From: Bacteroidota bacterium
GTDB taxonomy: Bacteria; Bacteroidota; Bacteroidia; NS11-12g; UBA9320
NCBI GenBank assembly: GCA_947468275.1
Contig: CANIKO010000020.1
Coordinates: 1 to 64,000, forward strand
Direction of reading: 5' to 3'
DNA: 64,000 nucleotides
In this document: piece by piece, positions 1-64,000 of the stretch
Layout of the letters: the number at the start of each line of letters is the position of its first letter
Position numbering within the stretch: position 1 is the stretch's first letter
Made by a program: the position numbers and the translations under genes
The notes under the pieces: generated by a model
What the model was told of the DNA's origin: nothing
Databases searched by the model: none
The model's input: the letters and a program-made list of their open reading frames with translations, nothing else

Positions 1-234
1 AGCCTGCTGGACGTTTCCATTCTCTTGGATATTTATCCGGCCCGCGAGTTACCGATGGCAGGAATAAGCTCCGAAATAATTCATAAAAATATAACTTCTT
101 CAAAGAAGTACATCACCACCAAAGAAGAACTTATTCCTTTACTAAAAAAACTGGCTCCAAAAATTCTCTTAACCATTGGGGCCGGAGATATTGACACCTT
201 AATTACACCCATTAAAGACGCTTTAAAACCATGA
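1..234 (+). CDS. murC: UDP-N-acetylmuramate--L-alanine ligase, C-terminal end (partial)
   Basis: This is the last 77 codons of a gene that enters from the left edge; the frame is open from base 1. MurC adds L-alanine to UDP-MurNAc in the cytoplasm, the first peptide step of peptidoglycan synthesis. The visible part has the DIYPARE motif (about 10 codons in), which is typical of the third domain of MurC, where the sequence normally continues to a GAGDI motif; GAGDID is present here near the end. Its stop overlaps the ftsQ start in an ATGA, so the two are translationally coupled. The order murC-ftsQ-ftsA-ftsZ is the usual Bacteroidota division cluster. The catalytic ATP-binding part is outside the window. 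Confidence 0.9.
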   Translation, partial: SLLDVSILLDIYPARELPMAGISSEIIHKNITSSKKYITTKEELIPLLKKLAPKILLTIGAGDIDTLITPIKDALKP

Positions 235-968
235 GCAAAAAGATAAATATTGGCAAACTATTGTTATTGCTGCTTATTCCGGCGGTGCTTATTGCTTTGT
301 ATTATTTTGCTACAAAAAACAGTGACAATGAAATGTGTAAGGATGTAAGCATCACTATAAATCATAAAACCGAAGAATCACTTTTGACTGAAAAAGATAT
401 ATATAAAATATTAGGATATCCAGCGGGAAAATCACAAGTAATTGGCAAAAAAGCAGGTGACCTTAAAATGAATGATATGGAAAATATTCTTACTAAGAAT
501 ATGACCATTCAAAAAGCGGAAGTTTATATTGGTATTTCAGGCGATTTAAAAATAGAAATCACCGAACGCAACCCGATTCTTAGGGTTATTCCTGATGCAA
601 GAACAGGTTATTATATATGTGATGACGGGACAAAAATCCCCCTTTCAAATAATTATACTCCTGATTTAATACCAGCCACTGGTTTTATGAACGATAAAAT
701 AGACAGAAAACTATACTATATAGTAGGGTTTGTTAATAATAATAGCTTTTGGAAGGAGCAAATACAGCAGTTCTTTGTGAGTGAAAATCAAGACGTCTCA
801 TTTGTTCCATTTACAGGGGTTCATGAGGTGATTCTTGGCGACACTTCCAATCTTGATGAAAAGTTTAAAAAACTAGAAGTCTTTTATAAAAAGGGACTGA
901 GCAAATTGGGATGGAATAAATACAAACTGATTAATTTGAAATTTAAAGGACAAGTCATCTGTAAATAA
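231..968 (+). CDS. ftsQ: Cell division protein FtsQ/DivIB
   Basis: The 245-residue protein has a short cytoplasmic tail, one membrane segment at about residues 9-27 and a periplasmic part. Residues 40-115 look like the POTRA domain followed by the beta domain, with the conserved ITERNPILRV stretch near 110. FtsQ is a bitopic divisome scaffold that links FtsA/FtsZ to the septal peptidoglycan synthases. The ATG overlaps the murC stop (ATGA), so the start is fixed by context. Overall similarity in this family is low; the call rests on topology, the ITERxP motif and position between murC and ftsA. A hairpin lies in the gap before ftsA at 1014-1030. Confidence 0.9.
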   Translation: MSKKINIGKLLLLLLIPAVLIALYYFATKNSDNEMCKDVSITINHKTEESLLTEKDIYKILGYPAGKSQVIGKKAGDLKMNDMENILTKNMTIQKAEVYIGISGDLKIEITERNPILRVIPDARTGYYICDDGTKIPLSNNYTPDLIPATGFMNDKIDRKLYYIVGFVNNNSFWKEQIQQFFVSENQDVSFVPFTGVHEVILGDTSNLDEKFKKLEVFYKKGLSKLGWNKYKLINLKFKGQVICK

Positions 969-1013
969 TGAATAGACCATGAAAGTTTCAATTTTAAAAA
1001 CAAATATATCCTT

Positions 1014-1030
1014 GGACGTTACTTGCGTCC
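1014..1030 (+). promoter_or_regulatory. Small hairpin in the ftsQ-ftsA gap
   Basis: GGACG and CGTCC pair around a 7-base loop, 28 bases before the ftsA ATG. It has no U tract, so it is not a standard terminator. It may be an mRNA processing or attenuation structure, or chance. Confidence 0.3.
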
Positions 1031-1058
1031 TTGATTTAAAAATAATAGTAAATTACGC

Positions 1059-2363
1059 ATGAATAACCAAAAAATTGTAGTAGGCCTAGATATCGGAACC
1101 ACCAAAATATGTGCAATAGTTGGCCGTTCCAGTGAATATGGAAAAGTTGATATACTTGGAATTGGCAAAGTACCTTCCAACGGTGGAGTGACTCGTGGAG
1201 TGGTTTCAAATATCGACCGCACGGTGGCTGCTATTTCCGAGGCTGTTAAAATGGCGGAAGAAGTGGCTAACGTAAATATTAAAAACGTTCAGGTTGGTAT
1301 AGCCGGAGCGCATATTAATAGCTTGCAACACCGCGGTATGCTTATACGCAATGATTCGGAAAAAGAAATTTGCCAGTCAGATCTTGATAAACTAGAAGCA
1401 GATATGTATAAGTTAGCCGTTAAACCGGGTGACAAAATATTGCACGTTATTCCACAAAATTATATGGTGGATGATGAACCGGGAATTATTGATCCTATTG
1501 GAATGTCAGGCGTTAAGTTGGAAGGAAATTTCCATATCATAACTGGACAAATTACCGCCGCCAAAAATATTTTTAAGTGTGTTGAAAAAACAGGTTTAAA
1601 AGTAACAGATTTAACCTTAGAACCTTTAGCATCTGCCCTATCCGTGCTAAGTCCTGAAGAGATGGAAGCTGGAATAGTATTAGTAGATATAGGTGGAGGA
1701 ACCACTGACGTTGCAATTTTTCACGAAAATGTAATTCGCCATACGGCCATCATTCCTTATGGTGGAAATATAATAACAGAAGATATTAAAGAAGGATGTA
1801 ATGTGATGAAAAATCATGCTGAAGCCTTAAAAACAAAATTTGGTTCAGCCTTGGCAAGTGAAGCGGCCGACAATGAAATTATTACTATTCCCGGTTTAAA
1901 AGGCCGCGACTCGAAAGAAATATCAGTTAAGAATTTATCCAAAATCATACAAGCTCGACTTCAGGAAATATTAGAATTGGTATATTTTGAAGTCAAATCA
2001 TCGGGTTTGGAAAAGAAACTCGCAGGAGGTATGGTGCTTACAGGTGGAGGTTCGATGCTTAAACACATTACTCATTTAGCCTCATTGGTTACCGGATTAG
2101 ACGCCAGAGTTGGTTACCCGAACGAACACCTTGCAAAAGGAATGGTAGATGAGGTAAAAAGTCCAATATATGCCACCGGTATAGGTTTGGTTATGAAAGG
2201 ACTTAATGATGCCATTCTTACTGATAACATAGTTAAAGATGTGGTGACAAGTGCAGAGAACAAGAAAGATGAAAAAGACAAAAAATTTGACTTTGGTATC
2301 AACATCTTTAAAAAATGGCTTACAGACGATGAAGATGTCGAAGATTTCAAAAAAACAAAATAA
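1059..2363 (+). CDS. ftsA: Cell division protein FtsA
   Basis: FtsA is an actin-like ATPase that tethers FtsZ to the membrane and recruits later divisome proteins. The 434-residue protein begins with the phosphate-1 motif GLDIGTTKICAIVG (about residues 9-22), followed by the SHS2/1C domain and the phosphate-2 motif VLVDIGGGTTDVAIF near residue 210. The adenosine motif LTGGGSML is near residue 328. The C-terminal tail is charged and ends in an amphipathic stretch (FGINIFKKWLTDDE), the expected membrane-targeting helix with a short tail after it. It is 9 bases upstream of ftsZ, so both are almost certainly co-transcribed. Confidence 0.97.
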   Translation: MNNQKIVVGLDIGTTKICAIVGRSSEYGKVDILGIGKVPSNGGVTRGVVSNIDRTVAAISEAVKMAEEVANVNIKNVQVGIAGAHINSLQHRGMLIRNDSEKEICQSDLDKLEADMYKLAVKPGDKILHVIPQNYMVDDEPGIIDPIGMSGVKLEGNFHIITGQITAAKNIFKCVEKTGLKVTDLTLEPLASALSVLSPEEMEAGIVLVDIGGGTTDVAIFHENVIRHTAIIPYGGNIITEDIKEGCNVMKNHAEALKTKFGSALASEAADNEIITIPGLKGRDSKEISVKNLSKIIQARLQEILELVYFEVKSSGLEKKLAGGMVLTGGGSMLKHITHLASLVTGLDARVGYPNEHLAKGMVDEVKSPIYATGIGLVMKGLNDAILTDNIVKDVVTSAENKKDEKDKKFDFGINIFKKWLTDDEDVEDFKKTK

Positions 2364-2372
2364 ATAACCCGA

Positions 2373-3746
2373 ATGGCAAATTTCAAAGTAGAACTTCCTA
2401 AAGAAAAATCATCAATAATTAAAGTAATTGGTGTTGGTGGCGGCGGCGGCAATGCTGTTAACTTTATGTACAGGGAAGGGATTAAAGGAGTAGACTTTAT
2501 AATCTGCAATTCCGATAGACAAGCCCTCGAGTCTAGCCCTATTCCTAACCAAATACAAATAGGAAATGAACTTACAGATGGTCGCGGAGCTGGATCCAAT
2601 CCGGATGTAGGTAGAAAGGCTGCGGAAAACAATATCAATGAAATTATAGAAGCCTTAGGGGTAAATACTCAGATGGTTTTTGTAACAGCAGGAATGGGCG
2701 GAGGAACTGGAACTGGTGCTGCTCCTGTTATTGCCCGCGTGGCCAAACAAATGGGAATCTTAACCGTAGGAATAGTGACCACACCATTTCATTTTGAAGG
2801 ACCCAAAAGAAAAGCTGCTGCGGAAAAAGGTATAGCAGAAATGCAAGATGCCGTGGATTCACTATTGGTTATTTCGAATGATAGAATAAAAGAAATTTTT
2901 GGCAACCTAGTTATCACCAAAGCATTTAGCTATGCTGATAATGTATTGGCTACTGCTGCCAAGGGTATTGCTGAAATTATAACCATCGCAGGAAGCATCA
3001 ATGTAGATTTTGAAGATGTTAAAACTGCAATGAAAGATAGTGGAGTTTCAATACTTGGTAATGGAGTAGCGGAAGGAGATGGACGTGCTTTAAGATCAGC
3101 TGAACAGGCGCTTAATTCACCATTACTCAACAATAACAAAATTACCGGTGCCAGTGATTTACTAATCAATATTACTTACGGTGATGAAGAAGTAACCATG
3201 GATGAGTACAGTGAAATTAATGAATTTTTTCAGGAACAAGCCTGTATGGATGCCAATCTAAAATGCGGCTTATGTCAGGATTTATCTCTAGGTAATAAAA
3301 TTTCTGTAACCATCATCGCTACAGGATTTTCAAGAAAAGAAAACTCATTTAAGGACGAAATAAAACCACAGGTTAATAATATAACAATCAATGAGTTAAG
3401 CTCAGAAATAGAGGAAGAGGAAGAATTGCTTGAACCAAAATATATTTCTTTAGAAGATGAATCCATTGTTGATCAAAGTGCTCATCAATCTGCTATTAAT
3501 AATTTAAAAAACAACGAATTAATGGCTCGTATTCGTGATATCCGAGAATTGAGTTCAAAATCAAAAAGTGAATCAGGACGTGAAGAGTTAGAAAATATTC
3601 CAGCTTACGAACGTCATCAAATTAAATTGGACGATATTTCACATTCATCAGAAACACAGGTTTCCCGGTTTTCATTAGTGGATGACCCCGAGCGCAAACC
3701 TGAATTAAAATCGAATAACTCATTTCTACATGACAACGTAGACTAA
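2373..3746 (+). CDS. ftsZ: Cell division protein FtsZ
   Basis: FtsZ is the tubulin-like GTPase that forms the cytokinetic ring. The tubulin signature [10 protein letters not shown] is at about residue 109 and the N-terminal [11 protein letters not shown] nucleotide-binding loop at about residue 21. The conserved GTPase core runs to about residue 320. After it comes an acidic linker of roughly 110 residues rich in E, S and K, then a C-terminal segment ending NSFLHDNVD, a form common in Bacteroidota FtsZ. At 457 residues it is longer than E. coli FtsZ (383) because of the linker. A hairpin terminator follows at 3782-3808. Confidence 0.98.
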
Positions 3747-3781
3747 TAAAAATTTTTTCATAGGTATTACAATTTAAGGGA

Positions 3782-3808
3782 AGGGCGTTGCGAAACGTCC
3801 TTTTTCTA
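3782..3808 (+). terminator. Rho-independent terminator after ftsZ
   Basis: AGGGCGTT and AACGTCCT pair (one G-T) around GCGA and are followed by a T run. It lies between the convergent ftsZ and FAH-family genes, and the A-rich other side could let it act in both directions. Confidence 0.75.
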
Positions 3809-3820
3809 TTACATATCCTT

Positions 3821-4822
3821 TTATCCTTTCTTTTTCAAAGCCAAAATAGAAAAATCAGAATCTTCTTTTTTTATGGTATTGGATAAATACCCCAAACCTG
3901 TAATTTCCATATCTACCAAATCATTAGGTTGTAACCATTGTGGTTTAAAGTTAGGGTCATTCAATAATCCTGTTCCGTTTAATTCCAAAAAGCAACCGGT
4001 ACCAACGGTTCCCGAGCCTATCACATCCCCGGGAAGTATATCAACTCCGTAAGCACAACGTTCTACTATTTCAGCAAATGTCCAATCCATATCTCCCATA
4101 TTTCCGCGGCTTACCTCTACCCCATTTACCCAGCACTTCATTTCTAAATTATATGCATTGCCAGTGTGGCCGGACTTTGCAGGTATTTTATAAGGTTCCA
4201 GTTCATCGGGAGTAACCAACCACGGACCAATCACCGTACTAAAATCCTTTCCTTTAGCAGGACCTAAATTTAAAAGCATTTCCTCCATTTGAAGCGTTCT
4301 TGCACTCATATCGTTCATAATCATATAACCGGCTATGTATTGGTCAGCTTCGGAAGCTTTAATATTTCTACCTTTTTTACCAATTACAATAGCAGCTTCC
4401 AATTCAAAATCTAGTTTTTGAAAATGATCGGGCATGCACCAAATTTCACCCGGCCCTTGTATGGCGTTATGATTGGTAAAATACCAAATTGGGTATTGGT
4501 CAAACTCTGCAATCATATCCACTTTTCTATTTCGGCGGGCTGCTGCCACATGCTGACGAAACGCATAACCATCGCGGCAACTTGTAGGGTTAGGAACGGG
4601 TGCCAATAATTTAACTTGCTCCAAAGGATAGCCTCCACCCACATTTTCTTTCAAATGATTTTCCACTTCATGAGCCATTTGCATAGCATCTTCTCCTGCT
4701 TTCAAAAATTCAGCCATGGTATCGGGAATGGCTGGATTTATAGCATTTAGGTCATAAACGGTATCGTTTAAAAACAGACCAAGTCTGGCTTCATTTTCTT
4801 TTTGAAAGGTTACTAATTTCAT
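3821..4822 (-). CDS. Fumarylacetoacetate hydrolase (FAH) family protein
   Basis: The 333-residue protein has the FAH fold signature. Likely catalytic and metal-binding residues are D84 and H91 (in RDGYAFRQH), E140 and E142 (in LDFELEAAIVIG) and D171 (in NDMSAR). Members cleave C-C bonds in beta-diketo acids or act as hydratases or decarboxylases on 2-oxoalkenoates; fumarylacetoacetase in tyrosine breakdown is the classic case. The neighbouring kynurenine-pathway genes make a role in aromatic amino acid breakdown likely, but the substrate is not determined. The start is set at the ATG 5 bases after a perfect TACCTTTG box (4828-4835), giving an apparently leaderless mRNA; a 13-codon upstream extension would run through this promoter and is rejected. 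Confidence 0.85.
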   Translation of the reverse strand: MKLVTFQKENEARLGLFLNDTVYDLNAINPAIPDTMAEFLKAGEDAMQMAHEVENHLKENVGGGYPLEQVKLLAPVPNPTSCRDGYAFRQHVAAARRNRKVDMIAEFDQYPIWYFTNHNAIQGPGEIWCMPDHFQKLDFELEAAIVIGKKGRNIKASEADQYIAGYMIMNDMSARTLQMEEMLLNLGPAKGKDFSTVIGPWLVTPDELEPYKIPAKSGHTGNAYNLEMKCWVNGVEVSRGNMGDMDWTFAEIVERCAYGVDILPGDVIGSGTVGTGCFLELNGTGLLNDPNFKPQWLQPNDLVDMEITGLGYLSNTIKKEDSDFSILALKKKG

Positions 4823-4827
4823 CGCTG

Positions 4828-4835
4828 CAAAGGTA
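4828..4835 (-). promoter_or_regulatory. Bacteroidota -7 box of the FAH-family gene
   Basis: TACCTTTG matches TAnnTTTG exactly, with the ATG 5 bases after it. Transcription would begin at or next to the ATG. Confidence 0.65.
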
Positions 4836-4907
4836 AGCTGATTTAGGATTTTTATAAGCAAATTATTGAGACAGGAAAAGTCAAGTTTTTAGAGTATCTA
4901 ATAGAAT

Positions 4908-4966
4908 TAGGGCCTTTCAGCCCTATAACCCCGATTTACTTTTTTTCTTAGTCAAAAAAAGTAAAC
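4908..4966. repeat. Two inverted repeats in a 379-base gap without a gene
   Basis: The gap 4823-5201 holds no convincing gene. It contains AGGGC/GCCCT around CTTTCA (about 4910-4925) and a perfect 12-base inverted repeat (TTTACTTTTTTT, 4935-4946, with its complement at 4954-4965) around a 7-base loop. The second could act as a bidirectional terminator. A 48-codon frame on the minus strand (5029-5175) has no recognisable family and is not called. Confidence 0.5.
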
Positions 4967-5159
4967 AAAAAAGACAAGTCAAAAATATACTCCCTCCGCA
5001 CTACCTAACACACGCCCGTATTTTTGTCTCATTTATTGATATTTATTCTTAAGGGAATTCGCGAACCTCGTTCCTCGGTTTGACAACCCAACGCTCCATT
5101 TACCCAAACTTTACCTAATATTCCATCTTTCGTTAATGCCATATCTGTAAAGGGTTCTT

Positions 5160-5190
5160 TTGTTCTCGTTGGCATTTTATAGTATGTTTG
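5160..5190 (+). promoter_or_regulatory. Promoter of the LolA-like/yidD/TPR operon
   Basis: TTG (5160-5162), 20 bases, then TATGTTTG (5183-5190). Both halves of the Bacteroidota promoter are present, and the ATG at 5202 is 11 bases after the box. Confidence 0.7.
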
Positions 5191-5201
5191 CAAAAGACAA
5201 A

Positions 5202-5879
5202 ATGCTTCAAAAAAAACGGATATTGGTTTTGGTTCTTCTTCTTGCTTCATTGGCAAGTATGGCTCAGCAGAACTACCGTTTTAAAGCCAATGTAACCATC
5301 AAAGAAAAAAAATTGGATGGTAAATTTAACCTGACTAAAGGCACTTTATACTATGATGTAAATACCCGAAAGGCAGTTTATGACATTACCTTTCCCGAAA
5401 AAGCTATTGTGATTATTACCGATACAGCTTATATATCCTTTCAAAATAACAAACGAACTTCCTCCAAATCTATTAAAGAATTTTTAGACTTTTCATTGTT
5501 TAATCTTTGCCTCACCGGCAAGTTGGATTACTATGGGCTGAAAGGTTCGCCTTACACCATAAGTAAAACCGAAAAAGCGGATTCTATGATTATTACTACC
5601 TGGATTCCTCCAGCCAAAATGAAGAAAAAGAAAGGGAAAATTAAAGTATCTAATGTAAACAAAAAACTATTTGGGGTAATATCTTACGATATAAAAGGAA
5701 CAATTATTTCAAAACAATTTTTTGAAGATTATGTAACTATCAAAAACTTAATCATTCCTTCGCGAGTGGTTTCCTTTATTTATAGTGGCAAAGAAAAATC
5801 AACTCAGATAACCGAATTTAAAAACATTGTAATAAATGAAACCGGCAACGATACTATGTATGATCATACTTTGGAGTAG
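5202..5879 (+). CDS. Secreted LolA-like protein of unknown function
   Basis: The 225-residue protein starts with a signal peptide (hydrophobic LVLVLLLASLASMAQQ). The rest is beta-rich with regular alternation, ending in a segment of the type FEDYVTIKNLIIPSR that resembles the C-terminal half of LolA-fold outer-membrane lipoprotein carriers. This resemblance is my reading of the pattern, not a proven homology. The ATG at 5202 is preferred over an upstream start at 5160 because the latter lies in the promoter. The next gene, yidD, starts inside its last 44 bases, so the two are coupled. Context with yidD suggests an envelope role. Confidence 0.7.
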   Translation: MLQKKRILVLVLLLASLASMAQQNYRFKANVTIKEKKLDGKFNLTKGTLYYDVNTRKAVYDITFPEKAIVIITDTAYISFQNNKRTSSKSIKEFLDFSLFNLCLTGKLDYYGLKGSPYTISKTEKADSMIITTWIPPAKMKKKKGKIKVSNVNKKLFGVISYDIKGTIISKQFFEDYVTIKNLIIPSRVVSFIYSGKEKSTQITEFKNIVINETGNDTMYDHTLE

Positions 5880-6222
5880 TAATTATTCCAAAGGACAATC
5901 ATTAAATAAATTACTAATTTCAAAAGATACTATTGCCGTATCTCAAAATTCCTTTGCTTTCTTAAAAGGCAATACCAACGACGGAACCACAGCTTTAAAA
6001 GCTTTGTTTCACTTTTATAAGCATTTTATTGCCTCACAAGACGGGCAATCCTGCGGGTTTTCACCTTCTTGCTCCGAGTTTGCGTTTTTAAGTATAAAAA
6101 AACATGGGTTAGTCATTGGCGTAATTGATTTTTTTGACCGTTTTACTCGTTGTAATCCTTTAAGCCATGAAAACTACCTTTACGACAATGGAAAAAACCT
6201 TTATAACGACCCTGTAGAATGA
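5836..6222 (+). CDS. yidD: Membrane protein insertion efficiency factor YidD family
   Basis: The 128-residue protein carries the YidD (DUF37) signature: GFSPSCSEFAFLSIKKHG followed by a DRFTRCNP stretch, near residues 72-112. YidD aids YidC-dependent insertion of inner membrane proteins. Unlike the usual 70-90 residue cytoplasmic form, this one has about 65 extra N-terminal residues, starting with a hydrophobic signal or anchor (ILCMIILWSSNYSKGQ). The GGYDPV-like end is replaced by a LSHENYLYD stretch. It overlaps the gene before it by 44 bases and the next by an ATGA, so the three form a tight operon. An alternative ATG is at 5860. Confidence 0.8.
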   Translation: MKPATILCMIILWSSNYSKGQSLNKLLISKDTIAVSQNSFAFLKGNTNDGTTALKALFHFYKHFIASQDGQSCGFSPSCSEFAFLSIKKHGLVIGVIDFFDRFTRCNPLSHENYLYDNGKNLYNDPVE

Positions 6223-7070
6223 GGTTCAGATTAGGGTTTGTTATATTTTTCACCATTTCGTCGCTCCCAAAATTAGCGGCACAAAATGGCTTGGAAACTT
6301 ACCAAAAAATGGCTCATAAATTTTGCGAACAAGGCAACTATACATCCGCCATTGAGGCGTATGAAAGGCTTTTGTTTTTTGGAACCGATCAACAAAACAA
6401 AGAGATTTATCTGCCATTAGCCAGGGCCTACTCCGCCCTTGGAAATTATGAGAAAGCCTCCGTTCAATACAACAATGCTTACAACAACCAAATAATTGAT
6501 ACCATTCGCTATGAGATCCTTTTTGAAAGTGCATTAAATTACTTGGCCGTGGATGATACCATAATGGCGTATAACGAACTCTTAAATATTCCCGAAACGA
6601 AAATTAGTAACCGAATAAGCGATAAACTTCATTTGATGATGGGAACTTTGGACTATAAAAGCGGCCTCTATACCAGTGCAAAAAATCATTTTTTATCCAT
6701 AACTATTTTAAACCTTTCAGAAAAAAACACTATCCAAACGTTCTTTAATAACACTAAAAAAGTAAACCGCAGATACAATCCCACTATGGTGGAATGGATG
6801 AGCATTATACCTGGACTTGGCCAAGCCTGGTGTGGCTATTATAAAGAAAGTGCCAATGCCTTTTTGATCAGTGGTGCTTTTATCGTTTTATTTGCTGATG
6901 TCACCATAAAATACACCCTGTTGGATGGATTGATGACCGTATATCCGTGGTTTAACCGCTACTATAAAGGCGGAATTATTAAAGCCTACAAACTGGCTGA
7001 AAAAAAGCGCGAAACCGAAAAAAACAAGCTTTATAATTCCCTATTAAAAACATTACCACCTATAAATTAA
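6219..7070 (+). CDS. Tetratricopeptide-repeat membrane protein
   Basis: The 283-residue protein starts with a signal peptide (FVIFFTISSLPKLAAQ). It then has two to three TPR units, clearly GNYTSAIEAYERLL and LGNYEKASVQYNNAY (about residues 40-90). From about residue 190 there is a PGLGQ motif followed by two hydrophobic stretches (ANAFLISGAFIVLFADVTI and a second), like the DUF5683/TM2-type end seen in Bacteroidota membrane proteins. Its ATG overlaps the yidD stop. I infer an envelope-assembly scaffold acting with the two genes before it; the exact function is unknown. Confidence 0.75.
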   Translation: MRFRLGFVIFFTISSLPKLAAQNGLETYQKMAHKFCEQGNYTSAIEAYERLLFFGTDQQNKEIYLPLARAYSALGNYEKASVQYNNAYNNQIIDTIRYEILFESALNYLAVDDTIMAYNELLNIPETKISNRISDKLHLMMGTLDYKSGLYTSAKNHFLSITILNLSEKNTIQTFFNNTKKVNRRYNPTMVEWMSIIPGLGQAWCGYYKESANAFLISGAFIVLFADVTIKYTLLDGLMTVYPWFNRYYKGGIIKAYKLAEKKRETEKNKLYNSLLKTLPPIN

Positions 7071-7079
7071 AACTCTATT

Positions 7080-8327
7080 TTGACCCAATTTACAAACACC
7101 CTCGAATTTGCAAAGTCGCTTGATGAACACGATGTATTGGCTAAATACCGCCAGCAGTTTTATTTTCCAAAGCTTAATGGCAAAGAAGCCATTTACTTAA
7201 CCGGAAACTCATTGGGGCTGCAACCCAAAACGGCTTTGGCCGCCCTTGAGCAAGAACTGGAAGACTGGAAAAACCACGGTGTGGAAGGCCATTTTCATGG
7301 CAAAAACCCTTGGTTTCATTACCATAAATTTTTAACCGAAAAAGCCGCCAAGGTTGTAGGAGCTTTGCCCCACGAAGTATTGGTGATGAACAACCTTACG
7401 GTAAATCTTCATTTGATGATGGTGAGTTTTTACCGGCCCACGGCCACCCGTTACAAAATAATAATGGAAGCCGGTGCTTTTCCCAGCGACCAATACGCCA
7501 TGGAAAGTCAGGTGCGGTTTCACGGGTATAACCCGGAGGATGCCATTATTGAAATAGCACCTCGCGTGGGAGAATACCACCTGAGAACTGAAGATATCCT
7601 TGAAACCATCAATCAAAATGGCAGTGAAACCGCTTTAATCATGTTTAGTGGCGTTCAGTATTATACTGGCCAGGCGTTTGATATGGAAGCCATTACCAAA
7701 GCTGGCCATCAGCAGGGCATTACCGTAGGTTTTGATTTAGCACATGCTGCCGGAAATTTATTGCTAAAACTACACGATTGGAACGTGGACTTTGCTGTAT
7801 GGTGCGGCTACAAATATTTAAACTCTGGACCGGGCGGCGTTTCGGGTGTTTTTGTAAATGAACGATTTGCCAATGCCCCTGAGTTGCCGCGGTTTGCGGG
7901 CTGGTGGGGCCACAAGGAAAGCGAACGCTTTTTGATGAAAAAGGGTTATATACCTGAATACGGTGCAGCGGGCTGGCAATTGAGCAATGCACCAATATTA
8001 ACCATGGCGGTACATAATGCTTCACTGACTATTTTTGAAGAAGCAGGCATGAAAAATCTAACGGCTAAAAGCAAAACACTTACGGCCTATTTGCAGTATA
8101 TTTTGGATCAAAGTGGCAAAGGTTTAAAAATTATAACCCCCGAACAGCGCGGATGCCAGTTATCTACCTTAACCGATGGTAATGGCAAAGCCCTATTTGA
8201 ACACCTGCAAAACTACGGCATTATAGCCGACTGGCGTGAACCCAATGTGATACGCATGGCTCCCACCCCACTTTACAATTCGTTTGAAGATGTGTGGCGA
8301 GTTGGGGAGGTTTTGAAGGGGGAGTAG
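7080..8327 (+). CDS. kynU: Kynureninase
   Basis: Kynureninase is a PLP enzyme that cleaves kynurenine or 3-hydroxykynurenine to (3-hydroxy)anthranilate and alanine. The 415-residue protein has the expected length and motifs: YLTGNSLGLQP near residue 40, the cofactor-site GFDLAHAAGN near 220, and GYKYLNSGPGG with the Schiff-base lysine K245. The start codon is TTG, 9 bases after the TPR gene; no ATG is available nearby. It may be read through from that operon. 3-Hydroxyanthranilate dioxygenase and ACMSD, which act on its product, are encoded 11-13 kb away on the other strand. Confidence 0.95.
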   Translation: MTQFTNTLEFAKSLDEHDVLAKYRQQFYFPKLNGKEAIYLTGNSLGLQPKTALAALEQELEDWKNHGVEGHFHGKNPWFHYHKFLTEKAAKVVGALPHEVLVMNNLTVNLHLMMVSFYRPTATRYKIIMEAGAFPSDQYAMESQVRFHGYNPEDAIIEIAPRVGEYHLRTEDILETINQNGSETALIMFSGVQYYTGQAFDMEAITKAGHQQGITVGFDLAHAAGNLLLKLHDWNVDFAVWCGYKYLNSGPGGVSGVFVNERFANAPELPRFAGWWGHKESERFLMKKGYIPEYGAAGWQLSNAPILTMAVHNASLTIFEEAGMKNLTAKSKTLTAYLQYILDQSGKGLKIITPEQRGCQLSTLTDGNGKALFEHLQNYGIIADWREPNVIRMAPTPLYNSFEDVWRVGEVLKGE

Positions 8328-8339
8328 GATGAAACTCGT

Positions 8340-8368
8340 TTGATTCTTTATAATAAAAAATAGCTTTG
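8340..8368 (+). promoter_or_regulatory. Promoter upstream of the lipoprotein gene
   Basis: TTG (8340-8342), 18 bases, TAGCTTTG (8361-8368). The gene starts at 8436, giving a leader of about 60 bases. Confidence 0.5.
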
Positions 8369-8435
8369 TGCAAAAGTATCACATTTATGAGACCTATATA
8401 CTAGATACGCCACCAGTGAGAAACACCCCAATATT

Positions 8436-8888
8436 ATGAAAAACTTCACATTCATCTTTTTGATATTAGAAATTCTAGGGTGTTCTAACAATTACGTTAA
8501 AGGAAATCAGAAATTGAATTTCAATGCGTGTGACTCAATAATCTATAAGAGTATAGTAGCAAAAAAAGACAGTTCCTTAGTACCTAAAATTCTTGATAAA
8601 TATGAGTTTAGAATAACTAGTAAAAAGACAATCGTTCAATTTCTTTTCAAATTCGAAAATCAAAACGATACCTTTTGCCTCGTCGAATATAGAAATGTTG
8701 ATTCTGAAACTTGTTCTGTTGGAGAAATTAATCAAACATTTTTCGCTGACGAGTTGGAATTATCAACCTTAGACACAAGTAAACTGAAAGCTTTAAATTG
8801 TCTTTTGCTTAAGAAGGGAATAATTGGCTATTCCAAATACAAAAACTTCAATACTGTTGAAGGATATTTTGGTTGTAGTGAAGAATAA
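8436..8888 (+). CDS. Small lipoprotein, unknown function
   Basis: The 150-residue protein has an N-terminal hydrophobic stretch followed by the lipobox ILGC (Cys at about residue 16), so it should be lipidated and exported. The mature part is about 135 residues with several cysteines and no family I recognise. It stands alone between kynU and the transposase-associated repeats. Confidence 0.65.
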   Translation: MKNFTFIFLILEILGCSNNYVKGNQKLNFNACDSIIYKSIVAKKDSSLVPKILDKYEFRITSKKTIVQFLFKFENQNDTFCLVEYRNVDSETCSVGEINQTFFADELELSTLDTSKLKALNCLLLKKGIIGYSKYKNFNTVEGYFGCSEE

Positions 8889-8898
8889 TTTATTTCCC

Positions 8899-9052
8899 CG
8901 CGCTAGTCCTAGATTGTCCGAAGGGCTGGTTCGAGTTTGCAACTCGGACCTTTACAAAAAATTATTCTGGAAGCACGAGTTAAAAACTCGCGCTAGCAAT
9001 GCGACAGCAACTCCACTGAAATATTACAAGGATTAGCGAAGCGGTCCTTGTG
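8899..9052. repeat. REP-like palindromes, inverted pair upstream of the transposase
   Basis: Two REP-like units face each other. The first (about 8899-8952) runs from a TCCTAG/TTGTCC part to the palindrome CGAGTTTGCAACTCG. The second (about 8974-9052) is in the opposite orientation, with CGAGTTAAAAACTCG followed by a GGATTAGCGAAGCGGTCC hairpin. This head-to-head layout is that of a REPIN. The 307-base gap 8889-9195 holds only these units and the one at 9115-9165. Confidence 0.7.
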
Positions 9053-9114
9053 ACAAAGCTTTTAAAAAGCAAATTATTATTGGTTGAGCAACATCAAGAA
9101 TCTAAACATCCCAA

Positions 9115-9165
9115 GCTGGTCCTAGCTTGTCCAACTCAGCTGGTGCGAGTTTTTAACTCGTATCC
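9115..9165 (+). repeat. REP-like unit just upstream of the transposase
   Basis: It contains GGTCCTAGCTTGTCC and then GGTGCGAGTTTTTAACTCG. It is a direct copy of the unit at 8899 and an inverted copy of the one at 9760-9822. Confidence 0.7.
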
Positions 9166-9183
9166 TGTAACAAAAATTAATTT

Positions 9184-9191
9184 TACATTTG
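9184..9191 (+). promoter_or_regulatory. -7 box of the transposase gene
   Basis: TACATTTG, 4 bases before the ATG: a nearly leaderless arrangement. Confidence 0.5.
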
Positions 9192-9195
9192 CCTT

Positions 9196-9741
9196 ATGAG
9201 TCGAAAATACAAATTTTACAATAAGGAGGGTTTGTACTTCATAAGTTTTGCTACCGTCTATTGGATTGATGTTTTTATAAGAGAGTTGTATTTTGAGGAA
9301 ATAGTTAAAAGTTTGGATTATTGCAGGAAAAATAAAGGAATGGAAATATACTGTTGGTGCATTATGCCAAGCCATATACATTTAATATTTCGGGCTAAGG
9401 ATTCAAATCCCGGTGATGTAATCAGAGATTTAAAAAAACATACATCAAAGCAGATTCAAGGATTAATACATAAAAACAGAGAAGAAAGCAGAAAGGAATG
9501 GATGCTTTGGATGATGGAAAGAGCTGGAAGTAAAAATAGTAATATTAAAAACAGACAATTTTGGCAGCAACATAATAAACCGATTGAACTATGGAGTAAT
9601 GAGGTTATTGATCAGAAGGTGGAATATATTCATAATAATCCGGTAGTTTCAGGATTTGTTTATGAACCTGCACATTGGAAATACAGCAGTGCAACCAATT
9701 ATGCTGGAGAAAAAGGAATTCTGGAAATTGATTTTGAATAA
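9196..9741 (+). CDS. REP-associated tyrosine transposase (RAYT), IS200/Y1 family
   Basis: The 181-residue protein is a Y1 HUH single-strand nuclease. The metal-binding HUH motif is H60-I61-H62 in CIMPSHIHLIFR, and the likely nucleophile is Y144 in YIHNNPV, a motif shared by RAYTs. Such enzymes bind and cut REP palindromes and are usually single-copy, domesticated genes. REP-like units on both sides, in opposite orientation, support this. Length and motifs are intact, so it is probably active or recently so. It sits between a lipoprotein gene and a broken DUF1566 gene. Confidence 0.88.
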   Translation: MSRKYKFYNKEGLYFISFATVYWIDVFIRELYFEEIVKSLDYCRKNKGMEIYCWCIMPSHIHLIFRAKDSNPGDVIRDLKKHTSKQIQGLIHKNREESRKEWMLWMMERAGSKNSNIKNRQFWQQHNKPIELWSNEVIDQKVEYIHNNPVVSGFVYEPAHWKYSSATNYAGEKGILEIDFE

Positions 9742-9759
9742 ACCTTTATTAAAAAACTT

Positions 9760-9822
9760 AAGAGGTACGAGTTGAAAACTCGCACCAGCTTCAACCAAAT
9801 ATACTCGGACTAGCCGAGAGTT
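9760..9822 (-). repeat. REP-like unit downstream of the transposase
   Basis: On the minus strand it reads GGTGCGAGTTTTCAACTCG, with a GGCTAGTCC part before it. It is the inverted partner of the unit at 9115-9165, so the transposase is bracketed symmetrically. Confidence 0.7.
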
Positions 9823-9832
9823 ACAAGTACTT

Positions 9833-10006
9833 TTTAATAACAGGGAAGCAATTGGTGGATTTACTGATGGCTATTATTGGAGTTCTACTTGGTATTATGA
9901 TAATTCCGAACCATCTTATATTTGGTTTTACAAGGGTGTTAACAGAACAGGTAACCTACCAATTTTATCCTACAACGCAAATGTAAGACCCATTCGATAT
10001 TTTTAA
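9833..10006 (+). pseudogene. C-terminal fragment of a DUF1566/Fibrobacter-type protein
   Basis: A reading frame of about 57 codons without a start encodes NREAIGGFTDGYYWSSTWYY and ends NANVRPIRYF before TAA. The GGF..YYWSST and VRPIR(A/Y)F signatures are those of the end of DUF1566 (Fibrobacter succinogenes paralog) domains, found in secreted Bacteroidota proteins. Everything before the last 57 residues is missing and replaced by the REP-like unit. I infer that insertion of the transposase module or a linked deletion removed the front of the gene. Confidence 0.7.
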
Positions 10007-10019
10007 AAATGGCAAGTGA

Positions 10020-10164
10020 TTAACTTCCCAGCCTCCGGCCAAAAGCTTGTTTCCCAGCCGAGTCTCCCATGAGCAAAGGCTAAGCGTGGCGAGGACTCGG
10101 CGGCCATACTTGGAGCCACCGAGTCCAACATCCCAACACCAACTCTCACAGTTTGGGAAGTAAA
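10020..10164. repeat. GC-rich structured block with imperfect terminal inverted repeats
   Basis: TTAACTTCCCA (10020-10030) and TGGGAAGTAAA (10154-10164) are inverted with one mismatch. Inside, GCCGAGTC (10057-10064) pairs perfectly with GACTCGGC (10094-10101). Base composition is clearly more GC-rich than its surroundings. It may be a small non-autonomous mobile element or a structured RNA. A 67-codon minus-strand frame across it is not like a known protein. The rest of 10165-10313 holds only the promoter below. Confidence 0.4.
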
Positions 10165-10289
10165 CCATCCGTTAATCCTCCCAATGCCAAAAAAAATTCA
10201 TTCATCCAATGCGGAGCAATAGTACTTGAAACATGCTAGTACTTCAAAATTTCTTTTAAAAATAATGAACACCAATTAACAAATGTTGA

Positions 10290-10297
10290 TACATTTG
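10290..10297 (+). promoter_or_regulatory. -7 box upstream of the methyltransferase gene
   Basis: TACATTTG, 16 bases before the ATG at 10314. Confidence 0.5.
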
Positions 10298-10313
10298 CGA
10301 AGGCCTTATTGCA

Positions 10314-11015
10314 ATGACCAAACCCACATTATTAAAACGACTCATTTCATTTTTAAAACCCACGCTAACTCCTAAACTATTAGCCCGTCAATTGCGTCAG
10401 CCAAGAGGAAAATTGGGTGAAGCGGTTGCCAAAAAAATGAACGAAAGCAATGCGTTTTTATACAACTTTGTGTTTGATGCCATGCAGATAAGGGACAATC
10501 AAACTATTTTAGAAATTGGATTTGGTAATGGAATGTTTTTTAATAAACTGTTTTCTATGGCCGAAAACCTTAAAATTTCGGGGATTGATTTTTCAGGTGC
10601 CATGTTTAAAACGGCACTAAAGAATAATGAAGAAGCCATAATATCCGACATATTGGATTTGCGATTGGGAGATTGCGATGTTTTGCCCTTTGACAATGAA
10701 TCATTTGATAAAGTTTTTTGCATAAATGTGGCTTACTTTTGGGAAAACCCCATGGATAATTTAATGGAAATTCACCGTGTATTAAAACCTGGTGGAAAAT
10801 TTTATACGGGTATAAGAGATAAGGAAAGTATGAAAAAGATGCCCTTTACCGAATTTGGATTTACCATGTATGACGAGGAGGATTGGAGAACACAACTAGA
10901 TAGAAATCTTTTTAAATTTGAAGAAACACTCTTAACCGAAGAGCCACCAATTGAATTTACAGGTGAATATTTCTCACCAAAATCGCTTTGCATCGTGGCG
11001 CAAAAACCACTGTAA
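10314..11015 (+). CDS. Class I SAM-dependent methyltransferase
   Basis: The 233-residue protein has the Rossmann SAM-binding motif I LEIGFGNG at about residue 64, an acidic ISGIDFS at the end of strand 2, and motif IV/post-motif CINVAYFWENP with RVLKPGGKF downstream, as in Methyltransf_11 enzymes. The first 50 residues are basic and may help in substrate or membrane contact. The substrate cannot be told from sequence; similar enzymes act on small molecules such as quinones or lipids. It is followed by a gene for alkyl-DNA repair within a few bases, so the two may be one transcript. Confidence 0.8.
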   Translation: MTKPTLLKRLISFLKPTLTPKLLARQLRQPRGKLGEAVAKKMNESNAFLYNFVFDAMQIRDNQTILEIGFGNGMFFNKLFSMAENLKISGIDFSGAMFKTALKNNEEAIISDILDLRLGDCDVLPFDNESFDKVFCINVAYFWENPMDNLMEIHRVLKPGGKFYTGIRDKESMKKMPFTEFGFTMYDEEDWRTQLDRNLFKFEETLLTEEPPIEFTGEYFSPKSLCIVAQKPL

Positions 11016-11020
11016 TAGTT

Positions 11021-11557
11021 TTGCTAAACAATAATTTAAGCCTGATTGCTATTGCTACACCATTGGGCCAAATGATTGGCGGTGCTACCGATGAAGGAGT
11101 TTGCTTTTGTGAATTTAATGAGAACCCTTTAAGTGAATTTAATTACAAATCCTTTTCTCAATTTTTTGAGATTGAAACAAGCCAAACTTTAAACCCACAT
11201 TTGAAGACTTTAAAAATTCAGTTAGACGAATATTTTGAGGGTAAACGAAAAGAGTTTTCAATTCCTATTGCCGTTCGTGGCACCGATTTTCAACATAAAG
11301 TTTGGGCACAGTTGCAACACATACCTTACGGCACTACCCAAACCTATAAACAACAATCTAAAAATTTAAACCAACCACTGGCTATAAGGGCCATGGCTCA
11401 CGCCAACGGGCAAAATCCCATAGCTATCATGATTCCTTGCCACAGAGTAATTGGTACCAACGGTAAACTTACAGGATATGCAGGTGGGCTGTGGCGTAAA
11501 AAATGGCTGCTGGAACATGAAAGGAATAATTGTCCGCTGAACGGAACTTTATTTTGA
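11021..11557 (+). CDS. ogt: Methylated-DNA--protein-cysteine methyltransferase
   Basis: This suicide enzyme transfers the alkyl group from O6-alkylguanine to its own cysteine. The active-site motif is IPCHRVIG, and the DNA-binding helix-turn-helix lies before it (PYGTTQTYKQQSKNL...AIRAMAHANGQNP). The N-terminal half has the TPLGQM...TDEGVCFCEF pattern of the RNase H-like domain. No ATG lies upstream of the domain; candidate starts are TTG at 11021, 6 bases past the methyltransferase stop (chosen), or TTG at 10988, overlapping that gene by 28 bases. It is of usual length (about 178 residues). Confidence 0.88.
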   Translation: MLNNNLSLIAIATPLGQMIGGATDEGVCFCEFNENPLSEFNYKSFSQFFEIETSQTLNPHLKTLKIQLDEYFEGKRKEFSIPIAVRGTDFQHKVWAQLQHIPYGTTQTYKQQSKNLNQPLAIRAMAHANGQNPIAIMIPCHRVIGTNGKLTGYAGGLWRKKWLLEHERNNCPLNGTLF

Positions 11558-11599
11558 CAACCAAAAGAGAATAAATGATTGTAATAAATATTAACCAAA

Positions 11600-11671
11600 A
11601 GATTCGACCCCTTCGGGGTCGAACACTTCTATTGATTTCCGGCTATAAGCGTTAAATCCCTTCGGGATTAT
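11600..11671. repeat. Two GC-rich hairpins between convergent genes
   Basis: TTCGACCCCTTCGGGGTCGAA (9-base stem) and, 28 bases on, AATCCCTTCGGGATT. Neither has a long U tract. They sit between the convergent ogt and copper monooxygenase genes, so they may end transcription, but the CCCTTCGGG core looks like a dispersed intergenic repeat. Confidence 0.55.
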
Positions 11672-11683
11672 ACAATTAGAGAA

Positions 11684-13246
11684 TTACTCCTTAATAAATT
11701 TGCTTTTATAAATCGTGTTGCCAGTTGTTATTAATACAGAATAAATACCTGAATGCAGATTTTTAACCTCCATCGACATTGTTTCTAAATTATAAGCTGT
11801 TCGAATAAAATCTTTATAATTCTTTTCTAAAACAACTCTTCCTAAATTATCAATAATTTGAACGGAAGCATCTTGAAAATTGAAACCTGTGAATAAAACG
11901 TCCTTCACCGGATTGGGATGAATCGTAAATTTTTGAATTGTTGGTTTAAAAATTCCAGCTTTTAGTAAACTGCTATCCTGTAATATTTTTTCATCTCCGG
12001 ATTGATAATACATGTAATAAAAATAGGTGAGCATCATTTCGCTGGTGGTGGCTTCGCCTAATGTTACCGCTTTAGGTGGATTGCTAGGCTGATTAGGATT
12101 ACTTGAAGTATTATCGTAGGTCACTATGGATTGAATTTTGGACCCGGCAGTTATTTTTTGAAGGTATTGAAATCTGTATTGACCTTGCCAATGAAAATCC
12201 CAATCGTTTATTTTTACTAAAGGAATAGTATCACCGCTGGCAGGTTTTGTAAATACTTTACTGCTTTTACCAATCAGATGCATGTGTGGCATAACTGATA
12301 AAAGAGTGACATCAATAGGAACCGTATAGCTTTGATAAAATGTTTTTACCTGATCTTTAGCTATTGCAAACGGGCCATTACTAATATTATAATGATTAAG
12401 AATTGGGGCAATAAAAACCTCACGCACCGATGGCTGTGTAGTAAAACGAATTATCAAAGATGTGCTGTCTATTTCGGTATTTGTTCCGGCAGGATAATGA
12501 ATTTGAAGAATGATTCTTGCATTTTTATACATTTTAACCCCTGTTCCGGTTGGGAAAATTACAGGCTCAGCTCCGGGAACATAAGGAGCAATAAGCACTG
12601 AATTATTTGAACCCGTACCTCCAAAATTCGTATACCCCGGCAATGGGTCGGCCTTGTCTAAATTATCAGTAGTAACTGTGGTATCTTGAAAAACCAATAC
12701 GTGATGAACAATTTTAGGATTACCCGGAATTATTTCTACAGCGGCAATATATCGGTTAGCAGGCAAATTGGTAGGGATTGAAAAACACCGGTAAATATCA
12801 CCGGTTGCAGCAGTTGAAGTATAAGTTGGAATTTTTACCTTCAAATCATAAGCTCCAATTTTTGAATTGTTATTATAAATTGGTTTTGCAGGGGCTTTAC
12901 TTTTATCTCCTTCAGGGGTTCCGTTACTTACCCAACTTACAATGGCATCAATTTCTGATTGTTTTAAAACCCGTTCGTCGGCATAGTGGCGATAATTTGG
13001 ATCGCCTGGCCAAGGTGGCATTGTTTTATTTTCAACTTGATATCTAATTGTATTTTTACCACTCACCGCATCTGCATAATCCACAAATGAACCCTTTCCT
13101 AGCCCACCTGGATGGTGGCATTTTGTACAATTGGCGTAAAATATAGGAGCTATTGTTTCAGACCAGTAAGGAGTTTGTGCCTTTGTGATACTAATTAAAC
13201 TAAGATAAATAAAAATAAAGGATAAAAAATATTTCATAATGTTCAT
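11684..13246 (-). CDS. Secreted cytochrome c/type II copper monooxygenase with T9SS sorting domain
   Basis: The 520-residue protein has a signal peptide (about 1-23), then a c-type heme site C40-x-x-C43-H44 with a likely axial M76 in MPPWP. From about residue 130 to 420 it has the peptidylglycine/dopamine monooxygenase-like copper domains, and all six expected ligands are visible: H181-H182 and H250 for one copper, H321-x-H323 and M404 or M405 for the other. It ends with a T9SS type A domain (from about 440). I infer an exported, cell-surface hydroxylase whose electrons pass through the attached heme. The substrate is unknown. A second possible ATG lies 3 codons in. Confidence 0.85.
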   Translation of the reverse strand: MNIMKYFLSFIFIYLSLISITKAQTPYWSETIAPIFYANCTKCHHPGGLGKGSFVDYADAVSGKNTIRYQVENKTMPPWPGDPNYRHYADERVLKQSEIDAIVSWVSNGTPEGDKSKAPAKPIYNNNSKIGAYDLKVKIPTYTSTAATGDIYRCFSIPTNLPANRYIAAVEIIPGNPKIVHHVLVFQDTTVTTDNLDKADPLPGYTNFGGTGSNNSVLIAPYVPGAEPVIFPTGTGVKMYKNARIILQIHYPAGTNTEIDSTSLIIRFTTQPSVREVFIAPILNHYNISNGPFAIAKDQVKTFYQSYTVPIDVTLLSVMPHMHLIGKSSKVFTKPASGDTIPLVKINDWDFHWQGQYRFQYLQKITAGSKIQSIVTYDNTSSNPNQPSNPPKAVTLGEATTSEMMLTYFYYMYYQSGDEKILQDSSLLKAGIFKPTIQKFTIHPNPVKDVLFTGFNFQDASVQIIDNLGRVVLEKNYKDFIRTAYNLETMSMEVKNLHSGIYSVLITTGNTIYKSKFIKE

Positions 13247-13267
13247 TGGGTTCAGTATTAAGCAATA

Positions 13268-13312
13268 AAAAAGGCTTGCAATTCAAAAATACAAATTACA
13301 AGCCTTTTTTTA
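13268..13312 (-). terminator. Rho-independent terminator of the lipoprotein gene
   Basis: AAAAAAGGCTTG and CAAGCCTTTTTTT form a strong stem, with AT-rich extension into the loop. It lies directly after the stop of the gene at 13321-14190 on the minus strand. Confidence 0.8.
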
Positions 13313-13320
13313 AAAAAAAA

Positions 13321-14190
13321 TTAACGTACAGTATAAATATGGTCTTTACCATTAATGGTTGCTTTGGCGATTCTGTCGCAAGCTTCATTATTAAATGGAT
13401 CATAATCGATAATTATTTCTTTGCCTGAAACTGTATTTTTTAAAGTCAGTTTTCCTTTTATAAAAGTTTGCGCACATCCAATATCTACTTTCTTTTTCAA
13501 AGGAACGGTAATGGATACAGTGAATGCTTCGCCTTTGCGGTTAGTGCCTGATGCACTGCCTGAAATTTCAAATACATCGCCCAATAATCCGGGACCAGCA
13601 TCGGTAATTTTAGTGATTGTTCTATTGGCCGCCCAGGTTACGGTTCCGTTATCGTTAGTTGCTTTTCCGTTAGTTACTACAATGGTCAATTGATTGGTTT
13701 GAGTTCTCGCTATAACTTTGGTTCCTGAAATTTGGGTCATTTGAGCGCCATTGCCTCCGTAAAATTTATCATTTTCACTAATTATAATAGTTAAAACTGA
13801 ACCTATACTCATGTATGGAGCTGATAATGTAAAATTAATTTTACCGGCCCTGTATCTTCCATCGCCACATAGTTTTCCAAATGGAGCGGCAGAACCCAAA
13901 GGACCAAAATCAATATTAAACTCCTTACCATCGCCATCGGTAAAAGAACTATCGGTGATTGTTACTAAAGCACCGCTTGGCAAAATATTGGTTCCGGCTT
14001 TTTTAAATCTACCATCACTGGATGCTACATCATCCCCTAAATCAAAGGCGGCGGTAAATTCATTCTCAGCAGTTGAGTTATCCTCTGCAGAGGTAATGGT
14101 TTCCAAGGCTTCAACCTTGTCTTTTCGGCATGAAAACATAAACATTGTAGCTACAATAGCCGCACCAAGAAATAATTTCGACTTTTTCAT
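13321..14190 (-). CDS. Lipoprotein, unknown function
   Basis: The 289-residue protein has a signal peptide ending in the lipobox MFSC (Cys at about 21) followed by RKD, so it is a lipoprotein. The mature part has a spacer rich in E, D, S and T and then a beta-rich domain with repeated polar strands (TLSAPYMSIGSVLTIII, VTWAANRTITKI). I do not recognise a family. A strong terminator follows it. It is the last gene before that terminator in the minus-strand run that starts with the sigma factor. Confidence 0.65.
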   Translation of the reverse strand: MKKSKLFLGAAIVATMFMFSCRKDKVEALETITSAEDNSTAENEFTAAFDLGDDVASSDGRFKKAGTNILPSGALVTITDSSFTDGDGKEFNIDFGPLGSAAPFGKLCGDGRYRAGKINFTLSAPYMSIGSVLTIIISENDKFYGGNGAQMTQISGTKVIARTQTNQLTIVVTNGKATNDNGTVTWAANRTITKITDAGPGLLGDVFEISGSASGTNRKGEAFTVSITVPLKKKVDIGCAQTFIKGKLTLKNTVSGKEIIIDYDPFNNEACDRIAKATINGKDHIYTVR

Positions 14191-14226
14191 ATTTTTATTT
14201 TTTAAGATTATTTAACTATTTAAAAT

Positions 14227-14529
14227 TTATCTAACTCTTCTCCATTTTGCAGGCACCCAAACCCATCCGTTTCTATTATGCTTCCAATGGCCTTCAACAT
14301 ATCTGTAACCCGGGCGATGATTGGTATAATATCCGTCTTGCCAAATGTACGAATTTCCTTTTACTACCCAATAACCACCAACCCAAACTTTCCCATGTGG
14401 TACTCTTCCGGGTGCAATAATTAATGCATTTCGAGGTGCAACGGGTCTGACTTTTACGATAATTTGAGCATTTGAAAAATTTCCAAACCCTAAAATAAAG
14501 GCTACGATTAAAAATTTAATTGTTTTCAT
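14227..14529 (-). CDS. YXWGXW-repeat-like secreted basic protein
   Basis: The 100-residue protein has a signal peptide (1-21, ending NAQ). The mature 79 residues are strongly basic and built from repeats with paired aromatic residues: WVGGYWVVKG, YIWQDGYY, YVEGHWKHN, WVWVPAKWRRV. This resembles the YXWGXW (or BcpO-related WxxGxW) repeat family of periplasmic proteins. Function is unknown. Its position after Spy-like proteins and an ECF sigma factor suggests an envelope-stress role, which is inference. Confidence 0.7.
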   Translation of the reverse strand: MKTIKFLIVAFILGFGNFSNAQIIVKVRPVAPRNALIIAPGRVPHGKVWVGGYWVVKGNSYIWQDGYYTNHRPGYRYVEGHWKHNRNGWVWVPAKWRRVR

Positions 14530-14594
14530 AATTTTTTGATTAATTAATGCTTTGACAAACTATTCTTTCAATTTATTCCACAACAAAAAAATAG

Positions 14595-15563
14595 TTATCT
14601 TTTTAACCGTTTCCCAACTCTTCTATCCCCTTTCATCAATAAAAAATCAATTGCATTTTTTTCTTTGCTCTTAAACAGTTTATCTGATTTGGGTTTATAA
14701 TCAGTGATGTATTTTGACTTAATGATATCAATATCCCTCTCCCATTGCTCCCTTTCCGGCCTTATGGATTCATCTAATTTTCCAAGTGAAGCTTTATGAT
14801 TTAACATAATAGGTTGCAATGTTCTTCGCGATTCCTCCATAAAATCTTTCATATCTTTTGAATCTATTCCTTCACCGTTCAATTGTCCTTCTACCCATTC
14901 TGCTCTAAAATTATCTCTCCTTGCTCTTATTTCTTCAATAGTGGCCTTTTCATCATTGGTTAATTCAGCTTCAAAATTTCTACGTTTTTCAAACAAAACT
15001 GGAATAATATTTTGGCGATAGTATACCCGCAACTCCTTTTTCATTTCAGGATTTTGACGTTCCTTTTTTCTGGCTTCAATTGTTGAATCAAACCGCTGTT
15101 GTTGCTCAGGATTAAGTTCTTTACGTATTTCTTTCAAACGTTTTTTTAACGAAGCTTTTTTATCAATAACTTTGGCAGTGTCTATTGTTTTACTCTCTAC
15201 TTGTTTTGGTGATTTCGCAATTTTTTCCTTTTCAAATTTCTTCAAATTATCCTTTTGTTTGGTATCCAAAAGCGATTGAATTTGGGCAAACATAGAATCA
15301 CGCAAATGCTTTTGGTACATGCGGCTAATGGTTCGTTCCTCCTTTATTTTAGGTATATAATCGGCCACAATGGAGTCAATAATCCTCTTTTGATTTTCAT
15401 CAGGCTTTAAATATTTATAAAGGTCTTTTTTAAACCCCACCGGTGATTCCCTTTCTTTCACAGCTTCAATACTTTTTTTGGTAAGTCGGCCCGATACCAA
15501 AAAACCGGAGCCAAAACCCACACCAAAAATGGTTAAAAACAATAACAGTGCTTTCCAGTTCAT
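14595..15563 (-). CDS. Membrane-anchored Spy/CpxP-like coiled-coil protein
   Basis: The 322-residue protein has one N-terminal membrane segment (about 6-26, LLFLTIFGVGFGSGFLVSG) and a long, highly charged helical periplasmic part. The helices carry LTxxQ-like elements, e.g. LKPDENQKRIIDSI, LDTKQKDNLKKF, LNPEQQQRFDSTI and LTNDEKATIEEI, as in Spy/CpxP chaperones and zinc-resistance ZraP proteins, but repeated more times than in any of them. It follows the small membrane protein and the sigma factor on the same strand. The role as envelope-stress chaperone or sensor is inference. Confidence 0.65.
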   Translation of the reverse strand: MNWKALLLFLTIFGVGFGSGFLVSGRLTKKSIEAVKERESPVGFKKDLYKYLKPDENQKRIIDSIVADYIPKIKEERTISRMYQKHLRDSMFAQIQSLLDTKQKDNLKKFEKEKIAKSPKQVESKTIDTAKVIDKKASLKKRLKEIRKELNPEQQQRFDSTIEARKKERQNPEMKKELRVYYRQNIIPVLFEKRRNFEAELTNDEKATIEEIRARRDNFRAEWVEGQLNGEGIDSKDMKDFMEESRRTLQPIMLNHKASLGKLDESIRPEREQWERDIDIIKSKYITDYKPKSDKLFKSKEKNAIDFLLMKGDRRVGKRLKR

Positions 15564-15650
15564 TTGTAGTTTATATTAATTTTTAAATTAAGGTCAAATG
15601 GAATGCCCATATAACTTTTAGTATTTATTATTTGCTTTTTCATGGGCATT

Positions 15651-15956
15651 TCATATCAGCGGATTTATATAGTTTAAAATTTCATCGTCGGTATATCCTC
15701 CAAGCCCCAATAAATTATCTAAAGAAAGATTGCCTTCCTGATAAAAGCTAAAGCCCAACAACAGCAAAAGACAGAACGAGGCTATATAAACATACCGACG
15801 TAAAAACAGCCGGTTTGCTATTAATATTCCTAGTATTGGGGTGTTTTGATAACGTTCCAATTTTGCCAAAACCCGTGTGCTGAAAAACGGCCTGAACTCA
15901 GGACTGTCCTGTTGTTTCATTAATTTTTCTAAGTCATGCTCAGTAATATTTTTCAT
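15651..15956 (-). CDS. Small single-pass membrane protein, possible sigma-factor partner
   Basis: The 101-residue protein has about 45 cytoplasmic residues, one membrane segment (VYIASFCLLLLLGFSFY, about 56-72) and about 28 residues outside. It starts 32 bases after the ECF sigma factor gene on the same strand, the position usually held by an anti-sigma factor. It lacks the zinc motif (HxxxCxxC) of classical ZAS anti-sigma factors and is very short, so anti-sigma function is a guess from position. Confidence 0.6.
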   Translation of the reverse strand: MKNITEHDLEKLMKQQDSPEFRPFFSTRVLAKLERYQNTPILGILIANRLFLRRYVYIASFCLLLLLGFSFYQEGNLSLDNLLGLGGYTDDEILNYINPLI

Positions 15957-15988
15957 ATTAGTTACTTTTAACTTTTAGTTCTAAACTT

Positions 15989-16561
15989 TTAACTCGGATT
16001 GTAACCTAATTTTATAAGTACTTTTTTAAATTTTTGTTGCCCACGGCTAAGTCGTGATAAAACCGTGCCTTGCGGGATTTCTAATATTTCTGCAGTTTCG
16101 CGGGTATCATAGCCTTCAATCATTCGCAGTACCAAAACGCTTCGCAATTTTGATTCTACTTTTTGCATAGCAATTTTTACCAGATTTTCGGCATCGCTTT
16201 TACCTTCAAAATTGGTTGAGTCAGCTATCTCATTGGTTCTTTCTTCATCCTCCTCTTTACTGTTCCAAAAATAAAAACGCAGATTTCTTACCTTTTGACG
16301 TTTCAGTTCATTCAAACTAAGATTGATGGCAATGCGGGTGAGATAAGTTCCAAGCGAAGAAGTTCCTTTAAACTGGTGAATATTGTTATAAAAACGGATA
16401 AATACTTCTTGCCCCACATCGTCGGCCTCATCCGTAATTCCAAGCATATTTATTACCGTGGCTGCCACTTTCTTTTCATATCGGTCAATCAATATCCTGA
16501 ACGCCTGTTGGTCGTTCTTTTTTATGAGTTGAATTATTTGCTCATCGTCCAGGTTTTTCAA
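15989..16561 (-). CDS. ECF RNA polymerase sigma factor
   Basis: The 190-residue protein has sigma-70 region 2 (about 20-90, with DEADDVGQEVFIRFYNNIHQF) and region 4 (about 130-185, ending in the helix-turn-helix YDTRETAEILEIPQGTVLSRL). The linker lacks region 3, as in extracytoplasmic function (group 4) sigma factors. The next genes on the strand are a small membrane protein and a Spy-like protein, and the gene before it (16666-17004) is another Spy-like protein. I infer control of these neighbours in response to envelope or protein-folding stress. Confidence 0.9.
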   Translation of the reverse strand: MKNLDDEQIIQLIKKNDQQAFRILIDRYEKKVAATVINMLGITDEADDVGQEVFIRFYNNIHQFKGTSSLGTYLTRIAINLSLNELKRQKVRNLRFYFWNSKEEDEERTNEIADSTNFEGKSDAENLVKIAMQKVESKLRSVLVLRMIEGYDTRETAEILEIPQGTVLSRLSRGQQKFKKVLIKLGYNPS

Positions 16562-16665
16562 ATAATTGATTGATTTACAGGTTTGACAAAATGAAAAGCT
16601 ATTTTATTCAGTCAAAGATAAAAAAATAACAAGTAGTCAATAAAAATTAGGGTATTTAAGCCAGA

Positions 16666-17004
16666 TTATTTTTCAGGCTCTTGCCGTTCCATCTTCATTT
16701 TTCCCTTAATGGCTTTCCATTTTTGCACTTGTTCAGGAGTTAATAGTTGCTCTATTTTAGCTTTCCGTTCTTTGTTTAGTTTTCTTAATGTTTCCTGGTC
16801 TTCACTCTGCCGTGCTTCTCTCATTTTTGGAAAGAATTCCTTTTGAATCGATTTTATTTGTTCCACTTGTGTATCCGTCAATCCCAATTCAGTTTTATAA
16901 TCAATAATGCTTTCACGGTTTCCCTTTGGTTTTTTATCCTGAGCTATTGAATTCAGGCTTATCACCACACTTACCAAAAATGTTAAAATTAATTTCGTCT
17001 TCAT
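16666..17004 (-). CDS. Secreted Spy/CpxP-like protein
   Basis: The 112-residue protein has a signal peptide (1-21, ending SIAQ) and a mature helical part with two clear LTxxQ motifs: LGLTDTQVEQI (about 41) and LLTPEQVQKW (about 86). This is the hallmark of the Spy/CpxP family of periplasmic chaperones. It is encoded just upstream of the ECF sigma factor gene on the same strand. It may be co-regulated by that sigma factor; the 104-base gap shows no -7 box I can defend. Confidence 0.78.
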   Translation of the reverse strand: MKTKLILTFLVSVVISLNSIAQDKKPKGNRESIIDYKTELGLTDTQVEQIKSIQKEFFPKMREARQSEDQETLRKLNKERKAKIEQLLTPEQVQKWKAIKGKMKMERQEPEK

Positions 17005-17177
17005 TGTTTTATATTTTTATAATCTATAGACAACATCAAAGTTCCTTTTATTCTTTTAAAATATCATTTTTACTTCTTTTTTTTTCAGGCATATAAAACA
17101 AGAATCATTCTTAATATTAAAATAATTTTTTTTAAAACATTAATATTATTCCTTTGTGGTAAATTAAAACTCGAAAT

Positions 17178-17765
17178 ATGAAAAAATCACTACTCATTTT
17201 AACACTAATTTTTATTAGTTCAATCGGCGTATCCTTAGCACAAAAAAACATCGGTATTGCTTTCGCTGGCGGTTTATCGAAAGGCAAAGCACCTGCTGAA
17301 AATGATTCATTCGGAATACCAAGATCAATTAACAGACAAATGATGTATTATGGTGTTGCTGGTGTATATAGAACCAATACTATGCCAGTAGGCAAAGGCG
17401 GAATTGGGCTAAACGTGCCTGTTACCGTTGGGTTAAGTAGCACATCCTTGTATTTTGATGGATCAGCTATGATACAATACCAAATAGGAGCCTTATCAAG
17501 TGAGGACAACGTAGATAAATCTGGTTATTATTTTGGTGCAGGAGTTGGGTTGGTTCATGCCACTTGGATTCCGATTGAAACGGGTACACATCAAATTCCT
17601 AATATTACATCCAATTCTTTTACACCAATTGTGGAAGCCGGAACTCGAGTTAGAGTTGGCCGCGCTGAATATTATACAGATCTTGGGCTTTTTTACAAAT
17701 TTAATTCTAGTCCAAACGCCAAGCATAATATCTACGGTCTTAAATTTACATACTATTTAAAATAA
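17178..17765 (+). CDS. Outer membrane beta-barrel-like protein
   Basis: The 195-residue protein has a signal peptide (1-21, ending LAQ) and glycine-rich amphipathic strands (YYGVAGVYR, GGIGLNVPVTVGL, YYFGAGVGLVHATW, TRVRVGRAEYYTDLGLFY), ending KFTYYLK with an aromatic near the end. This is typical of small outer membrane barrels (OMP_b-brl class), but no specific family is recognised. It is divergent from the Spy-like gene and lies 4 bases from the next gene, so it probably shares its transcript. Confidence 0.6.
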   Translation: MKKSLLILTLIFISSIGVSLAQKNIGIAFAGGLSKGKAPAENDSFGIPRSINRQMMYYGVAGVYRTNTMPVGKGGIGLNVPVTVGLSSTSLYFDGSAMIQYQIGALSSEDNVDKSGYYFGAGVGLVHATWIPIETGTHQIPNITSNSFTPIVEAGTRVRVGRAEYYTDLGLFYKFNSSPNAKHNIYGLKFTYYLK

Positions 17766-17769
17766 ATCG

Positions 17770-19275
17770 ATGAAACGATTAATAATTTTCGCAATTACTT
17801 TGGCCTTCGGTTGGATGTTAAATGCGCAAACAAGATTTGATAAAAAATTTAGTTCAGTTAATGAATATGATGCATATTACTTGGCAGAAATGAAAGATGG
17901 TAATTTTTTTGGTTTTACCGTTGGGGGAGGTCCAACTCGATGTAATTATTTTGTATTTGATAAAAAATTAAAAAACTTAGAACGTCAATGGATTCATCAG
18001 CAAACCCCAAGGCATTTAGGCTTTTATATTGGCAAAGATGAAGCGGTTCAAGTATTTACCGAGAATGCTTCTTTATATAAGCTTACTTACAATTATGATG
18101 AGAGAAAGGTAACCCAAACCAAACCTGAATTTGGACCAACTACCAATGATTATGACAACTTAAAACTGTTTACATTAAGCGGTAAAACTTTATACTACCT
18201 TAATGCTTCAAGCATGGGTAATATTGGTACTGGAAAGGCATGGTTTAGCGGAAGAAAGTATAATATTGTTACCGAATCAATGGAGGCTGAATTTAATGAT
18301 AAAGATAATAAACATAAGGTTTCCGAAAATATTGATCAAAGAATATTCAAATTAAAAAACGGTAACTTATTGGTTTTTGTTACCGAAAATAAAAGCAAAG
18401 CAAGTTCTGTTTCAATTCGTCCGAGTGGTTTCTCTGTTTATTTATATGACCCAGAACTTAATTTAATAAAAACGAAAAACATTAATGAGGAACTTTGGTA
18501 TGAATGCAGCAAAGGACTTAGTTTAGCTGATAACAATACGGACGAATCTAATCTTTACCTATGGGCCCGAAATGTAGAATCTAATAAAATGTGTATTTAC
18601 AAAATGGCTGTGAATGGCAATGATATAACTATTACTAAAAATACGATTAAAGAAAAAGAAATAGAAACAACTTATGTAATTGACGATATTAATAAGGAGG
18701 GATACAATGATGTATTTAAATTATTAGTTACAGATATGGAAGTTGATAAATATCAGGAAAACCCCGGAAGTGGCTATTACCTTGACTCAACTTACAAAAT
18801 GGGCAATAAAACTTATATTGATTATAAAGTAGTTCAAAACATTAAAGGAAAAGTTAAAGGCGAAATATTCATGTGTGGAATTTTTGTTTTGAATGAAGAC
18901 GGCGTTCTTACTCAAAATTTAGCTGTAGATATGTCTTTTAATGAAGAAAAAAAGAAAAAAGAGGAGAACCAGTTAGATAATGGAATAAAAAGACTTTATG
19001 CATTTTATAATAATAATAAAATCGTGTATGCTTATACTCAAAACTTAAAATTAAAAGGATTTGAAATAGAAGCGGAAAAGGATATTGCCAAACTTGAGGA
19101 CATCGACATTAAACTGCCAGAAGAGGATAAGATTAATAACCCTTGGGATTCATTTTCAATAATCCCTTTAAGTAGTAAATCATTTGTAGTAAAAGCTTTA
19201 CATAAAAAGATTTATAAAGACAGTGGAATCATTACTTATACCAAATGTGATTACACTTACATTAAAATTGAATAG
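17770..19275 (+). CDS. Secreted protein, unknown function
   Basis: The 501-residue protein has a signal peptide (1-19, ending LNAQ). The mature part is lysine-rich with repeated aromatic strands and reads like a beta-propeller or repeat fold, but no motif identifies it. It follows the beta-barrel gene by 4 bases, so they are likely co-transcribed. Its stop lies one base from the stop of the ACMSD gene on the other strand. Confidence 0.6.
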   Translation: MKRLIIFAITLAFGWMLNAQTRFDKKFSSVNEYDAYYLAEMKDGNFFGFTVGGGPTRCNYFVFDKKLKNLERQWIHQQTPRHLGFYIGKDEAVQVFTENASLYKLTYNYDERKVTQTKPEFGPTTNDYDNLKLFTLSGKTLYYLNASSMGNIGTGKAWFSGRKYNIVTESMEAEFNDKDNKHKVSENIDQRIFKLKNGNLLVFVTENKSKASSVSIRPSGFSVYLYDPELNLIKTKNINEELWYECSKGLSLADNNTDESNLYLWARNVESNKMCIYKMAVNGNDITITKNTIKEKEIETTYVIDDINKEGYNDVFKLLVTDMEVDKYQENPGSGYYLDSTYKMGNKTYIDYKVVQNIKGKVKGEIFMCGIFVLNEDGVLTQNLAVDMSFNEEKKKKEENQLDNGIKRLYAFYNNNKIVYAYTQNLKLKGFEIEAEKDIAKLEDIDIKLPEEDKINNPWDSFSIIPLSSKSFVVKALHKKIYKDSGIITYTKCDYTYIKIE

Positions 19276-19276
19276 T

Positions 19277-20302
19277 CTAGTAGCCTAGAAATTCAAGAAT
19301 ATTAGTCTTAAATATTTTTTCTTTACTTACTAAATCTATCGAGCGGTCCTGTTCTATAAATTTACCGTGTTGTAAATCACCCAACGGGAAAGGGTAATCG
19401 GTGCCATAGGCAATTTTATCAATACCAAACGTATCAATTATATACTTTAATGCTTTTGAATCATGAGTAATTCCATCCACCCAAAACCGCCCCATATACT
19501 TTCGTGGGTCTTGCACAGCATTCAGGTTCACCAAATCCGGACGGCAATCGTACCCATGGGCTATGCGGCCCAATGTAATTGGAAATGAACCACCGCCGTG
19601 AGCAAACATGACTCTCAATTTTGGGAAACGGTCAAAAATTCCACCAAAAATCATATTGCAAATAGCCCGCGATTCCTCAGCCGGCATTCCTACCAACCAA
19701 GGCAACCAGTATTTTTGCATTTCCTTTTCGCCCATCATATTCCATGGATGCACAAAAATGGCCATATCCAAAGCCTCGGCTGCTTCATAAATTGGAAACA
19801 ATGATTCGTCATCCAAATTTATCCCATCAATGTTTGAGCCAATTTCAATGCCTGGCATTCCTAATATTGCAATGCGTTCCAGTTCCATTAAGGCTAATTT
19901 GGAATCCTGCATTGGCAAAGTTCCCAAACCAATAAACCGTTCGGGATATTGATTTTGAACCTTTAATAAATGATCGTTTAAGAACATACTCCAATCCAAA
20001 GTATGTGCAGGCTTTGCCCAATAATTAAACAAAACCGGTATCGTACAAAGTACCATCATATCCACATTATGCAGGTCCATATCCTTAATAATAGCTGCTG
20101 GATCCCAGCAATTGCGGCTCACTCTTCTAAAAAATACCCCATCGTCCCGCATCATTTTTTTGGTGTCAGTTAGCGGTTCATCTTCCAGATAAATAAAACC
20201 TTTATAGCCATATTTATCTGCTAGCATCGGCCAATTTTCGGGCATGATATGAGCATGACCGTCAATTTTTTTAATGTGGGGTAGGATGATTGGTTTTGTC
20301 AA
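19277..20302 (-). CDS. 2-Amino-3-carboxymuconate-6-semialdehyde decarboxylase (ACMSD)-type amidohydrolase
   Basis: The 341-residue protein is an amidohydrolase of the ACMSD family. The metal and catalytic residues can be seen: H16-x-H18 in DGHAHIMP, H185 in FVHPW, H235 in AHGGG and D302 in GTDYPFPLG, with RR at 59-60 and W66 in the substrate region. ACMSD removes CO2 from 2-amino-3-carboxymuconate semialdehyde, the product of 3-hydroxyanthranilate dioxygenase, whose gene lies 85 bases upstream on the same strand. This diverts the pathway from quinolinate to 2-aminomuconate semialdehyde. Confidence 0.92.
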   Translation of the reverse strand: MTKPIILPHIKKIDGHAHIMPENWPMLADKYGYKGFIYLEDEPLTDTKKMMRDDGVFFRRVSRNCWDPAAIIKDMDLHNVDMMVLCTIPVLFNYWAKPAHTLDWSMFLNDHLLKVQNQYPERFIGLGTLPMQDSKLALMELERIAILGMPGIEIGSNIDGINLDDESLFPIYEAAEALDMAIFVHPWNMMGEKEMQKYWLPWLVGMPAEESRAICNMIFGGIFDRFPKLRVMFAHGGGSFPITLGRIAHGYDCRPDLVNLNAVQDPRKYMGRFWVDGITHDSKALKYIIDTFGIDKIAYGTDYPFPLGDLQHGKFIEQDRSIDLVSKEKIFKTNILEFLGY

Positions 20303-20303
20303 G

Positions 20304-20386
20304 GGGGTTAGGAATTAGGAATTAGGAATTGAGAATCAGGAATGACTTATATATAACGTAATTCCTTATTTCAGATTCCTAATGAT
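20304..20386. repeat. Tandem and inverted GGAATTA repeats between two pathway genes
   Basis: Three GGAATTA-like units in a row (about 20309-20331) face TTAGGAATCTGAAATAAGGAAT read on the other strand (about 20361-20382). The two arms can pair imperfectly around an AT-rich centre. They lie between the dioxygenase and ACMSD genes and may be a simple-sequence repeat only. Confidence 0.4.
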
Positions 20387-20387
20387 A

Positions 20388-20918
20388 TCAGGTAAATTTA
20401 GGATCAGTTTCCATTACGTGGCCACATTTTTTGCAGGTTCGCAAGTCTTCTGAATTATAATATTCTTTAAATCTTGGAAAGAAATCTTTTTCAATATCAT
20501 TCAATACAAAATAAGTTTCGTGCAGTTTATTATTGCATTTTTCACAAAACCAAAGCAAGCCGTCGCGCAATTCTCTATCAGCTCGTTTCACCTCTATCAC
20601 CAAACCCATTGTACCAGCAGGCCGGATAGGTGAATGAGGAGTATTGGCTGGCAACAAAAACATTTCACCTTCTTTTATTTGTATTTCAACAGCCTTCCCC
20701 TCTTCCTGGATCCTAACCATTACGTCACCTTCTAATTGATAAAACAATTCTTCGGTTTCATTAAAATGGTAATCCTTGCGAGCATTGGGGCCAGCCACCA
20801 TCATTACAATATAGTCTCCAGCCTCTGTATAAAGATTTCGGTTACCAACTGGCGGCTTCATCTCACTGCGATGTTCTTCAATCCATTGCTTAATGTTAAA
20901 AGGGCGTCTTACATTCAT
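20388..20918 (-). CDS. nbaC: 3-Hydroxyanthranilate 3,4-dioxygenase
   Basis: This cupin Fe(II) enzyme opens the ring of 3-hydroxyanthranilate. In 176 residues the sequence shows the iron ligands H51, E57 and H95, the substrate arginines R47 and R99, and a C-terminal rubredoxin-like second iron site made of C125, C128, C162 and C165 (CEKC and CKKC). This is the two-iron bacterial form. The ACMSD gene follows. The upstream 150 bases are shared with the divergent gene at 21072; the ATG is clear. Confidence 0.95.
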   Translation of the reverse strand: MNVRRPFNIKQWIEEHRSEMKPPVGNRNLYTEAGDYIVMMVAGPNARKDYHFNETEELFYQLEGDVMVRIQEEGKAVEIQIKEGEMFLLPANTPHSPIRPAGTMGLVIEVKRADRELRDGLLWFCEKCNNKLHETYFVLNDIEKDFFPRFKEYYNSEDLRTCKKCGHVMETDPKFT

Positions 20919-21071
20919 ATCGTTTTGATTTTTTTTTAAAAAATCGAAATTATTAAATTTTTCGAGATTTTGAACTACTCATTTTTGCAATAAATAAAGT
21001 AGCTAATTCATTTTTTTAGTTGTTGGTTTGCAGCACCGAACAATCTCAAACTTTAATCGTTAATATTATCA

Positions 21072-21611
21072 ATGGAACCCAATCGTTTTCTATTCAAACT
21101 CAGCGCTATTTTATTGCAATATATTTTTACTACAATCGTTTTTATACCCATTGTTTATGCAGTTCATTTAGTAAAATATAATTTCCATACCGAAGAAATT
21201 GTTTTCATCCGGATATTGTTTTTTGCCGTTGCATTTGCTTTGCCATTTGTGGTTGCCAACGCGTTTTCATTCGCCAAATTTGAGCATAATGAGCTTACCT
21301 ATTATTTAAAACCCAAACAAAAACATACTGTTATTATTGATAAAAATGCCTCTGAATTATTAAAAACCACAGTAGCTAATTTATCTGAAAAGCCGTTTTG
21401 GAAATTTATTGAACAATCAGAAAATACGGTTCACTATAGTGTTAAAAATATCATTTTGAATGATGATGTTTTCATTACTGCCAAACCAATTTCGGACACC
21501 CAAACGGAACTAACACTGCTTAGTAAACCCAAATTAGCTTTATTATTTTTAGATTACGGTCGTAATTATCAAAATATTATTAATGTTTTGTTAGCTACCA
21601 AATCCAATTAA
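21072..21611 (+). CDS. Membrane protein, unknown function
   Basis: The 179-residue protein has two N-terminal membrane segments (about 10-31 and 45-66: IFTTIVFIPIVYAVHLV, IRILFFAVAFALPFVVA) and a soluble part of about 110 residues of mixed alpha/beta character. No family is recognised. It is 8 bases before the flavin reductase gene and so probably co-transcribed. Confidence 0.55.
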   Translation: MEPNRFLFKLSAILLQYIFTTIVFIPIVYAVHLVKYNFHTEEIVFIRILFFAVAFALPFVVANAFSFAKFEHNELTYYLKPKQKHTVIIDKNASELLKTTVANLSEKPFWKFIEQSENTVHYSVKNIILNDDVFITAKPISDTQTELTLLSKPKLALLFLDYGRNYQNIINVLLATKSN

Positions 21612-21619
21612 TTATAGAA

Positions 21620-22180
21620 ATGAAAATTGCTATACTTTCGGGTGCATCAAGACCTAACAATAAAACCAAGCGATTAGCCAAAGCAATTGCAAGGCTGATA
21701 CCCGAAGCACAAATTGTTGATTTTGCTGATTACGATATTCCCTTTCCCAACAAAGGTGGGGTGGATTCAAATAATTTAACCCCTTTTCAATCTAATTTAT
21801 TAACTGCTTTAGAAAAATCGCATTTGGTTTTTGTGTTAAGTCCTGAATACAATTGGTTTCCATCGGCAGAGTTGGTAAATATGGTTCACCAATTGGCAAC
21901 ACGAGAACACATTCATATTTTCAACAATAAAGTTTTTGCATTTTGCGGGGTGTCCTCGGGTGCAGGAGGACGTGTTCCTACAATTTATCTTGACAATATT
22001 TTTAGCAAAATTTTAAACATTTTTAGCATTGATTCTGTTAATAGCCCTAAAAAATTTGAAGCTCGATTTATAGCCGAAGCTTTGGATGAAAATGGAAACT
22101 CATTAGGAAATGCTGAATTTGATAAAGGCCTAGAGGATTTCATAAAGTATAGTTTGAAGGTAGCTGATAGGTGGCATTAA
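21620..22180 (+). CDS. NADPH-dependent FMN reductase-like flavoprotein
   Basis: The 186-residue protein has the flavodoxin-like fold of the FMN_red family. It begins with the phosphate-binding strand-loop ILSGASRPNNKTKRLA (residues 4-19) and has the conserved SPEYNWFPSAELVNMVH (about residue 74), near the consensus SPEYNxSxPgxLKN. Members reduce quinones, azo dyes or chromate with NAD(P)H. The downstream substrate is not known. It follows a membrane protein gene by 8 bases. Confidence 0.8.
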   Translation: MKIAILSGASRPNNKTKRLAKAIARLIPEAQIVDFADYDIPFPNKGGVDSNNLTPFQSNLLTALEKSHLVFVLSPEYNWFPSAELVNMVHQLATREHIHIFNNKVFAFCGVSSGAGGRVPTIYLDNIFSKILNIFSIDSVNSPKKFEARFIAEALDENGNSLGNAEFDKGLEDFIKYSLKVADRWH

Positions 22181-22183
22181 TAT

Positions 22184-22906
22184 TTACCTCCGCTTCTTAT
22201 ACTCATCCCAGCACCGGCTAAAATGATAGAAAAAATCATAGTCGGGAGCTCTCATTACAAAATAGCTACTGACGGGGCATAGCACCAATAAATCATCCAA
22301 CTTTACAGATTTGTCGTTGGTTATTAAAAACAGTTTTCGGGGCGGCAATCGGGCTTCCAATTGGTCACGCAATAAAAGTTCAGAATAAATAGCATCCATT
22401 TGGGTTCGTTCTTTTCCTTTACGGCTAAAACTCTCATAAATTGCACTTATAGGACTTGAAATAGTGGGTCGTTCCCGGTCCAAATGCCGACGGTATTCTT
22501 CCTTTTTTTCTTCGCTTAATCGTTTTCCACTAATGGTTACTGGCACCAATTCCACACTTTTGCGAACCAAATAAATTTTAATTTTACTTCCGGCAGTATC
22601 CATCATTTTTTTAATGGGAAGATATCTTTTTTGATACCCAACATGACCCACCACCAACGTATCTTTCAAATCACACTGCAATTCAAAATAACCGGTTTCA
22701 TCAGAAGTAGTAGCAATCAATTTATTTTTGATACTCACCACCGCAAATGGAACTCTTGAAAAACTATCGGCTTCATATAGCCAAGCTTTAAATGTTATGG
22801 ACTGAGCAAATACTGAATTTACCAGTAAAAAAGAAAATAGCAAACATATCAAACCTACCTTTATGTAATGGGTTTTGGTCGGATAATTTTTTGATACGAT
22901 ATGCAA
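22184..22906 (-). CDS. Carboxypeptidase-regulatory-like domain protein
   Basis: The 240-residue protein has an N-terminal membrane or signal segment (about 17-35, ending VFAQ). It then has a CarboxypepD_reg-like (CNA-B-type) domain (about 37-110: FKAWLYEADSFSRVPFAVVSI...TTSDETGYFEL...VGYQKRYLPI), as found at the front of TonB receptors. The remaining 120 residues are basic, helical and unassigned. It probably acts in the periplasm or at the outer membrane. An alternative start is possible after residue 1. Confidence 0.65.
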   Translation of the reverse strand: MHIVSKNYPTKTHYIKVGLICLLFSFLLVNSVFAQSITFKAWLYEADSFSRVPFAVVSIKNKLIATTSDETGYFELQCDLKDTLVVGHVGYQKRYLPIKKMMDTAGSKIKIYLVRKSVELVPVTISGKRLSEEKKEEYRRHLDRERPTISSPISAIYESFSRKGKERTQMDAIYSELLLRDQLEARLPPRKLFLITNDKSVKLDDLLVLCPVSSYFVMRAPDYDFFYHFSRCWDEYKKRR

Positions 22907-22973
22907 TGCTAATATAACTTTTAAAACTGCAATTTGTTACTTTTTTGCCAATAAGACACAATTTAAATAAGGT

Positions 22974-23546
22974 TCACTCAATTGAAGTACTATATAAAAA
23001 ACATGTTTGCAAATGGTCATTCACCAATCCCATCGCCTGCATATAAGCATAACACGTGGTGCTGCCAATATATTTAAATCCTCGTTTTTTCATATCCTTG
23101 CTCATGGTATCGCTTTCGGGCGTGGTTGCAGGAATTTGCCTTAAGTTTTCCCAAGCATTTTCAATAATTTTATGATTGGTAAATTGCCAAATATATTTGG
23201 CAAAGCTTCCAAATTCTTTAATACAATCCAAATACAAACGAGCATTGCCAATGGCGGCATTTATTTTCCCTGTACTTCTTATTATTCCTTTATTTTGCAA
23301 TAATTCGCCTATTTTTTCGTCACTATAATTTGAAATAAGTAACGCATCAAAATTGTCAAAAGCATTTCTAAAATTTTCACGTTTGGCCAATATGGTATAC
23401 CAACTTAGCCCTGCCTGAAAGGTTTCTAAAATTAAATGTTCAAACAAATGGTGATCATTATGTGAAGGCCTTCCCCATTCTGTATCATGATAATGGCGAT
23501 ACAAGTCATCCTTTTCACACCAGTTGCATCTAACAATAGTTTGCAT
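22974..23546 (-). CDS. tag: DNA-3-methyladenine glycosylase I
   Basis: This base-excision enzyme removes 3-methyladenine from DNA. The 190-residue protein has the Tag features: zinc-binding C7 and H20 (RCNWC...YHDTEWG), the helix-hairpin-helix region, and a C-terminal His-Cys pair (HLQTC) giving the other two ligands. The EWG motif (E23-W24-G25) and SWYTIL near residue 48 are family signatures. It is transcribed away from the gene at 23618. Confidence 0.93.
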   Translation of the reverse strand: MQTIVRCNWCEKDDLYRHYHDTEWGRPSHNDHHLFEHLILETFQAGLSWYTILAKRENFRNAFDNFDALLISNYSDEKIGELLQNKGIIRSTGKINAAIGNARLYLDCIKEFGSFAKYIWQFTNHKIIENAWENLRQIPATTPESDTMSKDMKKRGFKYIGSTTCYAYMQAMGLVNDHLQTCFLYSTSIE

Positions 23547-23600
23547 CCAACAAATTTAATCGATTTAACGATTATAAACTTTTGAATAATGGATTTTGTA

Positions 23601-23608
23601 TAGTTTTG
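23601..23608 (+). promoter_or_regulatory. -7 box of the 23618 gene
   Basis: TAGTTTTG, 9 bases before the ATG. Confidence 0.5.
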
Positions 23609-23617
23609 TAACAGCAT

Positions 23618-23977
23618 ATGGAAGACTCTAAAAATCTTAGCATATTTCAGGGATTATCAAATTACATTGATAAAAAAGAAATTTTAACATCCATTATTGC
23701 CCAGTTGGAAAAAGACACCGGATTGGATTATACTCAAGTGGAAATAGATGCTGAAAATCCTCATTTTTTACAAATATTGCGCAAAGATTTGGCAAATTAT
23801 TTAAAAAAAATTGCCGGACAGAATCATACCCGTTTCATGTACATGATTTACAGAGTAGATATTACTCAGAACAAAATGAATACCTTAGAAATGGACGAAT
23901 TCTATTTTTATAATTTATCTGAATTGGTATTGAACCGAATGTTTCAAAAAACGATTACAAAACGATTTATTAAATGA
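23618..23977 (+). CDS. Conserved-looking small protein, unknown function
   Basis: The 119-residue protein has no signal peptide or membrane segment and looks soluble, mixed alpha/beta, with a helical C-terminus. No family is recognised. A TAGTTTTG box precedes it by 9 bases. Its stop overlaps the start of the YbjQ-family gene (ATGA), so the two proteins are made together. Confidence 0.65.
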   Translation: MEDSKNLSIFQGLSNYIDKKEILTSIIAQLEKDTGLDYTQVEIDAENPHFLQILRKDLANYLKKIAGQNHTRFMYMIYRVDITQNKMNTLEMDEFYFYNLSELVLNRMFQKTITKRFIK

Positions 23978-24291
23978 TACTATCAACAACTAACATTATT
24001 GAAGGAAAACCTGTAACGGCCTATCTTGGCATAATTACTAGTGAAGTAATTATCGGAGCTAATTTTATGAAAGATTTTCTTGGTGGGCTTCGCGATTTTT
24101 TTGGTGGCCGAAGCGGAACTTATGAAGGTGTACTTAAAGAAGCTAGGGAAAATGCATTGGCCGAATTACGTCAGAATGCGCAATCCATGGGAGCTGATGC
24201 GGTTATTGGAATTGATTTGGATTATGAAACTGTAGGCAGCGGAGGAAGCATGCTAATGGTTATAGCCAGCGGCACCGCTGTAAAATTTTAA
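23974..24291 (+). CDS. YbjQ/UPF0145 family protein
   Basis: The 105-residue protein fits the YbjQ (UPF0145, heavy-metal-binding domain) family of small soluble oligomers: an N-terminal TTTxxIEGKPVxxYLGII strand, EARENALAELRQNA helix, then MGADAVIGIDLDYE and a glycine-rich SMLMVIASGTAV end. Function is not firmly known. It overlaps the preceding gene by an ATGA. Confidence 0.88.
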   Translation: MILSTTNIIEGKPVTAYLGIITSEVIIGANFMKDFLGGLRDFFGGRSGTYEGVLKEARENALAELRQNAQSMGADAVIGIDLDYETVGSGGSMLMVIASGTAVKF

Positions 24292-24299
24292 AAAATTAT

Positions 24300-24986
24300 T
24301 CAGGAAACTGCAATTACACCCTTAGCCCAAGTAAGTGCAACTCGCCCCTGTTCCTCTTTACTCATATTGGTATTATCCAATACTATAGCATCGTCAGATT
24401 TAACTAATGGACTTTCAGTTCGGGTTGAATCCAACAAATCACGTTTTTTAATATTTTCTACTACCTCATCGAATGATTGAAAAACTTGTTTTTGTGCCAG
24501 TTCATCAAATCGCCTTCTAGCTCTAATCACAGGATCGGCAGTCATAAATATCTTTAATTCCGCATCAGGAATCACTTCAGTTCCTATATCTCGCCCATCC
24601 ATAACAACACCTTTGTACTTTCCAAAATTCTGTTGTTGAACTACCAAAAAGTCTCTTATGACCTTTATGGCACTAACTTCACTAACAAAGTTGGCCACTT
24701 CCATTGTTCTTATCTCATTTTCAATAAAAAGACCATTTAAATAGGTTTCAAAAAAATCTTTTTCAGAATTATAGACAAAAGAAATATGAATACTATTTAG
24801 AACATCTGGGTTCTTTTTCACATCATCTAGAGTTATTTTATTCCTTAAAAGGTATAGAGTAACGGCTCTATACATAGCACCGCTATCAATAAAAATATAG
24901 CCCAATTCCTTAGCTAAATGCTTAGCTAATGTGCCTTTACCGCAGCTCGAATGGCCATCTATTGCAATATTAATTTTACGTGTCAG
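24300..24986 (-). CDS. cmk: Cytidylate kinase with non-standard start codon
   Basis: Cmk phosphorylates (d)CMP in the cytoplasm and is normally essential. The Walker A loop GHSSCGKGT lies within the first 20 residues and is followed by the family motifs DSGAMYRAVTLY and VMDGRDIGTEV. Reading upstream from the loop, the frame stays open to a TGA at 25002-25004, yet it has no ATG, GTG or TTG before the loop. CTG at 24986 gives MTRKINIAIDGHSSCGKGT, which matches the usual beginning of Bacteroidota Cmk; ATT codons nearby are alternatives. A TTG at 24905 would remove the P-loop and is rejected. A weak box (TATCATTG) lies at 25005-25012. Confidence 0.85.
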   Translation of the reverse strand: MTRKINIAIDGHSSCGKGTLAKHLAKELGYIFIDSGAMYRAVTLYLLRNKITLDDVKKNPDVLNSIHISFVYNSEKDFFETYLNGLFIENEIRTMEVANFVSEVSAIKVIRDFLVVQQQNFGKYKGVVMDGRDIGTEVIPDAELKIFMTADPVIRARRRFDELAQKQVFQSFDEVVENIKKRDLLDSTRTESPLVKSDDAIVLDNTNMSKEEQGRVALTWAKGVIAVS

Positions 24987-25058
24987 TAGAATATTATTAA
25001 GTCACAATGATATTAGAATAAACTGAATAACAAAAAATTAATTTTTAAAATTTGCTCG

Positions 25059-25066
25059 TAACTTTG
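25059..25066 (+). promoter_or_regulatory. -7 box of the aldehyde dehydrogenase gene
   Basis: TAACTTTG, 10 bases before the ATG at 25077. Confidence 0.55.
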
Positions 25067-25076
25067 AAATTCTTTT

Positions 25077-26513
25077 ATGAAAAAGTTAGCTAATTACATT
25101 AATGGTGAGGATGTAACTCCTATAAGCAACCGATATATTGATAATTTCAATCCTTCCAACGGCGAGGTGTATTCCATGATTCCCGATTCAAATGAACGAG
25201 ATGTGGAAATGGCTTACCAAGCTGCCGAAAAAGCGTTTGAAACCTGGAGCAAAACACCGGCTGAAAAACGGTTTAAAATTTTGAACCGAATTGCCGAATT
25301 AATAGATTTAAAAAATGATACATTGGCTCTAGCTGAAAGTATTGACCAAGGAAAACCTGTTTGGCTGGCCAAAACAGAAATGACTCGTTCGGCTCAAAAT
25401 TTCCGCTTTTTTGCAACCGCCGCCATGCAATTTAATAGCGAAAGCCACAATATGGAAGGTCATGCCATTAATTATACTATCAAATCGCCCATCGGTGTGG
25501 TGGGTTGCATCAGCCCATGGAATTTGCCTCTTTATTTATTTAGCTGGAAAATAGCTCCTGCTTTAGCTACCGGAAATTGTGTGGTTGCAAAGCCAAGTGA
25601 AATAACACCAATGACTGCCTATCTTTTTGGAGAAATATGCAAGGAAGCAGGATTGCCAAAAGGGGTTTTAAATATTGTTCATGGCTTGGGACCAAAAGTT
25701 GGAAACGCCATTGTTTCGCACCCACATATTAAAGCCATTTCATTTACCGGTGGAACGGCTACAGGAAAACAAATCGCTTCTGTGGCTGCGCCCATGTTCA
25801 AAAAATTATCGCTTGAATTGGGCGGTAAAAACCCCAACCTTATATTTGCTGATTGTGATTTTAATAAAACGGTTAAAGAATCGGTGCGTTCCAGTTTTTT
25901 GAACCAAGGCGAAATTTGTTTATGTGGTTCAAGAATACTGATTGAACGCAGTATTTATGAAAAATTCAAAAAGGCTTTTGTGGATGAAGTAAAAACCTAT
26001 ACCGTTGGAAATCCGTTATTGGATGAAACCAAAATTGGGGCCATTGTTAGCCAGCCGCATTTTGAAAAAGTATTGAGCTATATTGAATTGGCCAAGCAAG
26101 AAGGTGGAAATATAATTTGTGGTGGTGATATTGTAAAACCAAAAGGTTTAGAAAATGGTTGGTATATTTCACCTACCGTAATTGAAAATTTGAGTTACGA
26201 TTGCCGCTGCAATCAGGAAGAAATTTTTGGCCCTGTGGTTACTCTAACCCCTTTTGATACCGAGGAAGAAGCGCTTATGATGGCTAACAGCACTGACTAT
26301 GGATTGGCCTGTTCCGTATGGACTGAAAATTTATCCAAAGCGCATCGGGTGGCTGGTAATATTCAAAGTGGTATTGTTTGGATAAACTGTTGGTTGCTTC
26401 GTGATTTGCGAACTCCTTTTGGTGGAATGAAACAAAGTGGTGTAGGTCGTGAAGGAGGTTGGAACGCTATGAACTTTTTTACAGAACAGAAGAATGTGTG
26501 TGTGAAATTGTAA
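25077..26513 (+). CDS. Aldehyde dehydrogenase, probable 2-aminomuconate-semialdehyde dehydrogenase
   Basis: The 478-residue NAD(P)+ enzyme has the ALDH landmarks: SPWNLPLYL near residue 150, FTGGTATGK near 222, LELGGKNPNLIF with the general base glutamate near 246, and the catalytic cysteine in NQGEICLCGSRI near 281, then EEIFGPVVT. The GEICLCGSR form is typical of the 2-hydroxy- and 2-aminomuconate semialdehyde dehydrogenase group. That activity would take the ACMSD product to 2-aminomuconate, so it fits the pathway of the neighbouring genes at 19-21 kb. The exact substrate is inferred. Confidence 0.88.
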   Translation: MKKLANYINGEDVTPISNRYIDNFNPSNGEVYSMIPDSNERDVEMAYQAAEKAFETWSKTPAEKRFKILNRIAELIDLKNDTLALAESIDQGKPVWLAKTEMTRSAQNFRFFATAAMQFNSESHNMEGHAINYTIKSPIGVVGCISPWNLPLYLFSWKIAPALATGNCVVAKPSEITPMTAYLFGEICKEAGLPKGVLNIVHGLGPKVGNAIVSHPHIKAISFTGGTATGKQIASVAAPMFKKLSLELGGKNPNLIFADCDFNKTVKESVRSSFLNQGEICLCGSRILIERSIYEKFKKAFVDEVKTYTVGNPLLDETKIGAIVSQPHFEKVLSYIELAKQEGGNIICGGDIVKPKGLENGWYISPTVIENLSYDCRCNQEEIFGPVVTLTPFDTEEEALMMANSTDYGLACSVWTENLSKAHRVAGNIQSGIVWINCWLLRDLRTPFGGMKQSGVGREGGWNAMNFFTEQKNVCVKL

Positions 26514-26553
26514 AAAAAATCAGAAAAAATAATTTTCATACGTGTAATTTTTT

Positions 26554-26561
26554 TATTTTTG
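26554..26561 (+). promoter_or_regulatory. -7 box of the toxin-antitoxin pair
   Basis: TATTTTTG, 18 bases before the antitoxin ATG. Confidence 0.45.
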
Positions 26562-26579
26562 TAGTATAGATTTAAAGGC

Positions 26580-26831
26580 ATGGATATCAAGCTCACATTA
26601 AGTTTTAACGAAGAGGTAATTAATAAAGCTAAAAAGTTTGCTTCTGAAAGAAATATCAGCTTATCAAGGCTTACAGAGTTATTGCTTACCAAAGCTGTTA
26701 CTTCCAATACTTATTCAATTGATGATTTTCCTGTAGCAGATTGGGTAAATATGGTTTCGGAACCAGATGGCGAATACCATAGAAAAAAAACTACTTCTAA
26801 AAATCTCAAAAAGGAATTTTACTCTAAATAA
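26580..26831 (+). CDS. DUF6364-like antitoxin
   Basis: The 83-residue protein starts with a short strand (IKLTLSFNEEVINKAKKFA) and continues with helices (NISLSRLTELLLTKAV), the ribbon-helix-helix plan of DUF6364 antitoxins that pair with PIN toxins. It should bind DNA as a dimer at its own promoter and cover the toxin with its tail. The PIN-domain gene follows after 89 bases, a wider gap than usual for such pairs; the gap holds a palindrome-like CATTTCAAATG. Confidence 0.72.
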   Translation: MDIKLTLSFNEEVINKAKKFASERNISLSRLTELLLTKAVTSNTYSIDDFPVADWVNMVSEPDGEYHRKKTTSKNLKKEFYSK

Positions 26832-26877
26832 AATGTCCGGTGAATCAAAATTAACTCAACGTGGGTAAAATAGGAAG

Positions 26878-26925
26878 GCATTTCAAATGGCCTTAAGTTA
26901 AAAATAAACATAAATCACATATGAA
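26878..26925 (+). repeat. Possible dispersed motif before the toxin gene
   Basis: The stretch around ATGGCCTTAAGTTAAAAA is similar to one at 38575-38620 (ATGACCTTAAATTAAAAA), and both lead to ACATATGAA. It might be a shared promoter/leader or a mobile fragment. The match is imperfect (roughly three quarters of positions). Confidence 0.3.
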
Positions 26926-27337
26926 TATTTTTGTTGATGCCAATATTTTAGTTTCTGTATTAAACAGAGAATATCCGGTTTATAATTATTCGTCACGCAT
27001 ATTAAGTCTTGCCAATAAACCTCCGTATAGCTTTTATACCTCCCCGCTTAATTTAGCTATTGCTTTTTATTTTGCTCAAAAAAAGTGCAACGATAAACTA
27101 GCTAAACAAAAAATTGATATTATTCAGCAACATCTAAAAATTACCGAGATTAATGAAATTACTGTTAAACTAGCCTTAGAAAACAAAAAAATCGAAGACT
27201 TTGAAGATGGCCTACAATACTACAGTGCCTTAAACAGCCGATGCGATTGTATAATTACCGAAAATTTGAATGATTATTATTTTTCGGAAATTGAAGTAAT
27301 AAACAGTAAAGATTTTATGATGAAATATCTTTTGTAA
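26921..27337 (+). CDS. PIN-domain toxin (VapC-like ribonuclease)
   Basis: The 138-residue protein has a PIN domain: acidic D6 in FVDANILVS, a central acid pair in KIEDFEDGLQY (about 86-92) and a late acid in CIITENLNDY. These are the residues that hold Mg2+ in RNase toxins of type II systems. The ATG follows a short AT-rich leader. It pairs with the antitoxin-like gene upstream. The target RNA is unknown. Confidence 0.8.
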   Translation: MNIFVDANILVSVLNREYPVYNYSSRILSLANKPPYSFYTSPLNLAIAFYFAQKKCNDKLAKQKIDIIQQHLKITEINEITVKLALENKKIEDFEDGLQYYSALNSRCDCIITENLNDYYFSEIEVINSKDFMMKYLL

Positions 27338-27365
27338 AATTCTCTTACAGCATAATTCTTTATAT

Positions 27366-27373
27366 TAGATTTG
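27366..27373 (+). promoter_or_regulatory. -7 box of the 27378 gene
   Basis: TAGATTTG, 4 bases before the ATG: leaderless arrangement. Confidence 0.45.
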
Positions 27374-27377
27374 ATGT

Positions 27378-27778
27378 ATGAAAAATAAAAATATTCTATC
27401 CTTTGTGATATTTACTCTGTTTTTATTTTTAACCAATTTGGCCGTTGCACAATCTGAAATTTATGGAACGTGGGCGGGGCATTGTGCCATGGAAAAATCC
27501 AGTATTTCATCTATTTGCACTTGTGGCATTTGTCCAATGGTTCGCGTAGATTCTTCGTCCGTTAATTTTTTAAATATTGATATCATCCTAACCGACAAAA
27601 CTATTAAAATTGGAAATAATGATTCTGTGAATTACAAATGGGATAATAATTTATTTAGCATCACTTTTCCTTATAAAAAAGCAACGAAACATTTAAAGTT
27701 TTGGTAAGTACTGTGGCTGATATTTTAATTTGGAAAGACCCAAAGAGTGGATGTATTCTTATTCTCCAGAAAAAATAG
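27378..27778 (+). pseudogene. Secreted Cys-rich small protein, frameshifted
   Basis: The frame starting at 27378 encodes a signal peptide (ending VAVAQ-like, LAVAQ) and a CTCGICP segment, then stops at 27707. The next frame continues without a break as NETFKVLVSTVADILIWKDP and onward to TAG at 27776-27778, matching the beta-strand character of the first part. One additional A in the A6 run at 27675-27680 would join the two into a protein of about 133 residues. This is a homopolymer contraction, either real or a sequence error. No family is recognised. Confidence 0.65.
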
Positions 27779-27781
27779 AAC

Positions 27782-28756
27782 CTATTTATTTTTCCAACCG
27801 GCAATCAATTGACCGGCTATATCCGCCAAACTTTGTTCCCCGTTTACCCAGCTTTTCATTGAATTTTTAATAGTGTCTTTTATTTGAGAATCATTAAAAA
27901 AAGTAGTTTCCAATTTTTCTTTGATGGCTTCGTTTAGCCATTCATTTTTTTGAGCAATTCGTTTTTCATCAAAAAAACCTTTTGATTTCTGAAAGCTTAT
28001 AAATTCCTCTATTTGTTCCCAAATTTTTGAAGCATCGTCTTTATTTCCTAAAGCATTTTTTAAAACTGCAGGATTCCATCCTTCAAATTTATTAGGTAAA
28101 AAATGAATAGCATTAGTAACATCCGATATGGCTTGATTCAAAATTGGTTTCTCGGTTATATCCGCTTTATTTAAAATTACTATATCGGCCAGTTCCATAA
28201 TTCCCCGTTTTATCCCCTGCAATTCGTCACCGGCATTGGGTAATAGTAATAGCATCAAACAATCCACCACACTATCAGCCACATATTCGCTTTGGCCCAC
28301 TCCCACTGTTTCTACTAAGGCAATTTCATAACCAGCGGCTTCACAAAGTAAAATAGTTTCGCGAGTTTTTCGGGCGATGCCTCCTAAATTCCCGCTAGCT
28401 GGTGAAGGCCGAATGAACACATTTTCCATCATCGAAAGATTTTCCATACGGGTTTTATCCCCTAATATACTTCCATGATTTTTTTGGCTACTAGGGTCGA
28501 TGGCTAATACACATACTTTCTTTTTCTTATCTTCAACCAACCAACTTCCAAAGGAATCGATAAATGTGCTTTTACCAACTCCAGGAACTCCTGTAATTCC
28601 AATTCGGAGTGAAGATTTACCAAATTTCAAAGCATTTTGCACCAATTCATCGGATTGCTTTTGATGAGCAGCATTCTGGCTTTCAACAATAGTAATTGCT
28701 TTAGCTAGTGCCAATCTGTCTCCTGAAATTAAACTATCAAAAAGTTGACTTGGCAT
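27782..28756 (-). CDS. meaB: Methylmalonyl-CoA mutase-associated GTPase MeaB
   Basis: MeaB is a G-protein chaperone that guards the B12 cofactor of methylmalonyl-CoA mutase. The 324-residue protein has the P-loop GVPGVGKST (about 56), the conserved SSQKNHGSILGDKTRM segment (about 90), the switch DxxG-like ETVGVGQSE (about 149) and NKAD (about 193) specificity motif. The mutase genes themselves are not in the window. It is transcribed from the same strand as the malic enzyme gene upstream, 42 bases away. Confidence 0.94.
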   Translation of the reverse strand: MPSQLFDSLISGDRLALAKAITIVESQNAAHQKQSDELVQNALKFGKSSLRIGITGVPGVGKSTFIDSFGSWLVEDKKKKVCVLAIDPSSQKNHGSILGDKTRMENLSMMENVFIRPSPASGNLGGIARKTRETILLCEAAGYEIALVETVGVGQSEYVADSVVDCLMLLLLPNAGDELQGIKRGIMELADIVILNKADITEKPILNQAISDVTNAIHFLPNKFEGWNPAVLKNALGNKDDASKIWEQIEEFISFQKSKGFFDEKRIAQKNEWLNEAIKEKLETTFFNDSQIKDTIKNSMKSWVNGEQSLADIAGQLIAGWKNK

Positions 28757-28798
28757 ATGTTATTTTTTAAGAATTAGAGCTTTACTATTCTGAATATT

Positions 28799-31060
28799 CT
28801 AACCATTACTTTGGGCATCAACGACCGCAATGTTCACCATATTTACAATTTCACGAATTGAACTTCCCAATTGAAGTATATGTACCGATTTATTGACCCC
28901 CATTAATACTGGACCTATTGCTTCAAATCCGCCAAGTTCCTGCATTATTTTATAACAAATATTTCCAGAAGCAAGGCAAGGAAAAATAAAGGTATTCACT
29001 TGATTTTTGCCTAATTTACTAAAAGGAAAACGAGCATGGCGTCTTTCTGTATTTATTGCGTAACTTGCCTGTATATCGCCATCAACTATAATATGCGGAT
29101 AGTGTTCATGGAGGTATTTAGTAGCTTTTTGAATTTTTTCAACATCGCTGCCACCAGCCGAACCAAAGTTTGAATAGGATAGCATGGCAATCACAGGTTC
29201 AACTTGTAATTTTTTCACTTTACCATAAGTCAATACTGCAATATCCACCAAGTTTTCCCAAGTGGGACTTATGTTCACAGTAGTATCGGCAAAAAATATA
29301 GGACCACGTTTAGTCAACATTATATACATACCAGCTACAACATTACTCACCTGATTGGTACCCATAACCTGAAGTGCAGGTCGAATTGTACTTGGATAAT
29401 TTTTTGTTAATCCAGATAATACAGCATCGGCGTCACCGTTTTGAACCATCATAGTTCCAAAATAATTTCTATGAATCATTACTTTATGGCAATCAAAATG
29501 AGTCATTCCTTTTCGTTGACGCATTTTGTAAAATTTATCGCCATAAATCTTACGCTTTTCATGTTCTTCTGCCGGATCGATGATTTGAACATTATTAAAA
29601 ACTAATCCATTTTCCTCAATTAATTGATTTATTTTACTTCGTTGACCCAATAATATGGGAACGGCGGTACCCTCCTCAATAGAGATTTGAGCAGCTTTAA
29701 GTATTTTATAGTTATCTGCTTCGGTAAATACAACCCTCTTTGGGTTTTTCTTTGCCTGAATTGCGATTCGTGATAAGAATTTTTCATCCAATCCCAATCG
29801 GCTTTTCAATTCTTCTTTATAGGCATTCCAATCTGTAATTGGGTTTTTAGCAACGCCACTATCCATCGCTGCCTTTGCAACTGCAGGAGCAACTGTATAA
29901 ATCAAACGAGGGTCGATGGGTTTAGGTATAATGTAATGTCGTCCGAAAGACAGATTACGTTCGTTATACGCCACATTTACCATTTCTAATACTGGTTCAT
30001 GGGCAAGTTGCGCTATAGCCTTCACAGCGGCTAATTTCATCTCTTCATTAATACACGTAGCTCTTACATCCAATGCTCCTCTAAAAATAAATGGGAACCC
30101 AAGAACGTTGTTAACTTGATTAGGATGGTCGCTGCGACCTGTTGCCATTATCAAATCTTTACGAGCAGCAACAGCCAAGTCATAATCAATTTCAGGATCA
30201 GGATTAGCCATAGCAAAAACTACCGGATTTTTTGCCATGGACTTTATCATGGCTTGATTTAGAACATCTTTTTTTGAAAGGCCAACAAAAACATCAGAAT
30301 CTTTCATGGCCTGCTCTAGGGTGTCAATTTTTCGAGTGGTGGCAAAATAACTTTTGTTAGCATCTAAATCAGGACGGTCATTTCTTATTACCCCTTTACT
30401 ATCCAACATCACAATATTTTTGACATCAACGCCTAAAGCAACAAAAAGCTTTCCGCATGAGATTGCAGCAGCACCAGCTCCATTAATAACCAGCTTCATT
30501 TTGCTTAATTTTTTGCCTACTATTTCAGCGGCATTGAGCAAGGCGGCTGCCGAAATGATGGCAGTACCATGCTGGTCATCATGCATTATTGGGATGGAAA
30601 GTTCAGCCTTAAGCCTTTGCTCTATTTCAAAGCATTCAGGAGCCTTGATATCTTCAAGATTTATTCCACCAAAGGTGGGTTCCATCGCTTTTACTGTAGC
30701 TACAAATTCATCAACTGTTTTGCATTTAAGTTCAATATCAAAAACATCAATATCAGCAAATATTTTAAACAACAATCCTTTGCCTTCCATCACTGGCTTA
30801 GCGGCTTCCGGACCGATATCACCCAAGCCAAGCACTGCCGTTCCGTTGGTTATCACAGCTACCAAATTGCCTTTGGCTGTGTATTTATAAACATCTTCTA
30901 CATTTTCAGCTATTTTCAAGCACGGCTCTGCCACCCCTGGAGAATATGCCAAAGTCAAATCTCTTTGAGTTTGTGTAGGCTTAGTTGGTATTACTTCAAT
31001 TTTCCCCGGCCTACCTTCGGCATGGTAACTCAACGCATCGGTATATCGTTTATCGCTCAT
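28799..31060 (-). CDS. maeB: NADP-dependent malic enzyme, phosphotransacetylase-fused form
   Basis: The enzyme oxidatively decarboxylates malate to pyruvate. The 753-residue protein is the large bacterial form. Residues 1-420 are the malic enzyme, with LTLAYSPGVAEPC near 33, INLEDIKAPECFEIE near 135, the Rossmann INGAGAAAISC near 196 and DSKGVIRNDR near 225. Residues 430-753 resemble phosphotransacetylase (NPKRVVFTEAD, then GGSDVEKIQKATKYL), which in these enzymes usually has a regulatory role. It lies just upstream of meaB and downstream of the TerC gene on the same strand. Confidence 0.96.
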   Translation of the reverse strand: MSDKRYTDALSYHAEGRPGKIEVIPTKPTQTQRDLTLAYSPGVAEPCLKIAENVEDVYKYTAKGNLVAVITNGTAVLGLGDIGPEAAKPVMEGKGLLFKIFADIDVFDIELKCKTVDEFVATVKAMEPTFGGINLEDIKAPECFEIEQRLKAELSIPIMHDDQHGTAIISAAALLNAAEIVGKKLSKMKLVINGAGAAAISCGKLFVALGVDVKNIVMLDSKGVIRNDRPDLDANKSYFATTRKIDTLEQAMKDSDVFVGLSKKDVLNQAMIKSMAKNPVVFAMANPDPEIDYDLAVAARKDLIMATGRSDHPNQVNNVLGFPFIFRGALDVRATCINEEMKLAAVKAIAQLAHEPVLEMVNVAYNERNLSFGRHYIIPKPIDPRLIYTVAPAVAKAAMDSGVAKNPITDWNAYKEELKSRLGLDEKFLSRIAIQAKKNPKRVVFTEADNYKILKAAQISIEEGTAVPILLGQRSKINQLIEENGLVFNNVQIIDPAEEHEKRKIYGDKFYKMRQRKGMTHFDCHKVMIHRNYFGTMMVQNGDADAVLSGLTKNYPSTIRPALQVMGTNQVSNVVAGMYIMLTKRGPIFFADTTVNISPTWENLVDIAVLTYGKVKKLQVEPVIAMLSYSNFGSAGGSDVEKIQKATKYLHEHYPHIIVDGDIQASYAINTERRHARFPFSKLGKNQVNTFIFPCLASGNICYKIMQELGGFEAIGPVLMGVNKSVHILQLGSSIREIVNMVNIAVVDAQSNG

Positions 31061-31079
31061 TTCTTTATTTTATAAAATC

Positions 31080-31874
31080 TTATTGTTCTAATGAATCGAT
31101 TTTAGGATTTCTCCTCATTCTCATATTTAATAATTCTACCCCAAAACTAAAGGCTATTGCAAAATATAAATACCCCTTTGGAATGCTTCCAATTTTATTG
31201 CCAGTTACTGCAAAGTCAGCTAAATGCCCACCTTCAAGTATTAGCATAAAGCCAATTAAAATTAAGAATGACAATCCTAACATTTGCACTGTTGGATGTT
31301 TGTTGACGAACTCTGAAACCTGACTGGCAAACAACATCATAATAATCATAGATAGCACAATTGAAACAATCATAATCGGCAAAGCGTTATGTATACCATT
31401 GGTCATGCCAATAGCAGTTAGTATTGAATCAATAGAGAATACGACATTGATTAACATTATTTGGGTAATAGCATTGGATAACGTTAGCTTTCTTTTTTTC
31501 TCCTTTTGGGCTTCCGATTTATTTTCTTCACCTTCTATTTTATGATGAATTTCGGAAGTGCTTTTATAAATTAAAAATATGCCTCCAGCAATTAGGACAA
31601 TACTTTGCGCTGAAAAATGACCTTCAAAAAGCCACCAATTTATATTTATCCAAGGTTTTTGTGCAGCTATTACAACCGAAATTCCAAGTAAAAGAATTAT
31701 TCGCAATGCCATTGCAAAAAACAATCCCCAATTAATTGCCTTTTTTCGATGATGAACATCTACTTTATTGGCGGCGATGGAAATAAAAATAATATTATCA
31801 ACTCCTAAAATTATCTCTAAAAAGGTGAGGGTAAGCAATGCCATTATCGCATCGGTGTTGGTTACAAAATCCAT
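31080..31874 (-). CDS. TerC family membrane protein
   Basis: The 264-residue protein has about seven membrane segments and the TerC signatures LEIILGVDNIIFISI with its acidic residue D (about 26) in the first segment, and the second acidic DSILTAIGM (about 149). TerC proteins are linked to tellurite resistance and manganese export. The short gap (19 bases) to the malic enzyme gene suggests a shared transcript. The transported substrate is not clear. Confidence 0.92.
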   Translation of the reverse strand: MDFVTNTDAIMALLTLTFLEIILGVDNIIFISIAANKVDVHHRKKAINWGLFFAMALRIILLLGISVVIAAQKPWININWWLFEGHFSAQSIVLIAGGIFLIYKSTSEIHHKIEGEENKSEAQKEKKRKLTLSNAITQIMLINVVFSIDSILTAIGMTNGIHNALPIMIVSIVLSMIIMMLFASQVSEFVNKHPTVQMLGLSFLILIGFMLILEGGHLADFAVTGNKIGSIPKGYLYFAIAFSFGVELLNMRMRRNPKIDSLEQ

Positions 31875-31961
31875 TTAATTAAATTAATGTGCGAAGTTAG
31901 TATTTAATGAGTAAAATGAGATTTTTTGATAGATAAAATGAGGCAAATCCTTAAAAAATAT

Positions 31962-31969
31962 TAAGTTTG
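31962..31969 (+). promoter_or_regulatory. -7 box of the antiquitin-like ALDH gene
   Basis: TAAGTTTG, 12 bases before the ATG at 31982. A TTG start at 31967 falls inside it and is rejected. Confidence 0.55.
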
Positions 31970-31981
31970 CATTATACTGTT

Positions 31982-33526
31982 ATGACAAATATTCCAATTC
32001 AAAGTTTACTTACAAAGCTAGGCATTAAGGCGCTTAATGAAAGTGTATGTACAGGCACCCAATGGATTACCTCAATTGGGAGTGAAAACCGAGAAATAAA
32101 AAGCCCAGTTGATGGTAAAGTAATTGCCTCAATATCTTTTGCTACTACTACCGAGTATGAACGAGTTGCCAAAGTAGCCCAATCGGCTTTTGAATTTTGG
32201 AAAAATGTTCCAGCCCCAAAACGTGGTGAAATTGTTAGACAGATTGGCAACAAACTTCGTGAAAACAAGGAGGACTTAGGCCAAATAGTTTCATATGAAA
32301 TGGGCAAAAGCTTACAGGAGGGGTGGGGAGAAGTACAAGAAATGATAGACATTTGTGATTTTGCGGTAGGTTTATCACGTCAGCTTTATGGCCTTACCAT
32401 TGCCAGCGAACGCCCTAATCATAGTATGATGGAGCAATGGCATCCTTTGGGGATAGTTGGAATTATTTCATCCTTTAATTTTCCTGTGGCCGTATGGAGC
32501 TGGAATGCCATGATAGCAGCAGTTTGTGGCGATGTTTGTATTTGGAAACCTTCTGAAAAAACCCCTTTATCTGCTATTGCAATTCATCAAATAATAAAAT
32601 CTGTAATTGTAGAAAATAATTTACCTGAAGGAATTTTTAATTTAGTAATTGGCGATGCCAAGATTGGTGAAAAAATGGCTAAGGACCATCGGATTCAACT
32701 AATATCAGCCACAGGAAGTACCCAAATGGGCAAACGAGTTGGCCAATTGGTAGGTGCACGATTAGGTCGATGTATTTTGGAACTTGGAGGAAATAATTCA
32801 CTGATAATATCAGAAGAAGCCGATTTGGATAATGCCCTTAAGGCCGCGGTATTTGGAGCGGTAGGAACTGCCGGCCAGCGTTGCACAACTACTCGCAGAC
32901 TTATTATTCAGGATTCCATTTATGATAAATTCACATCTAAGCTTATCAAAATTTATGATCAACTTAATATTGGAGACCCATTAGATCAAAAAAACCACAT
33001 GGGTCCTTTAATTGACAAGGATTCTGTTAAAAAATATTCGATGGCGGTGATGGAGGCTGAAAATGAAGGAGGACGAGTGTTATTTGGTGGCAAAGTATTA
33101 GAAGGCCCCGGTTATGAATCGGGAACTTATGTTTTGCCCACATTAATTGAAGCTAAAAATCATTTTAGAATCGTGCAAGAAGAAACCTTTGCACCTATTG
33201 CCTATTTACTTAAATATTCACGAATAGAAGAAGCCATTGCTATGCAAAACGATGTGAGGCAAGGATTAAGTTCAGCTATATTTACAAATAACATTCAGGA
33301 AGCTCATATTTTTATGAGTGCCAAAGGCAGCGATTGTGGAATAGCAAATGTCAATATTGGCACCTCGGGTGCTGAAATTGGTGGAGCTTTTGGTGGAGAA
33401 AAAGAAACCGGCGGAGGCCGCGAAAGTGGTAGCGACAGCTGGAAAGCTTATATGCGACGCCAAACCAATACCATCAATTATGGCAAAGACATGCCCTTGG
33501 CACAAGGAATAAAATTTGATGTTTAA
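31982..33526 (+). CDS. Aldehyde dehydrogenase of the ALDH7 (antiquitin) type
   Basis: The 514-residue protein has the ALDH features GVGIISSFNFPVAVWSWNA region (about 160), FTGST-like ATGSTQMGK (about 240), LELGGNN with the general base (about 263), and the catalytic cysteine in GTAGQRCTTTRRL (about 297). The tail [19 protein letters not shown] is the ALDH7/antiquitin signature, as in L-aminoadipate-semialdehyde (lysine breakdown) dehydrogenases. Start is the ATG after TAAGTTTG. A remnant of a second copy of its 3' end lies at 35402-35509. Confidence 0.92.
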   Translation: MTNIPIQSLLTKLGIKALNESVCTGTQWITSIGSENREIKSPVDGKVIASISFATTTEYERVAKVAQSAFEFWKNVPAPKRGEIVRQIGNKLRENKEDLGQIVSYEMGKSLQEGWGEVQEMIDICDFAVGLSRQLYGLTIASERPNHSMMEQWHPLGIVGIISSFNFPVAVWSWNAMIAAVCGDVCIWKPSEKTPLSAIAIHQIIKSVIVENNLPEGIFNLVIGDAKIGEKMAKDHRIQLISATGSTQMGKRVGQLVGARLGRCILELGGNNSLIISEEADLDNALKAAVFGAVGTAGQRCTTTRRLIIQDSIYDKFTSKLIKIYDQLNIGDPLDQKNHMGPLIDKDSVKKYSMAVMEAENEGGRVLFGGKVLEGPGYESGTYVLPTLIEAKNHFRIVQEETFAPIAYLLKYSRIEEAIAMQNDVRQGLSSAIFTNNIQEAHIFMSAKGSDCGIANVNIGTSGAEIGGAFGGEKETGGGRESGSDSWKAYMRRQTNTINYGKDMPLAQGIKFDV

Positions 33527-33637
33527 ATTTTTTAAGCTGAAAGCTAGAAATTATTACTTATAACTTACTTAGCAACCTTCTTTCTTTTTTCAGTCTAATT
33601 ATTAATCGGTTTAAATGAAAAGACCATTTCTTTTAAA

Positions 33638-35344
33638 ATGAAAAAAATTATATTCTCAATTTTAGCTACCCTTGTTGGTTATTGTTCCTATTCCCAAATC
33701 CCCAAGTTTGAATGGGCTAAAAATTTTGGTGGCATAGGCTTTAGCAAAGGTTATGCTGTTGCAGTTGATCCGTCGGGCAATGTTTTTACCACTGGCGTAT
33801 TTCAGGGAAAAGTAGATTTTGACCCAGATTCAAGTAAAACATACTATCTCTCGTCTGCGGGTTCAGATGATATTTTTGTATCCAAACTGGATCCCTCCGG
33901 AAAATTTTTATGGTGCAAAGCGTTTGGTGGCATAAGTAATGATATGGGCCAAGCAATTACAACAGATTCGAAAGGAAATGTATATGTTACAGGGTATTTT
34001 AGAAGTGATACTGTAGATTTCGATCCGGGAACTTTAAAATATGAATTGATAGCCATTGAACATGATATTTTTGTTTTAAAATTGAATCCAAACGGAGATT
34101 TGAAATGGGCCAAACAGATTGGCGGATTTGGATCTGACGCCGCTAACAGTATAGCTATGGATGCACAAGGCTTTATATATACCACCGGTATCTTTAGCAA
34201 TAAAGTAGATTTTGACCCCGCCCCGTCTACTAAATTTGAACTTTCAAATACTGGATATTATGACGCATTTATATTAAAACTCGACACATTAGGGAAATTT
34301 ATCTGGGCTAAAAAAATTGGAGGAGACAACGCAGATTATGGGTATTCAATTGTTTGCGATGTGAAAGGATTTATATATTATGCCGGTGTATTTCAGGGAA
34401 AGGCTGATTTAAATCCTGACCCGGCTGCCAGCAATTATTTAACATCTAAGGGAGTGTCTGATATTTTTATTTCAAAACTTAATCCAGCTGGAAACCTAAT
34501 TTGGTGCAAAAGCCTGAGAGGAACTAAAATTGAAGTTGTTAACTCGATAACCCTTGATGGAAAAGGAAATTTATATGCAACAGGTACTTATATGGATACT
34601 ACCAACTTCAATACGGATACAACTAAAATATATAATTTAGTTTCTAAAGGAATTGCTGATATTTTTATTTTAAAACTGGATACTGCAGGTAAATTTAAAT
34701 GGGCTCAATCATTAGGCAGCATTAATGATGATTTTGGCAATTCAATACAAACTGATAATTCGGGTAATGTTTACACCACAGGTTCTTTTCAGGGTACGGT
34801 CGATTTTGATCCTTCTACTTCTTCAGCATATAATTTAACTTCAGAAAACAGTTCTTACGATGTGTTTATCACAAAACTTGACCCAGTGGGAAATTTAATT
34901 GGGGCCATATCAATGGGAGGTGCAGCGCAAGACTTTAGTCAAGGCATTTTTATAAACAATAAAGGCAATATTTATACCACAGGAGGGTTTCAGAGTAAAG
35001 TTGATTTTGACCCCAGTAATGTTATTTACAACCTAAAAACTTTGGGGTATATGGATATTTTTGTTCAAAAAATGAGTGATGGGACAGCGGGGTTGGAAAC
35101 TTCTGTTAAAAGAAATGATATTACCATTTATCCAAATCCTACCAATGGAATTCTTAATATCCATAATACGGGTGGAAAAATTTTAAGACTTCAAATTTTA
35201 AATTCTTTAGGTCAGGTTGTAATGGAAAAACCATTTGAAAATAGCGCGATAATAAATATTGAGAATTTGAATTCGGGTATTTATACTATAAAACTTTCAG
35301 ATTTAAATACCACGATTGCGTGGCAAAGAATTATTAATCAATAA
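33638..35344 (+). CDS. SBBP-repeat beta-propeller protein with T9SS sorting domain
   Basis: The 568-residue protein has a signal peptide (about 1-19) and then seven to eight repeats of about 60 residues, each with an FGG...A..V.....GN.Y.TG.FQG.VDFDP core (e.g. GNVFTTGVFQGKVDFDP at about 49). These are SBBP-type repeats. The C-terminal 80 residues are a T9SS type A domain (YPNPTNGILNIHN...SGIYTIKL). It is a predicted surface or secreted protein. It lies between an ALDH7 gene and a remnant of that gene's 3' end, so it may have arrived by insertion. Confidence 0.82.
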   Translation: MKKIIFSILATLVGYCSYSQIPKFEWAKNFGGIGFSKGYAVAVDPSGNVFTTGVFQGKVDFDPDSSKTYYLSSAGSDDIFVSKLDPSGKFLWCKAFGGISNDMGQAITTDSKGNVYVTGYFRSDTVDFDPGTLKYELIAIEHDIFVLKLNPNGDLKWAKQIGGFGSDAANSIAMDAQGFIYTTGIFSNKVDFDPAPSTKFELSNTGYYDAFILKLDTLGKFIWAKKIGGDNADYGYSIVCDVKGFIYYAGVFQGKADLNPDPAASNYLTSKGVSDIFISKLNPAGNLIWCKSLRGTKIEVVNSITLDGKGNLYATGTYMDTTNFNTDTTKIYNLVSKGIADIFILKLDTAGKFKWAQSLGSINDDFGNSIQTDNSGNVYTTGSFQGTVDFDPSTSSAYNLTSENSSYDVFITKLDPVGNLIGAISMGGAAQDFSQGIFINNKGNIYTTGGFQSKVDFDPSNVIYNLKTLGYMDIFVQKMSDGTAGLETSVKRNDITIYPNPTNGILNIHNTGGKILRLQILNSLGQVVMEKPFENSAIINIENLNSGIYTIKLSDLNTTIAWQRIINQ

Positions 35345-35401
35345 AATTTAATCCAATTTTCAAAAAACAGGAATTACAGGTATTTCTTAATTTTAAAATA
35401 C

Positions 35402-35509
35402 ACCGGAGGAGGCCGCGAAAGTGGTAGCGACAGCTGGAAAGCCTATATGCGACGCCAAACCAACACTATCAATTATGGTAAAGATATGCCTTTGATTGAT
35501 AGTTATTAG
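35402..35509 (+). pseudogene. 3' remnant of a second ALDH7 gene
   Basis: A 35-codon frame, without start, encodes [20 protein letters not shown] and continues [11 protein letters not shown], then diverges to IDSY and TAG. It matches the end of the ALDH7 gene (33409-33511) residue for residue until the last few codons, while the DNA differs at synonymous positions only. Similarity begins abruptly at 35402. It is a leftover of a second, diverged but once-functional copy, separated from the intact gene by the T9SS protein. Confidence 0.8.
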
Positions 35510-35549
35510 GTTAATTAGTTATTAAGTAAAGGTGATTTCTGCTAAATTT

Positions 35550-36791
35550 TCAATAACAATACCCTTTAATTTTATAATATACTTGGTGGGTTCCACCTAG
35601 ATGAGATTTGAAAACCATTGGCGTTTTATGCTTTATTACTTCCAAGTGTTTTGGCCTTTCTATCAGCTCTTTTATATGTTCGGTAAAATTGAACCCGTTG
35701 TGAATGGATACACCAATTTTGCTTTTCTTAAAGTAATCTGCCTCCGGAAATTTCGAATGTTTGTATCCAAAAAATACAGGAATACCAAAAACTGCAGGTT
35801 CAATAATATTGTGTAAAGCTCCCGTAAATCCACCTCCAACAAGGGCTACCGTTCCATATTGATATAAAGAAGAAAGATGCCCAACGGTATTTACCAATAC
35901 TATTTGTGGATTATCATTGGCTTTCATTTCAGTAAATCGTTTTAATTGGTAACCGGCAAATCGTTGTTCAATTTGGTTTAAATGATTTTGAGAAACATCG
36001 TGAGGAGCAATAATTAATTTTACAGGCGAGCCAATGGTATCAATACATTGCTTTAAAATCCATTCTTCCTCAGGCCAGGTACTTCCGCCTATTATTACAA
36101 AGCTATCTTTAACAAACGATTCAAGCTCAGGAAATTTATTGGCAGTTTTGGAAATAGCCACTACCCTATCATAGCGCAAATCTCCGGTTACGGTTGTATC
36201 GTCAACTCCCAAGGATTTTAAAAGCTTTTGAGAACTTTTATTTTGTAAAAACACATGGTTAAAGTTTTTTAAACCTTCTCTGAAATCACCTCCCCACCAT
36301 TTAAAAAAAGGTTGCTCTTTTCTAAAAAGTCCGTTGATTAAAATAACCTTGGAACCTTGTGTTTTCAATTGCTCCAAACTATTTAACCAAAATTCATATT
36401 TCACAAAAACAGCTATGTGGGGCTTAGCAATTGTTACAAAATCTCTGGCATTTTTTGGAGTATCCAAAGGCATATACATCACCCCGTCCACATCTTTAAA
36501 ATTTTTGCGAAGCTCATAACCCGATGGCGAAAAAAAAGTAACCAATACTTTTACATCTTCCAGCTTATTTTGGTTCAATTCATCAATTACAGGTCGAGCC
36601 ATTTCAAACTCACCCAACGATGCACAATGAAACCAGATTAATTTTCCGGGGTTGTTTTTTTTAAAGGTTTTTAAATGTTGTCTCCAGTTTTGGCGACCTT
36701 TGTAGCCTAAATTTATTTTTTGGCTAAATCCTCTTCCTACAAAAAAGACGAGTTGTAAAAAATAGATAGATAATTTATAAAGGCTTCTCAA
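35550..36791 (-). CDS. waaA: 3-Deoxy-D-manno-octulosonic acid transferase
   Basis: KdtA/WaaA adds Kdo to lipid A at the inner membrane (GT30). The 413-residue protein has an N-terminal membrane anchor (about 4-22), then GYKGRQNWRQHL and IWFHCASLGEFEMARP (about 55), and in the second half VVIGGSTWPEEEW and the GGGFTGALHNIIEPAVFG-like nucleotide-sugar site. A TTG start at 36791 is chosen: it lies 21 bases after a perfect TTG-N20-TATCTTTG promoter, whereas the GTG at 36848 lies upstream of that promoter's -33 element. Confidence 0.93.
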   Translation of the reverse strand: MRSLYKLSIYFLQLVFFVGRGFSQKINLGYKGRQNWRQHLKTFKKNNPGKLIWFHCASLGEFEMARPVIDELNQNKLEDVKVLVTFFSPSGYELRKNFKDVDGVMYMPLDTPKNARDFVTIAKPHIAVFVKYEFWLNSLEQLKTQGSKVILINGLFRKEQPFFKWWGGDFREGLKNFNHVFLQNKSSQKLLKSLGVDDTTVTGDLRYDRVVAISKTANKFPELESFVKDSFVIIGGSTWPEEEWILKQCIDTIGSPVKLIIAPHDVSQNHLNQIEQRFAGYQLKRFTEMKANDNPQIVLVNTVGHLSSLYQYGTVALVGGGFTGALHNIIEPAVFGIPVFFGYKHSKFPEADYFKKSKIGVSIHNGFNFTEHIKELIERPKHLEVIKHKTPMVFKSHLGGTHQVYYKIKGYCY

Positions 36792-36812
36792 ATTGCTTTT
36801 TGAAATAATCTT

Positions 36813-36843
36813 CAAAGATAGACTCTTGCCACCAAGCCACCAA
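36813..36843 (-). promoter_or_regulatory. Promoter of waaA
   Basis: On the minus strand TTG (36841-36843), 20 bases, TATCTTTG (36813-36820). Both parts are perfect. The TTG start codon is 21 bases after the box. Confidence 0.75.
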
Positions 36844-36866
36844 AACACAAAGAATCATTAATTAAT

Positions 36867-36906
36867 AAAAAAAGCCCCGAAGCAAATGAATACTTCGGGG
36901 CTTTTA
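36867..36906 (-). terminator. Rho-independent terminator of the CpxP-like lipoprotein gene
   Basis: AAAAGCCCCGAAG and CTTCGGGGCTTTT form a strong hairpin with A and T runs on both sides. It lies 19 bases after the stop of the gene at 36925-37605. Confidence 0.85.
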
Positions 36907-36924
36907 TTTAACAGAGTTTTCTAA

Positions 36925-37605
36925 TTATTTTTTATAACAATCAACAAAGGCTTTCCATTGTCTGTCAGTCAAAATACCGTTGAGATGTCTCAAGAATTTG
37001 GCGTGGCAATCTTTCAATGCTTCGTTCACTTTATCTTTCAATTGCAATTCTCTCAATTCTTTTTCAAATGCATGTCTTAATCTTTCTATCCTTGCTTGAT
37101 ATTCAGCCTTGGTAATTTTTCCATCTTTCAAAAGTCTGGCTTGCTCAGCAGCTAAGTCTTTGTACTTAGCCACCAATTTAGCATGAATAGCTCTTGCGCG
37201 ATGAATGGCCGAAGTTTTGCAATCGTTGTAATCTCTTAAAGCCATTCTTATTTTTCTAACTTGGGCAGTATCCAGTTTCAAATCTTTTAGGCAGCGCATA
37301 AAAGAATGATTAACTAAATTTGAAGTGGAAGATGAATTAGCTCCCATTGAGTTTGCAGTAGCATCAAAATCTTCAGCAGTTACCAAATAATCAAAGGCAA
37401 TACCTTCATTGGTAGCAGTCATTTCTCCAGAAGCATCATTATATAGCACCTCTACTGCATTGTTTTCTGATTCCGTTTGAGCGGTAAGAGCCTGAATGTC
37501 GGTAGCCGGGGTAGTGTTTAAACTTGATAATTCTTTTTGGCAACCGGTAATTGCTAATGCAATAAACGCGGTTACAAAGGCGGCAATCTTTAAATTCTGT
37601 TTCAT
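36925..37605 (-). CDS. Lipoprotein with Spy/CpxP-like helices
   Basis: The 226-residue protein has a signal peptide and lipobox (AITGC, Cys about 22). After a low-complexity region of Ser, Thr and Asn, residues 100-225 are helical and charged, with LKLDTAQVRKIRMAL and GILTDRQWKAF, LTxxQ-like motifs of the Spy/CpxP family. A conserved Cys pair may form a disulfide (C104, C128 area). It is probably an outer or inner membrane lipoprotein with a chaperone or sensor role; that part is inference. It has its own terminator. Confidence 0.7.
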   Translation of the reverse strand: MKQNLKIAAFVTAFIALAITGCQKELSSLNTTPATDIQALTAQTESENNAVEVLYNDASGEMTATNEGIAFDYLVTAEDFDATANSMGANSSSTSNLVNHSFMRCLKDLKLDTAQVRKIRMALRDYNDCKTSAIHRARAIHAKLVAKYKDLAAEQARLLKDGKITKAEYQARIERLRHAFEKELRELQLKDKVNEALKDCHAKFLRHLNGILTDRQWKAFVDCYKK

Positions 37606-37741
37606 AATCTTACTATTTAATTGTTTTGTATTTCTTAGACATAAGCAAAGTTATGATTTGTTTCAATTACTATAAATTTTTTTTTAAATAGCTTGTTTTT
37701 AAGGAGATAAAAAAAATTAGCCTAAAATAATTGAAGACGAT

Positions 37742-38500
37742 TTATTCAAAAAATTCTTCCTCACTTACTTTTTTAAGAAAGATAGGAACGGTTAAGGATA
37801 ATTTAAGGCTGTATAAAAGGTCCAATCGTTTTTGGGTATCGTGCATTCGGGTATCAAAATTATAACTGCGGCGGCTTTGGGTAAAGCCTTCGGTAAATTC
37901 AAATCCTAACGAAAAATTAAGCCTTTTTTTAGGGTCTAAAAAACGGTAGCCAATATACTGCGTGGCAGCCGGACCACCTGTTTGTCGGTCGTAGCCTTTT
38001 TTATAAGTATCCGTAAGTTGAGGAACTGTTTTGGTTGAATAAATCCTGATTTTATGTTGCAAATAGCCACCACCAACACTCACAAATAATCCTGAATTTT
38101 TATTACCCCCGCCAAACGTAATAATTTTTCCAACGGTACCACCAAAATACATTCCCCGTTCATCAAAACCAACCACCGCAAATTGTCCGTTTTCATCAAT
38201 AATTTCACCAGTTGTACCTTTTATGGAATCCAATACTCCTTTTTCATGCACAGTATTGCCAAACATAAAATGGCCGCCCATCCCAAAAACCCAATTACTT
38301 GTGGTTTTATAACTTATGTCCATCCCAATAGAAGCATCCTTGCCAAATCGCTTGGCCATATCGGCATGTGGATATTGCTTTTTTAAAGTTATATCAAATA
38401 ACAAAATTTGCTTGGGTTCAAATTTTCGTTGAAAAACACCTTGAGCATTTATATTAATTGCAAAAGCCGATAGGATTAATAAATAGAAATATCTGTACAA
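37742..38500 (-). CDS. Outer membrane beta-barrel-like protein
   Basis: The 252-residue protein has a signal peptide (about 1-19, ending NAQ) and amphipathic glycine/aromatic strands (GMDISYKTTSNWVFGMGGHF, YFGGTVGKIITFGGG, LFVSVGGGYLQHKI), typical of a small outer membrane barrel. No specific family is recognised. The start is a TTG at 38500; an in-frame stop lies two codons upstream, and no ATG is available before the signal peptide. Confidence 0.65.
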   Translation of the reverse strand: MYRYFYLLILSAFAININAQGVFQRKFEPKQILLFDITLKKQYPHADMAKRFGKDASIGMDISYKTTSNWVFGMGGHFMFGNTVHEKGVLDSIKGTTGEIIDENGQFAVVGFDERGMYFGGTVGKIITFGGGNKNSGLFVSVGGGYLQHKIRIYSTKTVPQLTDTYKKGYDRQTGGPAATQYIGYRFLDPKKRLNFSLGFEFTEGFTQSRRSYNFDTRMHDTQKRLDLLYSLKLSLTVPIFLKKVSEEEFFE

Positions 38501-38642
38501 AGTAAATTAAAAGGACAAAGTTATTAGAAATACCCATGAAAACAATGTTACATCAACTGAGAATGAATTCCAGATATTCCATATGACCTTAAATTAAAAA
38601 ACAGAAAACTACATATGAAACGGCTTATCTATGAAAGAATAT

Positions 38643-38650
38643 TAAATTTG
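38643..38650 (+). promoter_or_regulatory. -7 box of the DegT-family gene
   Basis: TAAATTTG, 25 bases before the ATG at 38676. Confidence 0.5.
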
Positions 38651-38675
38651 CGGCGTTATAATTTATAAACGGTAA

Positions 38676-39797
38676 ATGCGAACAATACAAATGGTGGACT
38701 TAAAAAGTCAGTATCACCGGATAAAACCAGAAATTGATGCAGCTATTTTTGAAGTACTCGAAAGTACTAAATTTATTAAGGGACCACAAGTTGAAGAATT
38801 TGCCACTAATTTGGCAAAATACACAGGAGCCGGTTATGTAATTCCTTGTGCCAATGGCACTGATGCTTTGCAAATAGCCATGATGGCCCTTAATTTACAG
38901 CCCGGAGATGAAGTTATTACAGCTACTTTCACTTATGCCGCCACTGCTGAAGTTATCGCTTTACTCGGTTTAAAACCTGTTTTGGTAGAAGTAAATCCGG
39001 ATACATTTTGTATTGACCCGGCCTCTATTGAAGCTGCCATTACTCCAAAAACTAAAGCCATTGTTCCCGTTCATTTATTTGGGCAATGTGCCGATATGGA
39101 AAGCATAATGGCTATTGCCAAAAAACACAATTTATATGTTATTGAGGATTTGGCTCAGGCAATAGGTTCCGTTTATACATTTAGTGATGGTACAAAAAAA
39201 CAAGCCGGAACCATTGGCCATATAGGAACAACTTCTTTCTTCCCGTCTAAAAACTTAGGATGTTTTGGAGATGGTGGAGCTTTATTTACGAATGATGAAA
39301 CCCTTTGGCAAACCATAAAAATGGTAGCTAACCACGGGCAACGGGTGCAATATTATCACGAAGTAATTGGTGTAAATTCAAGACTGGACACAATTCAAGC
39401 GGCTGTATTAAATGTAAAGCTTAAATATTTAGATGAATATTGTGCTGCCCGTCAGTCTGTAGCCGCATACTACGACAAAGAATTAGCAAATCATCCAAAT
39501 TTTAAAATCCCATACCGCGACCCAAAATCTACTCATGTTTTTCATCAGTACACATTGCAAGTTTGTGGAATAAACCGCGACGAACTAAAAAAGAAACTAG
39601 CCGAAAAAGGAATTCCAAGTATGATTTATTACCCCTTACCTTTGCATTATCAAAAGGCATTTGGTTCTGAAAATTATCATGAAGGCCAATTCCCAATTTC
39701 AGAAACTTTATGCAAAACAGTAATTTCTTTGCCAATAAGCACTGAAATGGATGAGGAACAGTTGGCTTTTATAGTTTCAGAATTAAAGCAGATTTGA
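38676..39797 (+). CDS. DegT/DnrJ/EryC1/StrS-family sugar aminotransferase
   Basis: This PLP enzyme transfers an amino group to a keto-sugar nucleotide for polysaccharide or lipopolysaccharide synthesis. The 373-residue protein has CANGTDALQIAMMAL near 65, EDLAQAIGS near 155 and the Schiff-base lysine in FFPSKNLGCFGDGGA near 190. Length is usual. With UDP-glucose dehydrogenase 500 bases downstream it points to synthesis of a UDP-sugar such as an amino-uronic acid. A four-helix-bundle gene now separates the two. Confidence 0.9.
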   Translation: MRTIQMVDLKSQYHRIKPEIDAAIFEVLESTKFIKGPQVEEFATNLAKYTGAGYVIPCANGTDALQIAMMALNLQPGDEVITATFTYAATAEVIALLGLKPVLVEVNPDTFCIDPASIEAAITPKTKAIVPVHLFGQCADMESIMAIAKKHNLYVIEDLAQAIGSVYTFSDGTKKQAGTIGHIGTTSFFPSKNLGCFGDGGALFTNDETLWQTIKMVANHGQRVQYYHEVIGVNSRLDTIQAAVLNVKLKYLDEYCAARQSVAAYYDKELANHPNFKIPYRDPKSTHVFHQYTLQVCGINRDELKKKLAEKGIPSMIYYPLPLHYQKAFGSENYHEGQFPISETLCKTVISLPISTEMDEEQLAFIVSELKQI

Positions 39798-39819
39798 AAA
39801 TTTGGAGATTTGAAAATAA
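39791..39819 (+). repeat. Left flank of the four-helix-bundle gene, inverted-repeat side
   Basis: GATTTGAAAATTTGGAGATT begins in the last codons of the DegT-family gene, overlapping its TGA, and continues TTGAAAA. On the other strand it reads CAAATCTCCAAATTTTCAAA, like the units at 40225-40298. Confidence 0.5.
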
Positions 39820-39849
39820 TAGCTTCGGATAAATAATAATAACGATTTC

Positions 39850-40191
39850 ATGCAAACAAAAACTGAAAACTTGATAGTTAATTTAACACTTCAATTTGCC
39901 TTAGATAGTATTGAGTATGTTGAAACGTTAGAAGAAAAAAGAAAATTTGTAGTTGCTAATCAATTATTAAAGGCCGCTACCTCCATAGGTGCAAATGTTC
40001 GCGAAGCTCAAAATGCTGAAAGTAAAAATGATTTTATCCATAAAATAAAAATTGCCCATAAAGAAGGTGATGAAACCGAATATTGGTTGGAAATTTGCCA
40101 AAAAGCAAACTCCTATCCTAACCCACCCGAAAAATTAATAGAAGACATAAAATCTATTCAACGAGTATTATCAAAAATTGTAGGAACATAA
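39850..40191 (+). CDS. Four helix bundle protein (S23/Avd-like)
   Basis: The 113-residue protein is a four-helix bundle of the family found inside 23S rRNA intervening sequences and related to the Avd accessory protein of diversity-generating retroelements. Key signatures are FVVANQLLKAATSIGANVREAQ (about 30-50) and KIKIAHKEGDETEYWLEI (about 67-84). The family's function is unclear, and such genes often occur alone between unrelated genes. Here it lies between two sugar-nucleotide genes, with TTTGGAGATTTG-type repeats in opposite orientation on each side. No reverse transcriptase or variable repeat is nearby. Confidence 0.85.
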   Translation: MQTKTENLIVNLTLQFALDSIEYVETLEEKRKFVVANQLLKAATSIGANVREAQNAESKNDFIHKIKIAHKEGDETEYWLEICQKANSYPNPPEKLIEDIKSIQRVLSKIVGT

Positions 40192-40224
40192 AAAAAAATC
40201 AAATAATGTATAACAATAAAGCAT

Positions 40225-40298
40225 TCCCAAATCTCCAAATCATTTCATTTCCAAATCATTTCATTTCCAAATTTCCAAATCTTCAAATCTCCAAATCA
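40225..40298 (-). repeat. Right flank of the four-helix-bundle gene, tandem CAAATC-type units
   Basis: Units like CCCAAATCTCCAAATC and TTTCCAAATC repeat several times. Read on the minus strand they are GATTTGGAGATTTG units in the same sense as the left flank at 39791-39819. The array ends 5 bases before the UDP-glucose dehydrogenase ATG. Confidence 0.6.
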
Positions 40299-40303
40299 TA
40301 ATT

Positions 40304-41623
40304 ATGAAAATAGCCGTTATAGGAACAGGATACGTGGGTTTAGTTACAGGAACATGCTTTGCCGAAGTGGGCATTGATGTAACCTGCATAGACATTGATG
40401 TAAATAAAATTGAAAACTTAAAAAAAGGAATACTTCCAATTTTTGAGCCGGGACTTGAAGAAATGGTAGTTCGCAACCATAAAGAAGGCCGTTTGAATTT
40501 CAGTTCCGACCTTTCAGAAAGTATTAAAGATTGCGATGTAGCCTTTATAGCCGTAGGAACTCCGCCTGGGGAAGATGGAAGTGCCGACCTTAAATATGTG
40601 CTGGCAGTAGCCGCCGGAATTGGTCAACACATGAATGACTATGGTGTAGTAGTTACAAAAAGTACTGTCCCAGTAGGTACAGCAAAAAAAGTAAAATTTG
40701 CAGTTAGACAAGAACTGGAGAAACGTGGTTTGGATATTGATTTTGATGTAGCCTCCAATCCTGAATTTTTAAAAGAAGGTGCAGCAATTGAGGATTTTTT
40801 AAAGCCTGATAGGATTGTAGTAGGAGTAGAAAGTGACCGTGCAGAAGAAATAATGAAACGCCTGTATAAACCATTTTTACTCAACGGACATCCAATCATT
40901 TTCATGGATATCCCATCGGCTGAAATGACCAAGTATGCCGCCAATGCTATGTTGGCTACTAAAATTAGTTTTATGAACGACATTGCCAACTTATGTGAAA
41001 TAATGGGGGCCGATGTAAATCATGTGAGAAAAGGAATTGGCAGCGACCCGAGAATTGGCAATAAATTTATATATCCGGGCATAGGTTATGGGGGTTCTTG
41101 TTTTCCTAAAGATGTGAAAGCCCTAGCCAAAACTGCCCATGAGCATGGATACAAAATGCAGATTTTAGAAGCAGTCGAATCAGTGAATGATTTTCAGAAA
41201 TCCGTTTTGTTTACCAAAATTATAAAGCATTTTGGTTCGCTAAAAGGAAAACATTTTGCCATGTGGGGATTGGCATTTAAACCCAAAACCGATGATATGC
41301 GGGAGGCCCCAAGTTTAGTAATTATCGAAAAACTATTAGCCGAAGGAGCAACTGTAATGGCCTACGACCCTGTGGCCATGCACGAGGCGCAGAAAACGTT
41401 AGGAAATACAATTCAGTATGCTACTTCGCAATATGATGCATTAAATAATGCCGATGCATTATTAATTGTGACCGAATGGCCAGAGTTTCGTTCCCCTAAA
41501 TTTGAAGAAATGGGAAGCCGCCTGAAAAACAAAGTGATTTTTGACGGACGAAATATTTATGAGCCGGAAGAAATGATGGAATATGGTTTTTCGTATGAGT
41601 GTATTGGAAGGGCGAAGATTTAG
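40304..41623 (+). CDS. ugd: UDP-glucose 6-dehydrogenase
   Basis: The enzyme oxidises UDP-glucose twice to UDP-glucuronate with NAD+. The 439-residue protein has the Rossmann [18 protein letters not shown] at the N-terminus, the [18 protein letters not shown] segment near 155, and the catalytic cysteine in [14 protein letters not shown] near 264. The UDP-binding C-terminal domain is complete. Together with the DegT-family gene it likely serves capsule or LPS sugar synthesis. A dispersed repeat follows 11 bases after the stop. Confidence 0.96.
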
Positions 41624-41634
41624 TTCTGCTTTTT

Positions 41635-41694
41635 GTCATGCTGAGGCACTAAGCATCTTTTCCTAAGATAAGATTTCTCCTTCGTCGAAATGAC
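41635..41694 (+). repeat. Dispersed palindromic repeat after ugd
   Basis: GTCATGCTGAGGC...AGCATC and then TTCGTCGAAATGAC; its ends GTCAT and ATGAC can pair. It is related to the copies at 49175-49198 and 63687-63710. All three lie directly after a stop codon. Confidence 0.65.
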
Positions 41695-41711
41695 AAATAG
41701 AATTTTTTAAA

Positions 41712-42152
41712 TTATCCCAGCAGTCTTTTCACCACTTCCGAAACCAGTTTTCCATCAGCTACACCGGCGGTGGCTTTCATAACGACAGGCATCACCTTTC
41801 CGAGGTCTTTCATTCCAGCTGCAACTGTTTGGGCAATAATTCCCTGAACTATGGCAGTAATTTCAGTTTCACTCATTTGGGCAGGAAGCAATTCTTCAAT
41901 AATGGTCAATTCTTCTCGTTCCTTAGTTACCAAATCGGTTCGGCCTTCTTTTTCAAATATTTCAATACTATCACGAATCGTTTTAGCCATTTTTTGAATA
42001 GCTTTTAAATATCCATCTTCAGTCACGTCGCTGCCTGATGATTGCAACAATAAAAATTGTGCTTTTATGTTTCTGAAAGTACGCAAACGAGGCTCGTTTT
42101 TAGCCTTCATGGCCGCGGTTATTTCACTATTTACTTTTTCTGCTAAGTTCAT
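41712..42152 (-). CDS. GatB/YqeY domain protein
   Basis: The 146-residue protein matches the YqeY family: an N-terminal helical ALKAKNEPRLRTFRNIKAQF (about 14-33), EKEGRTDLVTKEREELTIIEELLPAQMSE in the middle and GLVSEVVKRLL-like end. The family shares the C-terminal tRNA-related domain of GatB, but its role is not fully known. The ATG is 4 bases after a TAACTTTG box (42157-42164), so the mRNA seems leaderless. It converges on ugd. Confidence 0.92.
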   Translation of the reverse strand: MNLAEKVNSEITAAMKAKNEPRLRTFRNIKAQFLLLQSSGSDVTEDGYLKAIQKMAKTIRDSIEIFEKEGRTDLVTKEREELTIIEELLPAQMSETEITAIVQGIIAQTVAAGMKDLGKVMPVVMKATAGVADGKLVSEVVKRLLG

Positions 42153-42156
42153 GGCA

Positions 42157-42164
42157 CAAAGTTA
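42157..42164 (-). promoter_or_regulatory. -7 box of the yqeY-like gene
   Basis: TAACTTTG, 4 bases before the ATG. Confidence 0.55.
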
Positions 42165-42187
42165 GATTTTTTTATAGGGAGTGAAAT

Positions 42188-42562
42188 TTAAAATCCGAAC
42201 TTTTTATTTTCGGTAAATGTTATATACCCCTTATCCATTTCTATCAGAAATGACGAGGCTTTACTTATCTTTTTTATTGCTTCAATATTATCAGAAATAC
42301 TATTAATCAATTCCTGATTTGAAATATTGCCAAGATTTACTTTAATAAGTTTTTTGGGTGTTCCTTTAATAAAAAAACTATTTCTAAAATCTTTATCCTT
42401 TGTTATAATTATTAAATCATTTGAATCAGCATACCTTGCAATATCCTTGTCGCTAGTATTCCATTTATCTAGAATATGATTAATATGAATGGTTTCAAAC
42501 CCCAAAAAAATTAATTGATTTACAAGTTTGTAGGTGATATGAACATCACAAAGAAACCTCAT
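42188..42562 (-). CDS. DUF5615-family PIN-like toxin
   Basis: The 124-residue protein has the DUF5615 plan: FLCDVHITYKLVNQLIFLGFE at the start, DKDIARYADSNDLIIITKDKDF in the middle (acidic residues of the PIN-like site) and a short C-terminal tail. It is the toxin of type II systems that pair with DUF433 antitoxins. Its start overlaps the stop of the DUF433 gene (TAATG), so the two are coupled. Confidence 0.85.
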   Translation of the reverse strand: MRFLCDVHITYKLVNQLIFLGFETIHINHILDKWNTSDKDIARYADSNDLIIITKDKDFRNSFFIKGTPKKLIKVNLGNISNQELINSISDNIEAIKKISKASSFLIEMDKGYITFTENKKFGF

Positions 42563-42789
42563 TAAGCTACTTCTTTTATCGATCGACCGGCTAAATATAA
42601 CTTAGCAAAATTTAAACTTGCCAGAATATCCTCTCTCTCCAGTTCAGGATGATCTTCAATTATTTGTTCTATTGTCATTCCCGAACCAAGCATATCAATA
42701 ATTACTTCAACCGGCCATCTCATTCCCCTAATACAAGGTTTCCCGTGGCAAACATTATCATCAATTGTAATTCTATCAAATGAGTTCAT
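42562..42789 (-). CDS. DUF433-family antitoxin
   Basis: The 75-residue protein has the DUF433 signature: RITIDDNVCHGKPCIRGMRWPVEVIIDML followed by EDHPELEREDILASLNFAKLY. It includes a helix-turn-helix and is the antitoxin partner of DUF5615 toxins, usually repressing its own operon. It is the first gene of the pair; the toxin ATG overlaps its stop. Confidence 0.88.
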   Translation of the reverse strand: MNSFDRITIDDNVCHGKPCIRGMRWPVEVIIDMLGSGMTIEQIIEDHPELEREDILASLNFAKLYLAGRSIKEVA

Positions 42790-42846
42790 CGTAAATTTCT
42801 TTTTAACAAAGTTAAAATATTTTAAACTTTTTCACTAAAAAATTTC

Positions 42847-44367
42847 TTAGTGCTTGCGTTCTACCTCAAACACCCAATACCCCTCATAATACTCAATGCC
42901 TTGTTTGAAATATGCCAAACAGTTAAACGAATAATTGGCAAACATAAATTCTCTGTGCATGGGCCGTTTTTCAGCCATTTGCTTAAAATATTCAAACTGA
43001 GGAATAGGATGAGTGGCTATAAAAATAATGGGTTCATTTTTTGGTGCAGTTTCAAGTGCTTCTACCAAATCCAAACTGTCCATTGAATTGAGGCGTTCCC
43101 TGTCCCATTTGGTATTGCTGCACAATTTTTTATGCTGCATGGTATATACTTTCCTGTCCAATTCAGCCGCAATAGGACTTAAAGCAAAATCCACACTTCC
43201 GATAATATAAGTTTTGGCAAAACCTTCATTTTTTAGGTACTTGGCCACCTCCGGCCCGCGTGAAAATTTTTGGGTCCAGTCAGCCGCATACATCATTACT
43301 CCGCCAATTGCCTGTGCTATTATTACTAATATAAACACAGCTAATTTCAGATTTAAAAAACGTTGATTATGCTCATTCATTTTTTCAAGCAACCACATGC
43401 AAACCAACCACCATATAAAAAAATGCCCGTAATATCTTGCAAACCGAAATCCTGTATGGTATTGAAAAAACAGCACCAACCCTACTCCACCCAACCACAA
43501 AAATAGAATAGATGATTTACGGATAAATGGAATGGTGACAATAATAAAAGCCAACAGTGGCCAATACCAATCTACTATTCCTTCCTTATTCATCAAAAAA
43601 TTGGTATTCCAAAAATAGGAGCTTTGAAATTTACTAACTGGCACAAATGCACTAAAAAACTGTGTAATTGCCACATCAAACCGATAGTGGTCAAAAGGCC
43701 AAATTACACGGTGAATAGGAAACATATTATCCGCCTGAGGCCGTATTTGCAAATAGGATAAAAGAATACCACATACTATTATTACATAAATTGGAAGATT
43801 GCTTATGAGTGCTTCTTTCCCTTCAGTTTTTACCAAAATAACCTCATTTAAAAAAAGCCAAACTGCTAAAACTGCCGTTAGCATCATGGCATAAATGGAG
43901 GTATTGGCTAAAAAAAATAATATTAATCCTGTTGTCAAATCCAACCTTTGATTTTTTGTAAATTTTGCAGCAAAGAGCATAAAGAATAAAACTCCAAAAG
44001 CATAACATCGGCTTATAACAGCATATTCAAACACTAAAAAATAACTGAGCAGCACCAATCCCGATTGCCAAAGTTTAAAAGGACTTTTAAAAATTAAAAC
44101 AAATGCAAACGTGGCGGCTATCAAGCCATGAAAAAGTTTCATAGCCACCGGATTGTGAGTAAACCGGGTTATTATCCAAAGGCAACTTTGCCAAAGCATG
44201 GCGTGGCCTTGGTTCATTATATTTCCAATACCCAAAAAACCTTCGGCATCGCGGGCTTGCAAATATTCTTCATACTCATCCCGCCACATTTCGTGGTGAT
44301 AAAGACCAAGAATTAATACTACTACATAGGCCGCAAATACTACTATTTTAGAGTCCTGTTGTTTCAA
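42847..44367 (-). CDS. Multi-pass membrane protein, possible GT-C glycosyltransferase
   Basis: The 506-residue protein has about 10-11 membrane segments and a C-terminal soluble part of about 130 residues. The first loop carries HHEMWRDEYEEYLQARD (about 24-40), with acidic residues placed as in GT-C (PMT/ArnT-like) enzymes, which use lipid-linked sugars. GT-C enzymes have a very weak sequence signature, so this is a tentative call; it may be only a related family. The window's other sugar genes are compatible with it. Confidence 0.6.
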   Translation of the reverse strand: MKQQDSKIVVFAAYVVVLILGLYHHEMWRDEYEEYLQARDAEGFLGIGNIMNQGHAMLWQSCLWIITRFTHNPVAMKLFHGLIAATFAFVLIFKSPFKLWQSGLVLLSYFLVFEYAVISRCYAFGVLFFMLFAAKFTKNQRLDLTTGLILFFLANTSIYAMMLTAVLAVWLFLNEVILVKTEGKEALISNLPIYVIIVCGILLSYLQIRPQADNMFPIHRVIWPFDHYRFDVAITQFFSAFVPVSKFQSSYFWNTNFLMNKEGIVDWYWPLLAFIIVTIPFIRKSSILFLWLGGVGLVLFFQYHTGFRFARYYGHFFIWWLVCMWLLEKMNEHNQRFLNLKLAVFILVIIAQAIGGVMMYAADWTQKFSRGPEVAKYLKNEGFAKTYIIGSVDFALSPIAAELDRKVYTMQHKKLCSNTKWDRERLNSMDSLDLVEALETAPKNEPIIFIATHPIPQFEYFKQMAEKRPMHREFMFANYSFNCLAYFKQGIEYYEGYWVFEVERKH

Positions 44368-44610
44368 GGTTTCAAAAATAGGGTAGTTTATGGAACGAAA
44401 AATAATAACTTAAATTCATTTATGATGATTAAATATCTTACATGGACAAGTATTCAATACCAATTGCTTTTGAAATAACACACCTGAATATCTACAACTT
44501 ACTCTCTCATAAAATTTTTTTTAGGTATATGGCAAAACTTTTTGCAATATTTGATTTAATTCTACTTTACAGTATTTATAAACCATTAAAGAAAGGAGGC
44601 TAAATCTAAC

Positions 44611-44694
44611 ATGCCTAAAACAGACTGGAACGAAAAATGAACATCAGGAATCATTAAAGGATTACGTCCTGAAAATGCAGGTGCTGCAATGTAA
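44611..44694 (+). other. Small reading frame with strong Shine-Dalgarno and internal TGA
   Basis: The 366-base gap 44368-44733 has no clear gene. It holds an AAAGGAGG 11 bases before an ATG at 44611, which opens MPKTDWNEK, then TGA (44638), and continues in frame as TSGIIKGLRPENAGAAM to TAA at 44692. A Shine-Dalgarno site this good is unusual here. The frame is either a short pseudogene, a recoded peptide or chance. It lies 40 bases before a secreted Cys-rich gene. Confidence 0.35.
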
Positions 44695-44733
44695 GTGCCA
44701 AAAAAATTACACTAACAACTAAATATTACTATT

Positions 44734-45219
44734 ATGAACTTAAAAACAACAAACCAAACCAAGATTGGTGAAAACACCAACATGAGAAATTTCTTTCTAA
44801 AGACTTTAGCGATTTTCTCTTTCTTAATATGCTTATCTTCATCGGCCAAAGCACAATGTACAAATTACGACTGGGTCAACAATTCAGGTTGTGACTGGGG
44901 CATTGTATTTCAAGACGCTAGCAATAATAATATTGCTCTTTCAGTCACGACTGCTACAGCAAGCGGAAGTGGAACAGTTCCTTCATCAGGTTGTTTTGGC
45001 TGCAACACTACACCTGCATATATTGTATTTACAAACGCCAGTGGCTGCACATTTGTCTTTAATTTGACTACATCAAGTATAACCGGAGTGTCATCAACTT
45101 GTGCAGGAAGGCTGCAAACTTTGATTTGTGGAGGCACTCCTGCAACATCTTCAATCTCTATAGTTGTTACCTCACCTGGCATTCCATGTACACAGAATGT
45201 TAGTATTACTATTAATTAA
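44734..45219 (+). CDS. Secreted Cys-rich small protein
   Basis: The 161-residue protein has a signal peptide ending at about AKAQ (residues 17-41 from the second ATG). The mature part of about 120 residues is rich in Ser/Thr/Asn with 9 cysteines (CTNYDWVNNSGCDWG, SGCFGCNTT, CAGRLQTLICGG), fitting a disulfide-rich exported domain. No family is recognised. The real start is either ATG 44734 or, more likely for the signal peptide, ATG 44782. It lies 37 bases upstream of the 1305-residue T9SS protein. Confidence 0.6.
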   Translation: MNLKTTNQTKIGENTNMRNFFLKTLAIFSFLICLSSSAKAQCTNYDWVNNSGCDWGIVFQDASNNNIALSVTTATASGSGTVPSSGCFGCNTTPAYIVFTNASGCTFVFNLTTSSITGVSSTCAGRLQTLICGGTPATSSISIVVTSPGIPCTQNVSITIN

Positions 45220-45239
45220 TATTGGATTGCAATTTTAGT

Positions 45240-45247
45240 TATATTTG
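45240..45247 (+). promoter_or_regulatory. -7 box of the 1305-residue gene
   Basis: TATATTTG, 9 bases before the ATG at 45257. A TTG start at 45245 lies inside it. Confidence 0.5.
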
Positions 45248-45256
45248 ATTTCTCAA

Positions 45257-48200
45257 ATGGTTGTAATTGTAATACTTAAGAATAATTTAAGTCATTTGCT
45301 GTTGGCGGTTTTTCTGCTGCTGGGCAGTTTAAATTATACCCATGGGCAGGCCATCGCTTCACAGCTAAATTGTTTTCAATCCAATGCAGGGCAATGGGAT
45401 GATGATATTTTATACCAATTGAATACTGCGAGTTCAGCTATTATATTTTATAAAAATCGCATCTCATTTGCCCTTCTTAAATCAACGTTTCCACCATCCA
45501 GACAATCTGAAAACCAACCGCTTGGTCTACAACCCATTTTGCCAGTAAATGAATATTTAGTGTGGGATTTAACTTTTGAAGGAGCTAACAATTCGGTTCC
45601 CTTAGGAAAGGACAGCGTTCCATCTGTGTTCAGGTTTTTTGGCAATGGAGAATACCTTGCAAAACCCATCCATACCTACAAAAAAATTATTTATAAAGAC
45701 ATTTATAATAACATAGATTTTGTAATTTATATCAATGATGAAAGTAACACCATTGAGTACGATTTTATTTTGAACCCCAATGCTGATGAGTCACTCATTA
45801 AAATGAAATACACTGGTATTGAAGGATTACAGATAAATGACGACCAAAGTATTTCTATAAAAACCCTTTGGGGAGATTTTAGGGAAACAAAACCCGTCTC
45901 GAATTGCCAAAAGGATAAAAAAAAATTAGAAGTAATTTATAACCTGCATGAAAAAGGAATTCTGGGATTTGCTGTTGACAGCGAACGAGACAAAAGTCAA
46001 GCCTTGACTATAGATCCTGTAATGCTTAACTGGAGTAGTTTTCTTTACGGTAAAGCCCCTTGGGATGTGAATAGAAACGACTGTCCATATACTTTGATAA
46101 CGGGGGTAGATTTAGATGCTGTTGGCAATACATATGCAGTTGGTTATACCAATACCGAATTCCCAAAAATAGCCGGCTCCTATGATACCGGACATATTTG
46201 GGTTAAATCTTTTTATAGTGGCTTTTATTTAAAAATAAACCAAAAGGGCGATTCACTCTATTTTTTTGATTATTTAGGCGGTAAGGGAGTATATTGCTCA
46301 ACAAGTTTTATCAGTATTAATGGAAAGGGGGAGGCTGCAATAACAGGTGGCGCAAGTAAAGGATTTCCCCTTACTCCAGGAGCATTAGACTCCATCTGGG
46401 GTAACGGCTCGTTTATTACTACTTTTAATAGCCGTGGCGACTCTTTAAAATTTTCCACCCTCTTTCCAGGAACAGTAGGCAGGCGGGCATTAATTATATT
46501 AGAATCGGGAGATGTTTTGACTGCAGGATCTAGCTTTGGTTACATTCCTATGAAAAGTAATTCTTATCAAAATACGTTTCAAGGCGGAAACTATGATGCC
46601 TTTGTAGCTAGAATAAAGTCTGATGGCAAAAGTTTGGTTTACGCAACCTACTTGGGCGGAAATGCGACTGAATATGCGCTGGATATTGCAGTAAATAAGA
46701 AGGAAGAAGTATATGTTGTAGGTGCTACCCAGTCTTATAATTTTCCTATTGTATCCAACAACAGCGCATTGAACACTTTTCATGGGGTAGTTGATGGTTT
46801 TCTTACCAAATTGGATGCAAAATTGTCGAAAGTTATCTTTAGCAATTTGATTGGAGGAGTTAAAGAGGAGGAACTGCAAAGTATCTTTTTAAATAATAAC
46901 GAAGAAATATATGTAGCGGGTATAAGTAATTCAACTGATTTTCCTGTAAGTCTATATCCCAAGGCATTTCAGAATAAACTGGCAGGTAAAACAGATATAG
47001 TTGCCATGAAATTTTTACCCAATGGCTCTAATTACCGTTACTCAACCTATTTAGGCGGAAGTTCAGATGAAAGGTATATATATGATGGCTCCCATCCTGT
47101 GCAGATAGCAGCCACCTTAAAGGATGAAGCCATTATAACAGGTATGAGTACTTCCTATGATTTCCCCGTTACGGCAGATGCCATGCAAAAAACTAAAAAA
47201 TCAAAGGATTCATTAAGTAGTTGTCTTACTCTAAGCAAGCTGTCGCCTTTGGGTGATAAGCTTATTTACAGCACCTACATGGGGGGAAGCGGAATTGAAA
47301 TACTTGGCGCAAGTAAGGTAAAAAGGTTCAAATGTATTATGAATATTGCTTTGGCTGGAATTACCCGTTCTCGAGATTACCCTACCACCAAAGGAGTATT
47401 GTACCCCAAGCCACCTAGTGATACACTGTTTGGTACAAACATTAATTATTCGGTCGGCTTCATTTCCAAATTTTCAGATACCTTAAAAGTAGAAAAACCT
47501 GATTTTGGTAATCGTATCAAAACCCGATGCAATGATTTTTTAGAGATATTGGACGGATTAAATCAGGGAAGTTATAGGCGGTGGAGTACAGGTGACAGCA
47601 GTCAGTTTCTGTTGGTAAATAAAGGAGGCACTTACTGGGTAGCAGCCACCTATGGCTGCGATACCATTCGCGATAGCATTACCATTATTAACCCTATTAA
47701 TAAAGCTAATTTTACAATTTCGGATACGGCACAATGCATGGCTGGAAATAGTTTTACATTCAAAGAAACTACACAATTAAAAAAAACAAACCGTAAAGAA
47801 AGTCGTTGGTATTTTGATGATAGCACCCGTATAATTGATACCATAGCCAAAAAATCGTTTACCACACCCGGTATTCATTTTATAAAACTAGTATCTCAAA
47901 GCACCTCTGATTGTCAAGATTCCATTACCAAAACCGTTCATGTTTACCAAAATTCAAAACCCAAATTTGTTATTAACGATTCATCTCAATGTTTAAAAAA
48001 TCAAAGTTTTAATTATACCAACACCACTGCCGACACTGGCAAAATAAGCTACCAATGGGATTTGGGTGACCAAACCTACAGCAGCCAAAAAAATATTACA
48101 GCTAAAACCTACGCTAAAGACAGTAGCTATTTTATTAAATTAATTAGCATAACCGATAATAATTGTAAAGATACTGCCACCAAAATAATTGCCGTAAAAC

Positions 48201-49174
48201 CAAGCCCCAAGGCTGATTTCAGTTGGGATTTGGCGTGCAGTAGAACAGTTACAAAATTTCAATACACCGGCTCAAAACCCGTTCAATCGTTTCACTGGAA
48301 TTTTAACAACGAAAGCCCGTCATATCTCGAAAATCCCTCGTATTTATTTACCCTTGCTGGAACAAAAAAAATAAGTTTAGCCACCACTTCCAGCAACGGT
48401 TGCACCGATACCATAAAAAAAGATGTGGTGATAAAACCTCAATCAAAAGCTGATTTTACAGCAACTGATGTGTGTGAAACAGACTCGGCCGTTTTTATAA
48501 ATTTATCCAAAGATGCCACTGGCTACAACTGGAAATTTGGAGACGGCCAAAATTCAAAGCTTCAAAATCCAAAACACAAATTCCAAATCACAAGCACCAC
48601 CACTTACAACGTTACCCTTGTAGCCCAAGTCACCAACGGCTGTTCGGATTCCATAAGCAAAGCCATTACCATCAACAAAAATCCAAGTTCAGATTTTAGT
48701 TATACGTATAATGGCGTAAAAGTAGACCTCAAAATAACTAAAGCCGGAAACGCATACCAATGGAAATTTGGAAATACTGACAGTGCCAAAACCTCGGCTA
48801 CCACTTATTCTCACACCATCAAATCCTCTGACCAAACCAAGGTGTGCCTTACTGCTACGGATATTTCCGGATGCAACAGTCAAACCTGCAAAAATATATC
48901 GGTAGGAATTTTAAAGGTTTTAAAATCGGAAGGTTTTAAACTTTACCCAAATCCAAATTCAGGAAAATTTACCATCGAAATTGAAAATCCTTCAAAAGAT
49001 GTTTCGATTGAAATTTTTGACCTTTTGGGAAAGCTTGTAAAAACGGTAGAAACCAATTCTTCTAAATCAGTTTATGAAATTGATTTAAACTCAGTCGATG
49101 GAATGTATTGGGTGAGGGTAAAAAATGGAGATGCGGTGTGGAATCAGAAAGTGATTGTTTCTAAGTCAGAATAG
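45257..49174 (+). CDS. Giant secreted SBBP/PKD protein with T9SS sorting domain
   Basis: The 1305-residue protein has a signal peptide (about 10-30), an N-terminal domain of the DUF7948 kind (about 32-250, containing FRFFGNGEY and YDFILNPNA), SBBP-like repeats (about 280-760: VYATYLGGNATEYALDIAV, YSTYLGGSSDE, YSTYMGGSGIE), then four or five PKD-type domains (about 790-1210) and a T9SS type A domain (YPNPNSGKFTIEIEN, last 80). It should be secreted or anchored on the surface and could be an adhesin. The TTG at 45245 is inside the promoter, so the ATG at 45257 is chosen. Its last 240 bases resemble those of the gene at the right edge. Confidence 0.82.
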   Translation: MVVIVILKNNLSHLLLAVFLLLGSLNYTHGQAIASQLNCFQSNAGQWDDDILYQLNTASSAIIFYKNRISFALLKSTFPPSRQSENQPLGLQPILPVNEYLVWDLTFEGANNSVPLGKDSVPSVFRFFGNGEYLAKPIHTYKKIIYKDIYNNIDFVIYINDESNTIEYDFILNPNADESLIKMKYTGIEGLQINDDQSISIKTLWGDFRETKPVSNCQKDKKKLEVIYNLHEKGILGFAVDSERDKSQALTIDPVMLNWSSFLYGKAPWDVNRNDCPYTLITGVDLDAVGNTYAVGYTNTEFPKIAGSYDTGHIWVKSFYSGFYLKINQKGDSLYFFDYLGGKGVYCSTSFISINGKGEAAITGGASKGFPLTPGALDSIWGNGSFITTFNSRGDSLKFSTLFPGTVGRRALIILESGDVLTAGSSFGYIPMKSNSYQNTFQGGNYDAFVARIKSDGKSLVYATYLGGNATEYALDIAVNKKEEVYVVGATQSYNFPIVSNNSALNTFHGVVDGFLTKLDAKLSKVIFSNLIGGVKEEELQSIFLNNNEEIYVAGISNSTDFPVSLYPKAFQNKLAGKTDIVAMKFLPNGSNYRYSTYLGGSSDERYIYDGSHPVQIAATLKDEAIITGMSTSYDFPVTADAMQKTKKSKDSLSSCLTLSKLSPLGDKLIYSTYMGGSGIEILGASKVKRFKCIMNIALAGITRSRDYPTTKGVLYPKPPSDTLFGTNINYSVGFISKFSDTLKVEKPDFGNRIKTRCNDFLEILDGLNQGSYRRWSTGDSSQFLLVNKGGTYWVAATYGCDTIRDSITIINPINKANFTISDTAQCMAGNSFTFKETTQLKKTNRKESRWYFDDSTRIIDTIAKKSFTTPGIHFIKLVSQSTSDCQDSITKTVHVYQNSKPKFVINDSSQCLKNQSFNYTNTTADTGKISYQWDLGDQTYSSQKNITAKTYAKDSSYFIKLISITDNNCKDTATKIIAVKPSPKADFSWDLACSRTVTKFQYTGSKPVQSFHWNFNNESPSYLENPSYLFTLAGTKKISLATTSSNGCTDTIKKDVVIKPQSKADFTATDVCETDSAVFINLSKDATGYNWKFGDGQNSKLQNPKHKFQITSTTTYNVTLVAQVTNGCSDSISKAITINKNPSSDFSYTYNGVKVDLKITKAGNAYQWKFGNTDSAKTSATTYSHTIKSSDQTKVCLTATDISGCNSQTCKNISVGILKVLKSEGFKLYPNPNSGKFTIEIENPSKDVSIEIFDLLGKLVKTVETNSSKSVYEIDLNSVDGMYWVRVKNGDAVWNQKVIVSKSE

Positions 49175-49198
49175 AGATGCTTCCTGCGTCAGCATGAC
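49175..49198 (-). repeat. Dispersed repeat after the giant gene
   Basis: On the minus strand GTCATGCTGACGCAGGAAGCATCT, beginning at the base after the stop codon. It matches 63687-63710 with one difference. Confidence 0.7.
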
Positions 49199-49228
49199 AC
49201 AAACCTACTTTGATAGCTTGCGAAGAAA

Positions 49229-51661
49229 CTAAAACCCTATATCCTCCGGCTTCTGTTCTTGTTGTTCTTTCTTTTTGGGCTTAGGTGTGGCTGATTGTTT
49301 TCCAAACCGATAATTAAACCCAACATACAAAATTCGGGTTTCCATTTTTCGAAGAAACTGTTGCTCCACTTGCGGCAAAAACATATTCATTCCAAACTTT
49401 CTAGTGTTAAAAATATCCGAAAGTGTAACGGTTATCGTACCTTTAGTTTTAAATACCTGCATGGAGGCTCCCATATCCAGCCATTGCATAGTAATGCCCT
49501 TACCTTGAGGAGATAAAAATGGTGACCGATAATTATAAGTAAATTGCAAATCAACTTTTTTATAAATCTTAAAATTTGCTGTTTGCTTCACACTTCCTGT
49601 AATATTGGAAGTATTAAAAACAAAGGTTCCCAGTTGGCCTTTCAGTTGGTTCCTATACACATTTATACTTGTTAATGAGTTAAACCATTTTGTTGGAGTG
49701 TAGGTGGTTACCCAATCCAAACCAATATTGTATGAGCTTCCAATATTTTCAAACGATACTGCATTTATACCTTCATTAATGGTCATATATCGCCATATAA
49801 GATTATTGATTTGTTTAAAATATAATCCCGGATTGGTCATCACTTTTTTATTTGAATACGTATAATCCAGTTCATAGGTATTAATAAACTGTGGCTTTAG
49901 GTTAGGATTTCCCTTTCGTATATTTCGCGGGTCGCTAAGATCGCTAAAGGGATTTAATTGTCCTGCTGAGGGGCGTTCGATACGGCGGGTATAATTCACT
50001 TTCCACTCATGAACTTTTTTAACCTTTTTTAATAAATAAAAACTTGGAAAAAAATCTAAGCGTTTGTAACCCACCTTTTGGTCGGTATACTTTAATAATC
50101 CATCAGCTATGGTTTGCTCCACACGACTTCCTACCTGATAACCCAAATCCTTATAATTTCCAGAAAAATTGAAATACCCTGCATTGATTATTTCGGTGTA
50201 TAAAAATCGGTTGGATAAATTACTGTCCAATTTATATTTATCAGTTACTGGATTGGCTTTGCTTATCCGCATTTCATTATCATAGCTACGATAGGCCACC
50301 TTAAGTCCTGTTTCTAGCTTACGCTCTTTGGTAAGTGGCAACACATAATCCGATTGAACCATCCTGTTTTTCGTATAGGACTTACTGCGGTTTTGACGGA
50401 TATCTGAAACACTGTCGGACGGCAAAAAATGAAGCATCGTATATTGATTTTTACCATTCAGGGTATTGGTATCGGCACTATTGGTGTAGTTACCCGAAAC
50501 AGTGAATTCCTTTTGAGCCTTTGAAAAAGTTTTACGATATTGACCATTCAAATTATAAAACTTGTTTTGACTATGAATATCATTATGCCTTGCAAATAAA
50601 GCTGAAGGTATATTTTTAGAATCTAATTCTGAATAGTTTATCCATTCAGGATTTTTGTTGCGTCCAAAAGTTCCCGAACCAGCAACCGAAAGGGTATTGT
50701 ATTTATTAAAGTAATAATCGGTAGTAAGGCTCACAGCATGAGATAAACCTGTACTCCACCCATTATTTTTAGTATTGAAATAATGCAACAAAATGGTATC
50801 TATTGGTAAGTATTTGCGGTCAAGATAGCCATTCCATCTATACATATTATAACGCAAACCATAAGTAGCACTCACCCCAAATTTACCTTTATTATAACTT
50901 AGACCTGCACTCAGATTATACTTATCATGGGTTCCAGCCTGATTATTGACATTTCCATTGATACCTCCTTTTTTATTCCGCTTCAAAACAATATTAATAA
51001 TGCCGTTGCTTCCTTCGGCATCATATTTTGAACTAGGATTAGTAATTACCTCAATTTTTTCAATTGTGTTAGCCGGTATTTGATTTAGTATGGTTTGTAA
51101 ATTGGCCCCGTTAATTCCTGTAGGTTTTCCATTTATCAAAATCAAAACACCTTCGGCCCCTCGCAATTGAAGGTTACCATTTTCGTCAAGCGTTACATTT
51201 GGCAATTGCTGCAAAGCATCTATGGCACTTCCACTTTGACTAATTATACTTTTATCCACTTGAAAGGTTTTTTTATCAATACTGCTTTCCAACAGTTTTC
51301 GTTCGGCTTCAATTTCTATTTCTTTTAGGTTTTTCCCGGTTTCTGTTAAAGTTATTTTACCTAAAGCTGCTGTAGAATTTGTTTCTGTAAGTGAAACTTT
51401 AAACCATCGTTCGGAAAAACCAAGAGCGTTTATTCTTACCATATAATTTGAAAATTTCAAATTATCAACAATAAACTGTCCCGCTTCGTTGGTCACAGCT
51501 CCCATCACATTGCTGCTGTCAATAGCTTTAATTATATAAATTGAGGCAAATGCAATGGGTTGATTTTTGGAATCAATCACAGCCCCGCGAATGTTTGGGG
51601 TTTGAGCAAATGAAGTATAAGCAATGTTTATTATAAAAATTAATGGTAAGTAATATCGCAT
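49229..51661 (-). CDS. TonB-dependent receptor-like outer membrane beta-barrel protein
   Basis: The 810-residue protein has a signal peptide (1-19), a CarboxypepD_reg-like domain (about 22-100: IRGAVIDSKNQPIAFASIYI), a plug domain (about 130-225: ALQQLPNVTLDENGNLQLRGAEG...IEKIEVITNPSSKYDAEGSNGIINIV) and a long barrel (OMP_b-brl type) to about residue 790. No partner SusD gene is adjacent. The ligand is unknown. The C-terminus ends in a lysine/glutamate-rich tail, unusual for a barrel, so its end may be periplasmic or unstructured. Confidence 0.88.
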   Translation of the reverse strand: MRYYLPLIFIINIAYTSFAQTPNIRGAVIDSKNQPIAFASIYIIKAIDSSNVMGAVTNEAGQFIVDNLKFSNYMVRINALGFSERWFKVSLTETNSTAALGKITLTETGKNLKEIEIEAERKLLESSIDKKTFQVDKSIISQSGSAIDALQQLPNVTLDENGNLQLRGAEGVLILINGKPTGINGANLQTILNQIPANTIEKIEVITNPSSKYDAEGSNGIINIVLKRNKKGGINGNVNNQAGTHDKYNLSAGLSYNKGKFGVSATYGLRYNMYRWNGYLDRKYLPIDTILLHYFNTKNNGWSTGLSHAVSLTTDYYFNKYNTLSVAGSGTFGRNKNPEWINYSELDSKNIPSALFARHNDIHSQNKFYNLNGQYRKTFSKAQKEFTVSGNYTNSADTNTLNGKNQYTMLHFLPSDSVSDIRQNRSKSYTKNRMVQSDYVLPLTKERKLETGLKVAYRSYDNEMRISKANPVTDKYKLDSNLSNRFLYTEIINAGYFNFSGNYKDLGYQVGSRVEQTIADGLLKYTDQKVGYKRLDFFPSFYLLKKVKKVHEWKVNYTRRIERPSAGQLNPFSDLSDPRNIRKGNPNLKPQFINTYELDYTYSNKKVMTNPGLYFKQINNLIWRYMTINEGINAVSFENIGSSYNIGLDWVTTYTPTKWFNSLTSINVYRNQLKGQLGTFVFNTSNITGSVKQTANFKIYKKVDLQFTYNYRSPFLSPQGKGITMQWLDMGASMQVFKTKGTITVTLSDIFNTRKFGMNMFLPQVEQQFLRKMETRILYVGFNYRFGKQSATPKPKKKEQQEQKPEDIGF

Positions 51662-51922
51662 GAAAATGAGTTGGCGAATGTAATTAATTTACCTTTCACC
51701 ATGGTTAACCTAAGTCTATTTCAAAGTCATGTTTATAGAATAAACCGACTTCGGCCGATCATAAATTATTAGGATTTCACTTATTGAATCTTTAATATTG
51801 TTTGATAAATTAGCACGAAAAATATGAATCTATCAGAAATTAATTGGTTCGAAAGGAGAGGATGTAAAAGAGGTTAACATTGCTTTTTGAAGGAAAAATT
51901 ACAGCCTAATAACATCATAAAA

Positions 51923-52492
51923 ATGGAACTAATAGAAGATTTAATTTTCAATAAAAACAACTTTACCATAACCTCTCTACCAAAAGGCGAATATGAAAAT
52001 TGCCAATTTAATAACTGCGACTTTTCGAATTCAATCCTATCAGAAGTGAAATTTTTAGATTGCGAATTTTTGGGGTGTAATTTAAGCTTAGCTAAAATAA
52101 TTAAAACAGCATTTCGGAACGTAAAATTTAAAGACTGTAAAATGTTGGGACTGCAATTTGAAAACTGCAATGAATTTGGACTATCCTTTCATTTTGACAC
52201 TTGCAACCTTAATCATTCCTCCTTTTTTCAAAAGAAAATTAAAAACACAACCTTCAAAAATTCACAACTTCATGAAGTGGATTTTACAGAATGTGATTTA
52301 TCAGGAGTGGTTTTAGATACCTGTGATTTGGCAGGCTCAAAATTCGAGAATACTAACCTCGAAAAAGCAGATTTCAGAACAGCATTCAATTATTCTATTA
52401 ATCCTGAAAAGAACAGAATTAAAAAAGCAAAATTTTCAATATTGGGTATAGTCGGCCTTTTAGATAATTACGATATAGTGATAGAGCCTTAA
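51923..52492 (+). CDS. Pentapeptide-repeat protein (Qnr-like)
   Basis: The 189-residue protein is built of A(D/N)LXX-like pentapeptides in which the central position is C, L or F: FNNCDFSNS, FLDCEFLGCNL, FKDCKMLGL, FTECDLSGV, FENTNLEKADF. This folds as a right-handed beta-helix, like the DNA-gyrase-protecting Qnr/MfpA proteins. Start is ATG 51923; the TTG at 51887 would add 12 residues without repeat character. Whether it protects gyrase is not shown. Confidence 0.8.
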   Translation: MELIEDLIFNKNNFTITSLPKGEYENCQFNNCDFSNSILSEVKFLDCEFLGCNLSLAKIIKTAFRNVKFKDCKMLGLQFENCNEFGLSFHFDTCNLNHSSFFQKKIKNTTFKNSQLHEVDFTECDLSGVVLDTCDLAGSKFENTNLEKADFRTAFNYSINPEKNRIKKAKFSILGIVGLLDNYDIVIEP

Positions 52493-52513
52493 ATTATTAA
52501 AGTAATTTATAAA

Positions 52514-54346
52514 TTACCCATTCATACTACTTAAGAAATCATTATTATCTTTAGTACCTTCCATTTGTTTTAGCATCATATTAATAGCTTCTTCGGTATT
52601 CATATCAGCCATATAATTTCGCAGTACCCACATTTTTTGTAAAGTACCTTTATCCAATAACAAATCTTCTCTGCGGGTGCTGGAGGCGGTAATATCTATG
52701 GCAGGATAGATACGTTTGTTGCTCAATTTTCTATCAAGCTGCAATTCCATATTTCCGGTTCCTTTAAATTCTTCAAAAATTACCTCATCCATTTTGGAGC
52801 CGGTTTCAGTAAGGGCGGTCGCTATAATAGTTAATGATCCCCCGTCTTCGATATTTCGTGCAGCACCAAAAAAACGTTTTGGTTTTTGCAAAGCATTGGC
52901 ATCCACACCGCCCGATAATATTTTACCCGAGGCAGGTTGAACCGTATTGTAAGCACGGGCTAAACGAGTAATAGAATCTAATAAAATTACTACATCATGG
53001 CCACATTCTGTCAATCGTTTTGCTTTATCTAAAACAATATTTGCTAATTTTACATGTTTATCTGCCGGTTCATCAAACGTACTGGCCACCACTTCGGCTT
53101 TTACACTTCGGGCCATATCGGTTACTTCTTCCGGGCGTTCATCAATCAATAAAATTATCATGTAAACTTCCGGGTGATTAGCAGCTATTGCATTGGCCAA
53201 ACCCTTTAGCAAGGTTGTTTTACCCGTTTTTGGCTGGGCTACAATTAATCCACGTTGGCCTTTGCCAATGGGTGAAATTAAATCAATTATACGATTAGAA
53301 AGATGCTTTGGGTTATCACAAAGATTCAGTTTTTCCTCTGGAAACAATGGAGTTAAATGCTCAAATGAAACACGGTCGCGAACCAACTCAGGACTTTTTC
53401 CGTTTATACTTTCAACTTTAATAAGTGCAAAATATTTTTCGCCTTCCTTAGGTGGTCGTATGGTTCCTTTTACGGTATCACCGGTTCTTAATCCGTTCTG
53501 TTTAATTTGAGAAGGAGAAATATATACATCATCAGGAGACGGCATGTAGTTATAATCCGAGGATCTTAAAAATCCATATCCATCAGGAATAGTCTCTAAA
53601 ACGCCTTGTGTTGTTACATTGCCTTCTGTTTCTAAAAAACTTATAAGTGCATCATCGAATAATCGCTGACTACGTTGTTGTTCATGGCGCTGATTTTGCT
53701 GGTTCAGCTGGTTTTGCTGATTTCTTTCTCTAAAATTATTTTGGCGCTCGACAGCCGTTTCTGAATTTTCTACTGTTTTAATTGATGAAATTTCGGTAGC
53801 TTCTTTAACAGTTTCAGTATTTCCAACAACTTGCACCTCCTCGGCAACTATTACTTTATCCGAATTCCAGGAAGTATCGTCAGGTTTGGTATTAAGAACG
53901 GGTTCTTCAAAAAAAGTAATTTGCTTTGCTTTATCAGTTTTATCAATCGGTTTTTTGATTCTTCCACGATTACCCTTTTCCTGTTTTGGCTCCATATTCA
54001 AAGGTGATTGAGTTCGTTTCTCTGACATGTTTATTGGGGCATCAGTAGGTTTTTCAACTTCTACATCTACCTCTGGCAAAACCTCCACTTTTGTTTCGGG
54101 AATAATTTCAATTTCTAAATCAGCTTGGGGTGTTTCCTTCGGCGGTTTTTTACCTCGCTTAACTTTAGGCGCCTCAAGTTCGACTTTTTCAGGTTCAGCA
54201 TTGTTTGTTATAAACTGTTCCTGTTCTTTTAAAATTGAATTAATTAATTCTTCTTTCCCTTGCTTACCGGCTTTAAAACCTAATGCCGAAGCAATTTCCG
54301 ATAATTCTGATAACGACATTACGTCGAGTGCTTCACGCTTAAACAT
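52514..54346 (-). CDS. rho: Transcription termination factor Rho
   Basis: Rho is a hexameric ATP-dependent RNA helicase that ends transcription. The 610-residue protein has a Rho_N/SAP-like N-terminus (about 5-45: [19 protein letters not shown]), a Bacteroidota-type disordered insertion of about 180 residues rich in E, K, P, N and Q, the RNA-binding cold-shock-like domain (about 245-315) and the ATPase with Walker A PKTGKTT near 376. It is longer than E. coli Rho (419) only because of the insertion. Confidence 0.97.
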
Positions 54347-54540
54347 GAATAATAATTATGATAAAAATTGAATGAATGTGAGTAAAATAATATTAGGATT
54401 TGCCACTTATGGAAAATTGAACTCTTCCAAAGACAATGCAAAAATGAATTATTTATTTGATTAATACAATAGGCAAATTTTTTGCAACTAAAACTCCCAA
54501 TAACTAAATTTCACTAATAAATATTTTAAAAGCAAAAACC

Positions 54541-56313
54541 TTAATTAGAGAAAATTTTCAAAACATTTTCGACAATCCCTATGGCATCCAAACCAAATTC
54601 TGTAAACAATTCTTCATTTGTTCCATGCGGTATTACCTCATCAGGAAAACCAAGACATAAAATATCTGCCCTATTCCCAGATTCAGTATTATACGCGTTT
54701 ATAGTATTTCCAAACCCTCCAATTTTAGAACCATCTTCCACTGTTACAAATTTTGAATAGGTTTCAAAAAGATGGTTAAGCATAAAATAATCCAATGGCT
54801 TTGCCAATTTCATATCATACAAGGCTGCATTAATGCCTTTATTCTTTAATAACTTTAAAGCATCTTCACAATTTTGAAGCATTGTTCCGAAGGAAAGAAT
54901 TGCAAGGTCTTTTCCAGATGAAACTAACTGGATTTTGGGTTCTAATATTTTACCCAACGGCAATGTCCAGTCTATTTCTTGCCCATGTATAAATCCTTTT
55001 GGATACCTTATTACCACTGGTCCTGATAAGTTTCCAGCATAATAATGCATCATTTGACGCAATTCGATTCCGGTTGATGGGGCTAAAATTGAAATATTTG
55101 GCAAAGGAAGAAGCATTGAGATATCAAACATTCCGTGATGAGTAGGGCCATCATCCCCTACATTCCCAGCACGATCAATACAAAATATCACAGGTAAATT
55201 TTGAATGCATACATCATGAATTATCTGGTCTAAAGCCCGTTGGAGAAATGTGCTATAAAGACTACAAAACACAACATAGTCTTCTTTAGCCAAACCCGCT
55301 GCAAAGGTTACAGCATGTTGCTCCGCAATTCCCACATCAAAAAAACGCTCTGGATATGCTTTCATAGCTTTCAACATTCCACTACCAGTGGGCATTGCCG
55401 GGGTTACTCCTGCTATTTTTTTATTCGCCTCGGCTAGTTCTTTTAAAGTTAACCCAAAAACATCCTGATATTTAATTTTGGAATTTACCGGTTTAATTTC
55501 AGGATCCTCTATTTTTATATACTTGGTAGTACTGTGCCACTTGGTTTGCTCTTGTTCAGCTTCGGCAAATCCTTTCCCTTTAGTGGTTTTGATATGCAAT
55601 ACACAAGGAATCGTTTCTTCTTTTAATAATTCGAGTTGCTTTACCAAACCCAAAATATTATGACCATCAACTGGCCCTATGTAATTTAAGCCAAGATTGG
55701 TAAATAAATTATTCTCAGGATCAATAGTATTAAAATGTCGGTTAATAGCACCTGTGTTGGCGTCGATGCCAATATTATTATCATTTAAAATTAAAAATGT
55801 TTTAGTACCTGAACCAGAAAGATTATTTAACCCCTCAAAGGCCTGCCCAGCAGTTAAAGCCCCATCACCAACTACTGCAATGTGATTTCTATGATAATTT
55901 CCATCTAGTTTTGCAGCCATCGCCATCCCTAAAACCGCCGAAATAGCTGTGGATGAATGTCCGGTCCCAAATGCATCGTATTCACTTTCATCCATTTTAG
56001 GAAATCCGCTTAAGCCTCCCATTTTACGGTTGGTATGAAAATTTTCTCTTCGACCCGTTAATATTTTATGTCCATAAGCTTGATGGCCTACATCCCAAAC
56101 CAATCGGTCATCGGGTGTATTAAAAACATAATGAAGAGCCACAGTTAATTCCACCACACCCAAATTAGCGGCAAAATGTCCGCCATGTGTCAACACAGAT
56201 TCAATGATAAAATTCCGTAATTCATCGCAGATCTGTTCTAACTGATTTAGCGAAAGTTCCCTTAAATCAGCAGGATAATTAATAGTTTCTAAAAGCGGAT
56301 AGTTTGAAGACAA
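54541..56313 (-). CDS. dxs: 1-Deoxy-D-xylulose-5-phosphate synthase
   Basis: Dxs condenses pyruvate and glyceraldehyde-3-phosphate with thiamine diphosphate, the first step of the MEP isoprenoid pathway. The 590-residue protein has GGHFAANLGVVELTVALHYVF near 37, the TPP site GDGALTAGQAFEGLNN near 140 with NDNN after it, and the transketolase-like central part IAEQHAVTFAAGLA and later VIRYPKG. Chosen start is TTG 56313, 5 bases after a near-perfect TTG-N20-CAACTTTG; the TTG at 56349 would be in the -33 box. It lies downstream of the desaturase gene on the same strand. Confidence 0.95.
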   Translation of the reverse strand: MSSNYPLLETINYPADLRELSLNQLEQICDELRNFIIESVLTHGGHFAANLGVVELTVALHYVFNTPDDRLVWDVGHQAYGHKILTGRRENFHTNRKMGGLSGFPKMDESEYDAFGTGHSSTAISAVLGMAMAAKLDGNYHRNHIAVVGDGALTAGQAFEGLNNLSGSGTKTFLILNDNNIGIDANTGAINRHFNTIDPENNLFTNLGLNYIGPVDGHNILGLVKQLELLKEETIPCVLHIKTTKGKGFAEAEQEQTKWHSTTKYIKIEDPEIKPVNSKIKYQDVFGLTLKELAEANKKIAGVTPAMPTGSGMLKAMKAYPERFFDVGIAEQHAVTFAAGLAKEDYVVFCSLYSTFLQRALDQIIHDVCIQNLPVIFCIDRAGNVGDDGPTHHGMFDISMLLPLPNISILAPSTGIELRQMMHYYAGNLSGPVVIRYPKGFIHGQEIDWTLPLGKILEPKIQLVSSGKDLAILSFGTMLQNCEDALKLLKNKGINAALYDMKLAKPLDYFMLNHLFETYSKFVTVEDGSKIGGFGNTINAYNTESGNRADILCLGFPDEVIPHGTNEELFTEFGLDAIGIVENVLKIFSN

Positions 56314-56318
56314 CGCTG

Positions 56319-56349
56319 CAAAGTTGCGTGATTTGGTGTGGAATAGCAA
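56319..56349 (-). promoter_or_regulatory. Promoter of dxs
   Basis: TTG (56347-56349), 20 bases, CAACTTTG (56319-56326), one mismatch to TAnnTTTG. The start codon follows after CAGCG, exactly as at the FAH-family gene. Confidence 0.55.
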
Positions 56350-56357
56350 TTTTATTG

Positions 56358-56377
56358 CCGCCAGTTTAAACTGACGG
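56358..56377. terminator. Palindrome at the end of the desaturase gene
   Basis: CCGCCAGTTTAAACTGACGG, a near-perfect palindrome that spans the stop codon of the desaturase. It may weaken read-through into dxs. Confidence 0.45.
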
Positions 56378-57109
56378 TAATGTAGGTTTCACCAATTTAA
56401 TTATATGTAATTTATCCAATAATAAAATCACAGGGTAAACAGGGTCTATTTCCCACCATTTAGCTGCAAAGTTAGGTCTCATTCCATCGTGATGATGGTT
56501 GTTTTGAAATAATTCACCCAATAATAGGAAGTCAATAAATAATGTATTTCGTGATTTATCAGGTTCATTAAAATTGCGGTAGCCATATTTATGACCGGCC
56601 CAATTTACAATAGCCCCATGCACTGGCCCCATCAAAAAATGAATAGGCAATAACAAATACATCCACCAATGTGTAGCAAAGGCCAAATAAAAAGCAACAT
56701 ATGAAAATCCGAAAGCTATGCGAACCATCCAATTGTCGGCTATTTTATCAATTTTAGGGTATACAGGATAATTATTTTCAAATTTCTCATCAGGTTGTAT
56801 GGTTCCTTTTAATAATCCGTTATAAATTTTCCCAGTATGGACCATCATGGTAAAAACCTCTTTAAAAAAATGAGGAGTGTGGGGATCATTTTCAGTATCG
56901 CTATACGCATGATGCATGCGATGAAGAATGGCATAAGCCCTAGCATTAAGATAGGAAGATCCTTGAGCAACCCAAGCAAAAATGTAAAAGAACTTTTCCC
57001 AGAATTTGTTCATGGTAAACATTTTGTGGGCAGCATAACGATGAAGGTAAAAGGTTTGTCCGAAAAGTGAAAGATACCAGTGGAGGATGAAGAAAATTGC
57101 TATAATCAT
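56366..57109 (-). CDS. Fatty acid (acyl-CoA type) desaturase
   Basis: The 247-residue membrane protein has the three histidine boxes of the SCD-like di-iron desaturases: HRYAAH (about 23), HRMHH (about 63) and NNHHHD (about 204), plus an extra His in NWAGHKYGYR. Four membrane segments are visible. Such enzymes introduce a double bond (often delta-9) into fatty acids to tune membrane fluidity. A TACTTTTG box lies at 57127-57134, 17 bases upstream. Dxs follows 16 bases past its stop. Confidence 0.9.
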   Translation of the reverse strand: MIIAIFFILHWYLSLFGQTFYLHRYAAHKMFTMNKFWEKFFYIFAWVAQGSSYLNARAYAILHRMHHAYSDTENDPHTPHFFKEVFTMMVHTGKIYNGLLKGTIQPDEKFENNYPVYPKIDKIADNWMVRIAFGFSYVAFYLAFATHWWMYLLLPIHFLMGPVHGAIVNWAGHKYGYRNFNEPDKSRNTLFIDFLLLGELFQNNHHHDGMRPNFAAKWWEIDPVYPVILLLDKLHIIKLVKPTLPSV

Positions 57110-57126
57110 TAATTTTTAAAGGGCAG

Positions 57127-57134
57127 CAAAAGTA
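57127..57134 (-). promoter_or_regulatory. -7 box of the desaturase gene
   Basis: TACTTTTG, 17 bases before the ATG. Confidence 0.45.
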
Positions 57135-57259
57135 ATTTTTAGGATTCGAATTTTATGCATTCACATCAAAAATGATTTTTTTATAAATTAATGTGAATAG
57201 TATTATAACCTAACGCGAATGGATTTGTTTGTTTTAAACCTATTAAAAAAAAATTATTC

Positions 57260-57267
57260 TATTTTTG
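57260..57267 (+). promoter_or_regulatory. -7 box of the DUF3820 gene
   Basis: TATTTTTG, 11 bases before the ATG at 57279. Confidence 0.45.
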
Positions 57268-57278
57268 AAAGGTTCGCC

Positions 57279-57515
57279 ATGAATGATAATCCCTTAACAC
57301 CTAACCCCAACATACTTCTTGATTTAGTAAAAACTCAAATGCCATATGGCAAATATAAAGGCAAACTGTTATGCGACATTCCGGTTCATTATTTGGAGTG
57401 GTATCATGGCAAGGGATTTCCTCCTGGAAAACTTGGGATGCAACTATCTACAATTTATGAGATAAAAATTAATGGATTGGAAAATTTACTGTGGCCACTG
57501 AAGAAAAAAAAATAG
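57279..57515 (+). CDS. DUF3820 family protein
   Basis: The 78-residue protein has the DUF3820 (putative quorum-sensing-regulated factor) signature MPYGKYKGKLLCDIPVHYLEW (about 21-41), and GFPPGKLG next. It is small, soluble and basic. Function is unknown; some family members are suspected nucleic-acid-binding proteins. A start at 57219 lies upstream of the promoter and is rejected. Confidence 0.85.
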   Translation: MNDNPLTPNPNILLDLVKTQMPYGKYKGKLLCDIPVHYLEWYHGKGFPPGKLGMQLSTIYEIKINGLENLLWPLKKKK

Positions 57516-57571
57516 TTTAACAATAGGAATCGACCATGAAACTAATACAGTTCAACCCTAAATAAATTTTT

Positions 57572-58894
57572 ATGCTAAAAAAAACAATTCTTCTCCTTTC
57601 CATTTTCCAATTTCAATTTTCTAACAGCCAGACGCTTTATTTTCCGCCAACGACCAGCACAAATTGGGATACAACTTCTATGGAAAGCTTGGGCTGGTGC
57701 AGGGATAAAACTTTACCACTTTATACGTTTTTGGAAAACCGAAATTCAAAAGCCTTTATTGTTTTAAAGGACGGCAAGATTGTGGTTGAAAAGTATTTTG
57801 GTAAATTCACCAAAGACAGTTTGTGGTACTGGGCCTCTGCCGGAAAAACTCTCACATCGTTTGCAATTGGTATGGCCCAGGAAGATGGCTATTTAAAAAT
57901 AACAGATACATCTTCCAAATATTTGGGCAAAGGCTGGACTAAGGAATCACTGACCAAAGAAAATCTGATTACCATTCGCCACCAACTAACCATGACCACT
58001 GGATTGGATGATGGGATAACCGATAACCATTGCACTTGGGATAGTTGCTTTAAATACAAAGCCGATGCTGGAACTCGTTGGGCCTATCACAATGGTCCAT
58101 ACACCATGCTAGATAAAGTAATTGAAGCCAGTACCGGAAAAAATTTAAATACCTATTTGGCCCTCAGACTCAAAACCTTTACCGGAATGACAGGGCTTTT
58201 TGTAAAGATTGATTATGACAATGTATATTTTAGCAATGCAAGGAGTTTTGCACGTTTTGGGCTGTTAATGCTCAACAAAGGCGATTGGGATATAGTAAAA
58301 GTGATGAAAGACAAAACGTATTTTAACCAAATGATTACATCATCCCAAACTTTAAATAATTCATATGGCTATTTATGGTGGCTCAATGGTAAAACGAATT
58401 TTATGGTTCCGGGCTTGCAGCTAGTTTTGCCGGGTGCTTTAAACCCTAACTCTCCGACTGACATGTATTCGGCAATGGGTAAAAACGGGCAATTTTTAAA
58501 CGTAATTCCAAGTCAAAATATGGTAGTTATAAGAATGGGAAATGCACCCAATGGGAATGAGGTTCCTTTTTTAATGAACGATACCATTTTTATAAAACTA
58601 AATGCCGTAATGTGCAAGAATTCTGGGATATCCAATCCTAAAAACATAACAATTAATTTCAGAATTTATCCCAACCCTGCAAACGATTTTTTGATTATTG
58701 AAAATCCAACGAATGAAATAATAAAAAAAATAGTGTTGACTGATATTCAGGGAAAAGTAATTATGGATTTAAAAATTGACAATGCGGTTTCGATTTATAA
58801 CCTTGATATTTCTGATAAAAAAAGCGGCGTTTATTATTTAAAAGTATACGGTGAACAAGGTTTAGAATACCGACAATGTTTGCTTAAAAAATAA
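57572..58894 (+). CDS. Serine hydrolase (beta-lactamase family) with T9SS sorting domain
   Basis: The 440-residue protein has a signal peptide (about 1-19), then a class C beta-lactamase/esterase-like domain with the SxxK motif S89-A-G-K92 and the YxN-like YHN (about 170), the two catalytic motifs of the family. The domain spans about 45-345. The last 80 residues are a T9SS type A domain (IYPNPANDFLIIENP...KSGVYYLKVY). It is secreted and probably works as an esterase or peptidase on the surface; the substrate is unknown. Confidence 0.85.
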   Translation: MLKKTILLLSIFQFQFSNSQTLYFPPTTSTNWDTTSMESLGWCRDKTLPLYTFLENRNSKAFIVLKDGKIVVEKYFGKFTKDSLWYWASAGKTLTSFAIGMAQEDGYLKITDTSSKYLGKGWTKESLTKENLITIRHQLTMTTGLDDGITDNHCTWDSCFKYKADAGTRWAYHNGPYTMLDKVIEASTGKNLNTYLALRLKTFTGMTGLFVKIDYDNVYFSNARSFARFGLLMLNKGDWDIVKVMKDKTYFNQMITSSQTLNNSYGYLWWLNGKTNFMVPGLQLVLPGALNPNSPTDMYSAMGKNGQFLNVIPSQNMVVIRMGNAPNGNEVPFLMNDTIFIKLNAVMCKNSGISNPKNITINFRIYPNPANDFLIIENPTNEIIKKIVLTDIQGKVIMDLKIDNAVSIYNLDISDKKSGVYYLKVYGEQGLEYRQCLLKK

Positions 58895-58963
58895 ATTCAA
58901 TGTAAAGTTTCGATAGTTTGTGTAAACCTATTAGGTTTATAAACCACGAATCACAAATTTGGT

Positions 58964-58971
58964 TACCTTTG
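58964..58971 (+). promoter_or_regulatory. -7 box of the CotH-family gene
   Basis: TACCTTTG, 22 bases before the ATG. Confidence 0.5.
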
Positions 58972-58993
58972 GGTTTTTGATATCATAATTAGA

Positions 58994-61900
58994 ATGCAAA
59001 AATTTTTACTTATTGTCACACTTCAATTCTATGCTTTTTTTAGCTTCTCCCAAGTATTTACTGGATATGGTGGTAGAATAAGAGATGATGCTTCGCAAAA
59101 TTTTTACAAACAAACCATAACGGGATTGGCTAGCTCAACAAGCACTAAATTTGGAGTAATGGGAGTTACAGTCAACATAAAACACCAATTTGATGCAGAT
59201 TTAAATATGTTTCTGATTGCCCCGGATAAAACTGTAATTGAACTTAGCACCGGAAATGGTGGTAATGGAAAAAACTATGATAATTGCGTATTCACAAATA
59301 ATGTAAATCCTAAAATAAGTAATGGCAAGGCTCCATTTAATGGAAGTTATAAACCCGAAGGCTCCCTAGGAGTCATCAATAGCGGCCAAAATCCTAATGG
59401 AGAATGGATGCTACTAGTAGTCGATACCAAAAGAAATAAAGATACCGGTAGTTTAACAAACTGGAATATTATTTTTACTACTACCCCCTCGCAACTCGAA
59501 CCTTTTATTAATTCCAATTTACCTTTAATGCTTATAAATACACATGGCAAAGGAATTAATGACGAGCCAAGGATTTGGTCGGAAATGAGGATTATTGATA
59601 ATACAAATACTGTTAATGCTTTGGGTGATTCTAGTAAATTTTTTAAATATGGCATTACTATTGAAAGCCGGGGCTCAACATCCCAATCATTCCCTAAAAA
59701 ACCTTATGGTTTTACAACCGTTTTGCCAAGCCTGTTGGACACTAACGTTTCTCTATTAGGATTGCCGGAAGAACACGATTGGGTGCTGAATGCCACGTAT
59801 AACGATAAATCATTAATGAGGGATGTGCTTACTTATGAATTGGCTCGCAGAACGGGTAGATATGCTACACGGCATAGATATATTGAATTATTTATTAACG
59901 GAAGTTATCAGGGAATTTATGTGTTATTAGAAAAAGTAAAACGCGATAAAAACCGTGTTGACATAAGTAAACTTGGGCCAAATGACACTGCGGGAAGTGC
60001 CCTTACAGGAGGATATATTCTTAAAATAGATAAAACTACAGGAAACAATAATGGAGGTTTTTCTTCCAATGGCGTATATTTCCAATACGATTACCCCAAT
60101 GGGGATAATATGGCAAAAGAACAGGTAACCTATATTCAGAATTTCATTTCTACGTTTGAAACATCTTTAGCAAGTTCAGATTTTCAAAACCCCACTGCAG
60201 GTTTCAGACAATATGCAGCTGTAAGTACTTTTATTGATTTATCCATAATGAATGAAATTAGCAAAAATGTGGATGGCTACAGATTAAGCACTTATTTATT
60301 TAAAGAAAAAGACACAAAAGGCGGAAAGTTAAAAATGGGGCCAATCTGGGATTTTAATCTTGCCTGGAACAATGCCGATTATAATAATAGCTCAAGCCCT
60401 CAAGGTTGGGAAATAGACCTATCAGGCGGTGCCCCGTTCTGGTGGAAACGTTTTAGAGCCGATACGACTTATGTAAAAGATTATTACTGCCGTTGGAATC
60501 AGTTGCGACAATCTACGCTAAGCCTTTATAGTATTAATAATTTTATAGATTCCAATTACAAAAGATTGGAAGAAGCCTCTTATCGCAATTTTGATCGCTG
60601 GCCTGTAATGGGTGTTTATATTTGGCCCAATCCAAGTCCTCTAAGTTATTCAATGAAGGAAGAGGTGGATTCGTTAAAAAGCTGGATTAAAAAACGATTC
60701 GAATGGATGGATGGAGAACTATCTGTGGATTGCAAAAAAGTATATACCTGCTCTCCGCGCGTTGCTTTATTTGCGGAAAAAACCTCAATTTGTAAATATC
60801 AATCCGTAAAATTATTTGCTGATGGGGTTGGTGCAAGCTATAAATGGTCGCCATCTGCGGGATTAAATATTACTACAGGCCGCGAAGTAATTGCCACACC
60901 AAGTGCAACAACTACCTATAAGGTGGTAATGCAAACCAAGGCTGGCTGCAAGGATAGTACTTTTGTAACTATTACAGTGTTACCCCTGCCAGCTAAAACA
61001 ATTACGGGAAATACGTCTTTTTGTGAAGGCTCTTATACTTCGTTGACCGTTTCTGCTGGAGCCAAAACGTACCAATGGTCGCCAGCAACTGGATTAGACA
61101 CAGCCTTCGGAAATAAAGTAAAAGCCAAACCATCTTATAATATAACCTATAAGGTAAATATTACCGATTCGATAGGGTGCAAAGATTCCGCTTATGTATT
61201 GGTAAAAGTAAATAAGAAACCGGTGGTTACTATTTCGGCAGTTAAAGATTCCATTTGCCGTAATGACTCAACAATGTTAACCGCTTCCGGGGCCCTTACT
61301 TACCAATGGTTACAGGCCTTTGGATTAAAAACCTACACGGGAAATTCGGTTACTGTGAATCCCCAAAATACAACCTACACTGCAATTGGCACTTCCAATT
61401 TTGGCTGTTTGGATACGGCGTCCTATTCCGTTTATGATTTTCCAAATGCTCCACTAAGTATTGATGCCACCTCCACTCAGTTGTGCATGGGTGCAGGAAC
61501 ATGGCTCACCGCCAAAAAAGGAAGTAGTTACTCATGGCTTAAAACCACAGATTTTGGAGGTTCAAATTTCACTACTGTTAATGTTTTTCCAAAGGTTAAT
61601 ACAAATTACAAAGTTGTGGGATTGAATAAATATGGATGTAAAGATTCAGCAGATATTACTGTGAATGTTCATTCTGAAATTTCTTTTACCGCATCAGGAA
61701 ATACAACCATATGCAAGGGTCAGCAAACGGCTTTGAATCTTTCAGGCTCTTATAATTACAGTTGGTCGCCATCTACTGGATTAAATTCTGCTAACTCAGC
61801 ATCCGTAATAGCCTCACCTTTATTTACTACCAAATATCAGGTAATTGCAACTTTGGGAGGCACTTGCTCCGATACAATCTTTGTAAATATTACAGTTAAC

Positions 61901-62389
61901 GATTTGCCGGTTTTAAAATTAACCGCTGCAAATGATACCATTAAAGAAGGACAAAGTACCGTTATAAGGATATCAGGTGCCAAAAGTTATATTTGGACAC
62001 CCAACACTTGGCTACAAATATCTACCGACAGCATAATTGCTTCACCGCCTTTAACCACCAACTATAAAGTAACCGGAACCGATACCAACAAATGCAGCCA
62101 ATCGGATTATGTTTTGATTACCGTAAACAAAAAGCCTACCGAATCCATTGCTTCTTCATTGCAAAGTGAATATAAATTATATCCCAACCCAATTTCAAAC
62201 CATATAACAATTGAAAGCCCTGTAAATGAGGAGTTAACAGTTTATGCCATTAACGGAAGGGAAGTATTTAAAACCAAAACCTTTGAAAAGATGACTCGGT
62301 TGAATACAAGTTCATTTTTATCTGGAGTTTATATTTTTAGTCTAAAAACTGAAAACAGTATTCGATATTTCAGAATAATTAAGGAATAA
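58994..62389 (+). CDS. P-domain/CotH kinase-like protein with Ig-like repeats and T9SS sorting domain
   Basis: The 1131-residue protein has a signal peptide, then a proprotein convertase P-domain (about 40-160: FDADLNMFLIAPDKTVIELS...NPNGEWMLLVVD). Next is a CotH-type kinase (about 175-560) with SRGSTSQSFPKKPYGF, the DWVLNATYNDKSLMRDVL stretch and GPIWDFNLAWNN, as in spore-coat kinase CotH. Then come five or six Ig-like (PKD-like) repeats of the type W(S/L)PATGLD...TTYKV (about 590-1040), and a T9SS type A domain. I infer an exported protein kinase or glycosyl-type transferase on the surface. The domain order is uncommon. Confidence 0.85.
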   Translation: MQKFLLIVTLQFYAFFSFSQVFTGYGGRIRDDASQNFYKQTITGLASSTSTKFGVMGVTVNIKHQFDADLNMFLIAPDKTVIELSTGNGGNGKNYDNCVFTNNVNPKISNGKAPFNGSYKPEGSLGVINSGQNPNGEWMLLVVDTKRNKDTGSLTNWNIIFTTTPSQLEPFINSNLPLMLINTHGKGINDEPRIWSEMRIIDNTNTVNALGDSSKFFKYGITIESRGSTSQSFPKKPYGFTTVLPSLLDTNVSLLGLPEEHDWVLNATYNDKSLMRDVLTYELARRTGRYATRHRYIELFINGSYQGIYVLLEKVKRDKNRVDISKLGPNDTAGSALTGGYILKIDKTTGNNNGGFSSNGVYFQYDYPNGDNMAKEQVTYIQNFISTFETSLASSDFQNPTAGFRQYAAVSTFIDLSIMNEISKNVDGYRLSTYLFKEKDTKGGKLKMGPIWDFNLAWNNADYNNSSSPQGWEIDLSGGAPFWWKRFRADTTYVKDYYCRWNQLRQSTLSLYSINNFIDSNYKRLEEASYRNFDRWPVMGVYIWPNPSPLSYSMKEEVDSLKSWIKKRFEWMDGELSVDCKKVYTCSPRVALFAEKTSICKYQSVKLFADGVGASYKWSPSAGLNITTGREVIATPSATTTYKVVMQTKAGCKDSTFVTITVLPLPAKTITGNTSFCEGSYTSLTVSAGAKTYQWSPATGLDTAFGNKVKAKPSYNITYKVNITDSIGCKDSAYVLVKVNKKPVVTISAVKDSICRNDSTMLTASGALTYQWLQAFGLKTYTGNSVTVNPQNTTYTAIGTSNFGCLDTASYSVYDFPNAPLSIDATSTQLCMGAGTWLTAKKGSSYSWLKTTDFGGSNFTTVNVFPKVNTNYKVVGLNKYGCKDSADITVNVHSEISFTASGNTTICKGQQTALNLSGSYNYSWSPSTGLNSANSASVIASPLFTTKYQVIATLGGTCSDTIFVNITVNDLPVLKLTAANDTIKEGQSTVIRISGAKSYIWTPNTWLQISTDSIIASPPLTTNYKVTGTDTNKCSQSDYVLITVNKKPTESIASSLQSEYKLYPNPISNHITIESPVNEELTVYAINGREVFKTKTFEKMTRLNTSSFLSGVYIFSLKTENSIRYFRIIKE

Positions 62390-62456
62390 CGCTGCTGTTT
62401 TCATAACAATTAGAGAAATATAAATACGCCATCAAATGATAGCTAAAACCGAGGTC

Positions 62457-63569
62457 TTAAGACTTAAATTCTTCGGCCATTTCCAGTTCAATATCTTTTA
62501 ATATTGACATGAAATCATTTTGGGTGATTATCTTTTTATTTAGTTTTCTAATATTTTTTTTCTCTAAAAGCTTCACATTCAATTTGATTTTAAATTCATA
62601 AAAGTCATTAAGCGATTCTCCTGCCAAGGTTTTATCAATCAACGTCAAATAATATGCGGAAATAGTATCTCCTTTGGTGGGAACTAGCCAGGGTTTTGCT
62701 CCGGGATACGCCTCGCACTGGTGTTTTACTAAAATTTTACGACTTGGCAGTCCATAATCTCTCGACCACCAAATATTGCGGGTAGCTTCATAGGCATCAA
62801 AAGTTTCCTTTTCGGTTTTCACCACTTCCAATTGTCTTAGTTTTTCAGCAAGCAAATGAGTCATGGCTTGTTCATAAGGTATATTGCTTTTCAAAGCTTC
62901 CATTCCTAAGGTTACTCCGGTAAGATTACTATAAATATCTTCTATCGAAAAACTGGAATAACGCTCTGGCATTAGCGGAACATAAGACGTCCCATACCAA
63001 GTTCCTATTTCGTGCCAAACCGATAAATCATACGTTACCTTGCCGGCCAAATGTAACAAATCCAGACTATCCATATCCTTACTCCACTTGATATTTACGG
63101 ATTTTTTGCCCCCTTCAATTCCCAGATTCAGCTTTACGTTTCCTTTTTCTTTATTGAGTAAAATAGTGGAATACAAAAAAGCTGTCCAATCGGCCTGATC
63201 TCTTAAATGTCCCAAATCAATAAACCCTCCACGCTTGGTATAAATAACGCCGTTGCCTTCGCGGTTGCTGCCCAAATACTTGTGCGGACCTACTTTTTCA
63301 ATACTCGTTATATCGCTAACTTTTATGGCAGGAATAACCATCAGATGCAAATTAGCCCCAAATGAACAACACGAACGAATGATTCGGCTGGGTGGATTTT
63401 TAAACTCTTTTGCGGTGAGAACCATCGGTTTTGCTGGGCTCGGCAGGCTACCTAAAAGAATTATACTTGCTAAAACAAGTTTGAATAATGAATTAAAATG
63501 TATGCGAACTGGAAATAAATTAGGGATGTTTTTGGTTTTAGACTGTGCTGCTATAAACGATTTAATCAT
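62457..63569 (-). CDS. DUF4056 family protein
   Basis: The 370-residue protein has a hydrophobic N-terminal segment (about 33-50, anchor or signal) and then the DUF4056 pattern: PPSRIIRSCCSFGANLHLMVIPAIKV (about 58-83), GNGVIYTKRGGFIDLGHLRDQADW (about 103-127) and WHEIGTWYG (about 185). The HE of the last motif could bind a metal, but no catalytic role has been shown to my knowledge. Start may be at this ATG or at a later one. It converges on the CotH-family gene. Confidence 0.82.
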   Translation of the reverse strand: MIKSFIAAQSKTKNIPNLFPVRIHFNSLFKLVLASIILLGSLPSPAKPMVLTAKEFKNPPSRIIRSCCSFGANLHLMVIPAIKVSDITSIEKVGPHKYLGSNREGNGVIYTKRGGFIDLGHLRDQADWTAFLYSTILLNKEKGNVKLNLGIEGGKKSVNIKWSKDMDSLDLLHLAGKVTYDLSVWHEIGTWYGTSYVPLMPERYSSFSIEDIYSNLTGVTLGMEALKSNIPYEQAMTHLLAEKLRQLEVVKTEKETFDAYEATRNIWWSRDYGLPSRKILVKHQCEAYPGAKPWLVPTKGDTISAYYLTLIDKTLAGESLNDFYEFKIKLNVKLLEKKNIRKLNKKIITQNDFMSILKDIELEMAEEFKS

Positions 63570-63686
63570 TTCTACTTTGCTTTAAAAAAACGAATGCCAA
63601 AGCTAATAATTTTTTAAGATTAAGATTAAAATAAATTTAAGACTGCTTTTAGTTAACAACTAAGGTTTGCTATTCTCCGATTGTTT

Positions 63687-63710
63687 GTCATGCTGACGAA
63701 GGAAGCATCT
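63687..63710 (+). repeat. Dispersed repeat after the right-edge gene
   Basis: GTCATGCTGACGAAGGAAGCATCT, 6 bases past the stop of the gene on the minus strand at the edge. It matches 49175-49198 with one change. Confidence 0.7.
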
Positions 63711-63716
63711 CTACTA

Positions 63717-64000
63717 TTATTTTGAAATAAGTACCTTTTGATTATAAACTGCATCCCCATTTTTCACCCTTACCCAATACATTCCATCGGCCACATCCAA
63801 ATCTAAGCTATTCACCTTTTCTACCCGTTCCACTTTTTTAACCAAGGTACCCAAAAGGTTAAAAATTTCAATGGAAACATCTTTGGAACGATTTTCAATT
63901 TCGATGGTAAAACTTCCTGAGTTTGGATTTGGTTTAAAGTTTAAGTTTTTTTCCTTTCTGTTTAACTAAACTATTAATTCCAACCTTAAAATCATAAACC
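63717..64000 (-). pseudogene. C-terminal end of a T9SS type A sorting-domain protein (partial, frameshift)
   Basis: The last about 80 codons encode FKPNPNSGSFTIEIEN... and end DAVYNQKVLISK, a T9SS domain very like the end of the 1305-residue protein. The frame breaks: an in-frame TAG lies at about 63966-63968, while the next frame reads YDFKVGINSLVKQKG and joins if the T7 run at 63946-63952 (A7 on the coding strand) had one base less. The 5' part of the gene is outside the window. This could be a sequence error. Confidence 0.7.

Follow-up and report, generated by a model that had tools for sequence, protein, structure and literature searches.

A heme-c-fused PHM/DBH-type copper enzyme with a type IX sorting tail, and the occurrence of this fusion among bacterial relatives

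The window analysed here is a stretch of 64,000 nucleotides from a Bacteroidota bacterium (contig CANIKO010000020.1 of assembly GCA_947468275.1). The gene under study encodes, in this order, a predicted signal peptide, a cytochrome c domain, a copper core of the PHM/DBH type and a C-terminal sorting domain of the type IX secretion system (T9SS) (Table 1). The first-pass annotation, made from the sequence without database searches, had proposed a heme-c domain, a complete PHM/DBH-type copper core and a T9SS signal on one chain, and Pfam, NCBIfam and the family alignment agree with this. Translation places C40-T-K-C43-H44, M76, H181-H182, H250, H321-M-H323 and M404-M405 exactly where they had been named. 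The same type of head as the signal peptide is found in relatives, as judged by sequence comparison.

Table 1. Features of the heme-c/copper enzyme gene (window coordinates)
Feature	Position	Strand	Evidence
Whole gene, 520 aa, ATG start; heme-c/dicopper monooxygenase (predicted) with T9SS tail	11684..13246	-	ORF, Pfam, NCBIfam, purifying selection
Signal peptide, residues 1-23 (predicted cleavage)	13178..13246	-	hydrophobic stretch to ITKA, then QTP
Cytochrome c domain, residues 24-122	12881..13177	-	weak Pfam cytochrome c matches, domain-alone model
Heme-c attachment site C40-T-K-C43-H44	13115..13129	-	family alignment
M76 of the MPPW motif, likely distal heme ligand	13019..13021	-	family alignment
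PHM/DBH-type copper core, residues 130-418	11993..12859	-	family profile against PHM/DBH, VIA-align
H181, H182, CuH ligands, aligned with PHM H107, H108	12701..12706	-	profile, family alignment
H250, third CuH ligand, aligned with PHM H172	12497..12499	-	profile, family alignment
H321-M-H323, CuM ligands, aligned with PHM H242, H244	12278..12286	-	profile, family alignment
M404, CuM thioether ligand, aligned with PHM M314	12035..12037	-	family alignment
Type A T9SS C-terminal sorting domain, residues 442-520	11687..11923	-	TIGR04183 40.8 bits, PF18962, VIA-align

Taken by itself, the protein gives uneven domain scores. In a Pfam scan Por_Secre_tail (PF18962) was found above cut-off at residues 442-518 (E 4.5e-9), and TIGR04183 also scored above its own cut-off in NCBIfam. 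Cu2_monooxygen (residues 148-252, E 7.9e-5) fell below cut-off and Cu2_monoox_C (residues 313-416, E 1e-4) just below it, although in the genome search, where the cut-off is 23, the latter scored 24.7 bits. Cytochrome_CBB3 (33-81) and Cytochrom_C (35-108) were both weak and below cut-off, and no copper enzyme was matched when the PDB was searched with the single 520-aa sequence. Since the copper and cytochrome matches of the single sequence lie at or below the cut-offs and the PDB search was empty, the case presented here is built on the relatives. On the evidence of the sequences compared below, the gene is a real, conserved heme-c-fused PHM/DBH-type enzyme with a T9SS export signal.

No gene beside it names an electron donor or a substrate, as judged by a Pfam scan of eight neighbours and by comparison with the neighbourhoods of relatives. 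Upstream of the enzyme gene lies an ORF for a lipoprotein-like protein of 289 aa (13321-14190, minus strand) with no Pfam match. A homologue adjoins the enzyme, likewise upstream, in the three close relatives L033, L034 and L035, and homologues were found in 24 other genomes of the 395 searched; in three genomes with both a lipoprotein homologue and an enzyme match (G049, G122 and G166), the two genes are on different contigs. As a partner of the enzyme this lipoprotein was rejected, its adjacency being treated as local synteny. Neighbour clusters in other phyla were mostly limited to closely related genomes. A Y1 transposase of the IS200-like type is also present in the window (9196-9741, plus strand).

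To compare positions across the family, we used an alignment of the best ORF per locus, from which identical rows and copies of the query were dropped (n = 124 rows). C40, C43 and H44 are conserved in 117, 118 and 119 rows, respectively, and M76 is methionine in 103, with 14 gaps. The CxxCH motif and the distal axial ligand, probably M76, are nearly invariant, as expected of a c-type cytochrome. Modelled alone, the heme domain is helical (pLDDT 89.9). VIA-align ranked the heme-c domain of YhjA (Z 6.0) first among its structural neighbours, followed by that of hydrazine synthase alpha (Z 5.3); both values are weak, in the range graded as possibly a common arrangement, and Foldseek returned nothing at E < 0.001 with this model (best E 0.7). 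Because apo cytochrome models lack the packing heme, these weak fold matches are not strong evidence either way. For the heme domain, comparison with the orthologue L034 gave dN 0.115 and dS 1.86, indicating strong purifying selection. For heme-c assembly, the genome encodes two neighbouring PF01578 proteins and no ResB-type cytochrome c biogenesis protein; judging by the former pair, it is probably able to attach heme c.

The copper core is better conserved. H181, H182, H250, H321 and H323 are histidine in 122 of the 124 rows, the two exceptions (L029 and L032) being cytochrome-only fragments, and M404 is methionine in all 120 rows that reach this column (L052 and L068 stop earlier at a contig edge). 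This ligand conservation, read from the alignment, is beyond chance. M405 is variable (C 42, M 20, G 11 and L 11 of 124, with further residues in the rest), so that M404, not M405, is the likely CuM methionine. The six copper ligands originally proposed were therefore borne out for the five histidines and M404, and the M405 alternative was dropped. Loci L033-L089 were found partly with a peptide bait containing the HH pair; the invariance of this pair can therefore be taken as independent evidence only where the rows come from the genome searches. Strong purifying selection was found for the core (three close orthologues compared; dN 0.059, dS 1.21 against L034).

A profile of 56 family members matched rat PHM with an E of 5.5e-23 and human DBH with an E of 6.2e-15, and its alignment brings the four ligand motifs into register with PHM, where we take the CuM ligands to be H242, H244 and M314. 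The CuH ligands of PHM are H107, H108 and H172 according to an excerpt of PMC6123673. In the structure predicted for residues 24-520 (mean pLDDT 88.2), the core superposes on PHM (6ala) with Z 23.4 over 256 residues at 2.5 A and on DBH (4zel) with Z 23.1 over 268 residues at 2.7 A, as given by VIA-align. The next fold, PNGase F, scored a Z of about 8. Comparison of a predicted structure with PHM, the check suggested by the first-pass annotation, thus revealed the double jelly-roll of PHM, and fold and ligand register together imply, indirectly, that two separate copper sites would form, facing a solvent cleft.

The likeness to rat PHM, in the double jelly-roll and the six ligands in register, extends to the equivalents of Q170 and Q272, which are mostly kept (glutamine in 84 and 108 of the 124 rows, respectively). 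Unlike rat PHM, the query is bacterial, carries a heme-c domain in front and a T9SS tail behind, and has neither the core disulfides nor equivalents of R240 and N316. Its three cysteines are residues 40, 43 and 154, and since C154 is the only one in the core, the PHM disulfides cannot form there. Where PHM has R240 the query has M319 (T, F, A, M or L in most of the family), N316 is replaced by L406 (L or I in most rows) and Y318 corresponds to Y408 (F in 38 and Y in 23 of 124 rows); presumably R240, N316 and Y318 hold the peptide carboxylate in PHM. No paper text on the roles of R240, N316, Q170 and Q272 was found in the literature searched. Since the R240 and N316 equivalents are not conserved, the substrate class of PHM should not be carried over; the residues kept and lost suggest that the monooxygenase chemistry is probably retained and the peptide-glycine substrate probably not. 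As in human DBH, with which it shares the core fold, an accessory domain lies ahead of the copper core. In DBH this is a DOMON domain, as stated in an excerpt of PMC3197665, whereas the front domain of the query is heme-c and gave no DOMON match in Pfam.

The tail is of the TIGR04183 type, as in other type A T9SS cargo, with nothing unusual in the query; in the model it superposes on the C-terminal domains of mirolase (Z 9.6) and NucA (Z 9.2), as shown by VIA-align. It evolves faster than the core (dN 0.286, dS 1.15 against L034). At least 150 type A tails were found in the genome by TIGR04183 search, and SprA is present (2370 bits). T9SS export is thus ordinary for this organism, and enzymes with a tail make up a large group within Bacteroidota; the view that the cell surface was a rare place for such an oxidase could not be upheld. 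These features predict that the protein is exported to the surface by the type IX system. In a copper-core tree of 122 rows, made by a quick method and with many long branches flagged, 30 Bacteroidota rows are tailed versus 23 untailed and the state changes twice. Here tailed means at least 90 residues behind M404, tail length serving as a proxy for the sorting domain, and the Saprospiraceae row L052, cut at a contig edge, is omitted from the count. Por_Secre_tail was detected at E 0.001 in 14 of 60 family proteins (set A2). The window holds five further type A T9SS sorting domains, at 35126-35335, 48941-49159, 58664-58873 and 62177-62386 on the plus strand and at 63726-63932 on the minus strand.

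Homologues of the protein occur in 32 of 395 genomes, a set assigned to Bacteroidota from its named relatives, and a contig scan yielded 57 loci in Bacteroidota, Planctomycetota, Acidobacteriota, Verrucomicrobiota, Armatimonadota and Myxococcota. The frequency of the fusion was asked from the copper side, with Pfam PF03712 as query and the heme kept out of it. Among the 395 Bacteroidota genomes this gave 39 matches in 35 genomes, and a heme-c motif lies in the same ORF in 36 of the 39 proteins. Thirty of these matches (L091-L120) include 28 with C-x2-C-H or C-x4-C-H in the same ORF; L119, without the motif, is cut by a contig edge, and L111 (the same place as L166) shows no heme-c motif in any forward frame. 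Eight of the other nine (L002, L009, L017, L019, L027, the query, L163, L164 and L165) carry the motif, which is absent from L164. In 149 planctomycete genomes, PF03712 gave 63 matches in 44 genomes, and the motif was present in all 29 new loci examined of these 63. Seven genomes chosen for holding the family had it in 29 of 30 loci, the thirtieth (L138) having its heme part in an overlapping frame.

As a control, the motif was found in 9 of 339 unrelated ORFs of at least 400 aa at the same loci. Compared with this background, the proportions of 36/39, 29/29 and 29/30 indicate that heme and copper core have been kept together over several phyla. As judged by the motif, PF03712 proteins usually occur fused in the sampled Bacteroidota and Planctomycetota and in the seven family-selected genomes. 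Heme-free bacterial relatives are the two Bacteroidota proteins of the 39 (L111/L166 and L164) and one Nonomuraea protein; their existence means that the fold can be maintained without the heme. The Nonomuraea protein, at 23.9% identity, was all that a tblastn search of plasmid records returned. This ORF (L198, Nonomuraea gerenzanensis, 1090-2418) is heme-free and lipoprotein-like with PHM ligand motifs, and offers a natural contrast to the heme-fused class.

Several variants of the architecture were observed. An unusual heme-c motif, C-x4-C-H (often CATSGCH), is present in L092, L097, L098, L103, L110, L112, L115, L163 and L165, members of a separate Bacteroidota lipoprotein-like branch with the same copper core behind; since the front part has no match to the family cytochrome profile, it is the motif that points to a heme in this branch. 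The genome of the query encodes a second heme-c/copper enzyme (G000:C14:96690-97934; locus L002, 565-1935), 36% identical over the matched part. This copy is without a T9SS tail, has a lipobox-like head and lies directly downstream of a T9SS-tailed ORF. Some planctomycete loci, L040-L042 and L073 among them, have redoxin or AhpC/TSA fused ahead of the heme-c and copper domains; CxxC occurs in only some of these long front parts, and an AhpC/TSA or redoxin domain was found in 8 of 60 family proteins (set A2). TPR repeats follow the copper core in L053, L055 and L064 from Acidobacteriota and Verrucomicrobiota (domain scan on L053 and L064). The Nannocystis genomes G396 and G399, with ten and eight PF03712 matches, show a strong expansion.

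A heme module serving a copper monooxygenase has a parallel elsewhere. According to an excerpt of PMC8981238, the c-type cytochrome domain CjX183 can stand in for ascorbate as the reductant that sustains the activity of a bacterial LPMO, and reduction of LPMO by the c-type cytochrome gives less H2O2 than ascorbate. The query would resemble CjX183/Cbp2D in having a small c-type cytochrome module that serves a copper monooxygenase instead of ascorbate. Unlike the query, CjX183/Cbp2D acts, in that excerpt, on a separate protein, an LPMO with an unrelated copper site and another fold. Superposition of our heme-domain model on TtX183A, which is related to CjX183, gave a Z of 2.2, not a meaningful value. 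CjX183 is a precedent where the mechanism is concerned, but not where the heme-fused PHM/DBH family is.

On this basis, we propose that the signal peptide would take the protein across the inner membrane, that heme c would be attached on C40 and C43 with H44 and probably M76 as axial ligands, and that two coppers would be loaded, CuH by H181, H182 and H250 and CuM by H321, H323 and M404. The type IX system would then carry the enzyme to the cell surface, where the tail would be removed. The heme may be reduced from outside by a one-electron donor, be it a further cytochrome, a reduced quinone or a phenol, and would in turn reduce CuH and, via CuH, CuM, with no need for ascorbate. Reduced CuM would bind O2 and hydroxylate a C-H bond of the substrate, probably not a glycine-extended peptide. 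The data are consistent with the heme replacing ascorbate as electron donor. We estimate at roughly two in three the probability that the protein is a secreted, surface-exported two-copper monooxygenase that has the PHM/DBH fold and a built-in heme-c electron module, and is probably independent of ascorbate. A point against the heme-wired surface reading is that an enzyme at the surface has no obvious electron supply.

Three other accounts were weighed. Electrons could run the opposite way: the copper core would bind or oxidise a small molecule and the heme carry the electrons out, as in an oxidase or dehydrogenase, or the heme could be a redox sensor or peroxide scavenger. Direction is not readable from sequence, the weak neighbours of the heme domain include that of the cytochrome c peroxidase YhjA, and the AhpC/TSA or redoxin domains of set A2 would fit. 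We nevertheless consider this unlikely, as the His-x-His-Met set of CuM and the glutamine equivalent to PHM Q170 are typical of electron-accepting monooxygenases, and the query has one heme motif only, whereas cytochrome c peroxidases need a second heme.

An LPMO-like role, in which the surface enzyme would oxidise a polymer and the heme domain would be its internal activator, agrees with the often polymer-degrading nature of T9SS cargo. The activation of bacterial LPMOs by c-type cytochromes, as described in the excerpt of PMC8981238, also speaks for it. It appears quite improbable given that the Pfam scan detected neither a carbohydrate-binding module nor a CAZyme domain in the protein and named none in the eight neighbours covered, and that in other phyla the non-T9SS relatives are instead fused to TPR or redoxin domains. 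Fold, six ligands and the tyrosine at the Y318 position would also suit a true peptidylglycine alpha-hydroxylating enzyme amidating peptides outside the cell, with the heme an add-on. With M319 and L406 in place of R240 and N316 and no lyase partner named among the eight neighbouring proteins scanned, we give this very little weight. The reading of a heme-wired, surface-exported two-copper monooxygenase is therefore retained. Its wider form is more tentative, falling somewhat short of an even chance: PHM/DBH-type monooxygenases across bacterial phyla may be a heme-c-wired class in which the cytochrome replaces ascorbate, one Bacteroidota branch on the cell surface coupling outside donors to O2 activation on a non-peptide substrate.

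PHM and DBH are classical examples of ascorbate-dependent enzymes, and the two-copper core is chiefly familiar from the synthesis of hormones and adrenaline in animals. PHM is placed in eukaryotes by an overview table (PMC7435645) and by a second overview (PMC8812541), both seen in excerpt. In the literature searched, with most subscription journals outside its scope, no description of bacterial heme-fused PHM/DBH proteins was found. The pairing of heme and copper domains is visible to any Pfam scan, and the notable part is wider than one protein, namely that fused proteins prevail in the bacterial groups examined. In the groups sampled, the heme probably takes the place that vitamin C has in animals as the source of electrons. 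If true, this would represent a second way of feeding electrons to PHM/DBH two-copper chemistry, and would provide soluble one-chain models for electron delivery to CuH. It would also raise the question whether animal PHM and DBH descend from heme-fused ancestors, and the surface branch would constitute a new kind of extracellular oxidative enzyme.
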